Below, piece after piece: positions 1-64,000 of a DNA stretch of 64,000 bases. The stretch comes from Roseivirga sp. 4D4. GTDB lineage: Bacteria > Bacteroidota > Bacteroidia > Cytophagales > Cyclobacteriaceae. Under the pieces are notes generated by a model. It saw nothing but the letters and a program-made list of their open reading frames with translations. It ran no database searches and had not been told where the DNA came from. Position 1 is the stretch's first letter, and every line of letters starts with the position of its first letter. The stretch spans positions 3,393,001 to 3,457,000 of the forward strand of contig NZ_MDGP01000001.1 in the NCBI RefSeq assembly GCF_001747095.1. The letters run 5' to 3'. The translations under genes and the position numbers were made by a program.

Positions 1-1626
1 ATTGATTTATACAGTGGGATAGGCGGCTGGACCCTTGGCTTTAAGATGGCTGGAATAGAAGTGGTTTCCTCTTTTGAATGGTGGAAGGATGCCAATGAGA
101 CCCACAACGCTAATTTTGGAACTAAGCACAAGGAAAAAAACATTAGAGAATTAGATGTCTATAGTGATTTGCCTCCAAAAGATGAAATCGATTTTGTGGT
201 TGGAAGCCCGCCTTGTACGCAATTTTCATTTGCCAATAGAGGTGGAAATGGTGATTTGGTAGATGGGTTAGTTGATGTAGCAAAATTTCTTGAAGTAGTG
301 GATTACATAAAGCCGAAATACTGGGCGATGGAGAATGTTCCTAGAGTGGCTGGCATAATAGAGAAAAGTATTGAAAAGGGTGGGCCCCTGGAACGATACT
401 CACACCTTTTTGACGATCAGTTCAGAGTCATTAAAGTCTACAACTCCGCGGACTACGGAGTTCCTCAAAACCGGAAAAGAATGATTGCTGGAAGATTTCC
501 TTTTGGGCTTTTCGAATCATATCAGGAAGTCACTCCAAGAAGAACCCTTGGAGAAGTAGTCATGGGCCTAAAGCGAGAAAACCTCTTGGACCCGATTTAT
601 GGCCACTCACTAAAGACACTAACAGATAATATTCATGAGGCGCCATTAACGGACGAGGAAAAACGTATCAACTCTGATTCAAAAACCCATCACCCTGTTT
701 ACAATAAAATGTCCTTCCCGGATATTCTCGATAGACCTTCGAGAACTATAACCGCCCTCTGTACAAGGGTATCACGCGAGAGCATAATAATTGAAGATGA
801 CCCTGAGAAGTACAGAAGGTTGACCGTTCGAGAGCGAGGGTGTGTTCAAACCTTTCCTGCTGATTATCAGTTCCATAGCAACTCCTATGGTGGCAAACTG
901 AAAATGATAGGCAACGCGGTTCCGCCATTGTTGACTTATTATATTGCTCAAAGTATGCTCGAAACGAGCCTAGACGAAGTAGCTGTACCAGTTAGTGAGG
1001 GAAGGATAAATTTGTCCACGGAAAACGTACCTAAGTTTTTTAGTCCTGAAAGCAAGGGGAGTAAATTCTCTTGGAAAAGGTCTTTTTGGCTCGCAGTACC
1101 AGGCTTAAGGCTTGGTAGCGGAGTCAGGTTTGAGCTGAGAAATGTAAGTAATAAGGAAATTGAGAAGACATTTTGGTGGGTCAATTTTTGCTACGGAAAT
1201 TCCAAGAACTTAATGCAATTTCCCTTGGATAAAAGAAGCTTTGAGACAGTCTGGGAGTCCTTACAAATTATGGCTTTAGATTGCGAAATTGGTGATATCT
1301 TAATGAACTTTCAGGATTTCGTAGCTTCTGTTGATGCTCCAGGGCTGCAAGAAAACTGGACAAATAAAGACCGCTCTAAAAACAACCCGATTGAGTTGAT
1401 TGATGATATCGGTAGATTCGCTTCGGAGTTAGTAGAGAGGTTAAACAGGTCAGACGCTATGACACTTGACAAGTTAAGAGAGCTTGTAGGATTCATAGGC
1501 TTGGGAGAACAAAGAAAACTAATGGAGAATGCCAATATCATAGTATCCGGAATCCTTTTAGGGTCGATTTTCAATACCGTGATTACTGGCGATAGGTTCG
1601 TTTTGGATTTGGAACTTCAAGACTAA
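1..1626 (+). CDS. DNA (cytosine-5-)-methyltransferase, 5' end cut by window edge
   Basis: This is a C5 cytosine DNA methyltransferase (Dcm family). The frame is open from base 1 and its first residues already carry motif I (DLYSGIGGWTLGF), so the start lies outside the window; the first ATG at 46 is internal. Counting from base 1, motif IV PPCTQ has the catalytic Cys near residue 72, followed by the ENV motif (MENVPR), the QNRKR motif and motif X (GNAVPP) near residue 305. After motif X there are about 220 more residues with no family I recognise; they follow directly where the family normally ends. No restriction enzyme gene is visible, so a partner may lie to the left or the enzyme may be solitary. 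The catalytic call is firm; target site and extension are unknown. Confidence 0.93.
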   Translation: MDLYSGIGGWTLGFKMAGIEVVSSFEWWKDANETHNANFGTKHKEKNIRELDVYSDLPPKDEIDFVVGSPPCTQFSFANRGGNGDLVDGLVDVAKFLEVVDYIKPKYWAMENVPRVAGIIEKSIEKGGPLERYSHLFDDQFRVIKVYNSADYGVPQNRKRMIAGRFPFGLFESYQEVTPRRTLGEVVMGLKRENLLDPIYGHSLKTLTDNIHEAPLTDEEKRINSDSKTHHPVYNKMSFPDILDRPSRTITALCTRVSRESIIIEDDPEKYRRLTVRERGCVQTFPADYQFHSNSYGGKLKMIGNAVPPLLTYYIAQSMLETSLDEVAVPVSEGRINLSTENVPKFFSPESKGSKFSWKRSFWLAVPGLRLGSGVRFELRNVSNKEIEKTFWWVNFCYGNSKNLMQFPLDKRSFETVWESLQIMALDCEIGDILMNFQDFVASVDAPGLQENWTNKDRSKNNPIELIDDIGRFASELVERLNRSDAMTLDKLRELVGFIGLGEQRKLMENANIIVSGILLGSIFNTVITGDRFVLDLELQD

Positions 1627-1635
1627 CTTACTTAC

Positions 1636-2001
1636 TCATATCCCCCTCCCAAAAGGAGCGAAAGCCAGGCCTGCCAGTTTAAAGTGCTGGGCGCCAAAAG
1701 GAATACCGATAATAGTAATGGTAAAGATTAGGCCCCAGATCAGGTGGGTGAGAAATACCCAGAATCCACCAAAGACCAACCAGATAATATTGAGTGGTAA
1801 GGACAGACAACCGCTTAAGGTTCTACCGGGTTCTATCTGCTGCCCAAAAGGTGCAAAACCCAGTATGGCCAGTTTAAAGCACTGAATGCCAAACGGAATT
1901 CCCACAATGGTCAGGCATAGGGCAATGCCTCCAATAATGTATTCGAGTGCGATCATCCAACCTCCGAATACAATCCAAATGATATTACCAACCAAGTTCA
2001 T
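1636..2001 (-). CDS. yccF: YccF-family inner membrane protein
   Basis: Small membrane protein of 121 residues built from two similar halves, each with an N-terminal hydrophobic stretch containing IIW(I/L)VFGG and a later segment containing IGIPFG followed by AxxFAPFG-like residues (IGIPFGIQCFKL and IGIPFGAQHFKL). This internal repeat is the hallmark of the YccF domain. The function of the family is not established. It ends 9 bases from the convergent methyltransferase stop. A degraded copy of its 5' end lies just upstream at 2070-2111, so the locus once held a duplication. Confidence 0.85.
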   Translation of the reverse strand: MNLVGNIIWIVFGGWMIALEYIIGGIALCLTIVGIPFGIQCFKLAILGFAPFGQQIEPGRTLSGCLSLPLNIIWLVFGGFWVFLTHLIWGLIFTITIIGIPFGAQHFKLAGLAFAPFGRGI

Positions 2002-2052
2002 CAGCCATACATTTTTACATCACTCAGTCGATTCCCAGGAGAATCATCCCTA

Positions 2053-2070
2053 CCTGCGGCAGGCAGGCAC
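2053..2070. repeat. Small GC-rich palindromic element (CCTGC-G-GCAGG) at the yccF remnant
   Basis: A GC-rich inverted repeat with arms at 2053-2057 and 2059-2063, followed by a further CAGGCA, in a locally A/T-rich spacer. It lies exactly where similarity of the decayed yccF copy to yccF stops. Short palindromes of this CCTGC/GCAGG kind resemble dispersed repeats of Bacteroidota genomes, but only one copy was noticed here, so membership of a repeat family is inference. Confidence 0.35.
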
Positions 2071-2111
2071 CCCCCAAAGACGATCCATATAATGTTGCCA
2101 ACGAGGTTCAT
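2070..2111 (-). pseudogene. Remnant of a second yccF copy (first 14 codons)
   Basis: Read on the minus strand from the ATG at 2109-2111, the first 14 codons give MNLVGNIIWIVFGG, identical in protein to the start of the intact yccF ending at 2001. The DNA differs only at third codon positions (for example CTC for TTG, GGC for GGT), so this is an old duplication that stayed under selection before decaying. After codon 14 the frame runs into unrelated residues through the CCTGC/GCAGG element and stops just before the intact gene. Confidence 0.7.
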
Positions 2112-2129
2112 AGCTTGTTAACGATTTAG

Positions 2130-2180
2130 ATTCCGGATATTTTTATTCCCTCTTGAATTTAGGAATAAAAATTCCGGAAT
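2130..2180. repeat. Long inverted repeat between yccF remnant and ABC permease
   Basis: Arms at about 2130-2149 and 2162-2180 pair over some 18 positions (ATTCCGGA...TTTTTATTCC with GGAATAAAAATTCCGGAAT), with a loop of about 12 bases. It follows the stop of the minus-strand permease (2254), so it could end that transcript, but there is no T-run after the stem on that strand. A small mobile-element relic is the alternative. The rest of 2181-2253 shows nothing recognisable. Confidence 0.5.
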
Positions 2181-2253
2181 AACGCTTTGGTTCTGGTTTC
2201 TAGGCTATGGATTGTTATACCTTTCACCTAATTCCCAACAACCCAAAACCCAA

Positions 2254-4677
2254 TCACTCATACCGCAACGTATTCGATGGGTTCATCCTAGCACTCTTGA
2301 TCGTTTGATAGCTCACGGTTAATAGGGCTACGGACAAAACAATCACCGCTGAAACGGCAAAGACCACCGCACCGATATCGGTGCGATAGGCAAAGTTGTT
2401 CAACCAGCCGTCCATTACAAAGTAGGTAATCGGAGTTCCGATCACGACTGCTAGCAAGATCAGTAAGAAATACTCTCGGGATAGCAATAGGAGGATATTG
2501 GACACCGAAGCACCCAGTACTTTCCGCACGCCAATCTCCTTCGTACGCTGAAGTGCGCTAAAAGCAGATAGGCCAAACAGCCCTAAACAAGAAACAATAA
2601 TGGCCAGCACCGAGAAGATGATAAACACCTTTCCAAACTGATCTTCCTTCTCATACTGACGGTTAAAGAAGGTATCTAAATAGAAATAATCGATCGGGTT
2701 ACCCGGGAAGAAGGCATTCCAACTTGGTTCAAGTCCGGATAGGACCTCTCGGCCGCTTCCTCCGGAAAACTTGACGGTCAAATAACTTCGGTTATTCGGA
2801 ATCAGGTTAAAGAGTATGGGTGATACCGTATTCTTCAATGACATCTGGTTGTAGTTGTCCACCACCCCGACAATCATTTTCTCCTGACCATTGTGGGTGA
2901 TTTTTTGACCAACAGCCTCTTCAGCCGAAGCAAAACCCAGAAACTTGATCCCCGCCTCATTCATTATGGCCGCATCAGCATCGGTAGGAAAAGTCTTGTC
3001 ATAGTTTCGCCCAGCAATCACGTCAATATCATAGGCAGGGAAGTATGTATAATCTACACCAACATTATAGATGGTCTTAAACTCTGAGTTGGGCTCTTCG
3101 GCTCTTTTGGCCCCATTGGTCCAGAAGATTTCATCACCAGGCACATTACTGGAGCTACTGAATTCCGTAACGTTCGGCAACTTGAGCACCTCATTTTTAA
3201 AGCTTCCCAAATAATTGCCAAAGAGTGAATCTACCTCGAGAATTCCAGGACCCTGAAGTACCAAAGTCTCCTGCATATCGAAGCCCAGGTCTTGGTTTTT
3301 CAAAAACTGAAGCTGCTTGTAAACGATCAGCGTTCCGGCAATCAGAAATACAGAAGCCAAGAACTGAAAGGTCACCAAACCCTTTCTAAGGAAAATACCT
3401 TTGTGCGAAGTCGTCATTTTTCCTTTTAAAACGGCTATTGGCCTGAAGGAAGAAAGCACAAAGGCTGGGTATAAGCTGGATAGAAAAGCACCGAGAAAAA
3501 ACACACCAATCACGATCGCCCAGGTGCCAGAATTGAAAATAAGGCCTAGCGTCAGTGGCGAGCCTGTCAGGTCATTAAAGTAGGGCAGAGACAGCGCTAC
3601 CAGCCCAACGGAAATCAAAGCGGCCACAAAGTTGATCAGGATAGACTCTATGATAAATTGGAAGATCAGATTACGCTTGAAAGCGCCCATAACCTTTCTC
3701 ACGCCCACTTCTTTGGCCCTTTCCATCGATTTAGCGGAGGCCAGATTGATATAATTCACCCAGGCGATCACCAAAATGAAAATCGCGAGGATCCCTAGAA
3801 AATAAACAGACTGAGCATCACCATTCTCCTCAGGCTCCGACTCTTGCAGCAGGTCGGACTGTAAATGAATATCCGTCAAGGCCTGCAGCGGAAACTCCTG
3901 ACGCCTATTGCCATTGGCATATTCCTCGCCCTTAATTTCATTCAGGTGGGCATCAAATTTTTTGTTGAAAGCGATCGGATCGGTACCATCGGCCAGCGCC
4001 ACATAAGTATTGAAGTCATACCAGCCCCAATTGGTTTCGGCATCGCCATCGGTAGCATCAACTAAGGTTTGGAATGACAAAAGGATATCGAATTTGATAT
4101 GCGAATTGTCGGGAACATCTTCAAAGATTCCTGTGACCATAAACTCAATATTCAGCCACTGGCTGCTCCATTTAATAGTTTTACCGATAGGGCTTTCATC
4201 CCCAAAATATTTCTTTGCTGCCCTTTGTGATAGCACCGCTTTCTTAGGTCCTTCCAAGGCCGTTTCCGGATCGCCCTCCACCATTTTCCAATCGAACATG
4301 GTCAGCCAGGAAGGGGTCACAATTTGTAGCTTTTCCTCTCGGAAGGTCACATCCTCTTGTGTGATCAATCCCGAAACGGGAAAGGCACGAGAAAACTCCA
4401 ACACTTCAGGAAAGTTATTCTTCATCTCGGGTCCGACTGCAGGAACAGCTGCGGCACACTCAAATATGTTATTACCGTTTTGAAAGTAATTGTACTGCAC
4501 CCGATAGATGTTCTCATAGTTGGAGTGAAACTTATCATAACTCTTCTCAAAGGTCACATACTGAAAGATGACCATACAACAGGCCATGCCCAGGGCTAAA
4601 CCGATGATATTAAGAAAAGAGAAGGCTTTGTTTTTGAGCAGGCTGCGGAAGGCAGTGCGAAAATAGGAATAGAGCAT
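2254..4677 (-). CDS. ABC transporter permease, MacB/FtsX type with two FtsX domains
   Basis: Permease of 807 residues of the long Bacteroidota type. A first membrane helix near residues 20-40 is followed by an extracytoplasmic MacB-like domain, a first FtsX core (about 290-420), another helix and extracytoplasmic domain, and a second FtsX core (about 690-800). Each core begins with the same coupling motif, ERAKEVGVRKVMGA and QRTKEIGVRKVLGA, which supports an internal duplication. Such proteins pair with a LolD/MacB-type ATPase and usually act in export, lipoprotein handling or antimicrobial defence rather than import. No ATPase gene is adjacent, so the partner is elsewhere and the substrate is unknown. 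Confidence 0.9.
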   Translation of the reverse strand: MLYSYFRTAFRSLLKNKAFSFLNIIGLALGMACCMVIFQYVTFEKSYDKFHSNYENIYRVQYNYFQNGNNIFECAAAVPAVGPEMKNNFPEVLEFSRAFPVSGLITQEDVTFREEKLQIVTPSWLTMFDWKMVEGDPETALEGPKKAVLSQRAAKKYFGDESPIGKTIKWSSQWLNIEFMVTGIFEDVPDNSHIKFDILLSFQTLVDATDGDAETNWGWYDFNTYVALADGTDPIAFNKKFDAHLNEIKGEEYANGNRRQEFPLQALTDIHLQSDLLQESEPEENGDAQSVYFLGILAIFILVIAWVNYINLASAKSMERAKEVGVRKVMGAFKRNLIFQFIIESILINFVAALISVGLVALSLPYFNDLTGSPLTLGLIFNSGTWAIVIGVFFLGAFLSSLYPAFVLSSFRPIAVLKGKMTTSHKGIFLRKGLVTFQFLASVFLIAGTLIVYKQLQFLKNQDLGFDMQETLVLQGPGILEVDSLFGNYLGSFKNEVLKLPNVTEFSSSSNVPGDEIFWTNGAKRAEEPNSEFKTIYNVGVDYTYFPAYDIDVIAGRNYDKTFPTDADAAIMNEAGIKFLGFASAEEAVGQKITHNGQEKMIVGVVDNYNQMSLKNTVSPILFNLIPNNRSYLTVKFSGGSGREVLSGLEPSWNAFFPGNPIDYFYLDTFFNRQYEKEDQFGKVFIIFSVLAIIVSCLGLFGLSAFSALQRTKEIGVRKVLGASVSNILLLLSREYFLLILLAVVIGTPITYFVMDGWLNNFAYRTDIGAVVFAVSAVIVLSVALLTVSYQTIKSARMNPSNTLRYE

Positions 4678-4813
4678 AGTGGTTAATTTTGAGTTTTTCG
4701 CCTATTGGCGGTTTGACCAAGTCTAATATGCTGAAATTAAACTCCTTATCAAAGACGCAAAGCCTGGAACAAAGGATGCATGGGGTTGAGAACCCCTCAA
4801 AAAAATAGCGCTG

Positions 4814-5977
4814 CTAAATCAAGGAAGCCGGCTTCAAAGAGATATCGATTGCCTTCCCATTTCGCATGATTTTCAATTTCACGGTGCCCTTGGCATTGGA
4901 TAAGTAGGCCACACATTCGTCATGGGTCATTCCCTTTTGGCCATCGACAGATACGATAATGTCGCCTAATTTGATTCCGGCTTTTTCACCGGACGAAGTA
5001 GCAATAACATTGACAACGGTCAGGGCACCATCCTCTTTCTTGAACTTCAATCCGCTTTTGTTTTCGCGATAGGGTTGATCGAACAGGCTATTGCGTTTGA
5101 TGTACATCACCTGTTTTTTGTAATCATAGATGGTGTTGAATCGCTTTAAGATTTCCAGTCCCAGAATGCCGTTGATATCGCTTCGTCCACTCACGCCATT
5201 GCGGACCGTGGCCATTCTCATCGGCACAGCATCAAACTTTTGACCTAAGACCTCATAAGTTTTCAAGCGCCCTATGTAGTCGGTAGCTTCATTGCCCAAT
5301 GCCTTTGAAGTGTATTTGTAATTGGGCGTGACTTTGTCCACCAATTCCTTTTCTCTCACCGTAGGTGAATTGATACGCAATGCCAGCGCTGCTCCAGTAT
5401 CGACTAGATAAGGACCTGTAATCACTTCGCCATCTTCGAGCAAAAGACTCGCATCAATTTTTGGCACGTTAAAGGGAACGAGGGAAATTTTATGAGCTTC
5501 ATAACCTTCGGGAGCAGGAAAATTATTTCTGGTGAAGAGATTGATTAATCCTTTTTCAAAATCCATTTCCACGGTATACCGATTTAAAACGTTTGCCCCG
5601 ATCACTGCGTCCAATGGATAGTCCTCATCGCCCAAGTGATCGAGATTCATCACCAGAAAGGTTTGATTCTTTAATTTGAGATCGTCCCCCAGCATCAGGT
5701 CATTATTAGTCGAACGCTTAATGGTTACAGGTCCGGAAGCGCCTAAAACGGTCTGCTCGCCCGATACGGTTAACCCGATTTCTTCGGCAACAGCTTCGCT
5801 CGCCAGATTGGCGGCAGCGCCTGTATCAAAAACAACATTGATCGGACGACCATCATTGACTTGTCCTTTGATATAGACATGACCCAGATGAATTTCAAAG
5901 GGTAAGGCGACAATTGGATCATTGGCCTTTACCACATGGCTAACCAGTAGGCAAAGGGACAGCACAAGAACTCTCAT
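4814..5977 (-). CDS. Secreted retropepsin-like aspartic protease with C-terminal PDZ domain
   Basis: Protein of 387 residues with a signal peptide ending near VVKA. It holds two retropepsin-like lobes in one chain, each with an active-site motif: FDTGAAAN near residue 50 and VDTGAALA near residue 190. A PDZ domain occupies roughly residues 300-380 (SGEKAGIKLGDIIVSVDGQ). Retropepsins normally dimerise to bring two Asp residues together; having both lobes in one chain suggests a self-contained pepsin-like active site. It probably works in the periplasm or at the cell surface. A paralogue with the same layout lies at 20344-21591. Substrates are unknown. Confidence 0.85.
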   Translation of the reverse strand: MRVLVLSLCLLVSHVVKANDPIVALPFEIHLGHVYIKGQVNDGRPINVVFDTGAAANLASEAVAEEIGLTVSGEQTVLGASGPVTIKRSTNNDLMLGDDLKLKNQTFLVMNLDHLGDEDYPLDAVIGANVLNRYTVEMDFEKGLINLFTRNNFPAPEGYEAHKISLVPFNVPKIDASLLLEDGEVITGPYLVDTGAALALRINSPTVREKELVDKVTPNYKYTSKALGNEATDYIGRLKTYEVLGQKFDAVPMRMATVRNGVSGRSDINGILGLEILKRFNTIYDYKKQVMYIKRNSLFDQPYRENKSGLKFKKEDGALTVVNVIATSSGEKAGIKLGDIIVSVDGQKGMTHDECVAYLSNAKGTVKLKIMRNGKAIDISLKPASLI

Positions 5978-6068
5978 AGAAGATATTTTACCTAGTATAC
6001 TCGAACATCTGCATCTGGTTACGAATGGACGCGAACGTTAACACTCGTTAAGACAGTGAGCCAACCGC

Positions 6069-7670
6069 CTAATTGCTTGTGGCTACAGTGTCCTTTGCTG
6101 CATTGAAGTAATTGACATCACGTGCATCCAGCAATCGATACTGCTGGGCCATCTTGTTTTGAAAATGAGCCCAATCTTTATGCTCAGGCTTCGTCCATAC
6201 CGTTTCGGATAGCGCCACTACACGAGGGTAAGCCATGTATTCCACATAATCGGTCGTCTTCATATACTCTGTCCAGACATTAGCTTGTGCACCCAATACA
6301 TGCTTGTGATGTGCCTCACCCAGTTCAGCGGGAATAGGTTCATAGTGGTAAACACTTTCCAATGTCGTGAAGCCACCAATGGCCAAGGGTTGGGTTTCCT
6401 TTCGCGCCTGATAATGGTCGAAGTACATGTCGGCATTGGGTGACATCACGACATCATGACCCGCCTCAGCAGCTTCAATACCACCTTTCTCACCACGCCA
6501 GGACATTACCGTTGCTTCTGGGGCCAGGCCACCTTCGAGAATCTCATCCCAGCCGATCAGTTTTTTGCCCTTGCTCACCAAGAATTTCTCCATGCGCTTG
6601 ATGAAATAGCTCTGCAATTCGAACTCATCTTTAAGTCCTTCCCGCTTGATCACCTGCTGCGCGAGTTGACTCTTCTTCCAAGCGGCTTTTGGAGCTTCGT
6701 CACCCCCAATGTGGATATACTCCCCTGGGAATAAGTCGATCACTTCCGTCAGTACATCTTCCAGAAACTCAAAAGTCTTTTCGCTAGGGCAGTAAATGTC
6801 TTCATATACTCCCCATTTGGTACCGACTTCATAAGGCCCAGGGCCACAACCCAATTCAGGGTAGGCCGCTAAGGCCGCAAGGCTATGTCCGGGCATTTCA
6901 ATTTCCGGAACCACGGTAATCTGCCTTTCGGCTGCATAGGCGACTACCTCACGAATTTCATCCTGCGTATAGAAACCGCCATAAGGTTGACCATCTCCGA
7001 TAAATGGATCGAAGTTCTTCTCCACTATGGTTTCCTTTCGCTGGCTACCGATTTCGGTGAGCTTTGGATATTTCTTGATTTCTATGCGCCAACCTTGATC
7101 TTCTGTCAGGTGCCAGTGGAAGGTATTGAGCTTATAGAAAGCCATCAGGTCGATGTATTTTTTCACAAAGTCGACCGGGAAAAAGTGACGACAAACATCA
7201 AGGTGTAGTCCTCTCCAGGCAAAACGAGGCGCATCGTTAATGGTCATATAAGGAAGCACTGCAATGTGCTTGTCCGTGGGAAGCATTTGAATCAGAGACT
7301 GTGTACCATAGAAAAAGCCCTTGGAAGTGGAGGCTTTTATAGTGACGCCTTCATGATCTACCGTCAGCGAATAGGCTTCTTCGGCTAGTTCGGGATTCGC
7401 CTTAAAATGAATTTGGGCATTGCCAGACTCATGAAGTTCCGAAGACCAACCCGTTGACTTAAAGTAGTCATGGAGAAAGAGCATGACTTGTTTGGCCTCT
7501 TCTGTTTCAGACAAAAGAATGGGTCTGCTGTTCAGGTTAAAGTGTTTTTCCAAATTGTATTCCAGGGATTGAGGCTGCGGAACAATTTGGGGAGTAATAA
7601 CTTCAGGGGATTTAGGTTGGCAGCTGGCAAAAAATATCAAGGCGATGGCCAGCATCAAAAAATTTTTCAT
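6069..7670 (-). CDS. Beta-N-acetylhexosaminidase, GH20, lipoprotein
   Basis: Exo-acting GH20 enzyme of 533 residues that removes terminal beta-linked GlcNAc or GalNAc. A lipoprotein signal ends at Cys17 (FFASC), placing it in the periplasm or outer membrane. After an N-terminal GH20b-like domain, the barrel carries FHWHLTEDQGWR near residue 185 and the catalytic pair HIGGDEAPK, where Asp324 polarises the acetamido group and Glu325 is the general acid. Length and motif order are normal for the family. It is divergent from glycosylasparaginase at 7767 with under 100 bases between them, which fits joint degradation of N-glycans; chitin or peptidoglycan fragments are alternative substrates. Confidence 0.94.
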   Translation of the reverse strand: MKNFLMLAIALIFFASCQPKSPEVITPQIVPQPQSLEYNLEKHFNLNSRPILLSETEEAKQVMLFLHDYFKSTGWSSELHESGNAQIHFKANPELAEEAYSLTVDHEGVTIKASTSKGFFYGTQSLIQMLPTDKHIAVLPYMTINDAPRFAWRGLHLDVCRHFFPVDFVKKYIDLMAFYKLNTFHWHLTEDQGWRIEIKKYPKLTEIGSQRKETIVEKNFDPFIGDGQPYGGFYTQDEIREVVAYAAERQITVVPEIEMPGHSLAALAAYPELGCGPGPYEVGTKWGVYEDIYCPSEKTFEFLEDVLTEVIDLFPGEYIHIGGDEAPKAAWKKSQLAQQVIKREGLKDEFELQSYFIKRMEKFLVSKGKKLIGWDEILEGGLAPEATVMSWRGEKGGIEAAEAGHDVVMSPNADMYFDHYQARKETQPLAIGGFTTLESVYHYEPIPAELGEAHHKHVLGAQANVWTEYMKTTDYVEYMAYPRVVALSETVWTKPEHKDWAHFQNKMAQQYRLLDARDVNYFNAAKDTVATSN

Positions 7671-7719
7671 GGCGGAAGTTATTCAGTTTGAGGGAAAAAT
7701 GAAATCCATTGATCAACGG

Positions 7720-7752
7720 TTGAGCAATAGCCATATGATTTCAATATCTTGG
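7720..7752 (+). promoter_or_regulatory. Possible Bacteroidota-type promoter for glycosylasparaginase
   Basis: TTG at 7720-7722 and TATCTTGG at 7745-7752 are separated by 22 bases and resemble the Bacteroidota -33 (TTTG) and -7 (TAnnTTTG) elements with mismatches. It would place transcription start near 7758, so the upstream in-frame ATG at 7749 would be untranslated, supporting the start at 7767. Confidence 0.35.
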
Positions 7753-7766
7753 TCAAAACGGACGAC

Positions 7767-8741
7767 ATGACGAACAGAAGAAAATTCTTAAAATCATCTA
7801 TCTATAGCGGTTTGGCCGTAACAACGGCTAGTTTAAGCAGTATGGCTTGTGAGGCACCGAAAGCCCCTAAAAAGCCGATCGTGATTTCTACCTGGAACCA
7901 TGGAATGGAAGCGAATGCCGGTGCCTGGGAAGTGCTTTCTCAAAAGGGCCGTGCGGTAGATGCGGTAGAAAAGGGCGTTCGAATTACCGAGGATGACCCG
8001 AATAATGCGACTGTTGGCATTGGTGGTTTTCCCGATCGTGATGGTGTGGTTACGCTGGACGCCTGCATTATGGATGAGTTCGAAAACTGCGGGTCGGTGG
8101 CCTTTCTCCAAAACATCAAAAACCCAATCTCTGTAGCCAGAAAGGTGATGGATGATACCCCCCATGTCATGTTGGTGGGTGAAGGTGCCAGACAGTTTGC
8201 TGTAGAAAAAGGCTTCAAGGAAGAGAACCTACTCACCGAAAAATCGGAAAAGGCATGGAAGAACTGGTTGAAGAATCAGGATTACAAGCCAAAGATTAAC
8301 ATCGAAAACCATGATACGATCGGCATGGTAGCACTTGATGATATGGGTAACCTGTCCGGAGCTTGTACCACCAGTGGCGCTGCATGGAAAATGCATGGTC
8401 GTGTGGGGGATTCCCCTATTATTGGTGCAGGTCTTTATGTGGACAATGAGGTGGGCGCCTGTACGGCAACAGGCTTAGGAGAGTTCGTCATAAAGATTTG
8501 CGGAGCGCATATGATTGTCGAGCTCATGAGACAGGGTTTGTCTCCCTATGAAGCTTGCAAACAGGCAGTAGAGCGTATTGTTCGTAAATATCCGAATGAC
8601 TACAAGGACCTTCAGGTTGGGTTTTTGGCATTGAGTAAAAGTGGCGAATATGGAGCCTACTCCATACACAAGGGCTTCAACTTTGCTGTGAAATCTAATG
8701 ATCAGGAAGAGTTAATAGACGCAGATTATTACGGTAGCTAG
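7767..8741 (+). CDS. Glycosylasparaginase (N4-(beta-N-acetylglucosaminyl)-L-asparaginase), Tat-exported
   Basis: Ntn hydrolase that cleaves the GlcNAc-asparagine bond of N-glycopeptides. The motif HDTIGMVALD places the autocatalytic nucleophile at Thr184; cleavage before it separates alpha and beta chains. Downstream GDSPIIGAGLY and TATGLGE are typical substrate-loop motifs of the family. The N-terminus NRRKFLKSS followed by a hydrophobic stretch is a Tat signal, ending near Cys28, so it may be a Tat-exported lipoprotein. The start at 7767 was chosen because the signal begins there; 7749 is the longer alternative. Its divergent neighbour is a GH20 hexosaminidase. Its stop overlaps the convergent DUF418 gene by 4 bases. 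Confidence 0.92.
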   Translation: MTNRRKFLKSSIYSGLAVTTASLSSMACEAPKAPKKPIVISTWNHGMEANAGAWEVLSQKGRAVDAVEKGVRITEDDPNNATVGIGGFPDRDGVVTLDACIMDEFENCGSVAFLQNIKNPISVARKVMDDTPHVMLVGEGARQFAVEKGFKEENLLTEKSEKAWKNWLKNQDYKPKINIENHDTIGMVALDDMGNLSGACTTSGAAWKMHGRVGDSPIIGAGLYVDNEVGACTATGLGEFVIKICGAHMIVELMRQGLSPYEACKQAVERIVRKYPNDYKDLQVGFLALSKSGEYGAYSIHKGFNFAVKSNDQEELIDADYYGS

Positions 8742-9976
8742 TCTTCTTTGTAGAGCGGCTGCATTTTGCCATAGGTAAGCGATCGCCATAGCCATTCAAA
8801 TGGACCATATTTGAAATAGGTGAGCCAGACACTGGCAAAGGCTATGTTAAAGACCCAAATGGCCAAAACAACCACCAACTGAAAAGACCGATCGAGATCT
8901 CCGAAAAGGGCAAGTCCATGGCCATAGAATAAAAAGCCACAAATAATCGATTGTATCAAGTAAGTGCTCAAAGCCATCCTGCCTACGCTGGCTAAGCGTT
9001 TGGCAATAAAGCTGCGGGTAGAGTTCTTCGTCACAAGCATCACAACACCAATATATCCCAGGGCAACTAAAACAGAGCCCCAATAATTGAATTGGGAGAA
9101 GAAAAAGAAACTCATTCTGAAATCCCATTCATAATTAAAGTTTAGCATGGTGCCCACAACAACCAGCGGAAGCCCTAATCCCAAGCCATAACCGATCATT
9201 TTGCTATAGTACTTGGTGCTTTGCTTTCCCTTGAATACACGTCTCTTGTAAAGGGCCATACCGATCAGCATCAGTCCGGCTACCTTCCAAAAAGTCTCGA
9301 AAATGAAAACAGTGGTTTGCATTTTAAAAGCTTGTGGCGCACGATAAAGAATTTGACGCTCCCAGGTACCCCGTGAATACTCTATTTCTTCGGCAATCGT
9401 ACTGGGCTCTGGCATCCAGGTTTCTGTTCGGGCAGCCTCATACTCGCCAGGCTCCCACAATGGAGTAGTATAGCCTATGATGAGGCTAATGGCTGAGCCT
9501 ATGATCAACAGAATGACACCCGCTTTCATCTGAACCCCTGATTTCTTGCTGCGAAACATAAACATGAAAAAGGCACAAATGGCATATACGAATAAGATGT
9601 CACCATACCAGATAAGGTAGGCATGTATCAAGCCGAAAATGGCTAAAAAGACAAAGCGCCTGTTTTGCAGGTCAGTGGAACGCATATGTTCTTTTCTCGC
9701 CTTTTGAGAAAGCATAACAATGCTGGCACCGAACATCATGGAGAATATGGCCATGAACTTTTGGTCAGCAAATACATGACTCATCAACCAAACCCAAAGA
9801 TCATTGCCCGATAAATTCTCATAAGCAGTGGGGTTGCTATAAGCCACAGAAGGCATGGCAAAGCTCTGAATATTCATGACCAGAATGCCTAATACGGCCA
9901 CGCCTCTCAATATATCCATTGAGACGATCCGAGCATTGGGATCGACAGGGTTTAGAATGTACGTAGCTTTGGTCAC
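8738..9976 (-). CDS. DUF418 (YeiB-like) multi-pass membrane protein
   Basis: Protein of 412 residues with about ten hydrophobic segments. The N-terminal stretch RIVSMDILRGVAVLGIL is the typical opening of the YeiB/DUF418 family, related to acyltransferase-like membrane proteins, and the C-terminal region with GRMALSTYLIQSI and a final GPFEWLWR matches the DUF418 domain. The family's biochemical role is not known; transport or acyl modification has been suggested. The gene stands alone, convergent with glycosylasparaginase and divergent from nothing obvious, so context gives no further clue. Confidence 0.87.
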   Translation of the reverse strand: MTKATYILNPVDPNARIVSMDILRGVAVLGILVMNIQSFAMPSVAYSNPTAYENLSGNDLWVWLMSHVFADQKFMAIFSMMFGASIVMLSQKARKEHMRSTDLQNRRFVFLAIFGLIHAYLIWYGDILFVYAICAFFMFMFRSKKSGVQMKAGVILLIIGSAISLIIGYTTPLWEPGEYEAARTETWMPEPSTIAEEIEYSRGTWERQILYRAPQAFKMQTTVFIFETFWKVAGLMLIGMALYKRRVFKGKQSTKYYSKMIGYGLGLGLPLVVVGTMLNFNYEWDFRMSFFFFSQFNYWGSVLVALGYIGVVMLVTKNSTRSFIAKRLASVGRMALSTYLIQSIICGFLFYGHGLALFGDLDRSFQLVVVLAIWVFNIAFASVWLTYFKYGPFEWLWRSLTYGKMQPLYKED

Positions 9977-10016
9977 TAAGCTGGAAAATTATGCAATCTG
10001 GGGGAATATAAAAACT

Positions 10017-10352
10017 TCAATAGACCCTGACATAGACACCGTCCGCCTCAATCTCAAGCGGAAATGTCTTGAGGTCTTGACAAAGCCTATTCGCTTCCTG
10101 CCCTGTTTTCAAGTTAAACCGATAGAAATGCAAGGGACAAATGATTTCTTCGAAGGCATTGAGGCTACCCTCAGATAAGGGTTGTTTTTGGTGAGGGCAT
10201 AAGGCTTCAAAAGCGAAAAACTCACCTTTTGTCTTTGCCAAACACACTTTTTGTTCCCCGACTCTTAAAACCCTTATGGCTTTTTCCACGAATACTTGTT
10301 CCATAGCCGACTGACTATTGAATATTTTGACACGTCTATACGCTGAACCCAT
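10017..10352 (-). CDS. Rieske [2Fe-2S] domain protein
   Basis: Small soluble electron-transfer or regulatory protein with a complete Rieske cluster site: CPH, 17 residues, then CPLH, giving the two Cys and two His ligands. There is no signal peptide or membrane anchor, so it resembles NirD-type or dioxygenase-type Rieske ferredoxins, not the bc1 subunit. The start at 10352 gives MGSAYRRVKIF, which matches the usual beginning of such proteins (aromatic, then KIF); 10358, 10370 and 10304 are alternatives. It is divergent from the TonB receptor at 10417 and has no oxygenase gene next to it, so its partner is unknown. Confidence 0.85.
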   Translation of the reverse strand: MGSAYRRVKIFNSQSAMEQVFVEKAIRVLRVGEQKVCLAKTKGEFFAFEALCPHQKQPLSEGSLNAFEEIICPLHFYRFNLKTGQEANRLCQDLKTFPLEIEADGVYVRVY

Positions 10353-10416
10353 TGCCATTAATATAATCAAGAACTTTGTTTAGCCCCCGAATCACCGATA
10401 TTAGTGCCCGAATTTT

Positions 10417-12687
10417 ATGCGCGACCCCTTGAAAAACCTTCGCTTACTCCTCCTTCTTGTTTTATGCGCTAGTATTCCGACTCTCATAAATGGTCAGGAA
10501 GTCCGGGTTAAGAATGAATCTTTTGAACCGCTGGAAGGCGCAAATTTATTGCTGCTAGATGATTCAGTCGGTTACGTATCCGACCCGAATGGAAGGTTTG
10601 ACCTTCAGGTTGCTGAACCTAAATTGGCCTGGGTCTCTTTTGTCGGTTATGAAGGACAAGCTGTGACTATAAGACCTGATCAAGACCTGATTATTATCCT
10701 TCGTACCTCAAATAGAGTCTTGAGTGAGGCGATTGTGGAGGGCTTTACTGGTAAACAGTCCTTAAGCCGTCAGGCAGGGGCCATTTCCGCAATAACTCCG
10801 GGAACTCTGAGTCGCTTCGATGAGTCTAGCTTGGTCAATGCGGTGAATACCGTACCGGGTATCCGGTTTGAGCAAAGAGCTGGGGGAAGCTATCGGGTAT
10901 CCATAAGGGGTAGCTCAATTCGCTCGCCTTTTGGGGTTAGAAATGTGAAAGTCTATTGGAACGGAATCCCTTTTACAGAGCCCGGAGGAAATACTTTTCT
11001 CAATCTTTTGGACCTCAACAATACGGCAAAGCTGGAAATTATGAAAGGGCCTTCGGCCAGTGCCTTTGGAGCTGGAAATGGAGGGGTCATAAAGATTCAA
11101 AGCACTGATTTGTCAACACTGTCGAATGCTTCACTTTTGAGCGCGTCATTTGGATCGTTTGGGGCACAGAAGTTTAGTGGTAGCCATAATGTGCTGAACG
11201 AAAACAGCAGCTTGACCTTGAAATGGTCGAACCAGCAATCAGATGGTTACAGAGAACATAATGCATTGGATAGAACTACCGTTGAACTCGATGGACTGTT
11301 TTTCCCTAGCGAGAAAAGAACCATTACCGCCTCCATTTTATATTCAGATCTCTTTTATGAAATTCCTGGAGGTCTAAACCCAGATCAGCGTGCCGAAAAC
11401 CCTCGTCAGTCCAGACCTCGAAGCATTGAGCGTAACGCTTCAATCGCCAATGAGTTCTTTCTCTTTACGGTTGGCCAAGAGTATCAGATCCACGAAAACT
11501 GGTCTAACCAGACCAACCTGGGTTTAAGCACGAGTGATTTTGAAAACCCCTTTATCCTAGACTATAAATCAGATAATCAGCAGGTGTTTAGCTTGAGGTC
11601 CGAGTTCGAGAATAAGCTCAGCATGGGAGGCAAGCCCCTCAACCTATCTTATGGTATCGAATATCAAAAGTCATTCTTTGATGGTAAGAACTTCGGGAAC
11701 ATAGGTGGTGAGGCCGATACGATCCGCTTTGCGGATGAGGTTGAAATTGACCAGCGATTGTTTTTCGCGAACCTGGATTACCAGCTGAGCGATAAGACAA
11801 GCTTGACCTTTGGCCTAAGCCAGAATGCCTTGGAGTATGACATCAACCGAACCATTGACAGAATCAACAATGCACCACAGCGATTTGTAAAGGAATTTGA
11901 TGGCGTTTGGTCTCCAAGGCTGGCCATTTCTCAACAAGTGGGCTCCAATTATTCCATCCACTTTAGTGTAATGAAGGGGTTTTCACCGCCTACTACCACA
12001 GAGGTAAGAACTAATGAAGGCAGTATCAACCTTGGTCTGCAAGCTGAAACAGGAACCAATTACGAACTGAACTTTCGTGGTTCCGCGGCCCAAAAGAGGC
12101 TTTCTTTCGACTTGGCCCTATTCTACTTTCAGCTAAGTGATGCCATTACCACTTTCACAGATGGTCAGGGAGTGGTCTTATTTAGAAATGCCGGGGAAAC
12201 GAGTCAAAAAGGGCTGGAGCTATCAACCAGAATGGACTGGCTGAGCTCACCAACTGGTGTTATCCAAGGCCTCAGTACTTCTCTTGCTTATACCTACCAT
12301 GATTTTCAATTCGAAGACTATATTGATGATGGTGACGACTTTTCAGGTATGGCGCTGCCCGGTACAGCACCCCATGTGTTGAACATTCAAACGGACCTAA
12401 TGCTGAAGGGAGGAGCCTATTTGAACTTGACCTATCACTATTCAGACCCGATTCCTTTAAATGATGCGAATACCTTCTTTTCCCGAGCTTATAATTTGGT
12501 GAACCTGAGAGCCGGTTATAAGGGTAGCTTATTTAACCTGCCCATTGAACTCTATGGTGGAGTGGACAACCTATTTGATGTTTCTTACAGCTTAGGAAAT
12601 GATTTGAATGCCTTTGGTAGAAGATATTTTCAACCTGCCGCAACAATTAACTATTACTTTGGATTAAAAGTAAAACTCGATCACTGA
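10417..12687 (+). CDS. TonB-dependent receptor with carboxypeptidase-like N-terminal domain
   Basis: Outer membrane receptor of 756 residues. A signal peptide ends near INGQ; a carboxypeptidase-regulatory-like beta-sandwich follows (residues about 25-105), then the plug domain (about 115-225, with VNTVPGIRFEQR and VSIRGSSIR) and a 22-strand-type barrel ending in an aromatic-rich C-terminus. The overall size is typical of siderophore or vitamin receptors, and smaller than SusC proteins; no SusD partner is present. The nitroreductase gene starts one base after its stop, so the two are probably cotranscribed. The ligand cannot be told from sequence. Confidence 0.92.
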   Translation: MRDPLKNLRLLLLLVLCASIPTLINGQEVRVKNESFEPLEGANLLLLDDSVGYVSDPNGRFDLQVAEPKLAWVSFVGYEGQAVTIRPDQDLIIILRTSNRVLSEAIVEGFTGKQSLSRQAGAISAITPGTLSRFDESSLVNAVNTVPGIRFEQRAGGSYRVSIRGSSIRSPFGVRNVKVYWNGIPFTEPGGNTFLNLLDLNNTAKLEIMKGPSASAFGAGNGGVIKIQSTDLSTLSNASLLSASFGSFGAQKFSGSHNVLNENSSLTLKWSNQQSDGYREHNALDRTTVELDGLFFPSEKRTITASILYSDLFYEIPGGLNPDQRAENPRQSRPRSIERNASIANEFFLFTVGQEYQIHENWSNQTNLGLSTSDFENPFILDYKSDNQQVFSLRSEFENKLSMGGKPLNLSYGIEYQKSFFDGKNFGNIGGEADTIRFADEVEIDQRLFFANLDYQLSDKTSLTFGLSQNALEYDINRTIDRINNAPQRFVKEFDGVWSPRLAISQQVGSNYSIHFSVMKGFSPPTTTEVRTNEGSINLGLQAETGTNYELNFRGSAAQKRLSFDLALFYFQLSDAITTFTDGQGVVLFRNAGETSQKGLELSTRMDWLSSPTGVIQGLSTSLAYTYHDFQFEDYIDDGDDFSGMALPGTAPHVLNIQTDLMLKGGAYLNLTYHYSDPIPLNDANTFFSRAYNLVNLRAGYKGSLFNLPIELYGGVDNLFDVSYSLGNDLNAFGRRYFQPAATINYYFGLKVKLDH

Positions 12688-12688
12688 T

Positions 12689-13282
12689 ATGCCTGATTTG
12701 AACCCAGACCTTGTCAATCAACTCCTCAGAGAAAGGAGATCACTATATCCAGCACAATACACAGGCGAACCTGTAGATGATGCCATCATTAAGGAGATGT
12801 TGGAAAATGCCAACTGGGCACCGACACATCGATTGACAGAGCCATGGAGGTTCGTGGTTTTTAGTGGAGAAGGCTTAAAGAAGTTAGCAGGCTTTCAGTC
12901 TGAGCTCTATAAGGAAGTGAGTACCAGAGAAGGGAAATTTGATCAAGGAAAATTCGAGAAATTGGCCACAAAGCCCATGTTGGCTTCGCATATCATAGCC
13001 ATCGGCATGGCCAGAGACCCTAAGGCTTCGGTTCCCGAGCAGGAAGAGCTAGCCTCTGTGGCAATGGCTGTTCAGAATATGTACTTGACCGCTGCGGCCA
13101 ATAACATCGGTTGCTATTGGGGTTCTGGAGGTGTCACCTATTACGAAGAAGCAAAGCCCTTCTTCGGTTTGGGGCCTAATGATAAGTTAATGGGCTTTCT
13201 CTACGTTGGTAATATCAATAAGGAGAAATGGCCCAAGGGCAGACGAAAGTCTATTGACGATAAAGTCACCTGGGTAGGCTAG
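12689..13282 (+). CDS. Nitroreductase-family FMN oxidoreductase
   Basis: Protein of 197 residues with the nitroreductase fold signature: an N-terminal RERRS motif for FMN phosphate binding, then ANWAPTHRLTEPWRF, and a C-terminal glycine-rich YVGNINKE. Members reduce nitro compounds, quinones or flavins with NAD(P)H using FMN as a homodimer. It starts one base after the TonB receptor stop, so it is probably in the same transcript and may act on the imported ligand, for example reductive metal release; that is inference. Its last four bases overlap the convergent methyltransferase gene. Confidence 0.88.
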   Translation: MPDLNPDLVNQLLRERRSLYPAQYTGEPVDDAIIKEMLENANWAPTHRLTEPWRFVVFSGEGLKKLAGFQSELYKEVSTREGKFDQGKFEKLATKPMLASHIIAIGMARDPKASVPEQEELASVAMAVQNMYLTAAANNIGCYWGSGGVTYYEEAKPFFGLGPNDKLMGFLYVGNINKEKWPKGRRKSIDDKVTWVG

Positions 13283-13974
13283 AAGATCAATTGCCAGCGA
13301 AAGGCCCACATCCACTTCAGGGAGAATGCGTTGATTTCTGCCGAAGCCATAATCTTTTCCAATTCGTTTTTCCGAAATGCCCTGCGTACCGAAAGTGGGG
13401 CATCGTATTGAACCATAGGTGATTTTGAAAATAGTTGTGTGAGCAACTTAATGGAGTGATAGGCAAACCAATGTCGATGTAAATCATTGATCACTACACC
13501 AATCTTTGCCTGTGTTTTGAACTGATGGAAAATGGATATCAGTTGATCATCCTTAAAATGGTGCGTAAAAAGTGTGCAAATGACGATATCGAAACGATTG
13601 GCCTTAAAATCATCGGAAAAGATGTCTTCAGTGTAAAATGAAATTTCGGGGTAGTCGATACAGTTCTTACGGGCATAATCGATAATGTTAGGGTTCGCAT
13701 CATAACCTTTCAGTTCGACTTTGTAGCCCTTTTTCCTGGCCCACTTGGCTACGAGAATCATGATGTCTCCCCCGCCACAGCCAAGGTCCGCAATAACGAT
13801 CGGCTTAGTGGCTGTGTGATTTTTGAGGAGCTTCTGCAGGCCATTGATGGTCACCTGGTTTCCCCCCAATAAACGATTGATGGTTTCGAGTTCTCTCAGG
13901 GTTTGGTCAATGATTTCTCCCCCAGAATCCAGATCATCCATTAACTCTTCTTCGTAAGCCCTTTTCTCAAACAT
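13279..13974 (-). CDS. Class I SAM-dependent methyltransferase, type III PKS locus
   Basis: Methyltransferase of 231 residues with the SAM-binding motif I ADLGCGGGDIM near residue 80, an acidic residue at the end of strand 2 (GYDANP), and FDIVICTLFTHHF as motif IV/post-motif. The fold belongs to the small-molecule class I group (UbiE-like). The polyketide synthase lies upstream on the same strand, so this enzyme probably methylates an oxygen of its product, as SrsB does in the Streptomyces srs operon. The intervening gene at 14025 runs the opposite way. It overlaps the nitroreductase stop by 4 bases. Substrate is inferred from context only. Confidence 0.85.
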   Translation of the reverse strand: MFEKRAYEEELMDDLDSGGEIIDQTLRELETINRLLGGNQVTINGLQKLLKNHTATKPIVIADLGCGGGDIMILVAKWARKKGYKVELKGYDANPNIIDYARKNCIDYPEISFYTEDIFSDDFKANRFDIVICTLFTHHFKDDQLISIFHQFKTQAKIGVVINDLHRHWFAYHSIKLLTQLFSKSPMVQYDAPLSVRRAFRKNELEKIMASAEINAFSLKWMWAFRWQLIF

Positions 13975-14024
13975 GCGCTAAACCAATCTGTTATTATTAA
14001 ACATAATCATTAAATTAAAGGATA

Positions 14025-14483
14025 ATGCGCGTTGCCAGACTATTCTTTTCACTCTTCATGCTGGGTACTTTGGCAGGCACTGCACTTGCGCAAGAAGCAT
14101 CTTTGAATGAAAGGGCGCAGACTCACATTTTAAAAGTCATGCGCGAATACAAAAACCCCTTGGCTTACTACCCATTAAGAAAGGACATTTTCCTTCCAAC
14201 TGAAGAAGAGGTCATGAAGACTGAGCTGAGGCATAGCTACCCAGATAACTCGATCGTTGTTGGACCCTTTATTTTTATGAAACCTGGTGCTGAAGTAGAT
14301 AGGGAGCCTTTTGTAGATGCCTCTGGAAACCCAATGTTTCGGGATTTCTTTGGTCGAAAGAAACCAGCCTCGCTTAGTGGTGATTCCTCTTTCTTCTTAG
14401 GCAAGCAAAAGCGTCTGTTGAGCGCTCACCCCAACCTAGGAAAGTTTTTGCTTTATAACGAAGGCTTTTTGAAGCTTAAATAA
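14025..14483 (+). CDS. Secreted protein of unknown function within the PKS locus
   Basis: Protein of 152 residues with a clear signal peptide (MRVARLFFSLF up to ALAQ). The mature part is hydrophilic, without cysteines, membrane helices or a motif I recognise; it contains short FFGRKKPAS- and Lys-rich stretches. It lies between the methyltransferase and polyketide synthase genes on the opposite strand, with 50 bases to the former and an 8-base 3' overlap with the latter. Its place in the locus may be coincidental. No function is proposed. Confidence 0.75.
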   Translation: MRVARLFFSLFMLGTLAGTALAQEASLNERAQTHILKVMREYKNPLAYYPLRKDIFLPTEEEVMKTELRHSYPDNSIVVGPFIFMKPGAEVDREPFVDASGNPMFRDFFGRKKPASLSGDSSFFLGKQKRLLSAHPNLGKFLLYNEGFLKLK

Positions 14484-15579
14484 CTTCTAAAATCATAGAC
14501 TCCACGGTAAGGCCTGGTCCGAAGGCAAGAGAAAGTATCTTATCTCCTTTGTGCTTTGAACTCAGTGTTTCGAAGAGCTTCTTTAACACAAACACCACTG
14601 TGGGAGAAGACATGTTACCATAATTCTTTAATACTTCACGACCAGCCCAGTCCTGGTTCTTATCTAGTCCAAGCTCTTGTTCTATGACTTCCAAAATGCG
14701 TTTCCCACCTGGGTGAAGTGCATAATGATGAATTTCGTCAATGGAGACCTGATCTTTGAGCTGCTGCACAAGGTTCTTTATCCCTTTTTCGATGAGCACC
14801 GGCACATAGGCGCTGAGTTTCATCTCAAAGCCAAAGTCACCAATGTTCCATGCCATTTCTTGCTCGCCTTCTGAGAAGACTTCATTGTAAAAAGTCAAAG
14901 GTTTCAACTGAACTTCGGCACCCAAGCTTGTATCAGCGGAAATCAATAAGGCTGCTGAACCATCACCAAAAATGGCGTTGGAGATTAAGTTATCATCATC
15001 CGTTTTATTTTGGAAATGGAGGGTGCAAAGCTCAGTCGCCACAACCAAAACTTTCGCCTTTGGGTCGGCAGCACAGAAGGCATTCGCGGCTTTTATACCT
15101 ACAAAGGCTGCATAACAACCCATGAAATTGATACAGGTACGTTGGACACTTTTACTTAGTCCAAGGCGATTGACCAAGTCAATATCCAAACCGGGCGCGT
15201 ACATTCCTGTACAGCTGATTGTAATTAAATGGGTGATGTCTTTTGACTCAACAGCAGTTTGAGCCAGGCAATTATTCGAGCTTTCCACTGAAAGCTCAAT
15301 GGCCTCTTTGCGATAATAATCCGACCGTGCTTTGGTAGTTGGAAATGGATCTAGCCCTTCACTCGGTGGATAGAATGCCCTCTCTTCTAATTGGTTGGAG
15401 GCGTAATCAGGAATGGTGGAATAGCGATCTTCAATACCTGAGGCACGATAAAGTGCTCTTAGGCGACCTTGTTCTGCCCCCTTCATGCCATGCGCTTTGG
15501 CCATAAACTCTACGACTTGCGTTTGGGGAATTTTGTGTTTGGGTACGGCAGTGCCGATTGAAAGAATGGAACTAGTCAC
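14476..15579 (-). CDS. Type III polyketide synthase (chalcone synthase-like)
   Basis: Homodimeric ketosynthase of 367 residues that extends an acyl-CoA starter with malonyl-CoA and cyclises the product. All three catalytic residues are present: Cys155 in NFMGCYAAF, His289 in YALHPGGK and Asn322 in NYGNMSSPT. The final GFG-type loop reads AFGPGLTVE. Length matches bacterial type III synthases making alkylpyrones or alkylresorcinols. The start is GTG. With a methyltransferase, a UbiA prenyltransferase and an FAD oxidoreductase as neighbours, the product is probably a methylated, oxidised and perhaps prenylated phenolic lipid. The starter unit cannot be read from sequence. Confidence 0.93.
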   Translation of the reverse strand: MTSSILSIGTAVPKHKIPQTQVVEFMAKAHGMKGAEQGRLRALYRASGIEDRYSTIPDYASNQLEERAFYPPSEGLDPFPTTKARSDYYRKEAIELSVESSNNCLAQTAVESKDITHLITISCTGMYAPGLDIDLVNRLGLSKSVQRTCINFMGCYAAFVGIKAANAFCAADPKAKVLVVATELCTLHFQNKTDDDNLISNAIFGDGSAALLISADTSLGAEVQLKPLTFYNEVFSEGEQEMAWNIGDFGFEMKLSAYVPVLIEKGIKNLVQQLKDQVSIDEIHHYALHPGGKRILEVIEQELGLDKNQDWAGREVLKNYGNMSSPTVVFVLKKLFETLSSKHKGDKILSLAFGPGLTVESMILEVI

Positions 15580-15629
15580 GTCCTATATTAGTGGTTTTTA
15601 AGCTAAATTGTTTGCCGAAAGATCGGATT

Positions 15630-16535
15630 ATGTTTAAAAGATCAAACTGGCTGCACTTACGCATCCATTTCTCCTATTTTCTGCTGCCCATTTACCTCTT
15701 TGCACTCTCTATTAGTCCCAACTTGAGTGAGGCTGGCCTCTTGGGGCTGTTTGTAATTCTTCACCTCTTCATTTACCCTGCGAGCAATGCCTATAATAGC
15801 TTCTATGATAAGGACGAGAAGAGTATTGGTGGCCTGAAAAATCCTCCTCCGGTAGATAAAGGACTCTATTGGCTCGCACAGCTATTCGACTTGATCGGTC
15901 TGTTGATCGCCTTCATCTATTTTCCCAAGAATTATACGCTGCTGGCTATGTTGCTAGCTTACATTTTGGCATCCAGAGCTTATAGTAATCCTGCCATACG
16001 GCTTAAAAAATATCCCATTACCAGTTGGCTGATCGCGGGGTTCTTTCAAGGCGCATGGGTAGTATGGTTGGTTTACATTGGCTTGAATGATTTTCCATTT
16101 GCCAATATCCTGAAACCTCACGTGCTGATACCGGGCCTTTTGGCTTCTGCTATCCTTTGGGGTTCGTATCCGATGACCCAAATCTATCAGCACGAGGAGG
16201 ACGCCAAGCGAGGAGATATTACGCTATCGATAAAACTAGGCATCAAAGGCACCTTCATGTTTACAGGCGTGTTTTTCGGTCTGGCCAGTTTGGGTTATGT
16301 GTTGTACTTCAATGAATATTTCAATCTAAACTATGGCCTGGTTTTCCTGGCGGCCATGTCGCCTGTGATCATTTTCTTTGGCAAGTGGTTTTTCAAAACT
16401 CTCAAGGATGAATCGAATGCCGACTATACCAATACCATGCGGCTCAACTGGATTTCGGCTACTTGTTTGGGTGGGTTTTTCCTTTACCTATTCTTGCACT
16501 CAACGAATATTCTATCGGTAGTTGGAGTTTATTAA
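15630..16535 (+). CDS. UbiA-family prenyltransferase
   Basis: Integral membrane enzyme with about eight or nine helices that transfers a prenyl group from a diphosphate to an aromatic or similar acceptor. The first Asp-rich motif is NAYNSFYDKDEKSIGG near residues 53-68, a variant of NDxxDxxxD, and the second is HEEDAKRGD. The start at 15630 (MFKRSNWLHL) was preferred to 15591 because the extra 13 residues include no helix and lie close to the divergent synthase start. Its stop overlaps the convergent FAD oxidoreductase by 4 bases. In this locus the likely acceptor is the polyketide product; quinone or chlorophyll-type roles are less likely given the neighbours. Confidence 0.88.
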   Translation: MFKRSNWLHLRIHFSYFLLPIYLFALSISPNLSEAGLLGLFVILHLFIYPASNAYNSFYDKDEKSIGGLKNPPPVDKGLYWLAQLFDLIGLLIAFIYFPKNYTLLAMLLAYILASRAYSNPAIRLKKYPITSWLIAGFFQGAWVVWLVYIGLNDFPFANILKPHVLIPGLLASAILWGSYPMTQIYQHEEDAKRGDITLSIKLGIKGTFMFTGVFFGLASLGYVLYFNEYFNLNYGLVFLAAMSPVIIFFGKWFFKTLKDESNADYTNTMRLNWISATCLGGFFLYLFLHSTNILSVVGVY

Positions 16536-17644
16536 AAAGGCTGCCCATGGGTATTCTTCATAATTTGATAAGCCAGGAATGAAGAGTTTTTCATCAGCGT
16601 CACCGCGATTTCAGAAGTAATGGCCGACCCGAAAAGAGATTGTGTCCTTCGTCCTACCCTCAGTCGCTTTTTGAAGGTACCGTTCCAGGCGGCTTCATAG
16701 GCTTGTTCCAAAGCTTCTCGCTTTAGTTCACCTTTTTTGTAGTGCTTCTCAATGCAGTCGACAAGGATTTTGGCAGAGTGAATGGCCATGGCCATACCAT
16801 TGCCGCATAAAGGGGTAATCAACCCTGCGGAGTCGCCAGTCATTAAGATATGATCTTCCACGGCAGTCTTTGGAGCAAAAGAAAATTCGTTGATGACCTC
16901 CGGCTTTTCGAAGAGGAACTCAGCATTGTCAAATATGTTCTTAAGGAATGGGTTTCGTTTTACCTCGGCTGCCTCCATGGCCTCTATAGAGCCATACTTT
17001 CTTAGTGCGTCCCTGCTTCCGAGATAGCAGAGGTTGTACTTGTCATCTTCTATAGCGCTAATGCCGCAATAGCCACTGGGAAAGTTATGCAGCGCAACTT
17101 TGTCTTTAGGGTAGTCTGTTTTGATATGGTACTTCACCCCAATATAGGGAGCTCTCTTTTGGGTAAAATGCCTTTCAAGTTTCTTGTCTAAAACGCTTTT
17201 TTTACCATAAGCACCGATGACGAGTTCACTTTCGAATTGCTCATTAGCCGTGCTTATGTTGAAGCGATCGGCATGAAAGTTTACATCCAAAATAGAAGTC
17301 TTGGTTACAACATTGACTCCCTCTTTAAGAGCAATTTGAGAGAGAAAATTATCTAGAACATATCGACTGATCCCAAAACCCCCAAGGTCGAGTGGCAATT
17401 CAAAGCTTCTTCCCTTCACGGAGGTGAATTCAAATTTTTGGATTTCCGAAGGATTGTAACTGTCGGGAAAGAGACCGTTTCGTTGGAGAAAAGGCTTTAC
17501 TTCGTCAGAAATATATTCCCCGCACACTCTATGGAATGGATACTGTTTTTTCTCATATAGGCTGACATTGTAGCCTTTACGCTGCAAAAGAATACTGCTG
17601 ACGAGCCCAGCTAAACCACCACCAATGACTGTAATTTCCTTCAA
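16532..17644 (-). CDS. FAD-dependent oxidoreductase, geranylgeranyl reductase/hydroxylase-like
   Basis: Flavoprotein of 370 residues. The N-terminus VIGGGLAGLVSS is the dinucleotide-binding GxGxxG site, followed by an acidic YEKK, a FHRVCGEYIS motif typical of the geranylgeranyl reductase-like group, and the second FAD motif MTGDSAGLITPLCGNGM near residue 275. Enzymes of this group hydroxylate aromatic rings or reduce prenyl chains. It is first in the minus-strand series oxidoreductase, synthase, methyltransferase, matching the gene content of Streptomyces srsC, srsA and srsB. Ring hydroxylation to a quinone precursor is the likely role; reduction of a prenyl tail is the main alternative. Confidence 0.88.
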   Translation of the reverse strand: MKEITVIGGGLAGLVSSILLQRKGYNVSLYEKKQYPFHRVCGEYISDEVKPFLQRNGLFPDSYNPSEIQKFEFTSVKGRSFELPLDLGGFGISRYVLDNFLSQIALKEGVNVVTKTSILDVNFHADRFNISTANEQFESELVIGAYGKKSVLDKKLERHFTQKRAPYIGVKYHIKTDYPKDKVALHNFPSGYCGISAIEDDKYNLCYLGSRDALRKYGSIEAMEAAEVKRNPFLKNIFDNAEFLFEKPEVINEFSFAPKTAVEDHILMTGDSAGLITPLCGNGMAMAIHSAKILVDCIEKHYKKGELKREALEQAYEAAWNGTFKKRLRVGRRTQSLFGSAITSEIAVTLMKNSSFLAYQIMKNTHGQPF

Positions 17645-17755
17645 GATATCCCTTAAGACAGATCAATAACCACTCAAATAAAATGGAACAGACGCATTAT
17701 AATTTGAATTAAGTTTATATTTCAACAAGAACCAGAATTTCTAAAATACAATCCA

Positions 17756-20275
17756 ATGAAAATACGAAATCTTAGACCAGCAACATTCGTTGCTTGCATG
17801 CTAGCGGCTTTTATGCTGATAGCTGTAAACCCTGCTGAGGCTCAGCGGAGGAAAAAGAAGAAGGATGCTAAGAAAGAGCAAGAAACACCAAAGCCTGCTC
17901 CTAAAAAACCTGCTCCTAAAAAGGGAGGCATTCAGCCTTTCGATAAAGTAATTACAAAAGAAGCTAAGACCGATGAAGGTCTTTTCAACGTTCACAAAAT
18001 TGATAAGAAGTACTTCTTTGAGATTCCTAATGACATGTTGGGAAGAGATATGTTGATGGTAACGCGTATTGCCAAAACTGCTTCAGGCATTGGTTTTGGT
18101 GGTGGTAAGACCAATACTCAGATGTTGCGTTGGGAAAGAGTCAATGACAAAATTCTTCTTAGAATTATCTCAACGACCATTACAGCTGCAGATTCACTTC
18201 CAATAAGCGAAGCGGTTAATAACTCTAACCTCGAGCCAATTTTGGCGGCTTATGATATCAAAGCCTTGTCAAAAGACTCATCGGGCGTTGTTGTTGATGT
18301 AAGTGCACTATTGACTGGAGATGTAAAGCCTTTGGGTTTACCGCAGTTCAGAAGAACACAATACAGAGTTACCCGATTGGATGCCTCTAGATCCTATGTT
18401 TCTCGCGTAAGCAGTTACCCTGAAAACATTGAGTTAAGACATGTGAAAACATATTTCGCAAGCAACTCTCCATCAAGCTCTGCTGATGGATCGATCACGG
18501 TAGAAATGAGTAACTCGATGATTCTTTTGCCTGAAGTACCGATGCAAAGAAGGCTTTTTGACGAAAGAGTAGGTTGGTTTGCCAGAGGAACGACAGACTA
18601 CGGTTTGGACGCTCAGCAATCAAAAACGGTGAGATACCTTGATCGTTGGAGACTGGAAGTCAAAGAAGAGGACATGGACAAGTTCCGTAGAGGAGAGCTT
18701 GTAGTGCCTAAGAAACAAATTGTTTATTACGTAGATAGAGCTACTCCTAAGCAGTGGGTGCAGGCCATCAAAGATGGTATCGAAGATTGGCAAGTAGCAT
18801 TTGAAGCTGCTGGTTTCAAAGATGCAATTATCGCTGCTGACCCACCAAGTCCTGAAGAAGATCCTGATTGGAGCCCAGAAGATGTGAGGTACTCTGTAGT
18901 AAGATACTTGGCTTCTCCTATTCCAAATGCAAATGGTCCTCACGTATCTGATCCACGTTCTGGAGAAATTCTGGAAAGTGATATCAACTGGTACCACAAC
19001 GTAATGACGCTATTGAGAAGATGGTTCTTCGTTCAAACAGCGGCCATCAATCCACAGGCGCAAAGCTCAGAATTCGATGACGAAGTGATGTCTCGTTTGA
19101 TCCGTTTCGTGTCTTCTCACGAGGTAGGTCACACTTTAGGTTTACCACATAACTTTGGTTCTAGTAATGCATATCCGGTTGATTCCTTGAGATCAGCTTC
19201 ATTTACACAGAGAATGGGAACGGCTCCGTCTATCATGGACTATGCGCGTTTCAACTACATCGCTCAGCCAGAGGATGAAGGCGTAGCTCTGATGCCAGAA
19301 GTGGGTGAGTATGACAAGTACGCCATCGCATGGGGTTACAGACCAATTTTGGATGCTGATTCACCAGAAGCAGAATTGCCAACTTTGAGAAGATGGATCG
19401 AAGAGAAAAACGGAGACCCACTTTACAGATACGGTCGTCAGGGTAATGCGAATGATTACACTGCTCAAAGTGAAGACTTAGGTGACGATGCAATGAAAGC
19501 CAGTGATTATGGTATTGCCAACCTTAAGCGAATCATGACCAACCTTCGCGACTGGACCTATGTTCCAGGTTCTGATTATACTGAACTACAAGAAATGTAT
19601 GGTGAAGTAAGATCTCAATTCAACAGATACATGGGCCATGTGGGCCGATATGTAGGTGGTGTAAAAGAGAACTACAAGACTGCCGATCAAGATGGTTTAG
19701 TATATACGCATGCACCGAAGGCCAAGCAGAAAGAAGCTGTTAAGTTCATTATTGACAACCTCTTCAACACACCTAAGTGGATGTTAGATCAGGAGATTAT
19801 CGGTAGACTTCAGGATTACGGTGCAGTTGAAAGCATGCGTTCTCTTCAGGTCAATGCTATGAACTCTCTTCTTGAGTGGAGAAAGCTTGGTAGAGTGATC
19901 GAAAATGACGCTATGAATGGCGCTGATGCTTACCGCATCACAGAACTATTCTCAGATGTGAGAAACGGTATCTGGTCAGAGCTTCCAAGAGGAAGAGCGA
20001 TCGATACGTATAGAAGAAACCTTCAGAGAGCACATATTGAGCGTTTAGAATTACTTATGACTGGTGAAATGCCTCCAGTACCTGCACGTTTCAGACAGTT
20101 CTTTGGTCCTGGTATTGATGCGAGTCAATCAGACATCAGACCAGTAGTGAGAGCTGAGTTGAAAACGCTTCAGTCGAGAGTAAGAGCTGCTATTCCTAGA
20201 ACTTCAGACAGAATGTCTAAGATTCACCTGGAAGATGCGCTTGAAAGAATCAAGAACATCCTTGATCCTAAATAA
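17756..20275 (+). CDS. Secreted zinc-dependent metalloprotease (DUF5117/DUF4953 family)
   Basis: Protein of 839 residues with a signal peptide ending near AEAQ. A Lys/Pro-rich low-complexity stretch follows (about residues 31-57). The N-terminal half resembles the DUF5117/5118 region of these Bacteroidota proteases. The metzincin-type zinc site is HEVGHTLGLPH with ligands His455, His459 and His465, and catalytic Glu456. A conserved SIMDYARFNY follows, resembling the Met-turn. The C-terminal third is helical. It is presumably periplasmic or surface-exposed; substrate is unknown. It is a single gene ended by a strong terminator at 20294-20324. Confidence 0.9.
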   Translation: MKIRNLRPATFVACMLAAFMLIAVNPAEAQRRKKKKDAKKEQETPKPAPKKPAPKKGGIQPFDKVITKEAKTDEGLFNVHKIDKKYFFEIPNDMLGRDMLMVTRIAKTASGIGFGGGKTNTQMLRWERVNDKILLRIISTTITAADSLPISEAVNNSNLEPILAAYDIKALSKDSSGVVVDVSALLTGDVKPLGLPQFRRTQYRVTRLDASRSYVSRVSSYPENIELRHVKTYFASNSPSSSADGSITVEMSNSMILLPEVPMQRRLFDERVGWFARGTTDYGLDAQQSKTVRYLDRWRLEVKEEDMDKFRRGELVVPKKQIVYYVDRATPKQWVQAIKDGIEDWQVAFEAAGFKDAIIAADPPSPEEDPDWSPEDVRYSVVRYLASPIPNANGPHVSDPRSGEILESDINWYHNVMTLLRRWFFVQTAAINPQAQSSEFDDEVMSRLIRFVSSHEVGHTLGLPHNFGSSNAYPVDSLRSASFTQRMGTAPSIMDYARFNYIAQPEDEGVALMPEVGEYDKYAIAWGYRPILDADSPEAELPTLRRWIEEKNGDPLYRYGRQGNANDYTAQSEDLGDDAMKASDYGIANLKRIMTNLRDWTYVPGSDYTELQEMYGEVRSQFNRYMGHVGRYVGGVKENYKTADQDGLVYTHAPKAKQKEAVKFIIDNLFNTPKWMLDQEIIGRLQDYGAVESMRSLQVNAMNSLLEWRKLGRVIENDAMNGADAYRITELFSDVRNGIWSELPRGRAIDTYRRNLQRAHIERLELLMTGEMPPVPARFRQFFGPGIDASQSDIRPVVRAELKTLQSRVRAAIPRTSDRMSKIHLEDALERIKNILDPK

Positions 20276-20293
20276 GATTTCATTCAATTCAAT

Positions 20294-20324
20294 AAAAAAG
20301 CCCCGACTAGTCGGGGCTTTTTTT
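20294..20324. terminator. Bidirectional intrinsic terminator between convergent genes
   Basis: Perfect hairpin: AAAAAAGCCCCGA, loop CTAG, TCGGGGCTTTTTT. The A-run on the left and T-run on the right let it work on both strands, ending the metalloprotease (stop 20275) and the minus-strand aspartic protease (stop at 20344). Confidence 0.92.
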
Positions 20325-20343
20325 ATGTCTTAGGCTTTGCTAA

Positions 20344-21591
20344 TTATATCAGGTTCCTTAGCTCTATTTTCTTCTCTATTAACTTACCGTCTCTCTTAAC
20401 GACTATGGTGAGCACAGTTCCAGAGGGCTGTCTTAAAAGACTGTTCATACTGGCAAAAGAATAAAAGAATACCGGCTTGTCACCAATAGAAATGATCTCA
20501 TCACCAGGTTGGATGTCCATTTGCTGTGCCGGTGAATCAGGAATGATTTTAGCGACAAAATATCGGTTAAGCTCTTCACCAGAAACGTTAAACGTGAAGC
20601 CTGCTGTATTGAACTTGAAAGAGTTTTTATAGTTGTCGTTACGCTTTAGGTAGATCGCCTCGTTGAGGTAATCAAAAATGATGTTGAATCGAGACAATAC
20701 GTCAGAACCGATGGTACCATATCGCTTAATTTGCTTGGCATTTCCTTCAATTCCATCTACGACTTTCTTTACCTGCCAATTTTCAGGGAATGAAGTGACG
20801 ACTTTTGAAAACCTGAATTTTCTTCCAAAACGAAGACCCTGTACCCTACCAACTTTTCCTTCCAGTTCTCCAATCAAACTGCTGCCTAGAGAGTGGTCAA
20901 CTGTGTGCTTCGGAAGTACAATCTCTTCATGACGTTCCTGATCCAAAAACAGGGCGCTACTCGCACCGGTATCGATCAGTAAGTTCACTTCTTTTCTTCT
21001 TTGGCCTTTCTGCTTGATTTGAGCCTCGATATATGGGCGAAAATCGCGAATCTCTACATCTACTTTTCTAAAACCTTTAGGCGCCCTGAATTTATCTGGT
21101 TCGTAAAGGCGAAGCTTTTCGTTCTCATAGTCAACCTCCACCACAAAGCGATTAAACAGTTCCGAGCCCAAAATACCATGGGCTTCAACCCCTAGTACAT
21201 TACGGATGTCTGAGCCACTATCTTCCAATAACAACATGGATTGATCTTTTCCACTGACGCCATTGAGCTTGATGCTTAGGTTACTAGCCACGATCAAGTC
21301 GGTAATTTTATCTCCATTGCCAGCGTATATTGGAATGGTTCTGGCATTGGCCAGGTTATTATCGGCTATGACAAAACGATCGAAGATCATTCCCGATTCA
21401 GAGCCTGTATCTAGAATAAAGTTGAAGGGTCCCTCACCATTCACAAGAATAGGAACGATGATGAGGTTACTCTCATCTTTGAAGCTGAGTTCTACATATT
21501 GTTTGCCATCGTCAAAGGAGAAACCTAGCGAGTTTTGGGCAAAACTATTGATTGTAAAAAGTAACGCGAATGTCAGTATGGTATATCGCAT
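20344..21591 (-). CDS. Secreted retropepsin-like aspartic protease with PDZ domain (second copy)
   Basis: Protein of about 415 residues with a signal peptide MRYTILTFALLF...SFAQ; the start at 21591 is chosen because the longer frame to 21702 adds 37 residues before it and would run into the upstream gene. Two retropepsin lobes carry LDTGSESGM and LIDTGASSA, and a C-terminal PDZ domain (SPAQQMDIQPGDEIISIGD) follows. The layout is the same as the protein at 4814-5977, though sequence similarity is moderate. It is likely periplasmic. The role is unknown; many Bacteroidota carry several of these. Confidence 0.85.
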   Translation of the reverse strand: MRYTILTFALLFTINSFAQNSLGFSFDDGKQYVELSFKDESNLIIVPILVNGEGPFNFILDTGSESGMIFDRFVIADNNLANARTIPIYAGNGDKITDLIVASNLSIKLNGVSGKDQSMLLLEDSGSDIRNVLGVEAHGILGSELFNRFVVEVDYENEKLRLYEPDKFRAPKGFRKVDVEIRDFRPYIEAQIKQKGQRRKEVNLLIDTGASSALFLDQERHEEIVLPKHTVDHSLGSSLIGELEGKVGRVQGLRFGRKFRFSKVVTSFPENWQVKKVVDGIEGNAKQIKRYGTIGSDVLSRFNIIFDYLNEAIYLKRNDNYKNSFKFNTAGFTFNVSGEELNRYFVAKIIPDSPAQQMDIQPGDEIISIGDKPVFFYSFASMNSLLRQPSGTVLTIVVKRDGKLIEKKIELRNLI

Positions 21592-21661
21592 AGTAATGAT
21601 TTTGGTTGGAAGGCTGTTGAGCCAACTAATTAACACTAACGGACTATTCATACCCTTAGTT

Positions 21662-22096
21662 TTATTTGAAAACCCTCTTATAGATAGGTTTACGGTAAAC
21701 AAACTGCAAAAATAGCAAAGGATAGAGTAGAACGGTCATCATTTTATTATTGGCTTTATACTCAATGCTATCCACAATTTGACAGCCATCAGCATTGCCA
21801 ATCAGGATGTGGTGATGTTTCCAGAAACGGAACGGGAAGGGCAGTACAATTCCCTCATCGATAAACTCGAAACGATCCGGTGTTTCATTATCATAGGTGA
21901 TTTCACTGACCCACTTTTGCTTGCCAACTTTAAAGTCCAATAACAGCTCTACCAGGTCTCCTTTTAGGCAGCCATCGAACCTCAGTAGGGAGACCGAGGG
22001 AAACGGAGGGTTCAATTTCAGGAACAAGTCCTCATTAAAGCCAGCCTTCACTTGGGCTAAAGATTGCCGGACTTCTGTGGTCACCTTTACATGCAT
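21662..22096 (-). CDS. SRPBCC-family ligand-binding protein
   Basis: Protein of 144 residues without signal peptide. The pattern of an N-terminal strand (MHVKVTTEV), the FNEDLFLKLNPPFPSV helix region and DGCQIVDSIEYK resembles the START/SRPBCC-like group often described as ligand-binding proteins of the cyclase/dehydrase type. Such proteins bind hydrophobic small molecules, but no ligand is known for this one. It lies divergent from the TPR-CHAT gene, with 100 bases between start codons. The C-terminal hydrophobic stretch (LLYPLLFLQFVY) may touch the membrane. Confidence 0.65.
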   Translation of the reverse strand: MHVKVTTEVRQSLAQVKAGFNEDLFLKLNPPFPSVSLLRFDGCLKGDLVELLLDFKVGKQKWVSEITYDNETPDRFEFIDEGIVLPFPFRFWKHHHILIGNADGCQIVDSIEYKANNKMMTVLLYPLLFLQFVYRKPIYKRVFK

Positions 22097-22142
22097 AGGA
22101 GGATAACATGAAATGCGACTAAATGTTAGTGCCTAACAGTTG

Positions 22143-22173
22143 TTTGTATGTTGAATGATTGTTCGTATCTTCA
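22143..22173 (+). promoter_or_regulatory. Candidate promoter of the TPR-CHAT gene
   Basis: TTTG at 22143-22146 and TATCTTCA at 22166-22173 are 19 bases apart, the spacing of Bacteroidota promoters; the -7 box matches four of six fixed positions. It overlaps the first in-frame ATG (22148), which argues that translation starts further down, at the GTG at 22199 or the ATG at 22232. Confidence 0.4.
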
Positions 22174-22198
22174 TTTAGATTCACCTCGACTAGTTAAA

Positions 22199-25100
22199 GT
22201 GTTTAAAATATACCCGCAGGTCATACGCTTAATGGCCTCTATACTCTTGTTATTGGCTACCCAAGGCATTATCCTATCACAAGAGCTTGCGCTTAAATCA
22301 AAATACGCCTATTCCACTCCGGCTCTGGATGCCGCTCAACAACTTTACAGTCAAAAGAAATACCCTGAAGCCCTAGCCGCTTTTGAAGCCATCATTGCTG
22401 AAGCCGAAGCACAGCAAAACTATGAGGAGGTCGTTTATGCAATGGAGAAGAAGGCCTTGGCGTTGAGGAGGCTGGGTAGGTATGATGGAGCTGTTTCTAC
22501 AATGGATCAGGCAATACTCCTAGCGAAGGGAAATTTACCTGGAGATCACTTTTTGATCTCTAAGATGTACTATACTCGAGGCTCTACCGATCATATTTTG
22601 CGTGACTACTATGACGCCAGAGCTTATATGGATACAGCCCAAATCTATTATGAGAATGCCAGCACCTATGATTCCACTGCGCACTACAGAATCATGGAAT
22701 ATAAATACTATGCTTATCAGTATTCTGAGGGCAGTCCTGACACCCTATTAAAGTACTTGGACAAACTGGTATTCCTAGAAAAAGCGAGAAATGGAAGCCC
22801 TAATCGCGTGAGCAACTTATTGCAAGGGTATCCTACAATCTTTATTCAGAAAGGAGACTTTAGTCAAGCTCTTGCTTATGCTATTCAAGCTTACAGGTTT
22901 GCCATTGAAAACAAGGATAGGATATCAACAAGATATTTTGTTGAAGCTCAATTCTATTTGACCCAAGTATTGTTCTACCGAAGAGATTTTAAAAGAGCAC
23001 TTGACATATCGAAGGAGGCAGTCCCCTTTTTGGAATCTACCCCGATAGACCAAATGCCAGAATATTACTCATTCAATAATTTGATTGGATTAATTCATAT
23101 GTCCTTAGGTGATAGCAAAACTGCTCTTGAGTATTTCAAGGTTGCAAGTGAAATACCATTGGGTGTAGGCGATATGTCTAACCAAAGGCAAAACTCTCTG
23201 TTTCAAGCAAGGCAGATGATTAATCTAGGACTATGTTACGAAAGCCTTGGCCAGATGGAAAAGGCGAAAACATATCTAGAGGGGTCATTAATAAAAATGA
23301 AAAACCTTATGACCTCTCCCAGCCCGAATCTTCATGACAACTATGAATATTTGGGAGATTTCTATTCAAGAGAGGCTAAGTTAAGTGATGCAATAACATC
23401 TTATGATTCCGCACTCAGAAATGGATTGTCATCATTTGACGGTGGGATACTTGATTTTCCCAGCACAAGTAAAACTGTCAATTATTCATTCGTTGATCTT
23501 AGAACTTTATCAAAGAAAGCAGAGAGTTTAAAGAGACAAGGAGTTAAAAATGATTTTGATAAGAAGTATTTGTTGGCGGCAAAAAAGTATGTGGAGCTTA
23601 CTGCTCAAGTCTTACTAAAAAATAGAGAAGAGTTTCTTGAATCTGAAGGGAAATTGTTTCTGAGTGAGAATTTCAAGAGGCTATATGAAACGGGAATTAG
23701 CACCAACTATGAGCTGTTCAGGCTTACTAAGGACAGGCGTTTTTTTGAGAATGCGATGTCCTTCGCAAGGCAAAGCAAGGCTATCCTATTCCTCGAACAG
23801 TCACATGAATTCACTTTAGTTAATAACAACTTTATTTCGCCTTCATTGAAAGAGGAATTTTTTAACTCCAAGAGTAATATTGAAAGGCTCCAACGTGCGT
23901 TTTATGAGCTAATTAATGTCTCAGTCACTGGTGATTCAATACTAAGTCTAAACGAAGAACTTTTAAAAGCGAGACTTGACAACGAAAATATCAAGAAAAG
24001 AATAAAAGAGGAGTTAAGAGGTTTTGACCGAGGAGAAGCATTTTTTGAAGGGCTATTACAAAACGAAGCAATGGGCAAACTCGAGGAAGGTCAGGCTCTT
24101 ATAGAGTTCTTTTTCGGTGTTGATCATGTTTATATACTTGGGAGAGACTTTGAAAATATAGCATTTCATCGAGTAGAGATAGATAGCTCATTGTTGAGCT
24201 CATTGAACTCTGTAATTACTCTAACTTCTAGGGCTCCAAAAGTCAAAAATATTCAAGAGGAATTTGAGGAGTTCTCAGAGAACGCGTTCTTTTTATATCG
24301 TGCGCTTATTGAACCGTCACTCAAGGACCTTGATGGTTCAATAGATAGACTTATTGTTGTTCCCGATGAAATATTATCTCGTCTAGCTTTTGGAGCCCTA
24401 GTTCAAAACCTGAATGGCTCAGAAAATAGCTTTGATCAACTACAATATTTGTTGTTGAAGTACAAGTTTCAATATCTACTTTCGTCAGAATTGTATGGAA
24501 ATAGAAAAGCTACTAGGAATGCAAGCGGTCAACTCCTAGGTATAGGTTTTAAAGAAAGCACTTCAGTCCATGAAGGCTACTCAATGGGTTCATTGCCTGG
24601 GACAGAAAAAGAAATAGCTTTTCTTCAGAGCAGTATTTCTGGAACCTACTTGCCAAATGGAACAAAAAAAGACTTTCTTAATAAAGCTCGTGATTATGAT
24701 GTTCTTCATTTAGCAGTGCATGGTAAAGCTGATAGTAGCAGTAGGTATGAGTCTAGCTTGATTTTTAATGGGGCCAGCGATAATGTATTGAACACTAATG
24801 ACTTGTATTTGGCAGGTCTTCAAGCCAGGTTGACCGTTTTAAGTGCATGTGAAAGTGGTCGAGGTCAAATTAATCAAGGGGAGGGGACTTTTAGTATAGC
24901 TCGCGGATTTGCTCTGGTTGGAATACCATCGATAGTAATGAGTCTTTGGAAGGTAAATGACAAGATTACATCAGAAATGATGGTAGATATGTACGATAAT
25001 TTTGTGAATCATGGTGTGGCAATAAATGATGCACTTCATGACTCTAAGTTACAGTACCTAGGATCTGGCGATGAGTATTCCGCGCACCCATACTATTGGG

Positions 25101-25243
25101 CTTCTTTCTTGCATTTAGGGGAAGATATAATGTTAGATAATGGAGACAATCTATTTAAAGACTACCTATGGTACGTCCTTACAACAATAATGTCTGGGGC
25201 TATACTTTATGTTGTTATACGAAGAAAAAGAAAAAGGGCTTAA
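22199..25243 (+). CDS. TPR-CHAT protease, secreted and anchored at C-terminus
   Basis: Protein of about 1000 residues. An N-terminal signal-like segment (LMASILLLLATQGIILSQ) leads to a long TPR-type helical region, a linker helix region and a C-terminal CHAT domain, a caspase-like cysteine protease fold. The catalytic pair is visible: His841 in LAVHGKAD and Cys884 in LSACESGRG (numbered from 22199). After CHAT a membrane helix (YVLTTIMSGAILYVVI) and the basic tail RRKRKRA suggest the protease faces the periplasm. The longer frame begins at 22148, but a candidate promoter overlaps that start. It is convergent with an anti-sigma/sigma pair, pointing to a role in signalling by cleavage (inference). 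Confidence 0.9.
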   Translation: MFKIYPQVIRLMASILLLLATQGIILSQELALKSKYAYSTPALDAAQQLYSQKKYPEALAAFEAIIAEAEAQQNYEEVVYAMEKKALALRRLGRYDGAVSTMDQAILLAKGNLPGDHFLISKMYYTRGSTDHILRDYYDARAYMDTAQIYYENASTYDSTAHYRIMEYKYYAYQYSEGSPDTLLKYLDKLVFLEKARNGSPNRVSNLLQGYPTIFIQKGDFSQALAYAIQAYRFAIENKDRISTRYFVEAQFYLTQVLFYRRDFKRALDISKEAVPFLESTPIDQMPEYYSFNNLIGLIHMSLGDSKTALEYFKVASEIPLGVGDMSNQRQNSLFQARQMINLGLCYESLGQMEKAKTYLEGSLIKMKNLMTSPSPNLHDNYEYLGDFYSREAKLSDAITSYDSALRNGLSSFDGGILDFPSTSKTVNYSFVDLRTLSKKAESLKRQGVKNDFDKKYLLAAKKYVELTAQVLLKNREEFLESEGKLFLSENFKRLYETGISTNYELFRLTKDRRFFENAMSFARQSKAILFLEQSHEFTLVNNNFISPSLKEEFFNSKSNIERLQRAFYELINVSVTGDSILSLNEELLKARLDNENIKKRIKEELRGFDRGEAFFEGLLQNEAMGKLEEGQALIEFFFGVDHVYILGRDFENIAFHRVEIDSSLLSSLNSVITLTSRAPKVKNIQEEFEEFSENAFFLYRALIEPSLKDLDGSIDRLIVVPDEILSRLAFGALVQNLNGSENSFDQLQYLLLKYKFQYLLSSELYGNRKATRNASGQLLGIGFKESTSVHEGYSMGSLPGTEKEIAFLQSSISGTYLPNGTKKDFLNKARDYDVLHLAVHGKADSSSRYESSLIFNGASDNVLNTNDLYLAGLQARLTVLSACESGRGQINQGEGTFSIARGFALVGIPSIVMSLWKVNDKITSEMMVDMYDNFVNHGVAINDALHDSKLQYLGSGDEYSAHPYYWASFLHLGEDIMLDNGDNLFKDYLWYVLTTIMSGAILYVVIRRKRKRA

Positions 25244-25251
25244 TAGCCCTT
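25221..25251 (-). terminator. Terminator of the sigma/anti-sigma operon inside the CHAT 3' end
   Basis: Hairpin AAGGGCT-TAAT-AGCCCTT at 25234-25251. On the minus strand it is followed by TTTTTCTTTTTC, a U-rich tract, so it should end the transcript coming from 26846. The stem spans the CHAT stop codon, so the two convergent units share the sequence. Confidence 0.7.
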
Positions 25252-25285
25252 CTTCTCGCGTGTATATGTGTGTGGAATAAAATTC

Positions 25286-26299
25286 TTACATTCTTTTGTC
25301 GAGAATAAAAGCAAAGCCTTTCCCATTTCTACCTTTGGCCTCACGTAAAATAATAAACTCAACAATGTCTCCATCTTGCAGACCAGTAATAGGGTCGTCT
25401 GTATGAAATCTGTATAGTTTTCTGGAATTGAAGTCTGATAACTCACCAAACTGGACCCTCCTCTGGTCAACGAACGAACCATCGGGAGAATCAATATCCG
25501 GCTCTTCCTCTATTATAATTATTGGTCCTTCACCTGCGGTTTCGAGAGTTTCATAACCCAATCGACTAAGTACCATTTTACTTCTTTTTTGGAATGACCC
25601 TTTTGAAAAGTTTAGGCCAACCAATGAAGTCAACGCTTCCTCCACTTTCTTATCAGCTAAAAGCGCCATACTCAAATACCATTTCGACTGATCTTTGAAA
25701 GTAGAGAAGTTATTCAGTGTAGTATTTAAGTTCTCAACGGCAGTTTTATAATCACCGATTTCTATATTGGCAATACCCATATAGAAGTAGTTTTCAGCGG
25801 TCTTTTCTACTTCTACTAAAGCTTCGAAGTTTTCAACTGCCAAGGCATAGTTACCTGCATCATAAGCACTGTAAGCAGCAGCACTCATTGATTCTGTTTC
25901 TATGGCTTCGCCCCTGACTTGTCCGTTAAGGTTATTATAAGGTTTGTAATATTCTGTAAATACGTCCTGCGGTGACGGTTGCCCGCTCCCGTTGAGGACA
26001 AAGTAGCTGACCGATACCATCAGTATCAGGCTGGCAGCCACGGTTAACATTCTTTTCATAGCAGTCTGATTGTTGTTAGTCGTCAATTCCTCTTGGTTGA
26101 GGGAGTCCTCGATGTCAGTCAGTAAGGACTTAATGTTTTTGCGGGCTTCTAATTTGACGGCAAGTTTAACCTCTTTGATCTCCTGAAATTCATGGTTGAA
26201 TTGTGGATCAGTCTTCAGCCTTTCATTAAAGGCTTTAAGTTCGCTTTTGTCAAGCTCATTGGAAAAGTATCTGTCTAGCAGATCAAAATTGCTCATCAT
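25286..26299 (-). CDS. Single-pass membrane TPR protein, probable anti-sigma factor
   Basis: Protein of 337 residues. The N-terminal 80 residues are cytosolic and resemble the anti-sigma segment of FecR-like proteins (FDLLDRYFSNELDKSE, then FNERLKTDPQF). One membrane helix (about 84-103, MLTVAASLILMVSVSYFVL) is followed by a periplasmic region with about three TPR-like repeats (140-245, with AYSAYDAGNYALAVENFEAL) and a C-terminal domain of about 80 residues after an acidic linker. It follows the sigma factor gene by 10 bases on the same strand. This gives the layout expected of a membrane anti-sigma with a periplasmic sensor. No catalytic motif is visible. Confidence 0.8.
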   Translation of the reverse strand: MMSNFDLLDRYFSNELDKSELKAFNERLKTDPQFNHEFQEIKEVKLAVKLEARKNIKSLLTDIEDSLNQEELTTNNNQTAMKRMLTVAASLILMVSVSYFVLNGSGQPSPQDVFTEYYKPYNNLNGQVRGEAIETESMSAAAYSAYDAGNYALAVENFEALVEVEKTAENYFYMGIANIEIGDYKTAVENLNTTLNNFSTFKDQSKWYLSMALLADKKVEEALTSLVGLNFSKGSFQKRSKMVLSRLGYETLETAGEGPIIIIEEEPDIDSPDGSFVDQRRVQFGELSDFNSRKLYRFHTDDPITGLQDGDIVEFIILREAKGRNGKGFAFILDKRM

Positions 26300-26309
26300 A
26301 AGGGTTTAC

Positions 26310-26846
26310 CTATAGTTGATTCTTTATTCTCTGGATACACTTGTATTTCAAATTCTTTACAGTGTTTCCATTTTTATATCTCATTACCTCGGCAATCTCA
26401 TCGTTGCTCAGGTTGTTGAAATAAAAAAGTCTTAGTATTTCACTACAGGGTTCTCCCAGCTCGGAAACGAGCTTTTTGATTTTATTAAGTCTGACCTCTT
26501 TCTCTGGATTTTCTTCTTCCAGTGCCTCGAAAAGCTCGTCTTCATCAATTTCTTCTTGATAAGAGATCTTTGAATTTTTTCGCGTGTCTGCGAGTAGCTT
26601 GTTCTTGCCGATAGAGTAGAGATAAGTCTTAATCCCTGCTTCATTCATTTCTTCAAATGACTCTTCTAGAACGTTTTCGTAGAAGGAGAGTATGGAGTAT
26701 TGAAAAATATCAACAGCCTCGTCATCGGTGCACTTGTGGGTATAGGTGATCCACTTTAAAAAACTGGCCCTATATTTCTTATAAATGTCCTCAAGTGCAG
26801 TACGATCACCGTTCCGCAATCGCAAGATCAACGAGTTTACACTCAT
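26310..26846 (-). CDS. ECF-like RNA polymerase sigma factor
   Basis: Sigma-70-family factor of 178 residues with regions 2 and 4 only. Region 2 includes DIYKKYRASFLKWI and the DIFQYSILSFYEN segment; region 4 carries the helix-turn-helix LSNDEIAEVMRYKNGNTVKNLKYKC. An acidic linker (EEIDEDELFEALEEENPEKE) separates them. The next gene downstream is a membrane TPR anti-sigma-like protein, and the TPR-CHAT protease gene converges on the pair. The preceding region (26847-27074) is very A/T-rich and holds GTCACCC and GGGTGAC 140 bases apart; no clear autoregulated promoter could be assigned. Confidence 0.88.
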   Translation of the reverse strand: MSVNSLILRLRNGDRTALEDIYKKYRASFLKWITYTHKCTDDEAVDIFQYSILSFYENVLEESFEEMNEAGIKTYLYSIGKNKLLADTRKNSKISYQEEIDEDELFEALEEENPEKEVRLNKIKKLVSELGEPCSEILRLFYFNNLSNDEIAEVMRYKNGNTVKNLKYKCIQRIKNQL

Positions 26847-27074
26847 GCTCTACTTCTTTAGTGATTAGGCAATTAAAAGGTCACCCAAAAGAGAGAGTTT
26901 TTTTTAAAAAAAATTCATGTTGGGGAGCAATTCTCATTATGAAAAAGGTAAAAGTCAAAAAATACTGGAAAAAGGCACATTTGGCCGTTTTTTTTAAAAT
27001 CTACGAAAAAAATATGGACTAAAAGGGTGACATTCGTCTAACCGAATCACTAATAATATACAAGTAGCTAATTT

Positions 27075-27575
27075 ATGGGTGCTAAGTCGTATTTTCTGAT
27101 TGACAACAAAATCCAACCAATGGACGAAGAGTTCGTGGATGGTGTTGAGAAAAAGGAAACCGTCTTCAACGATGTTTTATCAGAGATAACGATTCTCATT
27201 ATTGATGATAACCCCATTAACCTGATCGTGGCGGAGAAAACTTTAAAAAAGTTTGGAGCAAAATCAATTAAAGCACTTTCGGCTAAAGAGGGAATTCAAA
27301 AATTCTCTTCTGAAAAGGTCAACTTGGTGTTGATGGATTTGCATATGCCCGGTATAGATGGCTATAAGGGCACTAAGCTGCTTCACGAATCAGACAAGTA
27401 TAAGGAATCACCTGTTCCGGTATTGGCCTATACTACTTTTGCTTATGATGAGGTAAAAGAAAAAGTTGAGGCACACAAGCTCGATGGATATATTGGAAAG
27501 CCGTTTACTCAAGGTCAGGTTTTTGAAACTATCATGTCGGTTTTGAGCATTGAATCCGATTCAAAACAAGCTTAA
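27075..27575 (+). CDS. Single-domain response regulator (CheY-like)
   Basis: Protein of 166 residues: about 38 residues of N-terminal extension, then a receiver domain. The acidic pocket is IIDDNP (residues 43-46), the phospho-acceptor is Asp88 in LMDLHMPG, and the conserved Lys lies in YIGKPF. There is no output domain, so it should act through protein contacts. No histidine kinase is adjacent, making it an orphan. The neighbouring sigma/anti-sigma operon is divergent and shares the upstream region, so a link to it is possible but unproven. Confidence 0.87.
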   Translation: MGAKSYFLIDNKIQPMDEEFVDGVEKKETVFNDVLSEITILIIDDNPINLIVAEKTLKKFGAKSIKALSAKEGIQKFSSEKVNLVLMDLHMPGIDGYKGTKLLHESDKYKESPVPVLAYTTFAYDEVKEKVEAHKLDGYIGKPFTQGQVFETIMSVLSIESDSKQA

Positions 27576-27618
27576 TCTCCCTTCATTAATTCCTCTAAAA
27601 TCTTCGAACGTAATGCCA

Positions 27619-27649
27619 TTGGTAATTACTGAACCAAAGCGTATTTTTG
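27619..27649 (+). promoter_or_regulatory. Bacteroidota-type promoter of glyA
   Basis: TTGG at 27619-27622 and a perfect TAnnTTTG box, TATTTTTG at 27642-27649, with 20 bases after the TTG. Predicted transcription start is near 27656, giving a leader of about 10 bases before the glyA ATG at 27665. Confidence 0.6.
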
Positions 27650-27664
27650 GCAAAACGTTATTGA

Positions 27665-28939
27665 ATGCAGCAAGACCAAACCGTCTTTGATCTGATATCA
27701 AGAGAAGAGAAAAGACAAACCGAAGGCCTCGAACTAATTGCCTCAGAAAACTATGCTTCACCTCAGGTCATTCAAGCCATGGGCTCCGTTCTGACCAACA
27801 AATACGCTGAAGGACTTCCCGGAAAAAGATATTATGGCGGCTGTGAGGTAGTCGATGAAATCGAAAATCTGGCAATTGACCGAGTAAAAGAACTTTTTGG
27901 AGCAGTTTGGGCGAATGTGCAGCCGCACTCTGGTGCTCAGGCGAACGCTGCCGTTATGTTGGCTTGCTTAAACCCAGGGGATAAAATTTTAGGATTTGAC
28001 CTTTCCCACGGGGGTCACTTAACGCACGGGTCTCCTGTTAACTTCTCTGGTAAACTTTACCAGCCCTTCTTTTATGGTGTTGAGAAAGAGACAGGCCTGA
28101 TCGATTGGGACAAAGTGGTAGCCACTGCACGCAAAGAAAAACCTCAAATGATCATTTGTGGCGCTTCTGCTTATAGCCGTGACTGGGACTATGCCACGTT
28201 AAGAGAAGTTGCCGATGAAATTGGAGCAATCCTCCTGGCTGATATTTCGCACCCTTCTGGGCTAATTGCGCGAGGCTTACTCAGCGATCCACTAGAACAC
28301 TGCCACATTGTAACAACGACTACCCACAAAACTTTGAGAGGTCCACGTGGTGGACTGATCATGATGGGCGAAGATTTTGAAAACCCTTGGGGTCACAAGA
28401 CCATGAAGGGAGACGTAAAAATGATGTCTCAGTTATTGGATGGTGGCGTATTTCCAGGAACGCAGGGTGGACCTTTAGAACATGTGATTGCTGCAAAGGC
28501 TGTTGCTTTTGGTGAGGCCCTAAGTGATGAGTACATGGAGTATGTGCTACAGGTTAAGAAGAATGCGGCAGTAATGGCACAGGCTTTTGTAAATAAGGGC
28601 TATGACCTGATTTCAGGAGGAACTGATAACCATTTAATGTTGATCGATCTTAGGTCAAAGGGACTGACGGGCAAGTTGGCGGAGAAAGCGCTGGGCCTGG
28701 CAGATATCACCATCAATAAGAACATGGTTCCTTTTGATGACAGGTCTCCTTTTGTTACTTCAGGAATGAGAGTAGGAACCGCTGCCGTGACAACAAGAGG
28801 ACTCGTTGAAGCGGATATGGAGAGGATTGTGGATTTTATCGATAGAGTCTTATCGGATCCAGAAAACGAAGAGAACCTTAATAATGTGAAAGGTGAAGTA
28901 AACGCCTGGATGAATCAATACCCTTTATTCAAAGCATAA
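27665..28939 (+). CDS. glyA: Serine hydroxymethyltransferase
   Basis: PLP enzyme of 424 residues that interconverts serine and glycine while charging tetrahydrofolate with a one-carbon unit. The PLP lysine is Lys222 in [14 protein letters not shown]. Other landmarks are [22 protein letters not shown] and [10 protein letters not shown]. Length and motif order are standard. It heads a probable operon with tatC, whose TTG codon follows its stop directly, and rpiB. A near-consensus promoter precedes it. The call is certain. Confidence 0.98.
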
Positions 28940-29767
28940 TTGGCACTAGACCAGCTACCAGACGATCCACAAGAAAAGGAAATGGGTTTCCTTGACCACC
29001 TGGAAGAACTCCGGTGGCATTTGGTACGTGCTGTGGCCTCTGTTTTGGTTTTCTCGATTGTTGCCTTCCTTTTTAAGGATATCATATTCGAGTTAATTCT
29101 TGGTCCGACTCAGTCTGAGTTTTGGACCTATCAGCAGCTTTGTAAGCTGGCTGATATGATCAACACCCCTGCCTTATGCCTAGGAGACATGGATATGATT
29201 ATTCAGAACAGGACCATCACGGGTCAATTCGTTTGGCATATTAAGTCTTCACTAGTAGTGGGACTAATCCTTGGCTTTCCGTATACCTTTTGGGAAATCT
29301 GGCGTTTTGTCAAGCCCGGTCTCAGAAACAATGAGAAAAGGGCTTCAAGAGGCGTAGTGGTAGTCGTTACCTTCTTGTTTTTATTGGGAGTGTTCTTTGG
29401 CTACTTCATTGTAACGCCATTGAGTTTCAACTTTCTCTACAATTACGAGCTGAGTATCAAGATTGATAATATTATTGACCTGTCCTCTATTATTGGAATG
29501 GTTGCTACCTTGGCCTTGGCCTGTGGTATTATGTTCCAATTGCCTGTGGTCACATACATACTTTCAAAAGCCGAGATCATCACACCCAAGTTGATGAAGC
29601 GCTATAGAAGACATTCAATTGTAGTAATACTGATTATTTCGGCCATTATTACACCACCTGATGTGATTAGCCAAATAATGATAGCCTTGCCGTTAGCCTT
29701 CTTATATGAGGTAAGCATAGTCATATCGAGACGAATCCAAAAGAAAATAGAAAAGCAGCGATTATGA
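28940..29767 (+). CDS. tatC: Sec-independent protein translocase TatC
   Basis: Polytopic membrane protein with six helices that recognises twin-arginine signals. The signature FLDHLEELRWHLVRA is at residues 17-31 and the cytoplasmic loop carries FPYTFWEIWRFVKPGL. The frame opens with TTG at 28940 directly after the glyA stop; an ATG at 28982 (MGFLDHLEEL) is a good alternative start and matches the usual TatC N-terminus. An insertion in the first periplasmic loop (DMDMIIQNRTITGQ) is common in Bacteroidota. It overlaps rpiB by 4 bases. Glycosylasparaginase at 7767 would be one of its clients. Confidence 0.96.
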   Translation: MALDQLPDDPQEKEMGFLDHLEELRWHLVRAVASVLVFSIVAFLFKDIIFELILGPTQSEFWTYQQLCKLADMINTPALCLGDMDMIIQNRTITGQFVWHIKSSLVVGLILGFPYTFWEIWRFVKPGLRNNEKRASRGVVVVVTFLFLLGVFFGYFIVTPLSFNFLYNYELSIKIDNIIDLSSIIGMVATLALACGIMFQLPVVTYILSKAEIITPKLMKRYRRHSIVVILIISAIITPPDVISQIMIALPLAFLYEVSIVISRRIQKKIEKQRL

Positions 29768-30198
29768 AAAAAGTAGGAATAGGTGGCGATCATGCCGGAT
29801 TTGAATACAAGCAAAAAGTAGTCGCCTTTTTGAATGCTCAAGGGTATGAGGTGAAGGACTTTGGACCTGATTCATCCGATTCAGTGGATTATCCTGACTA
29901 TATCCATCCGATGGCTAACGCCATTGAAGCGGGAGAATTAGACTGCGGAATAGCCATCTGTGGTAGTGGCAATGGCGTCTGCATGACAGCCAACAAACAT
30001 CAGGATATTCGCGCTGCATTAGTTTGGGAAAACGAGTTGGCGGCTCTGGCAAGACAGCATAATAATGCGAATGTCGTGTGCATACCTGCTCGGTTTGTAG
30101 ATTATGACTTGGCTCAAGAAATGGTATCAACCTTCTTGACAACAGATTTTGAAGGTGGTCGTCACGAGCGCAGGGTCAATAAAATTAGCTGTCAATAA
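29764..30198 (+). CDS. rpiB: Ribose-5-phosphate isomerase B
   Basis: RpiB/LacA/LacB-type sugar isomerase of 144 residues that interconverts ribose 5-phosphate and ribulose 5-phosphate. GGDHAGFEYK at the N-terminus and AICGSGNGVCMTANK near residues 65-80 hold the active-site Cys and phosphate loop; HNNANVVCIPAR follows. It overlaps tatC by 4 bases (ATGA), so it is translationally coupled. Its 3' end overlaps the convergent membrane protein gene by 7 bases. Confidence 0.95.
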   Translation: MKKVGIGGDHAGFEYKQKVVAFLNAQGYEVKDFGPDSSDSVDYPDYIHPMANAIEAGELDCGIAICGSGNGVCMTANKHQDIRAALVWENELAALARQHNNANVVCIPARFVDYDLAQEMVSTFLTTDFEGGRHERRVNKISCQ

Positions 30199-31211
30199 GC
30201 AAGTGCCAGTGTAGCGATGGCTGCTGCGGCCAAACCAAAGAAGAGCAATTCTGCCACATACTTCTTGGCAATATCCTCAAACAACTTAGTACCGAAATAG
30301 GCCAGAGCAGGTAGCGCAAAGGCTAAAGTGGTAAGACTGTCCGATCCAAAAATGGCAAAGGATGTAATACCGAAGAAACCAACCCAACTAATAGCTTTCT
30401 GGACCAAAATCTGATGGTTTGTCATGCCTTGGCCTGAGAAGTTTTGAATGGCTGCTACCAGGCTGAGGGCAAGCGCTAAGCCGTACACAATTAGGGGTCG
30501 ATTAAGCAGTTCACCAAGCACCTGATAATCTACCATTCCAGAAAACATGGTATTCAAAAAGGCTTGATCATTATCCATTAAAAAGAAAACAAGCCAGGTC
30601 AAAAGTGGAGGAAGTATGAACCCCCAAGTCAAAAGAAAATACCTGCGCGTAATGGTACCTGAGTACAGCAAGTAAATGATCAGTACCATCAGGTAAACCC
30701 ATAGGAAGGGGTAATAACACAGACCTGCTAGGCCGATCGTAAAGCCAGTGCTTAAAATATTCTCTTCTGTTCCCCTGTACTTAATGTGGTAGAACAAATA
30801 GTTGAGAGAGATCAAAAGAAAGCTGCTGCCTATCAAGGCAGGACTTAAGTAATAAAAGTCTTTAGATGCGCTCATCAGGATAATGTAGATGGCCGCTGGA
30901 ACATAGGTGCTTTCTTGAAAAGAGGCATTTCTAATGAAAATGGAATTCAGTAAAATTCCATTGAGCAGGATGAGCCCCCCAGCTAAGATGATGTCAATTA
31001 CCTCGAGATTAATTGACGCAAGTGCAATGAGTAGGAGGTTCGATATCGGACCAGCATGAATGACTTGGGTAGAAAGTGGACCACTATCGTCAAGACTTAA
31101 ACCCCAATCATCGGTATTAAAGAGTAAAATAAATAAGGTCCTTGTGACCAAAATGATCAAGAGTAGCCCGATAATTCGGTAGGGGTCGTTCTTCTTAAAA
31201 TAACTGAGCAA
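30192..31211 (-). CDS. Multi-pass membrane protein, possibly DUF6427-like
   Basis: Protein of 339 residues with about nine or ten hydrophobic helices and few charged loops. It starts with a short positive segment (MLSYFKKNDPYRI), then alternating helices; no motif for a transporter, glycosyltransferase or protease is visible. General pattern and size resemble the DUF6427 family of Bacteroidota, but this is a weak assignment from memory. It is divergent from rbfA with 81 bases between starts, and convergent with rpiB. Function unknown. Confidence 0.7.
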   Translation of the reverse strand: MLSYFKKNDPYRIIGLLLIILVTRTLFILLFNTDDWGLSLDDSGPLSTQVIHAGPISNLLLIALASINLEVIDIILAGGLILLNGILLNSIFIRNASFQESTYVPAAIYIILMSASKDFYYLSPALIGSSFLLISLNYLFYHIKYRGTEENILSTGFTIGLAGLCYYPFLWVYLMVLIIYLLYSGTITRRYFLLTWGFILPPLLTWLVFFLMDNDQAFLNTMFSGMVDYQVLGELLNRPLIVYGLALALSLVAAIQNFSGQGMTNHQILVQKAISWVGFFGITSFAIFGSDSLTTLAFALPALAYFGTKLFEDIAKKYVAELLFFGLAAAAIATLALAY

Positions 31212-31292
31212 GATTTGGATTTATAAGACTGTGCAAATAAGCTAAAAATTAGGCTGGAAGGAAAATCAATAATTATATCAGATATTTGCAAA

Positions 31293-31676
31293 ATGGCAGG
31301 AAGCAAAAGGCAGCAGAAGTTTTCTAAACTGATCCAGAAAGAGGTGAGTCAGATTATTCAGCAAGACTACTCAGGAAATTTCATAGGTAAGCTGGTTACC
31401 GTTACGGATGTTGAGATGAGCCCCGATTTAGGCTTAGCGAGACTTTATATTAGCATCTTTCCTGTCAGCGCTGCTGAGGAGTCCTTGGAGTTTCTAAATA
31501 GCGTAAAATCAAGAATCCGAGGCTCATTGGGAAGGGCTATCGGCAAGGACGTAAGGGTTATACCGGAATTGGCCTTCTTCAATGATAGCACCGCTGAGAC
31601 AGCCTCTAGAATGGATGCCATCTTGGGCTCTCTGGATATTCCTAAGGACGAATCATCAGAATCAGAGGAAGATTGA
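31293..31676 (+). CDS. rbfA: Ribosome-binding factor A
   Basis: Protein of 127 residues with the KH-like RbfA fold, which helps mature the 16S rRNA 5' end in the small subunit. Recognisable segments are RQQKFSKLIQKEVSQII, SPDLGLARLYISIF and VRVIPELAFFNDSTAE. The C-terminus is acidic (ESEED). The following permease gene starts with TTG inside its stop codon region, so both are likely cotranslated. Confidence 0.95.
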   Translation: MAGSKRQQKFSKLIQKEVSQIIQQDYSGNFIGKLVTVTDVEMSPDLGLARLYISIFPVSAAEESLEFLNSVKSRIRGSLGRAIGKDVRVIPELAFFNDSTAETASRMDAILGSLDIPKDESSESEED

Positions 31677-32899
31677 ACGTCTCCAGCTTCATAGCAAAGC
31701 GCTACTTTAGCTCTAAAAAGACAAAGAACTTTATTCAGGTACTCTCCTGGGTATCTATGATCGGTGTGGCTATTGGCACCATGGCATTGATCGTTGTGCT
31801 TTCAGTCTTCAACGGCCTCGAAGATGTGTTGCGATCGGTATACCAAACTTTCGATCCGGACCTGAAAATTGAATCTGTGAAGGGAAAATCCTTCGAAGTT
31901 TCAGATGAATTTATCACTGACATTCGCCAAATCTCTGGCGTCTCGGCTACGGCACAAGTAATAGAAGACAACGCTTTGGTTTCTTATCGCGATCAGCAGG
32001 TTGTGGTGAGTATCAAGGGCATTGAAGAGGCTTATTTGAAGGCCAATAAGTTGGATACCTTTTTACTCCAAGGCGAACTAAAACTGAAGGAAGCAGATCA
32101 GAACTTTGCGATCCTAGGCGCAGGAGTGGCCTATGAACTGGGTGTTCTCCTAGACAATGATCTCTTTGAAATCGAAATCGTTTATCCTCGAAACCTGAGA
32201 CCTGAGGCCACTTTTTCAACCAATTCATTGAGAAGAACGAAGGTCAAACCAGCGGCAGTTTTCAGTGTAGAGCAGGCATATGACGAATCGCTAGTGATTA
32301 CATCGATTGATGCGGCAAAGCGAGTTTTAGGGTATAAAGAAGAACGAACTTCAGTGGAGGTCTACATTAATGAGGATGCAAGCCTTAAACAGGTTAAGAA
32401 GGACTTACAAACCTTATTGGGAGATGAGTTCCGTATTCTGGATAGCGATGAACAGCATTCTGAGTTGCTAAAAGCCGTGAAAATCGAAAAGCTCTTTGTT
32501 TACATTGCCCTTACATTTATCACGCTGATTGCGTCTTTCAACATCTTCTTCTCATTGTCTATGCTTGCCATTGAAAAACGCAGGGATGTGTCTGTCCTTT
32601 TCGCCTTTGGCGCTACTAAAAACCTGATTAAAGGGATTTTTATCAAACAGGGTGTCATCATTGCAGTTATCGGAAGCTTGGCTGGTTTGTCGCTGGGTTT
32701 ATTGCTTTGTTGGATTCAGAAAACCTATGAGTTGGTAGGTCTGGGCATGTCAAATGCTGTCAATCAGGCTTACCCCGTAAAGATCGTGTGGTCAGACTTT
32801 TTAATGGTTGGATTAAGCATTACGATTATTACCATTCTGACAGCTTATAGACCGGCCGTTTTGGCCTCCAAAGTCAATCCAATCGCCTACTTAGATTAA
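31673..32899 (+). CDS. LolC/LolE-like ABC transporter permease
   Basis: FtsX-family permease of 408 residues with one N-terminal helix (about 28-50), a periplasmic domain of 200 residues, and three C-terminal helices. The opening FIAKRYFSSKKTKNFIQVLSWVS matches the LolC/LolE group that extracts lipoproteins from the inner membrane together with the ATPase LolD. The start is TTG overlapping the rbfA stop. Only one such gene is seen here, as is usual where LolCE works as a homodimer (LolF-like); the ATPase is elsewhere. Lipoprotein release is the likely role. Confidence 0.88.
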   Translation: MNVSSFIAKRYFSSKKTKNFIQVLSWVSMIGVAIGTMALIVVLSVFNGLEDVLRSVYQTFDPDLKIESVKGKSFEVSDEFITDIRQISGVSATAQVIEDNALVSYRDQQVVVSIKGIEEAYLKANKLDTFLLQGELKLKEADQNFAILGAGVAYELGVLLDNDLFEIEIVYPRNLRPEATFSTNSLRRTKVKPAAVFSVEQAYDESLVITSIDAAKRVLGYKEERTSVEVYINEDASLKQVKKDLQTLLGDEFRILDSDEQHSELLKAVKIEKLFVYIALTFITLIASFNIFFSLSMLAIEKRRDVSVLFAFGATKNLIKGIFIKQGVIIAVIGSLAGLSLGLLLCWIQKTYELVGLGMSNAVNQAYPVKIVWSDFLMVGLSITIITILTAYRPAVLASKVNPIAYLD

Positions 32900-32973
32900 A
32901 TTCATTTTACTTTCCACCAGACAGTTTTTCTCTTTGAGAGAAATCTTTAATTTGCGATTCGCTCAAGATTCAA

Positions 32974-35904
32974 ATGAAGGTTTCAACTGCTCAACCGTTC
33001 CAATTAATTTACTCTCTCTATGAGCATGAGTACCTCGGGTACTTGTTCGAATCTTTCGTTGTTCAACTCGATGAAAAAGGGCGTTTAACACTGCAACATC
33101 AGAATATTTCCTCTAAAAATGCCACAGAGTTTGGTGCTGGTTTAGACGATACGGACTACGAGCTGATCAAGTTAATGGACGAGATGCAGCAGGAGGCCAT
33201 TGTATTGAAGTTCTACAAGCAAAGAGTCAAGCCTGCCGACTTTTTCTTCAAGGTTTACGATAAGGAAAAGGGCGATAAGGCATTGCAAGATACTATCCAT
33301 CATCACCTCGAGCATAGAAGAGCCAAGATTCTGGAGAGGCTCGATGGTAAGAGAATCTTTGAAATGGGCCGCGATGGCGAGCCAGCCTGGAAAGAGATCT
33401 CTTGGGAAAAGGAAAAGGCAACGGTCCTCTTTCACTTTAGAAGAAACGAGGAAAACACCCACTACTTCCCTACTATGAAGCATAAGGGGGAGAAAGTGGA
33501 ATGGCAGTATAATGGATCTTTTCTAGTGTGCCATGAACCAGCCTGGTTGATTGTTGGCAACAAGCTCTTGCGCTTTGCCAAAAATGTGGATGGCAAGAAA
33601 CTTCGACCCTTCCTAAATAAAAAGTTCATTGTAGTACCCAGAAAGGTTGAAGAGACCTATTACGAAAAGTTTGTCACCCAATTAGTGGCCTCTTTCGATG
33701 TATATGCCAAGGGTTTTGACATTAATACGGAGAGTTACCCCGTTAAACCAGTAATTGCTTTTTCAGAACTTGTTCAAACAACTAATGGAGAGCTGTTTGC
33801 TAGTAATGGCAATTCGAATGGGAACGATGAGGAGAGTAAAATACTTTTCAAACTAGGTTTTGACTATGGCCCTTATCAATTTCCCTATGAAAGTGCACCC
33901 AATTCATCGGTGAAACTTGAAAAGAAGGACGACTCCTATGTTTTCCATAAAGTAAGGCGTGATGCAGATACTGAAATAGACCTGGTACAGCGGCTGCAGG
34001 AGTCAGGCTTGAAATTTCAGAATGGAAGAGTCGCCATGTCTCGAGGAAGAGCCTTCTCTTGGCTAAAAGACAACGCTGAGGTGCTTGAAGCTTACAATAT
34101 CAGTGTCAAGCAGACCGATGCCGAGCGCAAGAAGTACTTTGTTGGTGAATCTTCACTGGAAATTAAGGTAAACGAAAGCATCGACTGGTTTGATATTCAT
34201 GCTGTAGTACGTTTCGGAGACTTCGAGATTTCATTTAATGAGCTTCGTAAACTCATTAATAAAAAGAGTAAAGAAATTAAGCTTCCCAATGGTGAGATCG
34301 CTGTGATCCCTGAGGCCTGGCTAACGGATTACGCGGAACTTTTTGCCTTTATTGAAGAAGATGGGCAAGGCCAAAGCCTTAAGCTTCGAAAACATCACCT
34401 TTCGCTGGTAGAAGACCTGAGAAACGGAAGGTTGGCTCAGGTTACTATGGACCGAAAGCTTCAAAAGCTTCAAGGCTTTGATGAAATCGAAGACTATGCT
34501 ATTCCGGAAGGTTTCAAAGGGCAACTCAGGCCCTATCAGAAGGCGGGCTATAACTGGATGCGATTTTTGGCTGAGTATAGCTTTGGAGGTTGTCTGGCAG
34601 ACGATATGGGGCTTGGTAAAACGGTGCAGACATTGGCCTTACTACAATCTCAGAAAAGCGAAGGAGCCATTCAAACGTCCTTGCTCATTATGCCAACCTC
34701 GCTTATCTATAACTGGCAAATTGAGGCCTCTAAGTTCACTCCTAAGCTGAAAGTGCTCATATATGCCGGAACTCAGCGGGACAAGAACCCTGAGCGATTC
34801 GCAAATTATGATTTAGTGATTACCTCTTATGGCATAACCCGAGTAGATATTGATATACTAAAATCATTCTATTTCAACTATGTGATATTGGACGAGTCGC
34901 AGGCCATTAAAAACCCTGACTCACTGATAGCGAAATCTGTCGGTAAACTCAAATCGCGACATCGCCTCATTCTAACTGGTACTCCGTTAGAAAACAGCAC
35001 GATGGACCTTTGGTCTCAATTGAGCTTTGTTAACCCAGGCCTTTTGGGTGCCGAGAAATACTTCAAAAACGAGTTCCAACTGCCGATTGAGAAAAAACAA
35101 GATGTTGAGAAAACGCGCAAGCTCAATGTGATCATCAAACCATTCATTCTGCGGAGACATAAGTCTCAAGTGGCAAAAGATCTTCCTGAAAAGATTGAGA
35201 GTGTCAAGTTTAGTGAAATGTCTCCCGAACAGGCTGAGAAGTACGAAGAGGTCAAATCATTCTACAGAAATAAAATTCTTGATACTATTGAGTCAAGTGG
35301 TATTAAAAAGTCGCAATTGCTATTGCTACAAGGTTTGACAAAGCTTCGTCAAATAGCCAACCACCCAAAAATGGTCGAGGAAGACTTTGAGGGAGATTCT
35401 GGTAAGCTGGAAGATATCCGCTACATGATCGAGTCTGCGCTTAGCGAAGGGCATAAGATTTTAATTTTTAGCCAGTTTGTGAAGCATTTGACCATCGTGC
35501 GCAAGTACTTTGACGATAAGGGGCTTCAGTATTCCTATCTGGATGGAACGACCAAAGATCGCCAGGGCCAGGTCGATGCTTTCCAGAATAACAAAGACAT
35601 TAAGCTATTTCTGATTTCGCTTCGTGCAGGCGGCCTCGGCCTTAACCTAACCGAGGCCGATTATGTCTTTTTATTAGACCCCTGGTGGAACCCGGCCATT
35701 GAGGAGCAGGCAGTAGATCGAGCGCACAGAATAGGTCAAAAGAAAACAGTCTTTACCTATAAATTCATTGCTAGGGACACGGTCGAAGAGAAGATTCTGG
35801 CCTTGCAAAAGAACAAACTCAAGCTGGCTTCAGACCTTATTTCTACTGAAGAAAGTTTCATCAAAAAGCTAACGACCGAAGACATCTCTGAGCTACTCGC
35901 TTAG
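32974..35904 (+). CDS. SNF2-family DEAD/DEAH-box helicase
   Basis: Protein of 976 residues. The C-terminal 460 residues form the SNF2 ATPase: a Q-like LRPYQKAGYNWMRF, Walker A DDMGLGKT near residue 545, Walker B DESQAIKN, motif III LTGTPLEN, and the helicase C motifs SLRAGGLGLNLT and DRAHRIGQ. The N-terminal half (about 500 residues) has no SWIM zinc finger, since the needed cysteines are absent, and no domain I recognise. Bacterial SNF2 proteins remodel protein-DNA complexes or RNA polymerase. radA follows 29 bases later on the same strand, which fits DNA repair. Confidence 0.93.
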   Translation: MKVSTAQPFQLIYSLYEHEYLGYLFESFVVQLDEKGRLTLQHQNISSKNATEFGAGLDDTDYELIKLMDEMQQEAIVLKFYKQRVKPADFFFKVYDKEKGDKALQDTIHHHLEHRRAKILERLDGKRIFEMGRDGEPAWKEISWEKEKATVLFHFRRNEENTHYFPTMKHKGEKVEWQYNGSFLVCHEPAWLIVGNKLLRFAKNVDGKKLRPFLNKKFIVVPRKVEETYYEKFVTQLVASFDVYAKGFDINTESYPVKPVIAFSELVQTTNGELFASNGNSNGNDEESKILFKLGFDYGPYQFPYESAPNSSVKLEKKDDSYVFHKVRRDADTEIDLVQRLQESGLKFQNGRVAMSRGRAFSWLKDNAEVLEAYNISVKQTDAERKKYFVGESSLEIKVNESIDWFDIHAVVRFGDFEISFNELRKLINKKSKEIKLPNGEIAVIPEAWLTDYAELFAFIEEDGQGQSLKLRKHHLSLVEDLRNGRLAQVTMDRKLQKLQGFDEIEDYAIPEGFKGQLRPYQKAGYNWMRFLAEYSFGGCLADDMGLGKTVQTLALLQSQKSEGAIQTSLLIMPTSLIYNWQIEASKFTPKLKVLIYAGTQRDKNPERFANYDLVITSYGITRVDIDILKSFYFNYVILDESQAIKNPDSLIAKSVGKLKSRHRLILTGTPLENSTMDLWSQLSFVNPGLLGAEKYFKNEFQLPIEKKQDVEKTRKLNVIIKPFILRRHKSQVAKDLPEKIESVKFSEMSPEQAEKYEEVKSFYRNKILDTIESSGIKKSQLLLLQGLTKLRQIANHPKMVEEDFEGDSGKLEDIRYMIESALSEGHKILIFSQFVKHLTIVRKYFDDKGLQYSYLDGTTKDRQGQVDAFQNNKDIKLFLISLRAGGLGLNLTEADYVFLLDPWWNPAIEEQAVDRAHRIGQKKTVFTYKFIARDTVEEKILALQKNKLKLASDLISTEESFIKKLTTEDISELLA

Positions 35905-35933
35905 GGCTTCAAAATCGTTTATATTGCTGCTCA

Positions 35934-37307
35934 ATGGCCAAGGTAAAAAGCGTCTATATCTGTCAAAACTGTGGAGCCAATTCGGCTAAGTGGATTGGAA
36001 AATGCCCCTCCTGCAACGAATGGAATACCTATGTTGAAGAAGTCGTAGAGAAAGGAGACCCAGCCAAGACTTCATGGAGAGATACTGATCAGCCCACCGT
36101 CAAGCAGAAACCGGTTAATGTCAAAGAAATTGAAAAGGGTGCCGAACGCAGACTCGTGACTAAAGATGCTGAGTTAAATCGCGTTCTTGGAGGAGGAATT
36201 GTTGCAGGTTCGCTTGTCCTCATTGGTGGTGAACCAGGAATTGGCAAGTCCACATTAATGCTGCAGGTGGCCTTAAGTTCGGCCAAGACGAAAGTCCTTT
36301 ATGTTTCTGGAGAGGAAAGCCAACAGCAAATAAAAATGCGTGCCGATCGTATCGGTGTGCAAAGCGATAATTGCTTTATTCTATCTGAGACGAGTACCCA
36401 GAACATTTTTGGCCAAATCAAGGAGATGTCGCCACAAGTTTTAGTGATTGACTCCATCCAGACCTTGCATACGAATAGAATTGAATCTGCAGCGGGCTCA
36501 GTCTCTCAGGTGAGAGAATGTACTAGCGAACTGATGAAATTTGCCAAAGAAACCAATACACCGGTATTCTTGGTGGGGCACATCACTAAAGACGGAAGTA
36601 TAGCCGGACCAAAGATCCTCGAGCATATGGTCGATACCGTATTGCACTTTGAAGGCGATCGGCATTTAACCTATAGAATTCTTCGCACGGTAAAGAACCG
36701 CTTTGGTTCAACCTCTGAACTTGGCATTTATGAAATGCAAGAGTCAGGGCTGCGCCAAGTTTCCAACCCCTCAGAAATTCTGATTTCCCAAAGAGCGGAA
36801 GACTTAACCGGAGTTGCTATAGGGGCTACAATTGAAGGAAATAGGCCATTATTGATTGAAATTCAGTCTTTGGTGAGTTCTGCGACCTATGGAACACCAC
36901 AAAGAAGTACAACGGGCTTTGACAGCAAGCGTTTGAATATGCTTTTGGCAGTCTTAGAAAAGCGTGGAGGCTTAAGATTTAGCGCTCAAGATGTATTTCT
37001 AAATGTGGCTGGAGGCATTCGCATTGAAGAACCTGCTCTTGACTTGGCAGTTTGCGCATCATTGGTGAGCTCTTATCATGATGTAGCCATCTCCGAGAAA
37101 GTGGCCTTTGCTGCTGAAGTAGGCTTAGGCGGAGAGATTAGGGCAGTGAATCGCATTGAGAGTCGTATTTCCGAAGCCGAGAAATTGGGTTTCAATGAAA
37201 TTTACGTTTCAAAGTACAATGTTAAAGGCCTTGACCTGAAGGGCCGAGACATTATGATTAAACCTTTCGGCAAATTGCGTGAGGTTTTTGAAGACTTACT
37301 TGCTTAG
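35934..37307 (+). CDS. radA: DNA repair protein RadA
   Basis: Branch-migration helicase of 457 residues acting with RecA in recombination. The N-terminal zinc finger is CQNCGANSAKWIGKCPSC, the ATPase has Walker A GGEPGIGKST, the RadA-specific motif is VKNRFGS, and a Lon-protease-like C-terminal domain ends the protein. All family landmarks are present at standard spacing. The gene follows the SNF2 helicase on the same strand. A weak hairpin (CTCGAA/TTCGAG at 37324-37343) lies after the stop but has no T-run. Confidence 0.97.
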   Translation: MAKVKSVYICQNCGANSAKWIGKCPSCNEWNTYVEEVVEKGDPAKTSWRDTDQPTVKQKPVNVKEIEKGAERRLVTKDAELNRVLGGGIVAGSLVLIGGEPGIGKSTLMLQVALSSAKTKVLYVSGEESQQQIKMRADRIGVQSDNCFILSETSTQNIFGQIKEMSPQVLVIDSIQTLHTNRIESAAGSVSQVRECTSELMKFAKETNTPVFLVGHITKDGSIAGPKILEHMVDTVLHFEGDRHLTYRILRTVKNRFGSTSELGIYEMQESGLRQVSNPSEILISQRAEDLTGVAIGATIEGNRPLLIEIQSLVSSATYGTPQRSTTGFDSKRLNMLLAVLEKRGGLRFSAQDVFLNVAGGIRIEEPALDLAVCASLVSSYHDVAISEKVAFAAEVGLGGEIRAVNRIESRISEAEKLGFNEIYVSKYNVKGLDLKGRDIMIKPFGKLREVFEDLLA

Positions 37308-37376
37308 TATCATGGCCGACAATCTCGAAGGAACGATTTCGAGCTTGGCCTGTGTTATGGTTGAAATTTTTAAGTC

Positions 37377-37781
37377 ATGAAGATCATATCGACATTTTTA
37401 ATATTCATATCCCTGTCATTTCTGAATCAGCAGGAAGTGGTTTATCAAGGAGAGTTTGACAACTACAGCCGATGGACAACTTTTGAAGGCAGTTGGAAAA
37501 TTGTAAAGTCAGGAGATAGTCATCAGGTGGTTTTTGGAGATGACTTTAATGCAAAGAAGGCCCCGGACCTGAAGATTTTCTTATCCAAAGCGGACTTTGA
37601 CGATATTGAAAGTAAGAATGCATTAAAGGACGGTGACCCAGTGTTTGTGGCCAAGCTTACGGCATATAAAGGTGCTGCTACTTACGACATTCCATCTACA
37701 ATCGATCTTAGTCAGTACAAAACGATCATTGTTCATTGCGAAGAGTACACTAAGCTCTGGGGAGGATCACCACTTAAATAG
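37377..37781 (+). CDS. Secreted DM13 domain protein
   Basis: Protein of 134 residues with a signal peptide (MKIISTFLIFISLSF) followed by a single DM13 domain, recognisable from GEFDNYSRWTTFEGSWKIV, APDLKIFLSKADF and VHCEEYTKLWGGSPL. The domain contains the conserved late Cys and is thought to bind heme or act in redox, but this is not established for bacteria. The stop directly abuts the convergent PLP enzyme gene. Confidence 0.88.
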   Translation: MKIISTFLIFISLSFLNQQEVVYQGEFDNYSRWTTFEGSWKIVKSGDSHQVVFGDDFNAKKAPDLKIFLSKADFDDIESKNALKDGDPVFVAKLTAYKGAATYDIPSTIDLSQYKTIIVHCEEYTKLWGGSPLK

Positions 37782-38669
37782 CTATAAGCCGAAGCCTTTT
37801 CTGCCCTGTAATCCACCAGTATGGATAAAGAGAATCTGATCTCCAGATTTGAAATGGCCATTGTGGATAAGTTGATAAAGGCCATACATAGCTTTCCCGG
37901 TATAGACAGGGTCGAGCAATATCTGATGCCTGCTTTCGAAGTCTGACGTAAACTTGAGCAATTCAGGCTTGACTTTGGCATATCCTCCGAAGTGAAAATC
38001 GTTATTAATCTGCCAGTTAGCAAAAACGGTATCAACGTATTCCGAGTTGAGTTTTTCGACTTCAGCAGTCAGAAAAGAGCCTTTCAGAGAAGAAAAGCCT
38101 AGAATACTGCCACTTCCCCCTAAGCCTTGAATAATTCCACATATGGTGCCCCCAGTGCCTACGGAGAGGCAGTAGTGGCTGTAGTCTTCTTCTAATTCAG
38201 AGATGATTTCTGTACAACCCTTGATGGCCAAATTGTTGGTGCCACCTTCAGGTATAGTATAGAAATCACCAAACTCATATTGTAATGTTTGCTTTACATT
38301 GGCTGAATCTTTGTCCCGATACTGAGTCCTATTTAAGTAGTGTATTCTCATACCACAAGAAGCAGCATAGCTGAGGGTGTCATTCAATGGTAGCGTTTCT
38401 TCACCACGAATGACTCCGATTGTCTTAAAACCATGAGCTTTACCTACCCCAGCCACGGCATAGATATGGTTTGAATAAGCACCGCCAAAAGTGAGCAGTG
38501 TATCATGTCCTTGGCGCTTAGCTTCCTCTAAATTATACTTAAGCTTCCGCCACTTGTTTCCAGGTGCCGTGGGGTGGTTGAGGTCTTCGCGCTTTATAAA
38601 GACTTGAACCCCCTTCTCTTTGAAGAGCTCTTCCTTAATTTCCTGAACTGGAGAGGGCATAATTTCCAC
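37782..38669 (-). CDS. 1-Aminocyclopropane-1-carboxylate deaminase/D-cysteine desulfhydrase family PLP enzyme
   Basis: Fold-type II PLP enzyme of 295 residues. The PLP lysine sits in APGNKWRKLKYNL near residue 38, GGAYSNHIYAVAG follows, and the phosphate loop is SVGTGGTICGI. Members deaminate ACC or release sulfide from D-cysteine; the two activities cannot be separated by motif reading here. The start is GTG at 38669 (MEIMPSP) with an ATG at 38660 as alternative. It is divergent from the RluA-family gene, whose promoter overlaps its 5' end. Confidence 0.9.
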   Translation of the reverse strand: MEIMPSPVQEIKEELFKEKGVQVFIKREDLNHPTAPGNKWRKLKYNLEEAKRQGHDTLLTFGGAYSNHIYAVAGVGKAHGFKTIGVIRGEETLPLNDTLSYAASCGMRIHYLNRTQYRDKDSANVKQTLQYEFGDFYTIPEGGTNNLAIKGCTEIISELEEDYSHYCLSVGTGGTICGIIQGLGGSGSILGFSSLKGSFLTAEVEKLNSEYVDTVFANWQINNDFHFGGYAKVKPELLKFTSDFESRHQILLDPVYTGKAMYGLYQLIHNGHFKSGDQILFIHTGGLQGRKGFGL

Positions 38670-38693
38670 ACTGCGAAGTTAGTCATATCTTTG
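38663..38693 (+). promoter_or_regulatory. Bacteroidota-type promoter of the RluA-family gene
   Basis: TTTC at 38663-38666 and a perfect TAnnTTTG box, TATCTTTG at 38686-38693, with 19 bases between. Transcription should start near 38700, about 14 bases before the ATG at 38714. Confidence 0.55.
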
Positions 38694-38713
38694 CTTGACT
38701 TTAAAGCTATCTC

Positions 38714-39730
38714 ATGAGCGAAGAATTGGAAGAAGGCGATTTATTTGAGCACCATAGAATTGTCTGCGATCCGGGCCAGGAGCCTTATCGTATTGATAAG
38801 TTCTTAATGGACCGACTTCCGAATGTTACGCGCAATAAAGTACAGCAGGGAATCAAAGATGGCTTTGTAAAAGTCAATGGCAATGATGTAAAGCCGAATT
38901 ATAAGGTGCATCCCGAGGATGAAATAGTGGTTGCCTTGCCAGAACCCCCAAGGGAGAGTGAGCTCATTCCGGAAGACATTCCTTTAAACATTATCTATGA
39001 AGATGATGATTTACTGATCGTCAATAAGGAACCCGGGATGGTGGTACACCCTGCCTATAATAATTGGTCAGGGACTTTGGTCAATGCACTTGCTTATCAC
39101 TTTCAGCAGTTACCAACAATGGAGGGCAATGACGGAAGGCCGGGTTTGGTGCATCGTATAGACAAGGGTACTTCGGGTCTTTTGGTAATTGCAAAGTCGG
39201 AAATGGCCATGAAGAGCCTTGCGAAGCAGTTCTTCGATCACAGTATTGAGCGCACTTATTATGCCCTAATCTGGGGAACACCCGAAGCAAAAGAGGGAAC
39301 CATTGATGTGAATTTAGGGAGGAGCGAAAAGGACAGACGTGTTACGGTTGCCATTGAAGATGGCTCTCGAGGAAGAACCGCCATTACCCATTACAAGGTA
39401 CTTAAAGAGCTACGCTATGTTTCATTGATTCAGTGTAACCTTGAGACTGGTAGAACACATCAAATCAGAGCTCATTTCAAGTATTTAGGCCATCCGCTTT
39501 TCAATGATGCGACTTATGGTGGCGATCGGGTAATTAAAGGGACACAGTTTTCCAAGTACAAGTCTTTCGTTGACAATGCCTTTAAGATGATCCCAAGGCA
39601 GGCACTGCATGCCAAGTCCCTTGGCTTTGTACACCCAAGAACAAAGAAGTTTGTTCAGTTTGATTCCGAACTTCCTGAAGACTTTCAGAGTGTACTCACC
39701 AAATGGGAAGAGTATGTGAAATACGATTAA
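38714..39730 (+). CDS. RluA-family 23S rRNA pseudouridine synthase
   Basis: Protein of 338 residues. An N-terminal S4 RNA-binding domain (residues about 20-75, with DGFVKVNGN) is followed by the catalytic domain with HRIDKGTSGLLV, holding the catalytic Asp, and GRTHQIRAHF near the C-terminus. This order is that of RluD, which isomerises uridines in helix 69 of 23S rRNA; an RluC-like role cannot be ruled out. The 3' end overlaps the convergent TrhA gene by 4 bases. Confidence 0.93.
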   Translation: MSEELEEGDLFEHHRIVCDPGQEPYRIDKFLMDRLPNVTRNKVQQGIKDGFVKVNGNDVKPNYKVHPEDEIVVALPEPPRESELIPEDIPLNIIYEDDDLLIVNKEPGMVVHPAYNNWSGTLVNALAYHFQQLPTMEGNDGRPGLVHRIDKGTSGLLVIAKSEMAMKSLAKQFFDHSIERTYYALIWGTPEAKEGTIDVNLGRSEKDRRVTVAIEDGSRGRTAITHYKVLKELRYVSLIQCNLETGRTHQIRAHFKYLGHPLFNDATYGGDRVIKGTQFSKYKSFVDNAFKMIPRQALHAKSLGFVHPRTKKFVQFDSELPEDFQSVLTKWEEYVKYD

Positions 39731-40374
39731 TAGACAATATGATTGAGTACAGCCCAATAGTGAAAGCTAGTACCCCCTAGAACAAACAGGTGCCAAATGG
39801 CATGGTGATATTTGAGTCGCCTCATCAAGTAGAATATAATCCCCGTAGTATAACATACACCACCATAGATCATCAGGTTGACCACTTCGGAGCCAAGGAT
39901 TGTAGAAATCCGGTCAAACATCAGGAACCCCAGCCAACCCATTGCTAAATAAGAGAGCAAGGAAATAGCCTCGAATCGCCCAGTGAAGAAGATTTTAAAG
40001 ATAATCCCTGCCAGTGCAATGAGCCATACACCCAAGAGCATATTGATACCGAAAGCTTCGCTTCCCAGTACTCCCCAGGCAAAAGGAGTGAATGTGCCAG
40101 CAATTAGGATGTAGATGGCAATATGATCTAGTTGCTTAAACAAGTACTTTTGTTTCTTGGCCTTTACAGAATGGTATGCGGTAGAAGCGGCATAAAGCAA
40201 GATGATGCTCACACAGAAGATAATGCAACTCCAAAATCGGGCAGCGTCATGCACTGGTACTTTAATTATGACGAGCAGTAATCCTACGAGGCCCAAAACG
40301 ATGCCTGTGGCATGAGTTAAGGCATTTGCCTGCTCTTCTTCGGGCGTGTAAACATCCAGTTTGGGCTTGCTCAA
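39727..40374 (-). CDS. trhA: TrhA/hemolysin III family membrane protein (PAQR)
   Basis: Protein of 215 residues with seven helices. The opening EEEQANALTHATGIVLGL is the signature of the hemolysin III/YqfA group of PAQR proteins, and the conserved AYHSVKA and LDHIAIYILIAGT segments carry the metal-binding His and Asp. Related proteins act in membrane fluidity homeostasis; true hemolytic activity is doubtful. It overlaps the ion channel gene upstream by 4 bases (ATGA), so the two are translationally coupled. Confidence 0.9.
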   Translation of the reverse strand: MSKPKLDVYTPEEEQANALTHATGIVLGLVGLLLVIIKVPVHDAARFWSCIIFCVSIILLYAASTAYHSVKAKKQKYLFKQLDHIAIYILIAGTFTPFAWGVLGSEAFGINMLLGVWLIALAGIIFKIFFTGRFEAISLLSYLAMGWLGFLMFDRISTILGSEVVNLMIYGGVCYTTGIIFYLMRRLKYHHAIWHLFVLGGTSFHYWAVLNHIVY

Positions 40375-41177
40375 TTATCCAACATTTCACCGCAGAACTT
40401 GCAAAAAACGGCATTGCTATCATGTCCTTTTTGACCACAATTTTCGCAAGTGACTTGCTCCCTTTTCTTCTTGTCCTTTCCTAGTTCTACGGTAACAATA
40501 CCCGTTGGCACAGCAATGATGGCATAACCAAGGATCATCACGAATGACGCTATGGTTTGACCCAGAATAGTCTGGGGGGCAATATCTCCATACCCAACCG
40601 TGGTAAGCGTGACAATGGCCCAATAAACACTTCTAGGGATACTGCTAAAACCATTTTCACCACCTTCTACCAGGTACATAATGGTACCCATCATCACTAC
40701 GAGCATGACCACCGTGGCCATGAAAACAGTAATCTTATGGCGGCTAGACTTAAGTGCTCTTGCCAGTTGTTCTCCTTCACCAACAAAACGTCCCAACTTC
40801 AAAATCCTAAATACTCTTAGAAGCCTTAAGGCACGGATGACCAGCAGATATTGTGTGCCTGCAAAAATGAGACTTAAGTAGGTAGGCAAGAGGGAAAGCA
40901 GATCAATGAGCCCATAGAAGCTGAAAATGTATCCCCTTTTCCGGTCGGTAATGTAGATCCGTGTCAGATATTCAAGGGAGAAGAGTATGGTTAGCCCCCA
41001 TTCTACTATGCGGAAGACATTTCCGAAATTCTTTTCAATCGACTCGACACTTTCTAGCATAACAGCTAGTACACTGATCAAAATGGCAATCAGCAAACCA
41101 ACATCAAATGCTTTTCCGGCAGGGGTGTCGGTTCCAAAAATGATGATGTCGAGTTTTTTCCGAAGATTCATTATCAA
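40371..41177 (-). CDS. Voltage-gated potassium channel with C-terminal zinc ribbon
   Basis: Six-helix channel of 268 residues. Helix S4 carries regularly spaced arginines (RALRLLRVFRILKLGR) as a voltage sensor, and the pore loop TTVGYGD is the potassium selectivity filter. After S6 a short cytosolic tail ends in a zinc-ribbon: CENCGQKGHDSNAVFCKFC, with four Cys. Such ribbons occur on various bacterial proteins, but are unusual on a Kv-type channel; it may sense metal or redox state or bind a partner (inference). The gene overlaps trhA by 4 bases. Confidence 0.92.
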   Translation of the reverse strand: MIMNLRKKLDIIIFGTDTPAGKAFDVGLLIAILISVLAVMLESVESIEKNFGNVFRIVEWGLTILFSLEYLTRIYITDRKRGYIFSFYGLIDLLSLLPTYLSLIFAGTQYLLVIRALRLLRVFRILKLGRFVGEGEQLARALKSSRHKITVFMATVVMLVVMMGTIMYLVEGGENGFSSIPRSVYWAIVTLTTVGYGDIAPQTILGQTIASFVMILGYAIIAVPTGIVTVELGKDKKKREQVTCENCGQKGHDSNAVFCKFCGEMLDN

Positions 41178-41203
41178 AAAGATAGCGAAATTAAGTAGAG
41201 CAT

Positions 41204-41230
41204 AAAAAAACCCAGGCAGAAGTGCCTGGG
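41204..41230 (-). terminator. Intrinsic terminator of the LytTR/LytS operon
   Basis: Perfect 8-bp stem CCCAGGCA/TGCCTGGG at 41211-41230 with a four-base loop. On the minus strand it is followed by seven T residues (41210-41204). It ends the operon whose last stop is at 41253. Confidence 0.93.
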
Positions 41231-41252
41231 TATGTATAATTTCAGTTGAGCA

Positions 41253-41975
41253 TTATAGACTCATCATCTCTTTAAACCTTGCTGCCTGTCTACGGCTTAC
41301 CTCAACTTTATCTCCACCACGAAGCACTACCATCAGGCCTCCATTGAACCAAGACTCAATGCTTTCTACCCAGGTAAGGTTGATAATATGTTTTCGGCTT
41401 GCTCTAAAGAAAGATCTATCGTCAAGCTTTTCGTCTAGCGCATTCAATGATTTATGAATCATCGGCTTAAAGTTGTCGAAGTAGATTTTGATGTAGTTAC
41501 CGTCTGATTCGAATAGTCTGATATTCTCCAGCTTTACAAACCAGCACTTATCCCCGTCTTTGACAAAAACACGATCTTGCGGGCCGAGTTTCTGGTCGCT
41601 CACTACTTCTGCAACAGCTTCCTTTTTAGGGCGGTTGATCAGTTTAGTTATGGTTTCTTTCAATCTGTCTGGCTCGATTGGTTTTAACAAATAGTCAAGC
41701 GCATTAAAATCAAAAGCCTTCAGCGCATACTCATCATAGGCAGTCGTAAAGACAACATCTGGTACTGAGTCCAACGTTTCCAATAACTCGAAACCAGTTT
41801 TACCAGGCATCTGAATATCTAAAAAGAGTAAGTCTGGCTGAAGGCTTTGAATCTTTTCCTCAGCATCTTCCGCATTTACTGCTTCTCCCACTATTTCAAT
41901 TTCAGGATATTCTTGTAGCAGATTGGTCAATTCCTTCCTGGCTAACCTCTCATCATCAATAATCAGTGCTCTCAT
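41253..41975 (-). CDS. LytTR-type response regulator
   Basis: Response regulator of 240 residues. The receiver domain has the acidic pair IIDDER, the phospho-acceptor Asp in FLDIQMPGKTGFEL near residue 55 and the conserved Lys in LLKPIEPD. The C-terminal LytTR DNA-binding domain includes FESDGNYIKIYFDN and RASRKHIINLTWVESI. It follows its histidine kinase by 12 bases. LytTR regulators of this type often control membrane-related genes; no target site was found here. Confidence 0.95.
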   Translation of the reverse strand: MRALIIDDERLARKELTNLLQEYPEIEIVGEAVNAEDAEEKIQSLQPDLLFLDIQMPGKTGFELLETLDSVPDVVFTTAYDEYALKAFDFNALDYLLKPIEPDRLKETITKLINRPKKEAVAEVVSDQKLGPQDRVFVKDGDKCWFVKLENIRLFESDGNYIKIYFDNFKPMIHKSLNALDEKLDDRSFFRASRKHIINLTWVESIESWFNGGLMVVLRGGDKVEVSRRQAARFKEMMSL

Positions 41976-41987
41976 TGGTTTCTATTT

Positions 41988-43037
41988 TTAAATGCGCTGG
42001 GGTATTTTCACCTCAGTCACAACAAACTTATTATTTTCATTGTAAATACGAAATGACGCAGCCTCTCCGTAGATCAGTTTTAGTCTTTCCTTGGTATTAA
42101 TTAGGCCTACGCCCTTTCGGCCACCTCTTTTTACTTGCCCATTGACGAGTTGTCCGCTATTCCTAATTTTCAAGATCAGAATGGAGTGTTCCACAATGGA
42201 CTGAATTTCAATAAGGCCACCTTTCATCAGGTTAGAAACACCATGTTTGATTGCATTTTCAACGAGCGTCTGGACCATCATGGGAGGAATTTCATAGCCA
42301 TCAGATTTAGGGTCTATCTGGTAGCTCACTTCAAGTCGTTCTTCAAACCTTATACTTTCTAGTGCTAGATAGTCTTTCACAGTATTTAACTCATCACCAA
42401 AACTGACCACCCTTTTCTTATCCGTAATCAGTGAGTTCCTGAGAATGTTCGACAACTGAGTTATAGCAATCTTAGCCTTGCTGGGCTCTTCATCTACCAA
42501 AGCTCTCATACTATTAAGCGCATTGAAAATAAAGTGTGGATTCAATTGCGATTTTAACTGATTGAGGTGCATTTCATTCATGGCAGCCTCATACTTGAGT
42601 GATCTGGTGTTAGTTTCTAGAAAATGGTATAGGAAATAGACGGTCGACCAAATCACATATAGAATCACAAAGGTGATGAAGGCAAACAGTATATCAGTGG
42701 GCAAAGCAGGTCCTACAGTAAGGGCTCCTACTAGACCATAAAGGGCAAAGGAAAGAACTACAACAATTAAAGAGGAGAGTCCGATTATGCCAAGGATCCT
42801 GGGTATTACTCTTGCGATGTTGATTTGCAGCCAACCCCGCTTTATGATGATCTCTCTTAGAATAAAATGAGAGCACATGAGCAAAAGAGGAGAGTGAATC
42901 ATCACCTCAATTCTTGAGATACGCATGGTTGCCTCATCCAGATTTTGTGGATTAATGGACATAGTAATGAAGTTGACGAAGAAATAAATTCCCCAACCCA
43001 ATATTTGAAGTGTCCAGTAGAGCCGCTTTTTTCTCAT
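41988..43037 (-). CDS. LytS-like sensor histidine kinase
   Basis: Membrane kinase of about 349 residues with four N-terminal helices. The phospho-acceptor His lies in SQLNPHFIFNALNSMRAL, typical of the LytS/His_kinase group, and the ATP-binding N box is QTLVENAIKHGVSN, with RKGVGLINTKERL as G box. The start at 43037 (MRKKRLYWTLQ) is preferred to 43070, since it gives the usual positive N-terminus just before the first helix. No separate sensor domain is visible, so it may sense within the membrane. It precedes the LytTR regulator by 12 bases. Confidence 0.93.
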   Translation of the reverse strand: MRKKRLYWTLQILGWGIYFFVNFITMSINPQNLDEATMRISRIEVMIHSPLLLMCSHFILREIIIKRGWLQINIARVIPRILGIIGLSSLIVVVLSFALYGLVGALTVGPALPTDILFAFITFVILYVIWSTVYFLYHFLETNTRSLKYEAAMNEMHLNQLKSQLNPHFIFNALNSMRALVDEEPSKAKIAITQLSNILRNSLITDKKRVVSFGDELNTVKDYLALESIRFEERLEVSYQIDPKSDGYEIPPMMVQTLVENAIKHGVSNLMKGGLIEIQSIVEHSILILKIRNSGQLVNGQVKRGGRKGVGLINTKERLKLIYGEAASFRIYNENNKFVVTEVKIPQRI

Positions 43038-43119
43038 TTCCTGAACGGAAAATAAGCAAACTTTAAGCATTATAAAGCATGCTTTCTAACGAGAGGTAGT
43101 CTGCGTCTATCTGTGGAGG

Positions 43120-44460
43120 CTAAAGGGTATCTCCGTGCTTGTATTTATGGTTCCGGAGAAAAGTTCTGATGATGAGTCGTGTACCCCGATCGTAGGTCAT
43201 GTAGTTCCAAACCCAATTACTTAGCACAACCAGGCGGTTTCTGAAGCCCACAATAGACATCAGGTGAACAAACATCCAAACCAGCCAGGCAACAAAACCT
43301 CCAAAATGAAACTTTGGTAAATCTACCACCGCACGGTTTCTTCCTATCGTAGCCATCGATCCCTTGTCTTTGTATTTAAAAGGAACAAACGGCTTGTCCT
43401 TAATTTTTCGCTTTAGGTTTTTGCCTAAGTATTCGGCTTGTTGCATGGCTACGGGTGCCACCATTGGAAACCCATTTGGATAGTCCTTTGTCTTCATCAT
43501 GGCGATGTCTCCAATGGCATAAACATCTTCATAACCTTTCAACTGGTTGAACTCATTGACAAGGATACGACCACGTTCGACAGTACCTTCGGGCAGGCCA
43601 TCAATAATATTTCCGGTTACTCCTGCAGCCCAGATGACTGTTTTGGCAGGTATAACGGTACCATCTGTAAGTGTTACATCCTTCCCATCATAGTCTGCCA
43701 ACCTTGTGTCCGTTCTTACATCGACCCCGAACTCTTTTAAGTACTCCATGGCCTTGTCGCTCGACTTTTGAGACATGCCTGCTAAGAGCCTTGGTCCGCC
43801 ATCAACCAAATGGAGTTTCATTATGTCAAAATCAATATCAGGGTAATCTTTAGGGAGTACATGCTTTTTGAGCTCACCCAGTGCTCCGGCAACCTCTACG
43901 CCTGTCGGTCCTCCTCCAACAATAACAAAATTGGTTAAGCGATCCTGCTCATCGGGGTCTGGTGACATTACGGTTTGCTCAAAGTTTTGCAGCATGTGGC
44001 TTCGAAGATCGAGTGCCTGAGGAACCTGTTTCATAGGGAAGGTCCGCTCATACATTTTCTTATCTCCAAAGTAATTCGTCTTAGAGCCGTTGGCGATCAC
44101 CAACATGTCGTAGTCGAGTTCTCCGACAAGTGTCTTAATACACTTCTTTTCCAAGTCTATCCCCGTAACCCTGGCCATTCTGAAATAGAAGTCCTCATGC
44201 TTTTCAAAGAGCTGTCTGAGAGCACCAGCAATCGAATCGGGCTCAAGACCCGCGGTCGCCACCTGGTAAAGTAGCGGCTGAAAAGTATGATAGTTATGCC
44301 GATCGAGAAGTACTACTTGATAAGGGAGTTTTCGAAGGGATTTGACCAATTGGACTCCGGCAAATCCACCGCCAATTACAACGACTCTTGGCTTTTCACA
44401 CCTTGGAATTTCAAGGTGCAAATGTTGAAAGGTAGACATAGGCAATACGTTAGTAATCAT
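43120..44460 (-). CDS. ndh: Type II NADH dehydrogenase (NDH-2)
   Basis: Monotopic flavoprotein of 446 residues that oxidises NADH and reduces quinone without pumping protons. The FAD site is VVVIGGGFAGVQLVKSL, the NADH site is VIVGGGPTGVEVAGAL near residue 180, and the late FAD motif is VYAIGDIAMM. The C-terminal helices with FVAWLVWMFVHLMSIVGFRNRL anchor it in the membrane. The first ATG at 44460 is followed by another at 44439 (MSTFQHLHLEIPR) that may be the true start. The gene stands alone. Confidence 0.94.
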   Translation of the reverse strand: MITNVLPMSTFQHLHLEIPRCEKPRVVVIGGGFAGVQLVKSLRKLPYQVVLLDRHNYHTFQPLLYQVATAGLEPDSIAGALRQLFEKHEDFYFRMARVTGIDLEKKCIKTLVGELDYDMLVIANGSKTNYFGDKKMYERTFPMKQVPQALDLRSHMLQNFEQTVMSPDPDEQDRLTNFVIVGGGPTGVEVAGALGELKKHVLPKDYPDIDFDIMKLHLVDGGPRLLAGMSQKSSDKAMEYLKEFGVDVRTDTRLADYDGKDVTLTDGTVIPAKTVIWAAGVTGNIIDGLPEGTVERGRILVNEFNQLKGYEDVYAIGDIAMMKTKDYPNGFPMVAPVAMQQAEYLGKNLKRKIKDKPFVPFKYKDKGSMATIGRNRAVVDLPKFHFGGFVAWLVWMFVHLMSIVGFRNRLVVLSNWVWNYMTYDRGTRLIIRTFLRNHKYKHGDTL

Positions 44461-44623
44461 AACGTTTTTGAATGCCGAAAGTTGATGTTTCTACCCTCTA
44501 TTATTGGTAGATACCTCAATTTATTAAGAAATGTTAAAATCCAATAAATATGCACAACACGTATAATACATATTGACCACTTGCCGTTCTAATGGTGAGC
44601 TTTCAAAAGAATTTTAGAAAGAA

Positions 44624-44752
44624 ATTAGAATCGATAATGGATGTCCGTAACTGGTGTTAGGTTACAGACTGTTGAGGAGTGAGATAGTTGTATCGATTTT
44701 AATGTTTTGGTTGAAGATGGTGCTGTTCGCGAAAGCGGCAGCATCTTTTTTT
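44624..44752 (+). ncRNA. Candidate structured small RNA with its own terminator
   Basis: The gap between the divergent start of ndh and the convergent uvrA stop holds a plus-strand structure. An outer stem pairs ATTAGAATCGATA (44624-44636) with TATCGATTTTAAT (44691-44703), 13 pairs with one G-U. Inside it, GTC-C-GTAAC (44643-44651) pairs with GTTAC-A-GAC (44661-44669). A terminator hairpin with T-run follows at 44719-44752. No plus-strand open frame uses this region and no protein gene is served by the terminator. It does not match tRNA, tmRNA, SRP RNA or RNase P as far as can be judged. The 5' end and promoter are not located. Confidence 0.55.
44719..44752 (+). terminator. Intrinsic terminator, plus strand, upstream of uvrA stop
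   Basis: Stem of 11 pairs with one bulged T closing a GAAA tetraloop (GGTGCTG-T-TCGC-GAAA-GCGGCAGCATC, right arm ending at 44745), followed by seven T residues at 44746-44752. On the minus strand no T-run follows, so it serves plus-strand transcription and not uvrA. Confidence 0.8.
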
Positions 44753-44756
44753 GTAC

Positions 44757-47618
44757 CTATGAGAGCTCCTCTTTCAAGAACTGTGCGGTATAGCCTTTTG
44801 TGCTCTTGGCAACCTTTTCAGGCGTTCCCTCGGCTACAATGGTTCCTCCACCATTTCCTCCCTCTGGACCTAAATCAATAATATGATCTGAAACTTTGAT
44901 CACATCCAGATTGTGCTCGATCACCAATACAGAGTTTCCTTTATCCACCAATCGGTTCAAAACATCCAACAAATGCTGAATGTCCTGAAAGTGAAGGCCT
45001 GTGGTAGGTTCATCAAGAATGTAAAGGGTTTTTCCAGTGTCTTTCTTGGAAAGCTCTGTGGCTAGTTTAACCCTTTGCGCTTCTCCACCTGAGAGGGTAG
45101 TCGCATGCTGACCGAGTGAGATATACCCCAAGCCGACATCATTAAGGGTTTTGATCTTTCTTAAAATCTTTGGCTGATGCTCAAAGAATTCAACGGCTTG
45201 CTCTACCGTCATATCAAGCACATCGGAGATCGATTTGCCTTTGAATCGTACTTCCAGCGTCTCACGATTGTAACGCTTCCCTTTACAGGTTTCACAAGGC
45301 ACATGTACATTTGGCAAGAAGTCCATTTCGATAAGCTTCATTCCGGCACCCTCGCAGGTTTCGCAACGACCTCCTTTTACATTGAAGGAGAACCTTCCCG
45401 CTTTATAGCCCCGGATTTTTGCCTCAGGCAATTCAGTAAATAGGGTTCTGATGTCAGAGAATACCCCCGTATAAGTGGCGGGGTTAGACCTTGGCGTTCT
45501 GCCAATCGGTGATTGGTCTACTTCAATCACTTTGTCCACATTTTTGAGGCCATCAATCGACTTGTAAGCCAGAGGATTCTTTCTAGAACGGAAGAAATGC
45601 TGATTCAGGATTGGGAACAGGGTATCGTGAATCAATGTGGACTTCCCACTTCCAGATACGCCAGTCACACAAACCATTTTACCCAAAGGCAATTTCAAGG
45701 TGACATTCTGAAGATTGTTGCCTTCAGCTCCTTTGAGTACAATTTGATCACCGTTTCCAGCTCTTCGCTTCTTAGGTATTTCTATGTTTCGCTGGCCTTT
45801 TAGATAGTCAGCCGTAATGCCGCCTTCTTTTAAGAAAGTCTCTGGCGATCCATCGGCAACAATCTGACCCCCGTGCCGACCAGCACCTGGTCCAATATCA
45901 ATGATGTGATCGGAAGCCAGCATCATGTCTTTGTCGTGTTCCACCACGATAATGGTGTTGCCAATATCTCGTAGGTTCTTCAAAGCATTGATCAGCTTCA
46001 CATTGTCTCTTTGATGAAGACCAATACTAGGTTCGTCCATGATATACAGCACACCAACCAACTGAGTGCCGATTTGCGTAGCCAGTCGTATCCTTTGGGC
46101 TTCACCCCCTGAAAGGGTTCTTAAAGGTCGGTTTAGTGTTAAATAGTCTAGACCTACATCGAGCAAAAAGCCGATGCGCTTTCTAATCTCTTTTAGAATT
46201 TCCGGAGCAATCTGTCTCTGCTTCTCCGTCATCCGATCTTCCACACCCACAAACCAATTGCTCAGTTGAGTGATGTCCATTCGGGCGAGCTGCGCAATGT
46301 TGGTATCCGCAATTTTGAAGTGAAGGGATTCTTTCTTGAGACGATCACCATTGCAGGACGGACAGGTTTTGATGGACATAAAGTCTTCAATCCATCGTTT
46401 GGTCTTCTCCGTTCCTTCGTCTTTCTGCTTTTCCAGAAACTTTATGATGCCCTCAAACTTGGTGCTCCATTCTGTACCGGGGTACTTTTTTGAACTTACC
46501 GCGACTGGAACATCATCCCCATAAAGAATGACGTCCATCACCTCTTCAGGAATCTTTTCTATTGGGGTGGAAAGGTTAACCTTATAACGCTTCAGAATGG
46601 CGTCAATCTTTTTAAAGATCCAGATATCGCGATAGTCTCCAAGCGGGGCGATACCACCACGGCTAATGCTCAAGCTTTTATCTGGAACAACATTTTCTTT
46701 ACTGATCTCTTCAATCTGCCCCAGTCCATTGCAGGTCTGGCAAGCACCATAGGGTGAGTTAAAAGAGAAGTTGTTCGGAGCTGGCTCATCGTAGGACAAT
46801 CCTGTTTCAGGGTCCATCAGATATTTCGAAAAGTGATGGATCTTGGTCTCTTCGTCTCGAACCATCATCACCCCCTTACCATGGGAAAGTGCCGTTTTGA
46901 CACTTTGTGTAATGCGATAACGATCTTCAGCCTCAGCAATGATACGGTCAACTACAATCTCAATATCATGCGTCTTATACCGATCGACTTGCATTTTGGG
47001 CACCATATCCATCACCACGCCATCGACACGCACTTTGGTGAAGCCCATTTTTCTGATCTGAACGAATAACTCACGATAATGACCCTTCCTTCCTTTTACT
47101 ACTGGAGCCAGCAGGATGAGCTTCTGCTTATCAAAGTTTTGAATCAGGTGATCGACAATCTGATCTTCTGATTGGCGGATCATTGCCTTTCCCGTCAGGT
47201 AGGAATAGGCTACACCCGTTCGCGCAAAGAGAAGTCGAAGGAAATCATAAATCTCGGTGAGTGTACCTACGGTGGATCGCGGATTACGAGAGGTAGTCTT
47301 CTGCTCAATAGAGATGACTGGGCTCAACCCGTTGATTTTATCAACATCTGGGCGCTCCATATCCCCGATAAAAGAACGGGCATAGGCCGAAAAACTTTCC
47401 ATATACCTGCGCTGGCCTTCGGCATAGATGGTATCAAATGCGAGAGAGGATTTTCCGGAGCCGGAGATACCAGTGATTACCACCAGTTTGTTCCGAGGAA
47501 TCACCGTATCAATATTCTTCAGATTATGCTCCCGGGCACCGAAAATTTCGATGTTTTCGTGACCAGAAAGGTCTACGGGGGCAAGATCGATAGAGGTGTT
47601 TTCCTTGAGTTTTTCCAT
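44757..47618 (-). CDS. uvrA: Excinuclease ABC subunit A
   Basis: Damage-recognition ATPase of nucleotide excision repair, 953 residues. Two ABC modules are visible: Walker A ITGISGSGKSSLAFDT near the N-terminus and VTGVSGSGKSTLIHDT near residue 650, each with a signature LSGGEAQR. Zinc fingers are CQTCNGLG with CPSCNGDR in the first half and CETCEGAG with CETCKGKR in the second. All landmarks of UvrA are present at standard length. It is a single gene on the minus strand. Confidence 0.98.
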   Translation of the reverse strand: MEKLKENTSIDLAPVDLSGHENIEIFGAREHNLKNIDTVIPRNKLVVITGISGSGKSSLAFDTIYAEGQRRYMESFSAYARSFIGDMERPDVDKINGLSPVISIEQKTTSRNPRSTVGTLTEIYDFLRLLFARTGVAYSYLTGKAMIRQSEDQIVDHLIQNFDKQKLILLAPVVKGRKGHYRELFVQIRKMGFTKVRVDGVVMDMVPKMQVDRYKTHDIEIVVDRIIAEAEDRYRITQSVKTALSHGKGVMMVRDEETKIHHFSKYLMDPETGLSYDEPAPNNFSFNSPYGACQTCNGLGQIEEISKENVVPDKSLSISRGGIAPLGDYRDIWIFKKIDAILKRYKVNLSTPIEKIPEEVMDVILYGDDVPVAVSSKKYPGTEWSTKFEGIIKFLEKQKDEGTEKTKRWIEDFMSIKTCPSCNGDRLKKESLHFKIADTNIAQLARMDITQLSNWFVGVEDRMTEKQRQIAPEILKEIRKRIGFLLDVGLDYLTLNRPLRTLSGGEAQRIRLATQIGTQLVGVLYIMDEPSIGLHQRDNVKLINALKNLRDIGNTIIVVEHDKDMMLASDHIIDIGPGAGRHGGQIVADGSPETFLKEGGITADYLKGQRNIEIPKKRRAGNGDQIVLKGAEGNNLQNVTLKLPLGKMVCVTGVSGSGKSTLIHDTLFPILNQHFFRSRKNPLAYKSIDGLKNVDKVIEVDQSPIGRTPRSNPATYTGVFSDIRTLFTELPEAKIRGYKAGRFSFNVKGGRCETCEGAGMKLIEMDFLPNVHVPCETCKGKRYNRETLEVRFKGKSISDVLDMTVEQAVEFFEHQPKILRKIKTLNDVGLGYISLGQHATTLSGGEAQRVKLATELSKKDTGKTLYILDEPTTGLHFQDIQHLLDVLNRLVDKGNSVLVIEHNLDVIKVSDHIIDLGPEGGNGGGTIVAEGTPEKVAKSTKGYTAQFLKEELS

Positions 47619-47703
47619 GAATTGGACTGCAAAATGCAGAATTCACAAAGGTCTTGATTTCAGTGGGTAATTGCAACTAAGTTTTCTAAGAAACAGAGAC
47701 TTA

Positions 47704-47817
47704 TTAAGGTAGTACTGTTTTGGCTAAAACGGGGTGTACTAATGCATAAAGTACAAGGCCTACGACCAGGCAATCGAACAGAAAGCAAACAAGTTTTATG
47801 TTGAGAAATGTCTTCAT
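47704..47817 (-). CDS. Possible 37-residue single-pass membrane peptide
   Basis: An ATG at 47815-47817 opens a 37-codon frame ending in TAA at 47704. The peptide starts MKTFLNIKLV, has one hydrophobic stretch of about 20 residues (LVVGLVLYALVHPVL) and a short tail. It begins 13 bases after the stop of the upstream gene on the same strand, so it could be the last gene of the CreD operon. No ribosome binding site is evident, and so short a frame could be chance. Confidence 0.35.
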   Translation of the reverse strand: MKTFLNIKLVCFLFDCLVVGLVLYALVHPVLAKTVLP

Positions 47818-47830
47818 AAGCTTAAAGGAA

Positions 47831-48334
47831 TTATGGATTTATTGGTACCCACCTATACAGATTTATATTAGCTGTATCGTATTTGGTAGTCCATTGAAAA
47901 CAATCACCCAATTTTATAACTCTGTGAATGGAAGTTTTGTTGGGTTCGCTTTCCCAGTATCGAGTTCTGGAAATAATCGTTTGTCCATTTTTGAAACGGT
48001 TTTCGAACAGCACTTTTTCATTTCCCCTGCTTGAATCAAAACTCCTATATAAGAACAGAACTGCTAGTAGGCTAATAATGGATAGCGGAATTCCCAGAAT
48101 AAAGTTGATAAAGAACGATCGTTGGTTTTTGTTGTTTAAATAGTCTAAAATGACCAGGATAAAGACGAGCAATGGAGTGGCCAAAATTAGAGTCAAGTCA
48201 TACTCGAATTTCAACCCCTCATCGTGCCACTCGAGTGGTAAATGACTACTCGTGATTAAGGTTAGTATTACATAAGTCAAAAGAATGAGAAACCCTCTGA
48301 TGAGGTACTTTAAGGTTCTTGAGTCATGCATCAT
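47831..48334 (-). CDS. Membrane protein of unknown function in the CreD operon
   Basis: Protein of 167 residues with three hydrophobic helices in the first 100 residues and a hydrophilic C-terminal part (about 105-167) with no recognisable motif. It overlaps the upstream phosphatase-like gene by 4 bases, so it is translationally coupled and belongs to the same operon. The C-terminal part contains one Cys (GDCFQW). Function unknown. Confidence 0.7.
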   Translation of the reverse strand: MMHDSRTLKYLIRGFLILLTYVILTLITSSHLPLEWHDEGLKFEYDLTLILATPLLVFILVILDYLNNKNQRSFFINFILGIPLSIISLLAVLFLYRSFDSSRGNEKVLFENRFKNGQTIISRTRYWESEPNKTSIHRVIKLGDCFQWTTKYDTANINLYRWVPINP

Positions 48335-49335
48335 CCTGCAATCTGAAAAGTGCCCATAATCGCTTTGTGATCTGAGGTAATTGTTACCGCGTTTAGTGAG
48401 TCACAGCCAATACCCTTGGAATGGAAGATGTAGTCTATAGGGATCTGAGCTACAAAAGGGTTCCATGTAGGATAAGTTGGTGTCAGCTTCTTGCGGCTGT
48501 CCTTTAAGTCAGTACTAGACTTAAAACTGATCAAGCGTTTATCCCATGGCACTGTATTAAAGTCTCCCAAGACCAAAAACTCACCTTCTCTTTCCTGAAT
48601 GAACCTTTTAGCCGCTTGAATATGAGCATTCCGATAGTCCCATCGGTTTTTTGTTGTGGGCGACATGGTATGTAGGGCCAGGAAGTTGATTTGCTCTTCT
48701 CCCACCTGCACTTTGCCTGTGATATTGGCGGTACCTGCCCAAATCACCCTTTCGGTTTCGATCAGCGGATACTTACTAAAAACGGCAATTCCTTGACTTT
48801 CTAAAGGGTGGGTCATTACGGTATAATAAGGGAAATCGGCTTTCAGGCCTTCTTCAAGTTTTTCGGCCCACACTGGTGCAACTTCCTGAAAAGAGATAAA
48901 ATCAGGGCTTAATTGGATAACACGATCAATGGTTTCCTCGAAGGTGGTATTCACAGCATGTACATTGAATTGCATCACCTTCAACTCTTCCTTGCCTTGG
49001 CTTACACTATACCCCATGTCGATGGGGCTATTGATCTTGATGAGTAGCAGCAGATAAATGCTAAAATTTATCCCTGCCAATCGATAGTGATGTTTGAAGA
49101 TCCAAATGATGCTGAAAATGCCATAGACCAACATGGCTTGGAACAGAAAAGACTGCAGCAAAGTGAGTGTGAACGTATATGTCGGCATAAGGAGAATCAT
49201 GGCAGGTATTAACAACATGGCTGCTACCATTCTTTCCTTGTTTTTCTTTTGTCTTATCCAGCAGTAAGCCCGGAGGAGGAACAATCCTCCTCTGAGCAAT
49301 ATTTTGAGTTTAAGCGCTTTCATGAGAGAGTCCAT
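48331..49335 (-). CDS. Endonuclease/exonuclease/phosphatase-family membrane protein
   Basis: Protein of 334 residues. The N-terminal 100 residues hold three membrane helices, and the rest is an EEP-fold domain: MQFNVHAVN, FISFQEVAPVWAE with the metal-binding Glu, FLALHTMSP, VLGDFNTVPWDKRL and a late ITSDHKAIMG with the catalytic His. The EEP fold covers nucleases, phosphodiesterases and lipid phosphatases; the membrane segment suggests a membrane-facing substrate. It overlaps creD by 26 bases and the next gene by 4. Confidence 0.88.
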   Translation of the reverse strand: MDSLMKALKLKILLRGGLFLLRAYCWIRQKKNKERMVAAMLLIPAMILLMPTYTFTLTLLQSFLFQAMLVYGIFSIIWIFKHHYRLAGINFSIYLLLLIKINSPIDMGYSVSQGKEELKVMQFNVHAVNTTFEETIDRVIQLSPDFISFQEVAPVWAEKLEEGLKADFPYYTVMTHPLESQGIAVFSKYPLIETERVIWAGTANITGKVQVGEEQINFLALHTMSPTTKNRWDYRNAHIQAAKRFIQEREGEFLVLGDFNTVPWDKRLISFKSSTDLKDSRKKLTPTYPTWNPFVAQIPIDYIFHSKGIGCDSLNAVTITSDHKAIMGTFQIAG

Positions 49336-50722
49336 TTTTAGTTGATTTGATATTATACCAGTCTACTTTTCTGGATAGGTACATGCAGAAACCGAGAACA
49401 ATCAGGAGGCCAAAGCTTCCCACTAATAATGAGAAATCTTCCATTCTGAGAATGACGAAAATGAAACTGTATATCATGGTAAAAAACAGCAACATGAAAC
49501 CAGCCAGCTTTCTGCTCTTAAGAATGGAAAGCGAATAGGAGGTGAGCATAACGATTATGATGGAAGAGGCAACCCAATAAGCTCCACCAAAGCCGATCAA
49601 TTCAGAAAGAGAAAGCAGTAATGTATAGAATATTGTAAGTGTCAGACCAACGAGAATGTATTGAATCGGATGAATCTTCTTCTTATTCAAAACCTCAATA
49701 AAGAAGAATGAGATAAAAGTGAGGAATAGAATCAGCACGGCATACTTGGCCGAACGCGTATTCTGTTGATAGTTGTCTACAGGTTGATAAAGGTTAACCC
49801 CAAAGTCAGCATTGCTGATGCTATGGGCTTCACCAATCCACTGCTGTGGGTAATTTCGATTGAGGTCGAATACCGACCATTCTGCTGTGAATCCGTCTTC
49901 CGAGATTTGATGATCATTCGGTAGAAATTGCCCTTCGAAACTCGGGTGAGGCCAGCTTGATGTCAGTTTAACTTTTGTGGTTTTGCCAACTGGATTAAAC
50001 ATGAGGGTTTTCGTTCCTCTTATATCCAAATCAACAGAGAAGCTGGTTTGCTTTTGTTTTTCATCGATTTTGACCCTGCTGTTGACTCCTGTTTGATTTT
50101 TACTATTTCGGACGCTTACTGAACCATAGCGCAGATCGTTTTGGTCTAAGTCAAGATGAAGAAAATCGGGAATCCCTGACTCCATTCTATAAGCTGTATC
50201 TTCAAGCTGAAACTGTATATCCGATTGAATCCCTCTCATATCCGGAATACCAATGCTTAGCGTTGCTTCTTGCCAGAGAATGTGCTGTGGCTGATCAGTG
50301 AATTGCTTCATATCAATTTTGCCGAACTTCCCTTTTAGGGCCAAAGAGGTCGAATAAACAATCACTTCATAAATTCCCCGTTTGCGAGTCTCTGGGTTTA
50401 GTGCCCCATCAATAAGTAATTCTTCTGGTAGAAAATGAGCGTACTTCTTAGTACGATAGGTCTTGTCCTTATCGCTATATACGACCTCAAAAGGGATGGT
50501 CAAGATGGGGCCTGTGAGTTCGAGAGGTGCTGCCCAACTGTCAGATACTTCGTTAACCGCTACAAATTGATTCGATTGCCGTTCGCTGATAAGGGATTTT
50601 ATCATCGATTGTGGAATGAGGAGTATAGCGATGAGAAATCCAATGCTCAGCAGCTTGATGCTGATGGAATTCTTAATGGCGTTGTTTACCTTTTCAAAGG
50701 TAGATTCTTGTTTTTGTTCCAT
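49310..50722 (-). CDS. creD: CreD-family inner membrane protein
   Basis: Protein of 470 residues. One N-terminal helix (ISIKLLSIGFLIAILLIP) is followed by a large periplasmic region and about five C-terminal helices, the layout of CreD/Cet proteins linked to envelope stress and colicin tolerance. Segments such as LIPQSMIKSLISERQ and the ILFLTFISFFFIEVLNKKKIHPIQYILVG region match the family. It lies just after an HTH regulator and a small membrane protein, the typical neighbours of CreD in Bacteroidota and gammaproteobacteria, and overlaps the EEP gene by 26 bases. Confidence 0.93.
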   Translation of the reverse strand: MEQKQESTFEKVNNAIKNSISIKLLSIGFLIAILLIPQSMIKSLISERQSNQFVAVNEVSDSWAAPLELTGPILTIPFEVVYSDKDKTYRTKKYAHFLPEELLIDGALNPETRKRGIYEVIVYSTSLALKGKFGKIDMKQFTDQPQHILWQEATLSIGIPDMRGIQSDIQFQLEDTAYRMESGIPDFLHLDLDQNDLRYGSVSVRNSKNQTGVNSRVKIDEKQKQTSFSVDLDIRGTKTLMFNPVGKTTKVKLTSSWPHPSFEGQFLPNDHQISEDGFTAEWSVFDLNRNYPQQWIGEAHSISNADFGVNLYQPVDNYQQNTRSAKYAVLILFLTFISFFFIEVLNKKKIHPIQYILVGLTLTIFYTLLLSLSELIGFGGAYWVASSIIIVMLTSYSLSILKSRKLAGFMLLFFTMIYSFIFVILRMEDFSLLVGSFGLLIVLGFCMYLSRKVDWYNIKSTKNGLSHESA

Positions 50723-50776
50723 ATTTTATTTCATTTAAAAGTACTTTGTAGTTCAAAGTGAAAGAATAAAAAAATA

Positions 50777-51085
50777 TTACCCTTTCCCTGTTTGCTTTTT
50801 TATGAGTGCTTCAAGTGCATTGATATGCTCATTAAAGGCTTTTTTACCCGGTTTTGTGACCCTATATTTTGTATTCGGCTTTCGGCCGATAAAGGACTTT
50901 TGAACCTCGACAAAAGCCTCTTTTTCCAGCGCTTTTAAGTGACTTGCCAAGTTACCGTCTGTAACATCGAGCAGCTCTTTTAGCCGGTTAAAATCCATCG
51001 CTTCACCGGCTATTAGAGCAGACATAATCCCTAATCGTACCCTGTTTTCAAAGGCTTTATTCAGCTTGTGAATATCTACTTTCAA
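50777..51085 (-). CDS. Winged-helix transcriptional regulator
   Basis: Protein of 102 residues made almost entirely of a winged helix: LGIMSALIAGEAMDFNRLKEL, then the recognition helix in DGNLASHLKALEKEAFVEV, and the wing with IGRKPNTKYRVTKPGKKAF. It resembles the ArsR/PadR-like DNA-binding proteins found upstream of creD. It overlaps the membrane protein upstream by 4 bases and precedes creD by 54. It probably controls its own operon; no operator was identified. Confidence 0.9.
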   Translation of the reverse strand: MKVDIHKLNKAFENRVRLGIMSALIAGEAMDFNRLKELLDVTDGNLASHLKALEKEAFVEVQKSFIGRKPNTKYRVTKPGKKAFNEHINALEALIKKQTGKG

Positions 51086-51699
51086 CGTTCGTATTTAAAG
51101 TACATCATGGCTCCATAGACTATGTGTAGTACACCAAAGCCCAAAGCCCAAATTAAAAGCCCGTAACCTAAGACTGCACTGGCAATAAGCCCCAATATTA
51201 CCTCTGAAATTCCCAAATACCGAATGTCTCTATAGGTATAGTGACTCGCATTGATGAGGCCCATACCATAAAAGATCAAAGTGACTGGCGCAATGAGTGC
51301 TATCAAGCCTTGATTGTAGAAAATGATCACGAGAATACCTCCAGCGATCAATGGAATGAAAAGGTTAACCAACAATCGCTTCGTGGTCTCATCCCAGGTC
51401 TTCACACCTTCCTTCTTTGCCTTTCGCTTTGTGAGAAGAATCCCTGTGATGATGGTTAGGAGCAACACGGATAAGGCAATGATTATCAATGCGGTTAGGT
51501 TTCCACGGACATCGCGCAATACCAGTTGTTCATATACGATGATCTCGCTCGTATAAACAAGTTCGTGTGCAATGGCGGCACCAATCAGTGCATAGATACC
51601 GGCCATGACTCCTGATAATCCACTCAACGAGATAAACCGAGATGACTTCTCCATAATGGAGCGAATCTCAGAAATGTCTTTTAAGTAATCTTTTTCCAT
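51082..51699 (-). CDS. Multi-pass membrane protein, first gene of the CreD operon
   Basis: Protein of 205 residues with about six hydrophobic helices and a basic loop (TKRKAKKEGVKTWDE). No recognised domain. In this kind of operon an integral membrane protein often precedes the winged-helix regulator and may act as its sensor or sequestering partner (inference). The stop overlaps the regulator start by 4 bases, showing translational coupling. Divergent from the sigma factor at 51780 with 80 bases between starts. Confidence 0.78.
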   Translation of the reverse strand: MEKDYLKDISEIRSIMEKSSRFISLSGLSGVMAGIYALIGAAIAHELVYTSEIIVYEQLVLRDVRGNLTALIIIALSVLLLTIITGILLTKRKAKKEGVKTWDETTKRLLVNLFIPLIAGGILVIIFYNQGLIALIAPVTLIFYGMGLINASHYTYRDIRYLGISEVILGLIASAVLGYGLLIWALGFGVLHIVYGAMMYFKYER

Positions 51700-51779
51700 T
51701 TTAAAAGTACTTTGAGTTACAAAGTAAAGAAAGGAATTTTATTGTGCAATTCGTCATCGCATAAATTTTCGAAGTATTT

Positions 51780-52367
51780 TTGACCATCGTGCACGACCAA
51801 GACGAGATCAGGCTTCAACAGCAACTGTCGCAAGGCAGTGAAAAGGCCTTTGAAGAGGTTTTTCAAGCCTACTTCAAGGTACTTACCGTATTCTCAAAAA
51901 AGTTTGTGCAAGACTTGAGTGTGGCTGAGGATTTGGTTCAAGAGGTTTTGCTCAAACTTTATGAAAACAGAAGGTCCATCCAATTTCACACTTCGCTTAA
52001 AGCGTTTCTCTTTCAATCGGTTAGAAACAAATCAATCGACTATCTGCGGTCGTTAAAGTCAAAGTCAGATCATCACGATCAATTCAAATTATTGAGTGTT
52101 GCAGAGTCTGCCGACTGGAATGACACGATGGAACAATCCGAACTTGAAGAAAGGATTGCGAAAGCGATTTCAGTATTGCCAGATCAGTGCCAGTTAATCT
52201 TTAAGATGAGTCGCTTTGACGGAAAGCGGAATCAGGAGATTGCAGAAGAACTGGATATCTCAAAAAGAACAGTAGAAACGCAGGTGAGTAATGCCTTGAA
52301 GCGATTGAGAAAAGATGTACTGCCGTACGTCAATCTCTTGATTATAATCCTTTCAAGGCTGTTTTAG
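51780..52367 (+). CDS. ECF sigma factor, FecI-like (Bacteroidota family)
   Basis: Sigma factor of about 195 residues with region 2 (FEEVFQAYFKVLTVFSKKFVQD, split here at conserved AEDLVQEVLLKLYEN) and region 4 (LPDQCQLIFKMSRFDGK and EIAEELDISKRTVETQVSNALKR). These belong to the sigma-70 ECF group paired with FecR in Bacteroidota. The frame opens with TTG at 51780; a GTG at 51789 is an alternative. The FecR gene follows 61 bases later on the same strand. No promoter could be assigned. Confidence 0.9.
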   Translation: MTIVHDQDEIRLQQQLSQGSEKAFEEVFQAYFKVLTVFSKKFVQDLSVAEDLVQEVLLKLYENRRSIQFHTSLKAFLFQSVRNKSIDYLRSLKSKSDHHDQFKLLSVAESADWNDTMEQSELEERIAKAISVLPDQCQLIFKMSRFDGKRNQEIAEELDISKRTVETQVSNALKRLRKDVLPYVNLLIIILSRLF

Positions 52368-52428
52368 TAAATTTTTTGAAGGGACTTACGTGTGTTTTTC
52401 ACTAGGCTCGTCATAATGTTGAAAGTTA

Positions 52429-53400
52429 ATGAAAGAAAAGGCCATCATATCGGATCATTTATTGATCGACTACTTGAAGCAAGAGACTAGTGCCGAGGAG
52501 AACAGGCAAGTGGAAGATTGGCTTAATAGCGATCCTGCAAATCAGTTAGAACTGGATAAGATAAGATTGGTTTGGGAAAAGTCAGAAAGCTTAAAGGACT
52601 TTGAAGCGATAGATCTAGATAAGAACTGGCGATCCATTCGAGGTAAAATCGGTCAAAATGAGAAAGGCGTAGGCTCTAAGTGGCAAATCTGGAAGTATGC
52701 CGCTGCAGTCTTATTGATTGCAGCAATTTCAGTCTTTCTACTCAGGCCAGGAGAGGTCATAATGAGGCAGGCGATGGCCTCAACTGATCCCCTAGAAGTG
52801 GTTTTGGCGGATGGTTCAACCGTTTGGCTAAACGAGGGAGCTACGCTAGACTATCCTGAGGAATTTTCTACCTCTACCAGAGAAGTGACACTAAGTGGAG
52901 AAGCATATTTTGATATTGCTCACAATCCTGAAAAGCCTTTTAGGGTGATGGCCGATGGCACAACAACTGAAGTGTTGGGAACCACTTTCACGGTGAGCGA
53001 GGGAGAGGGTGAATCTCTGGAGCTTGTATTGGCAACGGGTAAGGTGCGCTTTACAAAAGGGAATCAAAGAGTCACACTGACACCAGGACAAATGGTTGTG
53101 GTCGATGCGAAAGGTGAGGTGACCAAAAGGGATAATGACAACCCAAACTTTATGTCATGGAAAACCCGCACACTTACTTTTGAGGATGCACCAATGAAAG
53201 AAGTGATTGGTGAAATCTCAAGCTTATATAATGTAGTGCTTGAGATTGAAGATAAGGACTTTTTGGACTGTCCACTGACTACTACGTTTGAAAACGAGTC
53301 CCTTGATGGTGTGCTCGAGACTATAGCGCTACTTTTTAATATAGAAATAAAACAAAATGGTCAACTCTATCAATTGAGTGGAAAGGGCTGCGAATTTTAG
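52429..53400 (+). CDS. FecR-family anti-sigma factor
   Basis: Protein of 323 residues. The cytosolic N-terminus binds sigma, a helix lies at about 89-106 (YAAAVLLIAAISVFLL), then the FecR domain (LADGSTVWLNEGATLDYP and VTLSGEAYFDIAH) and a C-terminal DUF4974 domain (LTFEDAPMKEVIGEIS, with a late Cys) follow in the periplasm. This layout is that of FecR proteins that receive a signal from an STN domain at the outer membrane. Here the STN domain appears to sit on the protein encoded at 54203, not on a TonB receptor. Confidence 0.93.
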   Translation: MKEKAIISDHLLIDYLKQETSAEENRQVEDWLNSDPANQLELDKIRLVWEKSESLKDFEAIDLDKNWRSIRGKIGQNEKGVGSKWQIWKYAAAVLLIAAISVFLLRPGEVIMRQAMASTDPLEVVLADGSTVWLNEGATLDYPEEFSTSTREVTLSGEAYFDIAHNPEKPFRVMADGTTTEVLGTTFTVSEGEGESLELVLATGKVRFTKGNQRVTLTPGQMVVVDAKGEVTKRDNDNPNFMSWKTRTLTFEDAPMKEVIGEISSLYNVVLEIEDKDFLDCPLTTTFENESLDGVLETIALLFNIEIKQNGQLYQLSGKGCEF

Positions 53401-53546
53401 TCATTGCCCTGTAAACAGATAACTCTAAGAAACTGGAAAGTTGGTAATAGCTGCATGTGATTTAATCACTATTGGACAACTATGGCCTTTTAGCAAGTAA
53501 TTCATATAGAACTCATTTTTAACGGAATATCAAAAAACCAAAAGTC

Positions 53547-54188
53547 ATGAAAAAAACAACAATTACAATTTGCTTACTATTAATAGCAACTCTGGCCTTT
53601 TCACAAGAAGATCGAGAGATGAAAACCCTCTTCGGAAACGGAGGAATCTATTCGCACGGGGGTTATGGAGGTATCACCACGAGCTACTCCAGTATTGACA
53701 ATCGTGATGCGATTTTAATTGGGGGCAGAGGTGCCTGGCTCATTAATCACAGAATAGGAATTGGCCTTGCCGGGACAGGCTTTCTCACGGAAGCACGGAC
53801 TGACACTCAATTGAATAATCGCTATGAATATATCGGTGGATACGGGGGCTTATTCTTAGAATTTATAGTGAACCCTGAAAGTCCTGTACACCTGAGCTTC
53901 CCGATTACGATCGGAGCGGGAGGTATTGCTTATTCACGAGCGCACAACTCGTTTAGAGGAGGTGACTTTGATTTCTTTGAAGAAGACAGTCAGGCCTTCT
54001 TTGTAGTTGAACCAGGAATAGAATTGGAATTGAATGTGATCAAATTTATGCGTGTTGCCTTTGGTGTAAGTTATCGTCATACTTCGGATATTGAGCTTAA
54101 TTATGCCAGTTCAGGTCAGGCGATTGCTCCAAAAGATGCCTTGAGAGGTCTTTCTGGTGGGGTGACGCTTAAGTTTGGTAAGTTTTAG
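53547..54188 (+). CDS. Small outer-membrane beta-barrel protein, paralogue of the next gene
   Basis: Protein of 213 residues with a signal peptide (MKKTTITICLLLIATLAFSQ) and alternating hydrophobic strands ending in a terminal Phe, as expected for a small outer membrane barrel. It shares clear blocks with the C-terminal third of the following gene: GGYGGLFLEF with GGYGGFFVEY, HLSFPITIGAGGIAY with HLSFPILIGGGGVAY and EDSQAFFVVEPG with EDSQAFAVIEPG. It follows the FecI/FecR pair and probably belongs to its regulon (inference). Confidence 0.78.
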   Translation: MKKTTITICLLLIATLAFSQEDREMKTLFGNGGIYSHGGYGGITTSYSSIDNRDAILIGGRGAWLINHRIGIGLAGTGFLTEARTDTQLNNRYEYIGGYGGLFLEFIVNPESPVHLSFPITIGAGGIAYSRAHNSFRGGDFDFFEEDSQAFFVVEPGIELELNVIKFMRVAFGVSYRHTSDIELNYASSGQAIAPKDALRGLSGGVTLKFGKF

Positions 54189-54202
54189 GGACTAAAACCG
54201 AA

Positions 54203-55471
54203 GTGCTCAAGATTAGAATTATACTATCATTTTTGGCTTTCTCCTGTGTTGTGCAAGCACAGGAGAACCAGCCTTTTTTGGATCAAAAGGTGACCTATCG
54301 ATTGGAGGGTCAAACGATAGTTGATGTACTAAAGACTTTGGAATCAAACCATGAAGGCTTGGTTTTTGTCTACTCATCAAGTGCATTTGATCTGCAGCAG
54401 AAAGTATCTGGGGGCTTTAGGCATGTCACCCTAAGGGTGCTGTTAAAAGAAATTTTTAAGGGAGTAAAGGTCGATTTTCAGGAAAAAGGCTCGAAGGTTA
54501 TCATCAGGCCGAAGAAAAGGGATAAGCCTAAAGGCCAAACAGCTGCGAAAGAGGGTAGTGAGGTTAAAAAAGTGGAGCTGAGGTCAAAACCGAGAGTCAG
54601 GCCGGTCCAGGAAAAGAAAGTTGACACGACTACAATTAGAGGTTCGAAAGAGGTTGAACAGCAATCGAAGGTCTTGGTGGCTCAAGAAGAAATTCAAACA
54701 GCTAGTAATGAGTCGACTACTTTAGTTTCAAGCCTTGATACTAATATCCATGTGATTAGGAATGAGAAGTATCTCAGTTTTGAGAAGAGGACTTTTTCTT
54801 CCCCAAGATTGAATTTTCCCGAGACTGCTATTGACAGTAGTTATCTGGAAAGTAAGAAGCGTAAAAGAACTTTAGCTAAAGAGCAGAAAGCACTCAAACG
54901 GCTTCAACGTCAAGAGGAAAGGCAAAATGAAGAAAAGAAGTTCAGGGCCTATGCTACATCTTATACCGGCTTAACGCAAGTTGGAGGTAAGTCAGGTATT
55001 CAAATGGGGGGCAGTTTGGTTTGGTTAAAAAACAGAAGATGGGGCTTTGGACTATCTGGCTATGCGGTGCAAAGAGCAGTTGAGAATGACCAGGTTCTTT
55101 CGAATGACTACCGTCTTGCAGGAGGTTACGGAGGCTTTTTCGTAGAATATACACCCAGACCATCGGACAAAATTCATCTATCATTTCCAATATTGATTGG
55201 TGGAGGTGGAGTTGCCTATATGCAGCAGGTAGACAGAGGTCTGAATCTCGGGAATGCTCTAATCGAAGATTCTCAGGCCTTCGCGGTAATTGAACCTGGT
55301 GTGGCAGTGGAAGCTAACCTCCTTAAGTTTATAAGAGTAGGAGCCTCACTCAGTTATCGATACACGACTGACACTACACTGAATTATCAGAGTAATTCGG
55401 ACCAAATTGCGGCTGGAAGTGCTCTTAACAGCCTTAGTTTTGGCGTGGTGGTGAAGCTAGGAATCTTTTAA
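54203..55471 (+). CDS. STN domain fused to an outer-membrane beta-barrel, candidate signal transducer
   Basis: Protein of 422 residues. The signal peptide ends near VQAQ; residues 28-103 form an STN (secretin/TonB N-terminal) domain (VTYRLEGQTIVDVLKTLE, then GFRHVTLRVLLKEIF). A long charged linker runs from 104 to 248, with a Lys/Arg/Glu-rich helix near 217-246, and residues 249-422 form a small barrel paralogous to the preceding gene. STN domains normally sit on TonB receptors and signal to FecR. Here no TonB plug or barrel is present, so the small barrel likely does the sensing. The start is GTG. Confidence 0.82.
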   Translation: MLKIRIILSFLAFSCVVQAQENQPFLDQKVTYRLEGQTIVDVLKTLESNHEGLVFVYSSSAFDLQQKVSGGFRHVTLRVLLKEIFKGVKVDFQEKGSKVIIRPKKRDKPKGQTAAKEGSEVKKVELRSKPRVRPVQEKKVDTTTIRGSKEVEQQSKVLVAQEEIQTASNESTTLVSSLDTNIHVIRNEKYLSFEKRTFSSPRLNFPETAIDSSYLESKKRKRTLAKEQKALKRLQRQEERQNEEKKFRAYATSYTGLTQVGGKSGIQMGGSLVWLKNRRWGFGLSGYAVQRAVENDQVLSNDYRLAGGYGGFFVEYTPRPSDKIHLSFPILIGGGGVAYMQQVDRGLNLGNALIEDSQAFAVIEPGVAVEANLLKFIRVGASLSYRYTTDTTLNYQSNSDQIAAGSALNSLSFGVVVKLGIF

Positions 55472-56121
55472 TACTCAGATAAGTAATGTGTTAAGGCGAC
55501 ATGATCTTGCACTAAAGCATCAACTCCTGCCATTAATAATTGATCGCCATGACCTTGTCTCACATGACTTCCCCCCAAATAGCCGATAGTCTTTAGTCCT
55601 GCTGCTTTTGAAGCCACCACACCCGCTACGCTATCCTCAACAACAAGTACCTCGTCCCTTGTCACGGATAGTTTTTCAAGGGCGAGCAAATAGACTCCTG
55701 GGTCTGGTTTGCCTTTGGCTACCATTTCAGCAGAGTAAATTCTGCCTTCAAAATGATGTGTGATTTTAAGCTTTTCCAGTGCCAGTTCCACATAGTCTTT
55801 AGCACTGTTGGACACCACGGACCTTGCCGTATTCAATGAATCTAACATTTCCCAAACACCATCAATGGGACGCTGATTATCTCGAATTTCGCTATCTAGT
55901 TCAGGTACAACTAAGCTTAGGTCTAAGTCGGGGCTTAGGCTCCCTTTTTTTTTCAGGATATTGATGATGTCAGTGAATGTCTTACCCGTGTAATCACGGA
56001 TAAACTCCTCAATGTCGATGGCTACGTTCTCACTATTGAGCCAATCAGTGACTACTTCAGCAGCCACGATTTCCGTATCTATCAGTACACCATCACAGTC
56101 AAAAAGTATGTGTTTGATCAT
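55468..56121 (-). CDS. HAD-superfamily phosphatase, beta-phosphoglucomutase-like
   Basis: Protein of 217 residues. The nucleophile motif is FDCDGVLIDTE, a helical cap follows, the Thr/Ser motif lies in VVSNSAKDYVE, the Lys in GKPDPGVYLLA and the acidic motif in VEDSVAGVVASKAAG. This is a subfamily I cap C1 HAD enzyme of the beta-phosphoglucomutase or phosphoglycolate phosphatase kind; substrate cannot be chosen. It overlaps the LOG-family gene upstream by one base and the STN gene by four at the 3' end. Confidence 0.9.
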   Translation of the reverse strand: MIKHILFDCDGVLIDTEIVAAEVVTDWLNSENVAIDIEEFIRDYTGKTFTDIINILKKKGSLSPDLDLSLVVPELDSEIRDNQRPIDGVWEMLDSLNTARSVVSNSAKDYVELALEKLKITHHFEGRIYSAEMVAKGKPDPGVYLLALEKLSVTRDEVLVVEDSVAGVVASKAAGLKTIGYLGGSHVRQGHGDQLLMAGVDALVQDHVALTHYLSEY

Positions 56122-56825
56122 TAGAAGTTCGGTGATAGGAGGTATTTAGAATAGAATTCATCAATCACCTTAACGGCATCGGTTGGAGTATCTACTAAGT
56201 TGATTAAATCTAAATCTTGTGGACTGATGTTGCCAAATGAAAGCATGGTGCCTTTTACCCAGTCCAACAACCCTCCCCAGAATTCAGTACCTACTAAAAC
56301 GATCGGGAAGCGACCGATTTTATTGGTTTGGATTAAGGTGATGGCTTCAAAAAGCTCATCCAAGGTGCCGAAGCCTCCGGGCATTACAATAAAGCCTTGA
56401 GAGTACTTGACAAACATGACCTTTCTGACAAAGAAGTAGTCAAATGAGATCAATTTATCTGGATCTATGTAAATGTTGTTACCCTGCTCATGAGGCAACT
56501 CGATGTTCAAACCTACGGATTTACCGTCTTCACTTTGTGCTCCCTTGTTACCAGCTTCCATGATACCGGGTCCACCGCCTGTTACGACACCATAACCATG
56601 TCTTACCAGTTTAGCAGCAATTTCTTCGGCCATGGTATAATATTCATTGTCTGGCTGAGTTCTGGCAGATCCAAAAATGGAGACACAGGGACCGATTTTT
56701 GCCAGTTTTTCAAAACCTTCGACCATTTCCGCCATCACTTTGAAAATTACCCATGAGTCATGGGTTTTGATCTCGTTCCAGTTACGGTCTTTAAAGGCTT
56801 GTTTGATTTTATCTTCGTTTGTCAT
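56121..56825 (-). CDS. LOG-family protein (TIGR00730, Rossmann fold)
   Basis: Protein of 234 residues. The motif VMPGGFGTLDELFEA is the PGGxGTxxE nucleotide-binding signature of LOG (Lonely guy) family proteins, which remove ribose 5-phosphate from cytokinin nucleotides or act on purine nucleotides. SIFGSARTQPDNEYY and GVVTGGGPGIMEAGNKGA precede it. Its bacterial role is probably nucleotide 5'-monophosphate hydrolysis. It precedes the HAD phosphatase gene and overlaps it by one base, so both may take part in nucleotide turnover. Confidence 0.92.
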   Translation of the reverse strand: MTNEDKIKQAFKDRNWNEIKTHDSWVIFKVMAEMVEGFEKLAKIGPCVSIFGSARTQPDNEYYTMAEEIAAKLVRHGYGVVTGGGPGIMEAGNKGAQSEDGKSVGLNIELPHEQGNNIYIDPDKLISFDYFFVRKVMFVKYSQGFIVMPGGFGTLDELFEAITLIQTNKIGRFPIVLVGTEFWGGLLDWVKGTMLSFGNISPQDLDLINLVDTPTDAVKVIDEFYSKYLLSPNF

Positions 56826-56932
56826 ATGTATTCTACTTTGTGCGGACTATTAACGCGGCTTATGCCAATTTAGTCAGTTCGGCTTACCATTAACGATCAA
56901 GTAATGTAAAGGTTAAATGAATTCTTGTTCCC

Positions 56933-57835
56933 TTACTTGGTACTAAGGTCGTCTAGGGCCTTTTCCAATTTAGGAAAGCGAAATTTAAAACCTGCCTCCT
57001 CAATCTTTTGGCTACTGATCCTGCTTCCACCTAAAACAATGGAGGCCATTTCCCCTAGCATAAGCTTTAATACAAGGGATGGAACTGGAATTGGTAGAAA
57101 GACTTTTCCGAAAGCCTTCGCAGCTTTCTTAGTAAAATCTCTATTCGTTTCTGGCTTTGGCCCTACGGCATTGTAAGCGCCAACATAACTTTCATTTTCA
57201 GCAGACTCAATAAACATCTGAGCCAGATCAACAATATGAATCCAGCTCATATATTGCTTCCCTTTTCCTAAGGGAGCGGCAACGGGCGGTTTGAGTAATT
57301 CAACAAGAGCACCCCCGTCCTTACTTAGAACAATGCCTATTCTAAGCTGTACCAATCGAATGCCCAATGAACTGATTTTATTGGTGGCGGTTTCCCAGGC
57401 ATCAGTGACATGCGCCAGGAAATTATGACCTACCGGCATGGTCTCTCTAATCAATTGATTGCCCGTGTCATCGCCATAGAGCCCAATGGCAGAAGCCGCC
57501 ACGAAGGTTTTAACTTGATGCCCTCCTTTTTGAAGCTCATTGTGTAAGAGCAGGGATGTTTTAATTCGGCTATTGTAGATTTCGTCTTTCCGCTCTGGCG
57601 TCCACTTGGCATCAGCGACACCAGCACCTGCCAGATGCATAATGGTATCTACACCTGCTAAGGCACCTTCTTCCAGATAGTCACGCTTATAATCCCATTC
57701 AAAAACTTCATAATCAGGATGTTCTTTCTTGGTCCGGCTTAAGACAACAATCTTATGACCTTTGGCCTTGAGCATTGGAATAAGGACGGAACCTACAAGG
57801 CCGGTACCCCCGGTAATCAATATCTTCTGAGACAT
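56933..57835 (-). CDS. TIGR01777-family SDR epimerase
   Basis: NAD(P)-binding protein of about 300 residues of the extended SDR superfamily. The nucleotide site is ILITGGTGLVGSVLI; TIMHLAGAGVADAKW, VAASAIGLYGDDT and SWIHIVDLAQMF are typical of the TIGR01777 (YfcH-like) group, whose substrate is not known. The start at 57835 (MSQKILITGG) was chosen over 57928 because the longer frame runs through a terminator at 57893-57921. Confidence 0.93.
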   Translation of the reverse strand: MSQKILITGGTGLVGSVLIPMLKAKGHKIVVLSRTKKEHPDYEVFEWDYKRDYLEEGALAGVDTIMHLAGAGVADAKWTPERKDEIYNSRIKTSLLLHNELQKGGHQVKTFVAASAIGLYGDDTGNQLIRETMPVGHNFLAHVTDAWETATNKISSLGIRLVQLRIGIVLSKDGGALVELLKPPVAAPLGKGKQYMSWIHIVDLAQMFIESAENESYVGAYNAVGPKPETNRDFTKKAAKAFGKVFLPIPVPSLVLKLMLGEMASIVLGGSRISSQKIEEAGFKFRFPKLEKALDDLSTK

Positions 57836-57892
57836 ATAGTTAAAAGCAAATTGGTGCCGAATATGTTCTACGAATATAGACTTTTGGGCATA

Positions 57893-57921
57893 AAAAAAGC
57901 CCCTACAGCAATGTAGGGGCT
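57893..57921 (-). terminator. Intrinsic terminator of the TonB receptor gene
   Basis: Perfect stem of nine pairs GCCCCTACA/TGTAGGGGC at 57900-57921 with loop GCAA. On the minus strand it runs into seven T residues (57899-57893). It ends the receptor gene whose stop is at 57942. Confidence 0.92.
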
Positions 57922-57941
57922 TCGACATTATATCAATTATA

Positions 57942-60788
57942 CTACCTTAAGAAGTTGTAGCTATATTTTAATCTGAAAGATGTTCCAGGATCTCTACGAG
58001 TCTCTATCGCATTTGCACTCATAAAAGATTCAAACTCTCTCTCTCTTAAGTCACCCAATAGGTTGTTGACTCTTAAACCAATAACATGTTGACCGTCAAC
58101 ACCAAAGCCTTTTTGAATATTCAGATTTAAACTATTGAACGGAACATCATATGTATCAGGCGTACGGTTAACACCTACAACGGCTAATGTTCTTCCCTGA
58201 ACATTGTAACTCACGCTGGCTTCCCAGAAGTTTTCAAAGTCAGTATAGTTGAATGAAGCGTTTACAATGTAAGGAGGCTGCCCAACGAAGTCTCTCGTCA
58301 AGTTGAAAGTCTCACCAGTTCTTAAACCATTGATTCGACCGATTTGCTCGGCAGCGTTTAAGTTCACTTTAGCATCTGTTACTGTGATGTTAGTGATGAA
58401 CGTCAAGTTTTCCAGTTTTGGAGTGATGAAGGCAAGGCTCTTTCTCACTTCTAGCTCAAGCCCAGTGATTTCGGCATTACCCACATTTCTAGGAGTAAAG
58501 TCATTAGCAGCAGTCTCTGATCTAATTAACTCAATCGGATTAGTGAAGTCCTTAATAAAACCACCGATTGAGATAGTCTCACCTCTTCCAAAGAAGTACT
58601 CCCAACGGATATCAAAGTTATCGATAGTAGTTTCTACTAGGTCAATGTTACCGATGAAGGTTCTGCCCGTAAGCACATCCTGTATCTCTGCGGTAGACTT
58701 TTCTTTGAACGAAGGCCTTGCGATTGTTCTTGCATAAGAAGCTCTAATGTTAGAATTCTCAACTACGTTGTACACGAAATTGACAGATGGGAAGAACTCA
58801 AATGAACTCAACACTTTGTCATCTTCGAAAACTCTTCCTGTAGGATCATTAGGGTTAGCACCTGCTTGGTTTACACCAGTATACCATTGATCATACTGCT
58901 CAACTCTTAAGCCAAGGATGGTTTTAAGCTTTGGAGTAAGCGCCAGTTCGCTCATCGCGTATGCACCTAGTGTATTAATGCGACCTTCGTAAGCATTTGA
59001 AAGGTTGAAGTTGTTTTGTACATAAACTCCTGTTCCTCTGTCTGGCGTCCAAATGTTCTCCTCAGCAAACAATCTGTCTGGGTTAGAGTCAAGGTTCAAT
59101 AGGTCTTGGTTTCCTCTGATAGAGGCAACGAAGTTCTGGATTTCGTAATCTCTTGTTTTGTAAATATTGCTAACACCAACTTTGAATTTTGATTCTCTAC
59201 CCTTGAAAGCAAAATTCTGCGTGTAATCTACTTTAGCCACATAGTTCTGCTCAGTAAGTAGCCTCCAAATTCTATTTGGCTCGCCACCTTCTTGTGGGTT
59301 GATCGCGATAGAACCATCATCGATTGTGAATGGAGTAATTCTGATGTCTTTATCATTGATGGTAGAGAAAGTAGGAGAAACTTTCCACTCTAGCTTGGCA
59401 TCGCTTTGATTAAAGTAGTGCTCTCCAGCTAACAAGAAGTTGGTAAGGAAACGCTCGGTGTACTCCAAGTTGTCCACTATCGCTGTGTTGAAGTTGTTGT
59501 TCGAACGTACTCTGGTTCTATTTGCCGCACGCTGCGTACCATTCTGGATATGCATGGCTTGGAATCGGTACTTGTTTTTATCAGTCTTTAAAGAAAGACC
59601 CGCTAAACCACTCAATTGAACATCTTGAATACCTAAGCCTCCTTCGAATCGAGTATCTGAGATAAGGCCGAAGTCATCTCTTTGACTTGGCTTTACTTCC
59701 GCAGCATCAATGGCATTTTCATAAAAGGTAGAAGAGTTGTTGTAATTGAGGGCTGCGATGTAGCCCAATTTTCTTCCTTTCCAATCAAGCTGATCTCCAG
59801 TAGAGAATCCGAAACTAATATTGGCAAAGTTTGACTGCTCAGCAGCGGCCATTGTTGGATCAAAAGACCTTGTGATGTCTTCTGTTTGTGGGTCACGAAG
59901 GATTGGAGAAGGGATGTCACCGTTTCTTCCGTCAAATGGCAAACCTCTTGTGCCATCATCAAAACCTAGAAAGTCAGTACCGCCTCCAGCATATCCTAAG
60001 AAGTCATTTCTAAAGTGCATGTTTGGGTTATACTCTAGGCTAAAAGAGAGGTTCATGGTTTTCTCATCTGGAAAATCCTTGGTCTCGATATTGACAGTTC
60101 CTCCCACAAAGTCAGCGCTTAGGTCGGGGGTAAAGTTTTTATAGACAACGATATTGTCAATTAGTGATGTAGGGAAGATGTCGATTTGGATGGCGTTTCT
60201 ATCTGGATCTAATCCAGGAACTTCCATTCCATTCAGGATGGTCTTTGTGTAACGATCTCCTAGACCTCTTACAAATACGTATTGTCCACCTTGGATAGAC
60301 ACCCCAGGTACTCTTTTAATCGCTCCGGCAACATCACTGTCACCAGATCTTTTGATTTGTTGTGATGAAATACCATCAATTAAATTTGCCGACTTTCGCT
60401 TTGCCTGTAATAACGCGATGTCTGTAGTACGTATAGCCTCAGCTGTTACTACAATCTCATCTAGCTCTGAAACGGCTTCTTCCATCCAGATGGCTTCGAT
60501 AAGCGTGACTTCTCCGGCTTTTACCACCACGTCACTAATTGTTACGGTAGTAAATCCGATGAATTTGGCTTGAAGTGTATAGGTGCCTGGCGTTAGTTCA
60601 ACTTCGAACTTTCCATCAAAGTCAGTAACTGTACCAGAAGACACTTCTGGAATGAAGATTTGTACACTGTACATACCCTCCCCATTAGAGCGTTCATAAG
60701 CGGTGCCTCTTATCTTCCCTTTTTGGGCAAACGCACTTTGACCGAAGGCAATCAAAGATAAGAGTAAAACAAATTTTAGATTTTTCAT
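57942..60788 (-). CDS. TonB-dependent receptor with carboxypeptidase-like domain
   Basis: Outer membrane receptor of 948 residues. The signal peptide ends near AFAQ; a CarboxypepD-like domain (about 25-115, with GTVTDFDGKFEVEL) is followed by the plug (about 140-250, with RVPGVSIQGGQYVFVRGLGDRY) and a large barrel ending in SFRLKYSYNFLR. The plug motif YVFVRGLGDRYTKT is seen in receptors related to those paired with secreted proteins lacking SusD. Directly upstream on the same strand is a large lipoprotein (60876-62570) that may be the surface partner. No ligand is known. Confidence 0.93.
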   Translation of the reverse strand: MKNLKFVLLLSLIAFGQSAFAQKGKIRGTAYERSNGEGMYSVQIFIPEVSSGTVTDFDGKFEVELTPGTYTLQAKFIGFTTVTISDVVVKAGEVTLIEAIWMEEAVSELDEIVVTAEAIRTTDIALLQAKRKSANLIDGISSQQIKRSGDSDVAGAIKRVPGVSIQGGQYVFVRGLGDRYTKTILNGMEVPGLDPDRNAIQIDIFPTSLIDNIVVYKNFTPDLSADFVGGTVNIETKDFPDEKTMNLSFSLEYNPNMHFRNDFLGYAGGGTDFLGFDDGTRGLPFDGRNGDIPSPILRDPQTEDITRSFDPTMAAAEQSNFANISFGFSTGDQLDWKGRKLGYIAALNYNNSSTFYENAIDAAEVKPSQRDDFGLISDTRFEGGLGIQDVQLSGLAGLSLKTDKNKYRFQAMHIQNGTQRAANRTRVRSNNNFNTAIVDNLEYTERFLTNFLLAGEHYFNQSDAKLEWKVSPTFSTINDKDIRITPFTIDDGSIAINPQEGGEPNRIWRLLTEQNYVAKVDYTQNFAFKGRESKFKVGVSNIYKTRDYEIQNFVASIRGNQDLLNLDSNPDRLFAEENIWTPDRGTGVYVQNNFNLSNAYEGRINTLGAYAMSELALTPKLKTILGLRVEQYDQWYTGVNQAGANPNDPTGRVFEDDKVLSSFEFFPSVNFVYNVVENSNIRASYARTIARPSFKEKSTAEIQDVLTGRTFIGNIDLVETTIDNFDIRWEYFFGRGETISIGGFIKDFTNPIELIRSETAANDFTPRNVGNAEITGLELEVRKSLAFITPKLENLTFITNITVTDAKVNLNAAEQIGRINGLRTGETFNLTRDFVGQPPYIVNASFNYTDFENFWEASVSYNVQGRTLAVVGVNRTPDTYDVPFNSLNLNIQKGFGVDGQHVIGLRVNNLLGDLREREFESFMSANAIETRRDPGTSFRLKYSYNFLR

Positions 60789-60825
60789 TATAAATCAGTG
60801 TTAGTATTTCTTACTAAATAAAATT

Positions 60826-60848
60826 GCCCGTGAGCAGAGCTCACGAGC
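60826..60848 (-). terminator. Hairpin between the lipoprotein and TonB receptor genes
   Basis: Perfect stem CGTGAGC/GCTCACG at 60829-60845 with loop AGA and flanking GC pairs. On the minus strand it is followed by AATTTTATTT, a modest U-rich tract. It may terminate or attenuate transcription after the lipoprotein gene, so that the receptor gets less. A 6-bp inverted repeat TTAGTA/TACTAA at 60801-60817 follows. Confidence 0.55.
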
Positions 60849-60875
60849 AAAGTTCTTGCGATATGGTCTTTCTTA

Positions 60876-62570
60876 TTAGAAATTGGCCAATAGTCCTAAA
60901 GCTGAAGTGTATGACCAGCCTAATACTGATACATCTGCACCAACAGACTTGTTAGCGGTGGTAACAATACTGTTAGCACCAGGAAATTTTACGTCTTCAT
61001 TGTTGGTTACTTGGGCTGCTCTGTCAGCAACAGAGGCAATTGAAGCATCCAACTTGTCATTTAAAATTTTTGTGATATCTGTGAATGAAGTAGCTCCATC
61101 TCTATCCAAACCATTGAATTGTAAGCCAGAGAAAGCAACAATGTCATTCGCGTAATTATCAGAAATCGTAGGGTTGTCAGATAGCTTTTTTGAAGCATCG
61201 TTAGGATCAGTAGATCCATCAGCATCAAGCTCTAGATCAACACCTGCTTTGAAACCAAAGAAGTAGATGTCTTTTAGATCGTACTGAGCACCGTCTCTAA
61301 GGTCAGCGAAGTCAGAAGCGCTTCTACCCCATATAGAGCCATTAGTGAATTTTCCAATTTCAGGCTCTCCTGCATCGTTTCCTTCAGGGCCATCTAATTC
61401 AAATGGGTGATCAGAATCGAAACCAGCAGAAGTAGAAGCACCGATGTAAACGATATTATCTGCAGTACCAGACCATCCTTGATCAGCATCGAAACCATCA
61501 TCGTCAGGGTTCAATACAATGAAGTTTGAAATGTTAACTGTTCCACCGAAGATTTCAACACCATCATCAGCAGAGTTGATAGATTCAACATGGCTGATTA
61601 CAGTTCCAGAACCTACACCACCAAGGGTTAAGCCTTGAAGCTCATTACCTGGGCCTAATTGCTGGCCAGTGTATCTAATAGAGCAGTAGGTGAAAGAACC
61701 AGAGTTGTCTGCCGGATCGCTACCACCGTAGATACCAGCCGTTACCGAAGAAGGGATACCTTCAATTTGAACTTCGTTTGCCTGAGCAACGATTGGGGCG
61801 TTTCCAAGAATAATTACACCACCCCAAAGACCTAAGTCATTTTCAATATCAAGTGTAGAAGCAAATTCACCAACATTAATATTATCTAGATAAGAAGTAA
61901 ACACGATTGGATCATTGGCTGTACCATTTGCCTGGATATCTGCACCTCTAGCAACAAGAAGTACTGAAGCTAATGCACCTTGCTCGCCTAGTCCTTTAAC
62001 TATTGTACCTGGCTGAATTGTAAGTGTTACTCCTGGCTCTACAATCACACGACCGTCAATGATCCAGATATGGTCATTCGTAAAAGTAAAGTCTTCGTTG
62101 AATGATCCAGAAACTCGTTTTTGATTGAATGCCACATCTTGTCCACCAATGTTTCTAGTTTCATCAGCATCTATAACATTGAAGTTTCTCTGTACTTCGC
62201 CAATTTCAATGATAACGGTTGTTGTAGTAGAATTACCTGTTTGATCTGTAACAGTTAAAGTAACGGAACCAGCGCCATCAGACCCGGCAGCGTATGATAC
62301 TTCTAGGGTACCGCTGACATCTCCAACGGTAGGCTCAGACGCTTTGGTTGCTGTTCCGCCTGTGGCCTCAACAGTGGAGCTAGCGTAGCCTCCAGGAAGA
62401 GTTAAGTTGAATGTTATTGCAGTTGATTCATTTTCAGTAACGGTGACCTCATTTGGGCCGCTTACCACCGGAGCCGCAATTTGCGGGTCATCTTCGCCAC
62501 ATGCAGAAACAATCAGTGCGATTGCTGCCGCAAAAAGCAGGCTAAATAGTTGATTAAGAGAACGTTTCAT
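60876..62570 (-). CDS. Large surface lipoprotein with beta-helix-like repeats
   Basis: Protein of 564 residues with a lipoprotein signal ending at Cys24 (LIVSACGED). Residues about 30-130 look like an Ig-like or cadherin-like domain (SGPNEVTVTENES, DQTGNSTTTTVI), and the rest is rich in short repeats of the parallel beta-helix kind (VLLVARGADIQANG, VIILGNAPIVA, GSGTVISHVESINS, NISNFIVLNPDDDG). No catalytic site is apparent. It is cotranscribed with the TonB receptor downstream and probably binds the ligand at the surface in place of a SusD protein (inference). A palindrome lies upstream at 62620-62640. Confidence 0.8.
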   Translation of the reverse strand: MKRSLNQLFSLLFAAAIALIVSACGEDDPQIAAPVVSGPNEVTVTENESTAITFNLTLPGGYASSTVEATGGTATKASEPTVGDVSGTLEVSYAAGSDGAGSVTLTVTDQTGNSTTTTVIIEIGEVQRNFNVIDADETRNIGGQDVAFNQKRVSGSFNEDFTFTNDHIWIIDGRVIVEPGVTLTIQPGTIVKGLGEQGALASVLLVARGADIQANGTANDPIVFTSYLDNINVGEFASTLDIENDLGLWGGVIILGNAPIVAQANEVQIEGIPSSVTAGIYGGSDPADNSGSFTYCSIRYTGQQLGPGNELQGLTLGGVGSGTVISHVESINSADDGVEIFGGTVNISNFIVLNPDDDGFDADQGWSGTADNIVYIGASTSAGFDSDHPFELDGPEGNDAGEPEIGKFTNGSIWGRSASDFADLRDGAQYDLKDIYFFGFKAGVDLELDADGSTDPNDASKKLSDNPTISDNYANDIVAFSGLQFNGLDRDGATSFTDITKILNDKLDASIASVADRAAQVTNNEDVKFPGANSIVTTANKSVGADVSVLGWSYTSALGLLANF

Positions 62571-62619
62571 GTTTTGATTAGGTTTTAATTTCTAAACCCA
62601 AAACAACATGAAAGCAATT

Positions 62620-62640
62620 ACAAAGCGTTTACGCCTTTGT
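62620..62640. promoter_or_regulatory. Palindrome upstream of lipoprotein/TonB operon, possible operator
   Basis: ACAAAGCGT at 62620-62628 pairs with ACGCCTTTGT at 62631-62640 (one extra C) around a TT centre. It lies about 50 bases before the lipoprotein start on the minus strand, where an operator would be expected. The binding protein is not known. Confidence 0.4.
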
Positions 62641-62704
62641 TAAGAATAGTTGTCATTCTGTTTAACAATGTGTTAGGAAGATTATGCGAATGTTAAGGAG
62701 AGCC

Positions 62705-63703
62705 TTAGTGATTGATTGGAATCTTCTTTAGGAGCTTCTCTATGATCTGTTCGGTGGTAATACCATCAGCCTCAGCTTCATAATTGAGTATAACTCTGTG
62801 ATTCAGTACATCAGAAGCAATCTCTTTGATGTCCTCTGGTAATACATAGTCACGCTGATTAAAGAAAGCGATTGCCTTAGCTGCAAGGTTTAAGTTAATC
62901 GAAGCTCTTGGAGAAGCTCCGAACTGCATATAATAGGCTTCTTCGTCTAGGCCATACTCTTTTGGATGGCGTGTAGCGAAAACCAGTTCAATGATATATT
63001 TCTCCAACGATTCAGATATAGTGACTGCATTCACCTCATCTCTGATGGCAAAGATGTCTTCTTTCGTCAGTAGCGTTTCAATTTCCGGACGGAATTTCAT
63101 GTTAGCCATCCTGCGCATTACTTCTAGCTCATCTTCTTTGGTAGGATAATCTACCTTAACCTTTAACATGAACCTGTCAATCTGTGCTTCCGGCAGGCTA
63201 TAGGTTCCTTCCTGATCGATTGGGTTCTGAGTAGCCAATACGATGAAAGGTCTGTCAAGCTTGTAACTCGTTTCACCAATGGTCACGGTCTTTTCCTGCA
63301 TAGCCTCAAGTAAGGCCGATTGCACCTTTGCAGGAGCACGGTTTACCTCATCCGCTAGGATTACATTACCAAAGATTGGGCCTTTTTTCACTTCGAATTC
63401 GGCTTTCTTCTGGTTATAAATCATAGTACCCACCAAATCTGCAGGTAAAAGGTCTGGCGTAAACTGGATACGTTGAAAATCTAAATGGAGGACTTCAGCA
63501 AGCGTGTTAACTGTCAAAGTCTTTGCGATACCTGGAACACCTTCTAAGAGAATGTGACCGTTAGTAAATAGACCAATCAATAATCGGTTGACCATATACT
63601 CCTGGCCTACAACGATTTTACTTACTTCAGAAGCAACTCGATTGATTTTTTCCTGATGTTCTTTTTTTAAGTCGTTTGATACAACCTCTTCCATGATTTT
63701 CAA
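62705..63703 (-). CDS. MoxR-family AAA+ ATPase
   Basis: Chaperone-like ATPase of 332 residues. Walker A is LLEGVPGIAKTLT, Walker B is VILADEVNRAPAKVQ, sensor I lies in FIVLATQNPI and the arginine finger region is LPEAQIDRFMLKV. MoxR proteins usually sit beside DUF58 and von Willebrand factor A genes and insert metals or assemble complexes. Here the next gene on the strand is an unrelated lipoprotein 134 bases away, so the usual partners are absent. The start is ATG at 63703 (MKIMEEVV); an ATG four codons in is an alternative. Confidence 0.95.
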   Translation of the reverse strand: MKIMEEVVSNDLKKEHQEKINRVASEVSKIVVGQEYMVNRLLIGLFTNGHILLEGVPGIAKTLTVNTLAEVLHLDFQRIQFTPDLLPADLVGTMIYNQKKAEFEVKKGPIFGNVILADEVNRAPAKVQSALLEAMQEKTVTIGETSYKLDRPFIVLATQNPIDQEGTYSLPEAQIDRFMLKVKVDYPTKEDELEVMRRMANMKFRPEIETLLTKEDIFAIRDEVNAVTISESLEKYIIELVFATRHPKEYGLDEEAYYMQFGASPRASINLNLAAKAIAFFNQRDYVLPEDIKEIASDVLNHRVILNYEAEADGITTEQIIEKLLKKIPINH

Positions 63704-64000
63704 TTCTTAAAGCGCGCTAAAATAATCAAATAGATAATATGCTAACCATAATACTTATACGAGCGCCAAAGGTTTTATATGGTTAGTAAACCGCAAATAT
63801 GAAGCTTAGCCAAATTAAGTCACAATCTGCCTCTGGCATTTAACAAGAATTAACAGCCAAAATTATTTCAAATTTTTTTTCAGAAGAATGCTCGAAAGAA
63901 TCTAAGCCCCTCCTTGATTTCTACTATTCGCCTGAAATACACGGAATTGTTTTTCACATTTTCATTTTCGAAGGCCGAAAGCAAATATTAGAAAAACACA

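Follow-up and report, generated by a model that had tools for sequence, protein, structure and literature searches.

What does a TPR-CHAT protease do when its gene converges with those of an ECF sigma factor and a single-pass, anti-sigma-like membrane protein? This arrangement is found in a 64,000-nt stretch of Roseivirga sp. 4D4, hereafter the window. Most CHAT proteases described so far come from CRISPR or defence systems, and for the majority no substrate is known, to our knowledge. For the protein encoded here we consider it likely, judging from sequence analysis, that it acts as a free-standing site-1 protease in the periplasm, where it would cleave the cognate anti-sigma factor between R129 and G130 and thereby free the sigma factor. 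The locus consists of the following features:

22148..25243, + strand: TPR-CHAT protease, 1031 aa (ORF; PF12770, 4.5e-48; hydrophobicity topology; AlphaFold2 model)
24611..24613, + strand: CHAT Glu822, proposed S1-pocket acid reading a P1 Arg (covariation with anti-sigma residue 129)
24719..24721, + strand: predicted catalytic His858 of CHAT (kept in 74/74 homologues)
24848..24850, + strand: predicted catalytic Cys901 of CHAT (kept in 74/74 homologues)
25286..26299, - strand: anti-sigma-like protein, 337 aa (ORF; weak TPR and weak anti-sigma family matches)
25913..25915, - strand: anti-sigma Arg129 in the juxtamembrane linker (..NLNGQVR/GE.., slash at the proposed cut), proposed P1 (linker alignments)
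26310..26846, - strand: ECF sigma factor, 178 aa (TIGR02937, 66.5 bits, cut-off 42.9)
26858..26886, - strand: promoter-like motif GGGTGAC-N15-WCAYTAA preceding the sigma/anti-sigma operon (by eye, 16 orthologous sigma genes)
27025..27053, + strand: further copy of this motif in divergent orientation, ahead of the receiver-domain gene (pattern search)
27075..27575, + strand: receiver-domain protein, 166 aa (PF00072, 2.2e-18)

The trio of CHAT protein, ECF-like sigma factor and single-pass anti-sigma-like protein is borne out by open reading frames and family models much as the first-pass annotation had described it. One detail had to be revised: the CHAT ORF is present but opens at 22148, the earlier start at 22199 being a later in-frame GTG, and the earlier Cys884 is therefore Cys901 in the present numbering. 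The genome harbors two CHAT genes, each convergent with an anti-sigma/sigma pair; since it holds 41 sigma70-ECF matches above the cut-off, an arrangement found for 2 of 2 CHAT genes is more than chance. PADLOC matches of the sigma factor (AbiEi, PglZ) were weak and were discarded.

The CHAT domain spans residues 716-992 (Pfam, 164.6 bits against a curated cut-off of 24), and several TPR models also match the protein, which is laid out as export signal, TPR array, CHAT domain and C-terminal transmembrane helix, followed by the basic tail RRKRKRA. The His/Cys pair, reported as intact at first pass, recurs in all 74 complete homologues of at least 800 aa, and peptidase activity is predicted. The export signal, C-terminal membrane helix and basic tail were likewise backed by hydropathy. 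When 81 CHAT ORFs of at least 600 aa, a few of them contig-edge fragments, were scanned by the Kyte-Doolittle method, which is no trained predictor, an N-terminal hydrophobic segment is found in 69, a C-terminal one in 75 and a net-basic tail in 78. Inner-membrane anchoring by the C-terminal helix after export would make the caspase/separase-like domain face the periplasm; the scan thus places it outside the cytosol, in the predicted compartment of the anti-sigma TPR part. The AlphaFold2 model has a mean pLDDT of 85.2, and the order of strands and helices in it suggests that Glu822 lines the S1 pocket. The closest solved folds are Csx29 and separase. Of two profiles compared with PDB sequences, that of the CHAT domain was informative; with a profile of the whole protein, TPR proteins are among the 60 matches listed of 322. 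In the weak alignment given by the CHAT-domain profile the Csx29 residue at column 822 is His, from which no conclusion is drawn.

The anti-sigma-like protein is co-encoded with the sigma factor and has a single transmembrane segment (residues ~84-102). It consists of N-terminal helices predicted to be cytoplasmic, the transmembrane segment, a linker up to residue 137, a TPR region (138-246) and a beta domain (255-335). Weak Pfam TPR matches agree with the earlier description of its periplasmic part as TPR-like. Matches to anti-sigma family models are weak and far below cut-off (NF047528, 25.2 bits, cut-off 200; NF052375, 21.4 bits, cut-off 100); together with position and topology they suggest a putative anti-sigma role. 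The linker contains a motif whose sequence is conserved and whose position is not. Arg is found at position 129 in 81 of the 86 aligned proteins, at a distance of 19-30 residues from the transmembrane segment and 11-21 from Tyr146 of the TPR region; the preceding residue is variable, and the following one is Gly, Ser, Asp or Asn in 80 of 86. This alignment retains 86 of 95 sequences, leaving out those with E above 1e-40, those under 200 aa and fragment ends. The model of the anti-sigma-like protein has pLDDT values under 50 at residues 116-135, which is weak evidence for a disordered linker because low values cover the transmembrane segment too.

The neighbourhood, whose conservation speaks for the earlier proposal, as does the predicted location of CHAT outside the cytosol, is kept together in 13 of 19 genomes of the genus. 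The orthologous trio is complete but split in 3 (G003, G005 and G014, with the CHAT gene 20-200 kb from the sigma/anti-sigma pair), lacks only the CHAT gene in 1, and is absent from 2, both of which are incomplete genomes; paralogous trios are found outside the genus too. In the window and the first 100 regions fetched, a CHAT gene lies within 3 kb of 66 of the 95 anti-sigma-like proteins (44 convergent), 40 of these 100 regions having been chosen via CHAT matches and the others via anti-sigma or sigma matches. In an order-wide set centred on anti-sigma-like proteins the fraction is 28/80, and some of the 52 relatives without CHAT within 3 kb sit near contig ends.

The residue at position 129 follows the presence of CHAT. 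Across the 93 anti-sigmas with CHAT within 3 kb it is Arg in 76, Met in 16 and Leu in 1, without exception; among 10 anti-sigmas whose genomes lack CHAT, 1 has Arg, 2 have Leu and none has Met (Arg or Met, Fisher 4e-11 with relatedness ignored). Six of these ten genomes belong to one family, and the lone Arg (G185), counted as such, is possibly misaligned. In genome G002 no CHAT gene lies between otherwise syntenic neighbours, and the linker Arg is lost as well. Counting against a CHAT-specific reading, Arg129 is retained in 44 of the 64 anti-sigmas that have no CHAT gene closer than 3 kb.

A second line of evidence is covariation between the two proteins. The pair table leaves out CHAT ORFs under 600 aa and keeps 91 of the 93 CHAT-adjacent anti-sigmas and 88 distinct CHATs. 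Of its 74 Arg-class pairs, 73 have Glu at CHAT residue 822, and all 17 Met/Leu-class pairs have a non-acidic Leu, Ala or Ser there. Column 822 is the only one of 935 CHAT columns with zero overlap, and in the reverse test position 129 is the best of 235 anti-sigma columns. Two pairs deviate: G016 combines Arg129 with Arg822 in a 667-aa CHAT, and L299, from the named set described below, has a linker without Arg or Met yet a CHAT with Glu822. In the CHAT tree the partners of Met linkers group as four clades, none of which has Glu822, so that the covariation rests on few independent events. It is the pattern expected for P1 and S1, and together with the linker motif it supports the earlier suggestion that CHAT cuts the anti-sigma factor.

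Two further sets were read at the same positions. A named set of 40 pairs consists of 36 Arg-Glu and one each of Lys-Glu, Met-Asn, Gln-Glu and Ser-Glu; anti-sigmas had to reach an E of 1e-20 or lower and a length of 200-420 aa, 31 of the 40 have CHAT within 3 kb, and at least 5 rows (L243, L245, L246, L266, L305) repeat loci of the first set. The counts are those after realignment, as a keep-length alignment had misplaced position 129 in several rows; the Gln row reads SITRQTD, with an Arg beside the column. In a phylum set, 26 anti-sigmas were read (Arg 25, Met 1), and Glu is found at 822 in 6 of the 7 loci with a CHAT-domain ORF. We note that locus L339 of this set has an extra CHAT fragment with Ser at 822 and no dyad, and that L336 reads Arg in the program alignment, whereas visual inspection pairs the Glu of ATKEARAI with AQREAREI.

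The motif upstream of the sigma operon makes autoregulation possible. Its second copy stands before the receiver-domain gene, which adjoins the sigma gene in 17 of the 17 genus genomes whose locus was fetched and is possibly co-regulated with it. A first, more restrictive pattern had a spacing that differs by one base from that of this locus, and so missed the window even when 3 mismatches were allowed. Visual inspection of 26 upstream regions of CHAT genes, 130 bases each, showed no such motif, and in 12 genomes none of the pattern matches falls at the beginning of the orthologous CHAT gene; with no copy upstream, CHAT was rejected as a member of the sigma regulon.

These observations can be read in other ways. 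The CHAT protein might contact the linker as a docking or sensing partner, in a non-proteolytic release or holding, with Arg129 and Glu822 forming a binding salt bridge; covariation alone indicates contact and not cutting, and TPR proteins usually bind peptides. We regard this as unlikely, given that His858 and Cys901 are kept throughout the homologues, that the site is a linker of variable length with a near-invariant P1 and a small P1', and that the pairing of Met with a Leu, Ala or Ser suits a pocket more than a salt bridge. The linker Arg could instead serve some other periplasmic, Arg-specific protease, or TPR folding, with CHAT only tuning the cut. The many anti-sigmas that retain Arg129 with no CHAT gene within 3 kb would fit; that the Arg-to-Met differences coincide with absent Glu822 in four clades, and that 9 of 10 proteins from CHAT-less genomes have some residue other than Arg or Met at position 129, makes it very improbable.

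CHAT could also be an effector or downstream protease with another substrate, for instance a regulon member or a cell-death protease, and its linkage to the sigma pair no more than co-inheritance. CHAT proteases do occur in defence and cell-death systems, and the three split genomes show that the genes can lie apart. Against this stand the P1-S1 covariation, the loss of the linker Arg in G002 and the CHAT upstream regions without a sigma-type motif, and we consider the reading quite unlikely.

If CHAT does cut the anti-sigma factor, the trio would form a dedicated envelope signalling module. The cytoplasmic N-terminus of the single-pass protein would hold the ECF sigma factor, and the TPR-CHAT protein would be exported, its C-terminal helix then tethering it to the inner membrane. 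The TPR arrays would probably sense an envelope cue, upon which CHAT would cut the bond between Arg129 and Gly130 in the flexible linker that joins transmembrane segment and TPR domain. The cut would shed the TPR part and leave a short stub, which an RseP-type site-2 protease could take, freeing the sigma factor; an RseP homologue is present in the genome. The freed sigma factor would likely direct transcription of the sigma/anti-sigma operon and of the receiver-domain gene divergent from it. Specificity would lie in the matching of P1 and S1, a linker Arg with CHAT Glu822, or a linker Met with one of Leu, Ala and Ser in its place.

The absence of CRISPR parts, remarked on at first pass, holds: a search of the genome with PF03787 (RAMP / Cas7-11) gave zero matches, and no direct repeats of at least 22 bases within 120 bases of each other are found at 10000-40000 of the window. 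With these negatives and a score of 22.3 bits for NF041237 against a cut-off of 300, membership in type III-E (Csx29) was rejected, and the likeness is one of mechanism, not membership. The type III-E Csx29-Csx30-CASP-sigma system is not known to have membrane parts, whereas the system of the window has a predicted periplasmic layout and mostly Arg at the predicted P1. According to the available text on DiCASP, the type III-E system is RNA-triggered through Cas7-11 (PMC10028731), unlike that of the window genome with its missing RAMP gene.

For many CHAT/anti-sigma pairs across Bacteroidota, sequence alone predicts which substrate would be cut, at which bond, and which pocket residue recognises it. 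With moderate confidence we propose a Bacteroidota-wide class of tethered periplasmic caspase/separase-like site-1 proteases with cognate anti-sigmas, with several pairs in some genomes and a recodable P1/S1, of which Csx29-Csx30-sigma would be a CRISPR-captured relative. Bacteroidota would then gain a dedicated class of site-1 proteases for ECF signalling, the origin of the type III-E sigma-release wiring would be hinted at, and the Arg- and Met-specific pairs would constitute a natural collection of proteases and substrates.

Other known systems share parts of this layout. In the ECF54 group, CHAT genes are likewise found near ECF sigma factors and proteolytic control has been proposed, in the portion of the source available to us without an anti-sigma factor (PMC8999054); in the window, by contrast, the anti-sigma-like protein carries the predicted site. 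DegS-RseA-RseP resembles the window system in its membrane anti-sigma, in the cut near the membrane, predicted here to be periplasmic, and in the RseP-type site-2 protease available. It differs in the site-1 enzyme: DegS is a serine protease, whereas the enzyme predicted for the window is a CHAT cysteine protease, with its gene next to that of the substrate. Separase (clan CD) is a eukaryotic cohesin protease, unlike the bacterial CHAT of the window. The two functions may even be joined in DdvA, which we take to be a Myxococcus protein. The titles ('transmembrane anti-sigma factor') and length of its PDB entries (8rot, 8rw5) suggest an anti-sigma and a TPR-CHAT part in one chain.

The trio consists of a TPR-CHAT gene and, convergent with it, a pair of genes encoding an anti-sigma-like protein and an ECF sigma factor:

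22148-25243, + strand: TPR-CHAT gene (1031 aa; CHAT domain match 4.5e-48)
25286-26299, - strand: anti-sigma-like gene (337 aa), convergent with the CHAT gene; weak TPR and anti-sigma matches, one transmembrane segment (TM)
26310-26846, - strand: sigma factor gene (178 aa), passing the sigma70-ECF cut-off

Open reading frames, domain matches and the TM confirm this arrangement of a TPR-CHAT gene convergent with an ECF sigma factor and a single-pass anti-sigma-like protein, as described in the first-pass annotation. Close homologues that carry an organism name come from Roseivirga. The AlphaFold2 model of the CHAT protein (mean pLDDT 85.2) has Csx29 and separase as its nearest solved folds, and the catalytic residues His858 and Cys901 are kept in all 74 complete CHAT proteins of at least 800 aa. 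Hydrophobic segments are found at the N-terminus of 69 and the C-terminus of 75 of 81 CHAT ORFs, together with a net-basic tail in 78; the CHAT domain is therefore predicted to lie outside the cytosol, as had been proposed: the enzyme would be periplasmic, held at the inner membrane and facing the same compartment as the TPR part of the anti-sigma. The model of the latter (mean pLDDT 72.5) comprises N-terminal helices, TM, linker, TPRs and a C-terminal beta domain, with TM and linker at low confidence (pLDDT below 50 for aa 93-114 and 116-135). The beta domain spans about aa 255-335 (25286-25537, - strand). Genus orthologues of the anti-sigma measure 324-346 aa, versus mostly 229-282 aa in other relatives.

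The source genome encodes two CHAT genes and 41 sigma70-ECF matches over the cut-off, and each CHAT gene is convergent with an anti-sigma/sigma pair. The second trio has Arg in the linker and Glu at CHAT residue 822:

G000:C1:2988122-2992816 (locus L033): paralogous trio; CHAT gene (1126 aa), convergent with genes for an anti-sigma (237 aa) and a sigma factor (192 aa)

Conservation of the neighbourhood, proposed earlier as a check, is borne out: the trio is intact at one locus in 13 of 19 genus genomes. Three further genomes (G003, G005, G014) encode CHAT and pair separately, one (G002) has the pair without CHAT, and two, both 80-84% complete, have neither. In G002 (locus L093, G002:C9:753000-771000) the flanking genes keep their usual order and lie 35 bases apart, CHAT alone is missing, and no CHAT domain was found elsewhere in the genome. 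The Arg is gone from the linker of its anti-sigma, and its sigma factor and anti-sigma are the most diverged among the genus orthologues.

In a first set of 100 regions (40 picked via CHAT matches, 60 via anti-sigma or sigma matches) plus the window, CHAT lies within 3 kb of 66 of 95 anti-sigma-like genes (44 convergent, 12 divergent, 8 co-directional downstream, 2 upstream). In an order-wide set of 80 anti-sigmas, drawn via the anti-sigma profile, this holds for 28 (15 co-directional downstream, 9 convergent, 3 co-directional upstream, 1 divergent). Among the best 80 named loci found through CHAT, 40 have an anti-sigma (E under 1e-20), including loci of Saprospiraceae, Flavobacteriia and Bacteroidales.

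Arg129, a juxtamembrane linker residue of the anti-sigma, is kept in 81 of 86 aligned sequences and is tied second among the most conserved columns, despite the variable length of the linker. The residue before it is variable; the one after is Gly (47), Ser (18), Asp (9) or Asn (6). In the combined set (166 anti-sigmas, the first alignment plus the order-wide set), this position is Arg (76), Met (16) or Leu (1) in the 93 proteins encoded next to CHAT. Where the genome was not scored CHAT-less but the anti-sigma gene has no CHAT within 3 kb, Arg is present in 44 of 64, a group that includes G002. Of 10 anti-sigmas from genomes without a CHAT domain (nine scored as such and G002), one has Arg, the others having Leu (2) or another residue or gap (7). 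CHAT-less genomes of family f13 (e.g. L219, L222, L232, L238, L240) still encode a related anti-sigma, with YY..PDPG-like linker remnants and neither Met nor Arg at the aligned position. This distribution is the pattern of a putative protease P1 position.

Pairing each CHAT-adjacent anti-sigma with the nearest CHAT of at least 600 aa yields 91 pairs from 53 genomes. Of the 74 pairs with Arg at position 129, 73 have Glu at CHAT column 822 and one has Arg; all 17 pairs with Met or Leu at 129 (linkers such as PDPGLVTAM(G/S) or TTM(G/S)) have Leu, Ala or Ser at column 822:

Met/Leu-class loci: L074, L182, L183, L189, L196, L204, L206, L207, L208, L209, L210, L215, L216, L218, L221, L230, L236

Column 822 is the only one of 935 CHAT columns with zero residue overlap between the classes, and in the reverse scan column 129 is the best of 235 anti-sigma columns at separating Glu from non-Glu partners. 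The Met/Leu partners form four clades in a CHAT tree built without column 822, none with Glu822. Two additional anti-sigmas of the Met class, whose CHAT genes lie at distances of 3.8 and 4.2 kb, are paired with Ser and Leu at 822. The 40 named anti-sigmas, at least five of which duplicate first-set loci, comprise 36 Arg-Glu, one Lys-Glu, one Met-Asn and one Gln-Glu combination (Arg adjacent to the column) and one Ser-Glu exception. In the CHAT model, residue 822 begins helix 819-829, which is preceded by strand 794-800 and separated from His858 by strands 832-835 and 850-856. This is presumably where clan CD proteases, such as caspases, legumain and MALT1, have an S1 residue, and from the strand/helix order we infer an S1 position for 822.

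The first-pass annotation had suggested that the CHAT protease may cut the periplasmic part of the anti-sigma to free the sigma factor. This interpretation is supported at the sequence level, with cleavage putative. Cleavage in the periplasm at R129|G130 would release the TPR domain, with about 27 residues remaining between the TM and the cut; a stub of this length is a typical site-1 product, as for RseA. An RseP homologue is encoded in the genome.

A common motif was recognized by eye upstream of sixteen orthologous sigma genes. Its form GGGTGAC-N15-WCAYTAA has 13 exact copies in 12 genomes (nine of the genus). Twelve of these lie between the sigma gene and a divergent receiver-domain gene in seven genomes of the genus, as a rule with one copy directed at each gene; the other is on contig C8 of G003. 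With one mismatch allowed, the motif occurs 38 times versus 57 for a reversed-pattern control in the 12 genomes, so exact copies alone stand out. The receiver gene adjoins the sigma gene in each of the 17 genus genomes for which this region was retrieved, including the CHAT-less G002:

27075-27575, + strand: receiver-domain gene with a divergent copy of the sigma-type motif

The trio thus described, which comprises a CHAT-family protein, a probable anti-sigma and an ECF sigma factor, likely works like a proteolytic sigma-release system. In the mostly open-access literature searched, no description of a CHAT protease that acts in the periplasm on an anti-sigma factor was found, which is not proof of novelty. 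The Csx29-Csx30-CASP-sigma system is one of the two nearest statements found there (PMC10028731); the trio resembles it in its proposed mode of sigma release but is not a CASP system, and membership in CRISPR CASP is rejected. For ECF54, CHAT-linked proteolysis is proposed without an anti-sigma (PMC8999054), whereas the locus described here has a likely one.

The window holds a further sigma/anti-sigma pair, for which the nearest CHAT gene found (22148-25243) is about 27 kb away:

51780-53400, + strand: ECF sigma factor (195 aa) and an anti-sigma-like protein with one TM (323 aa), the latter weakly matching the same anti-sigma profile

Two related ORFs on the - strand, 20344-21702 and 4814-5977, match each other at 9e-23; the former is matched as an aspartyl protease with PDZ domain, and its orthologues adjoin the CHAT locus in the genus.
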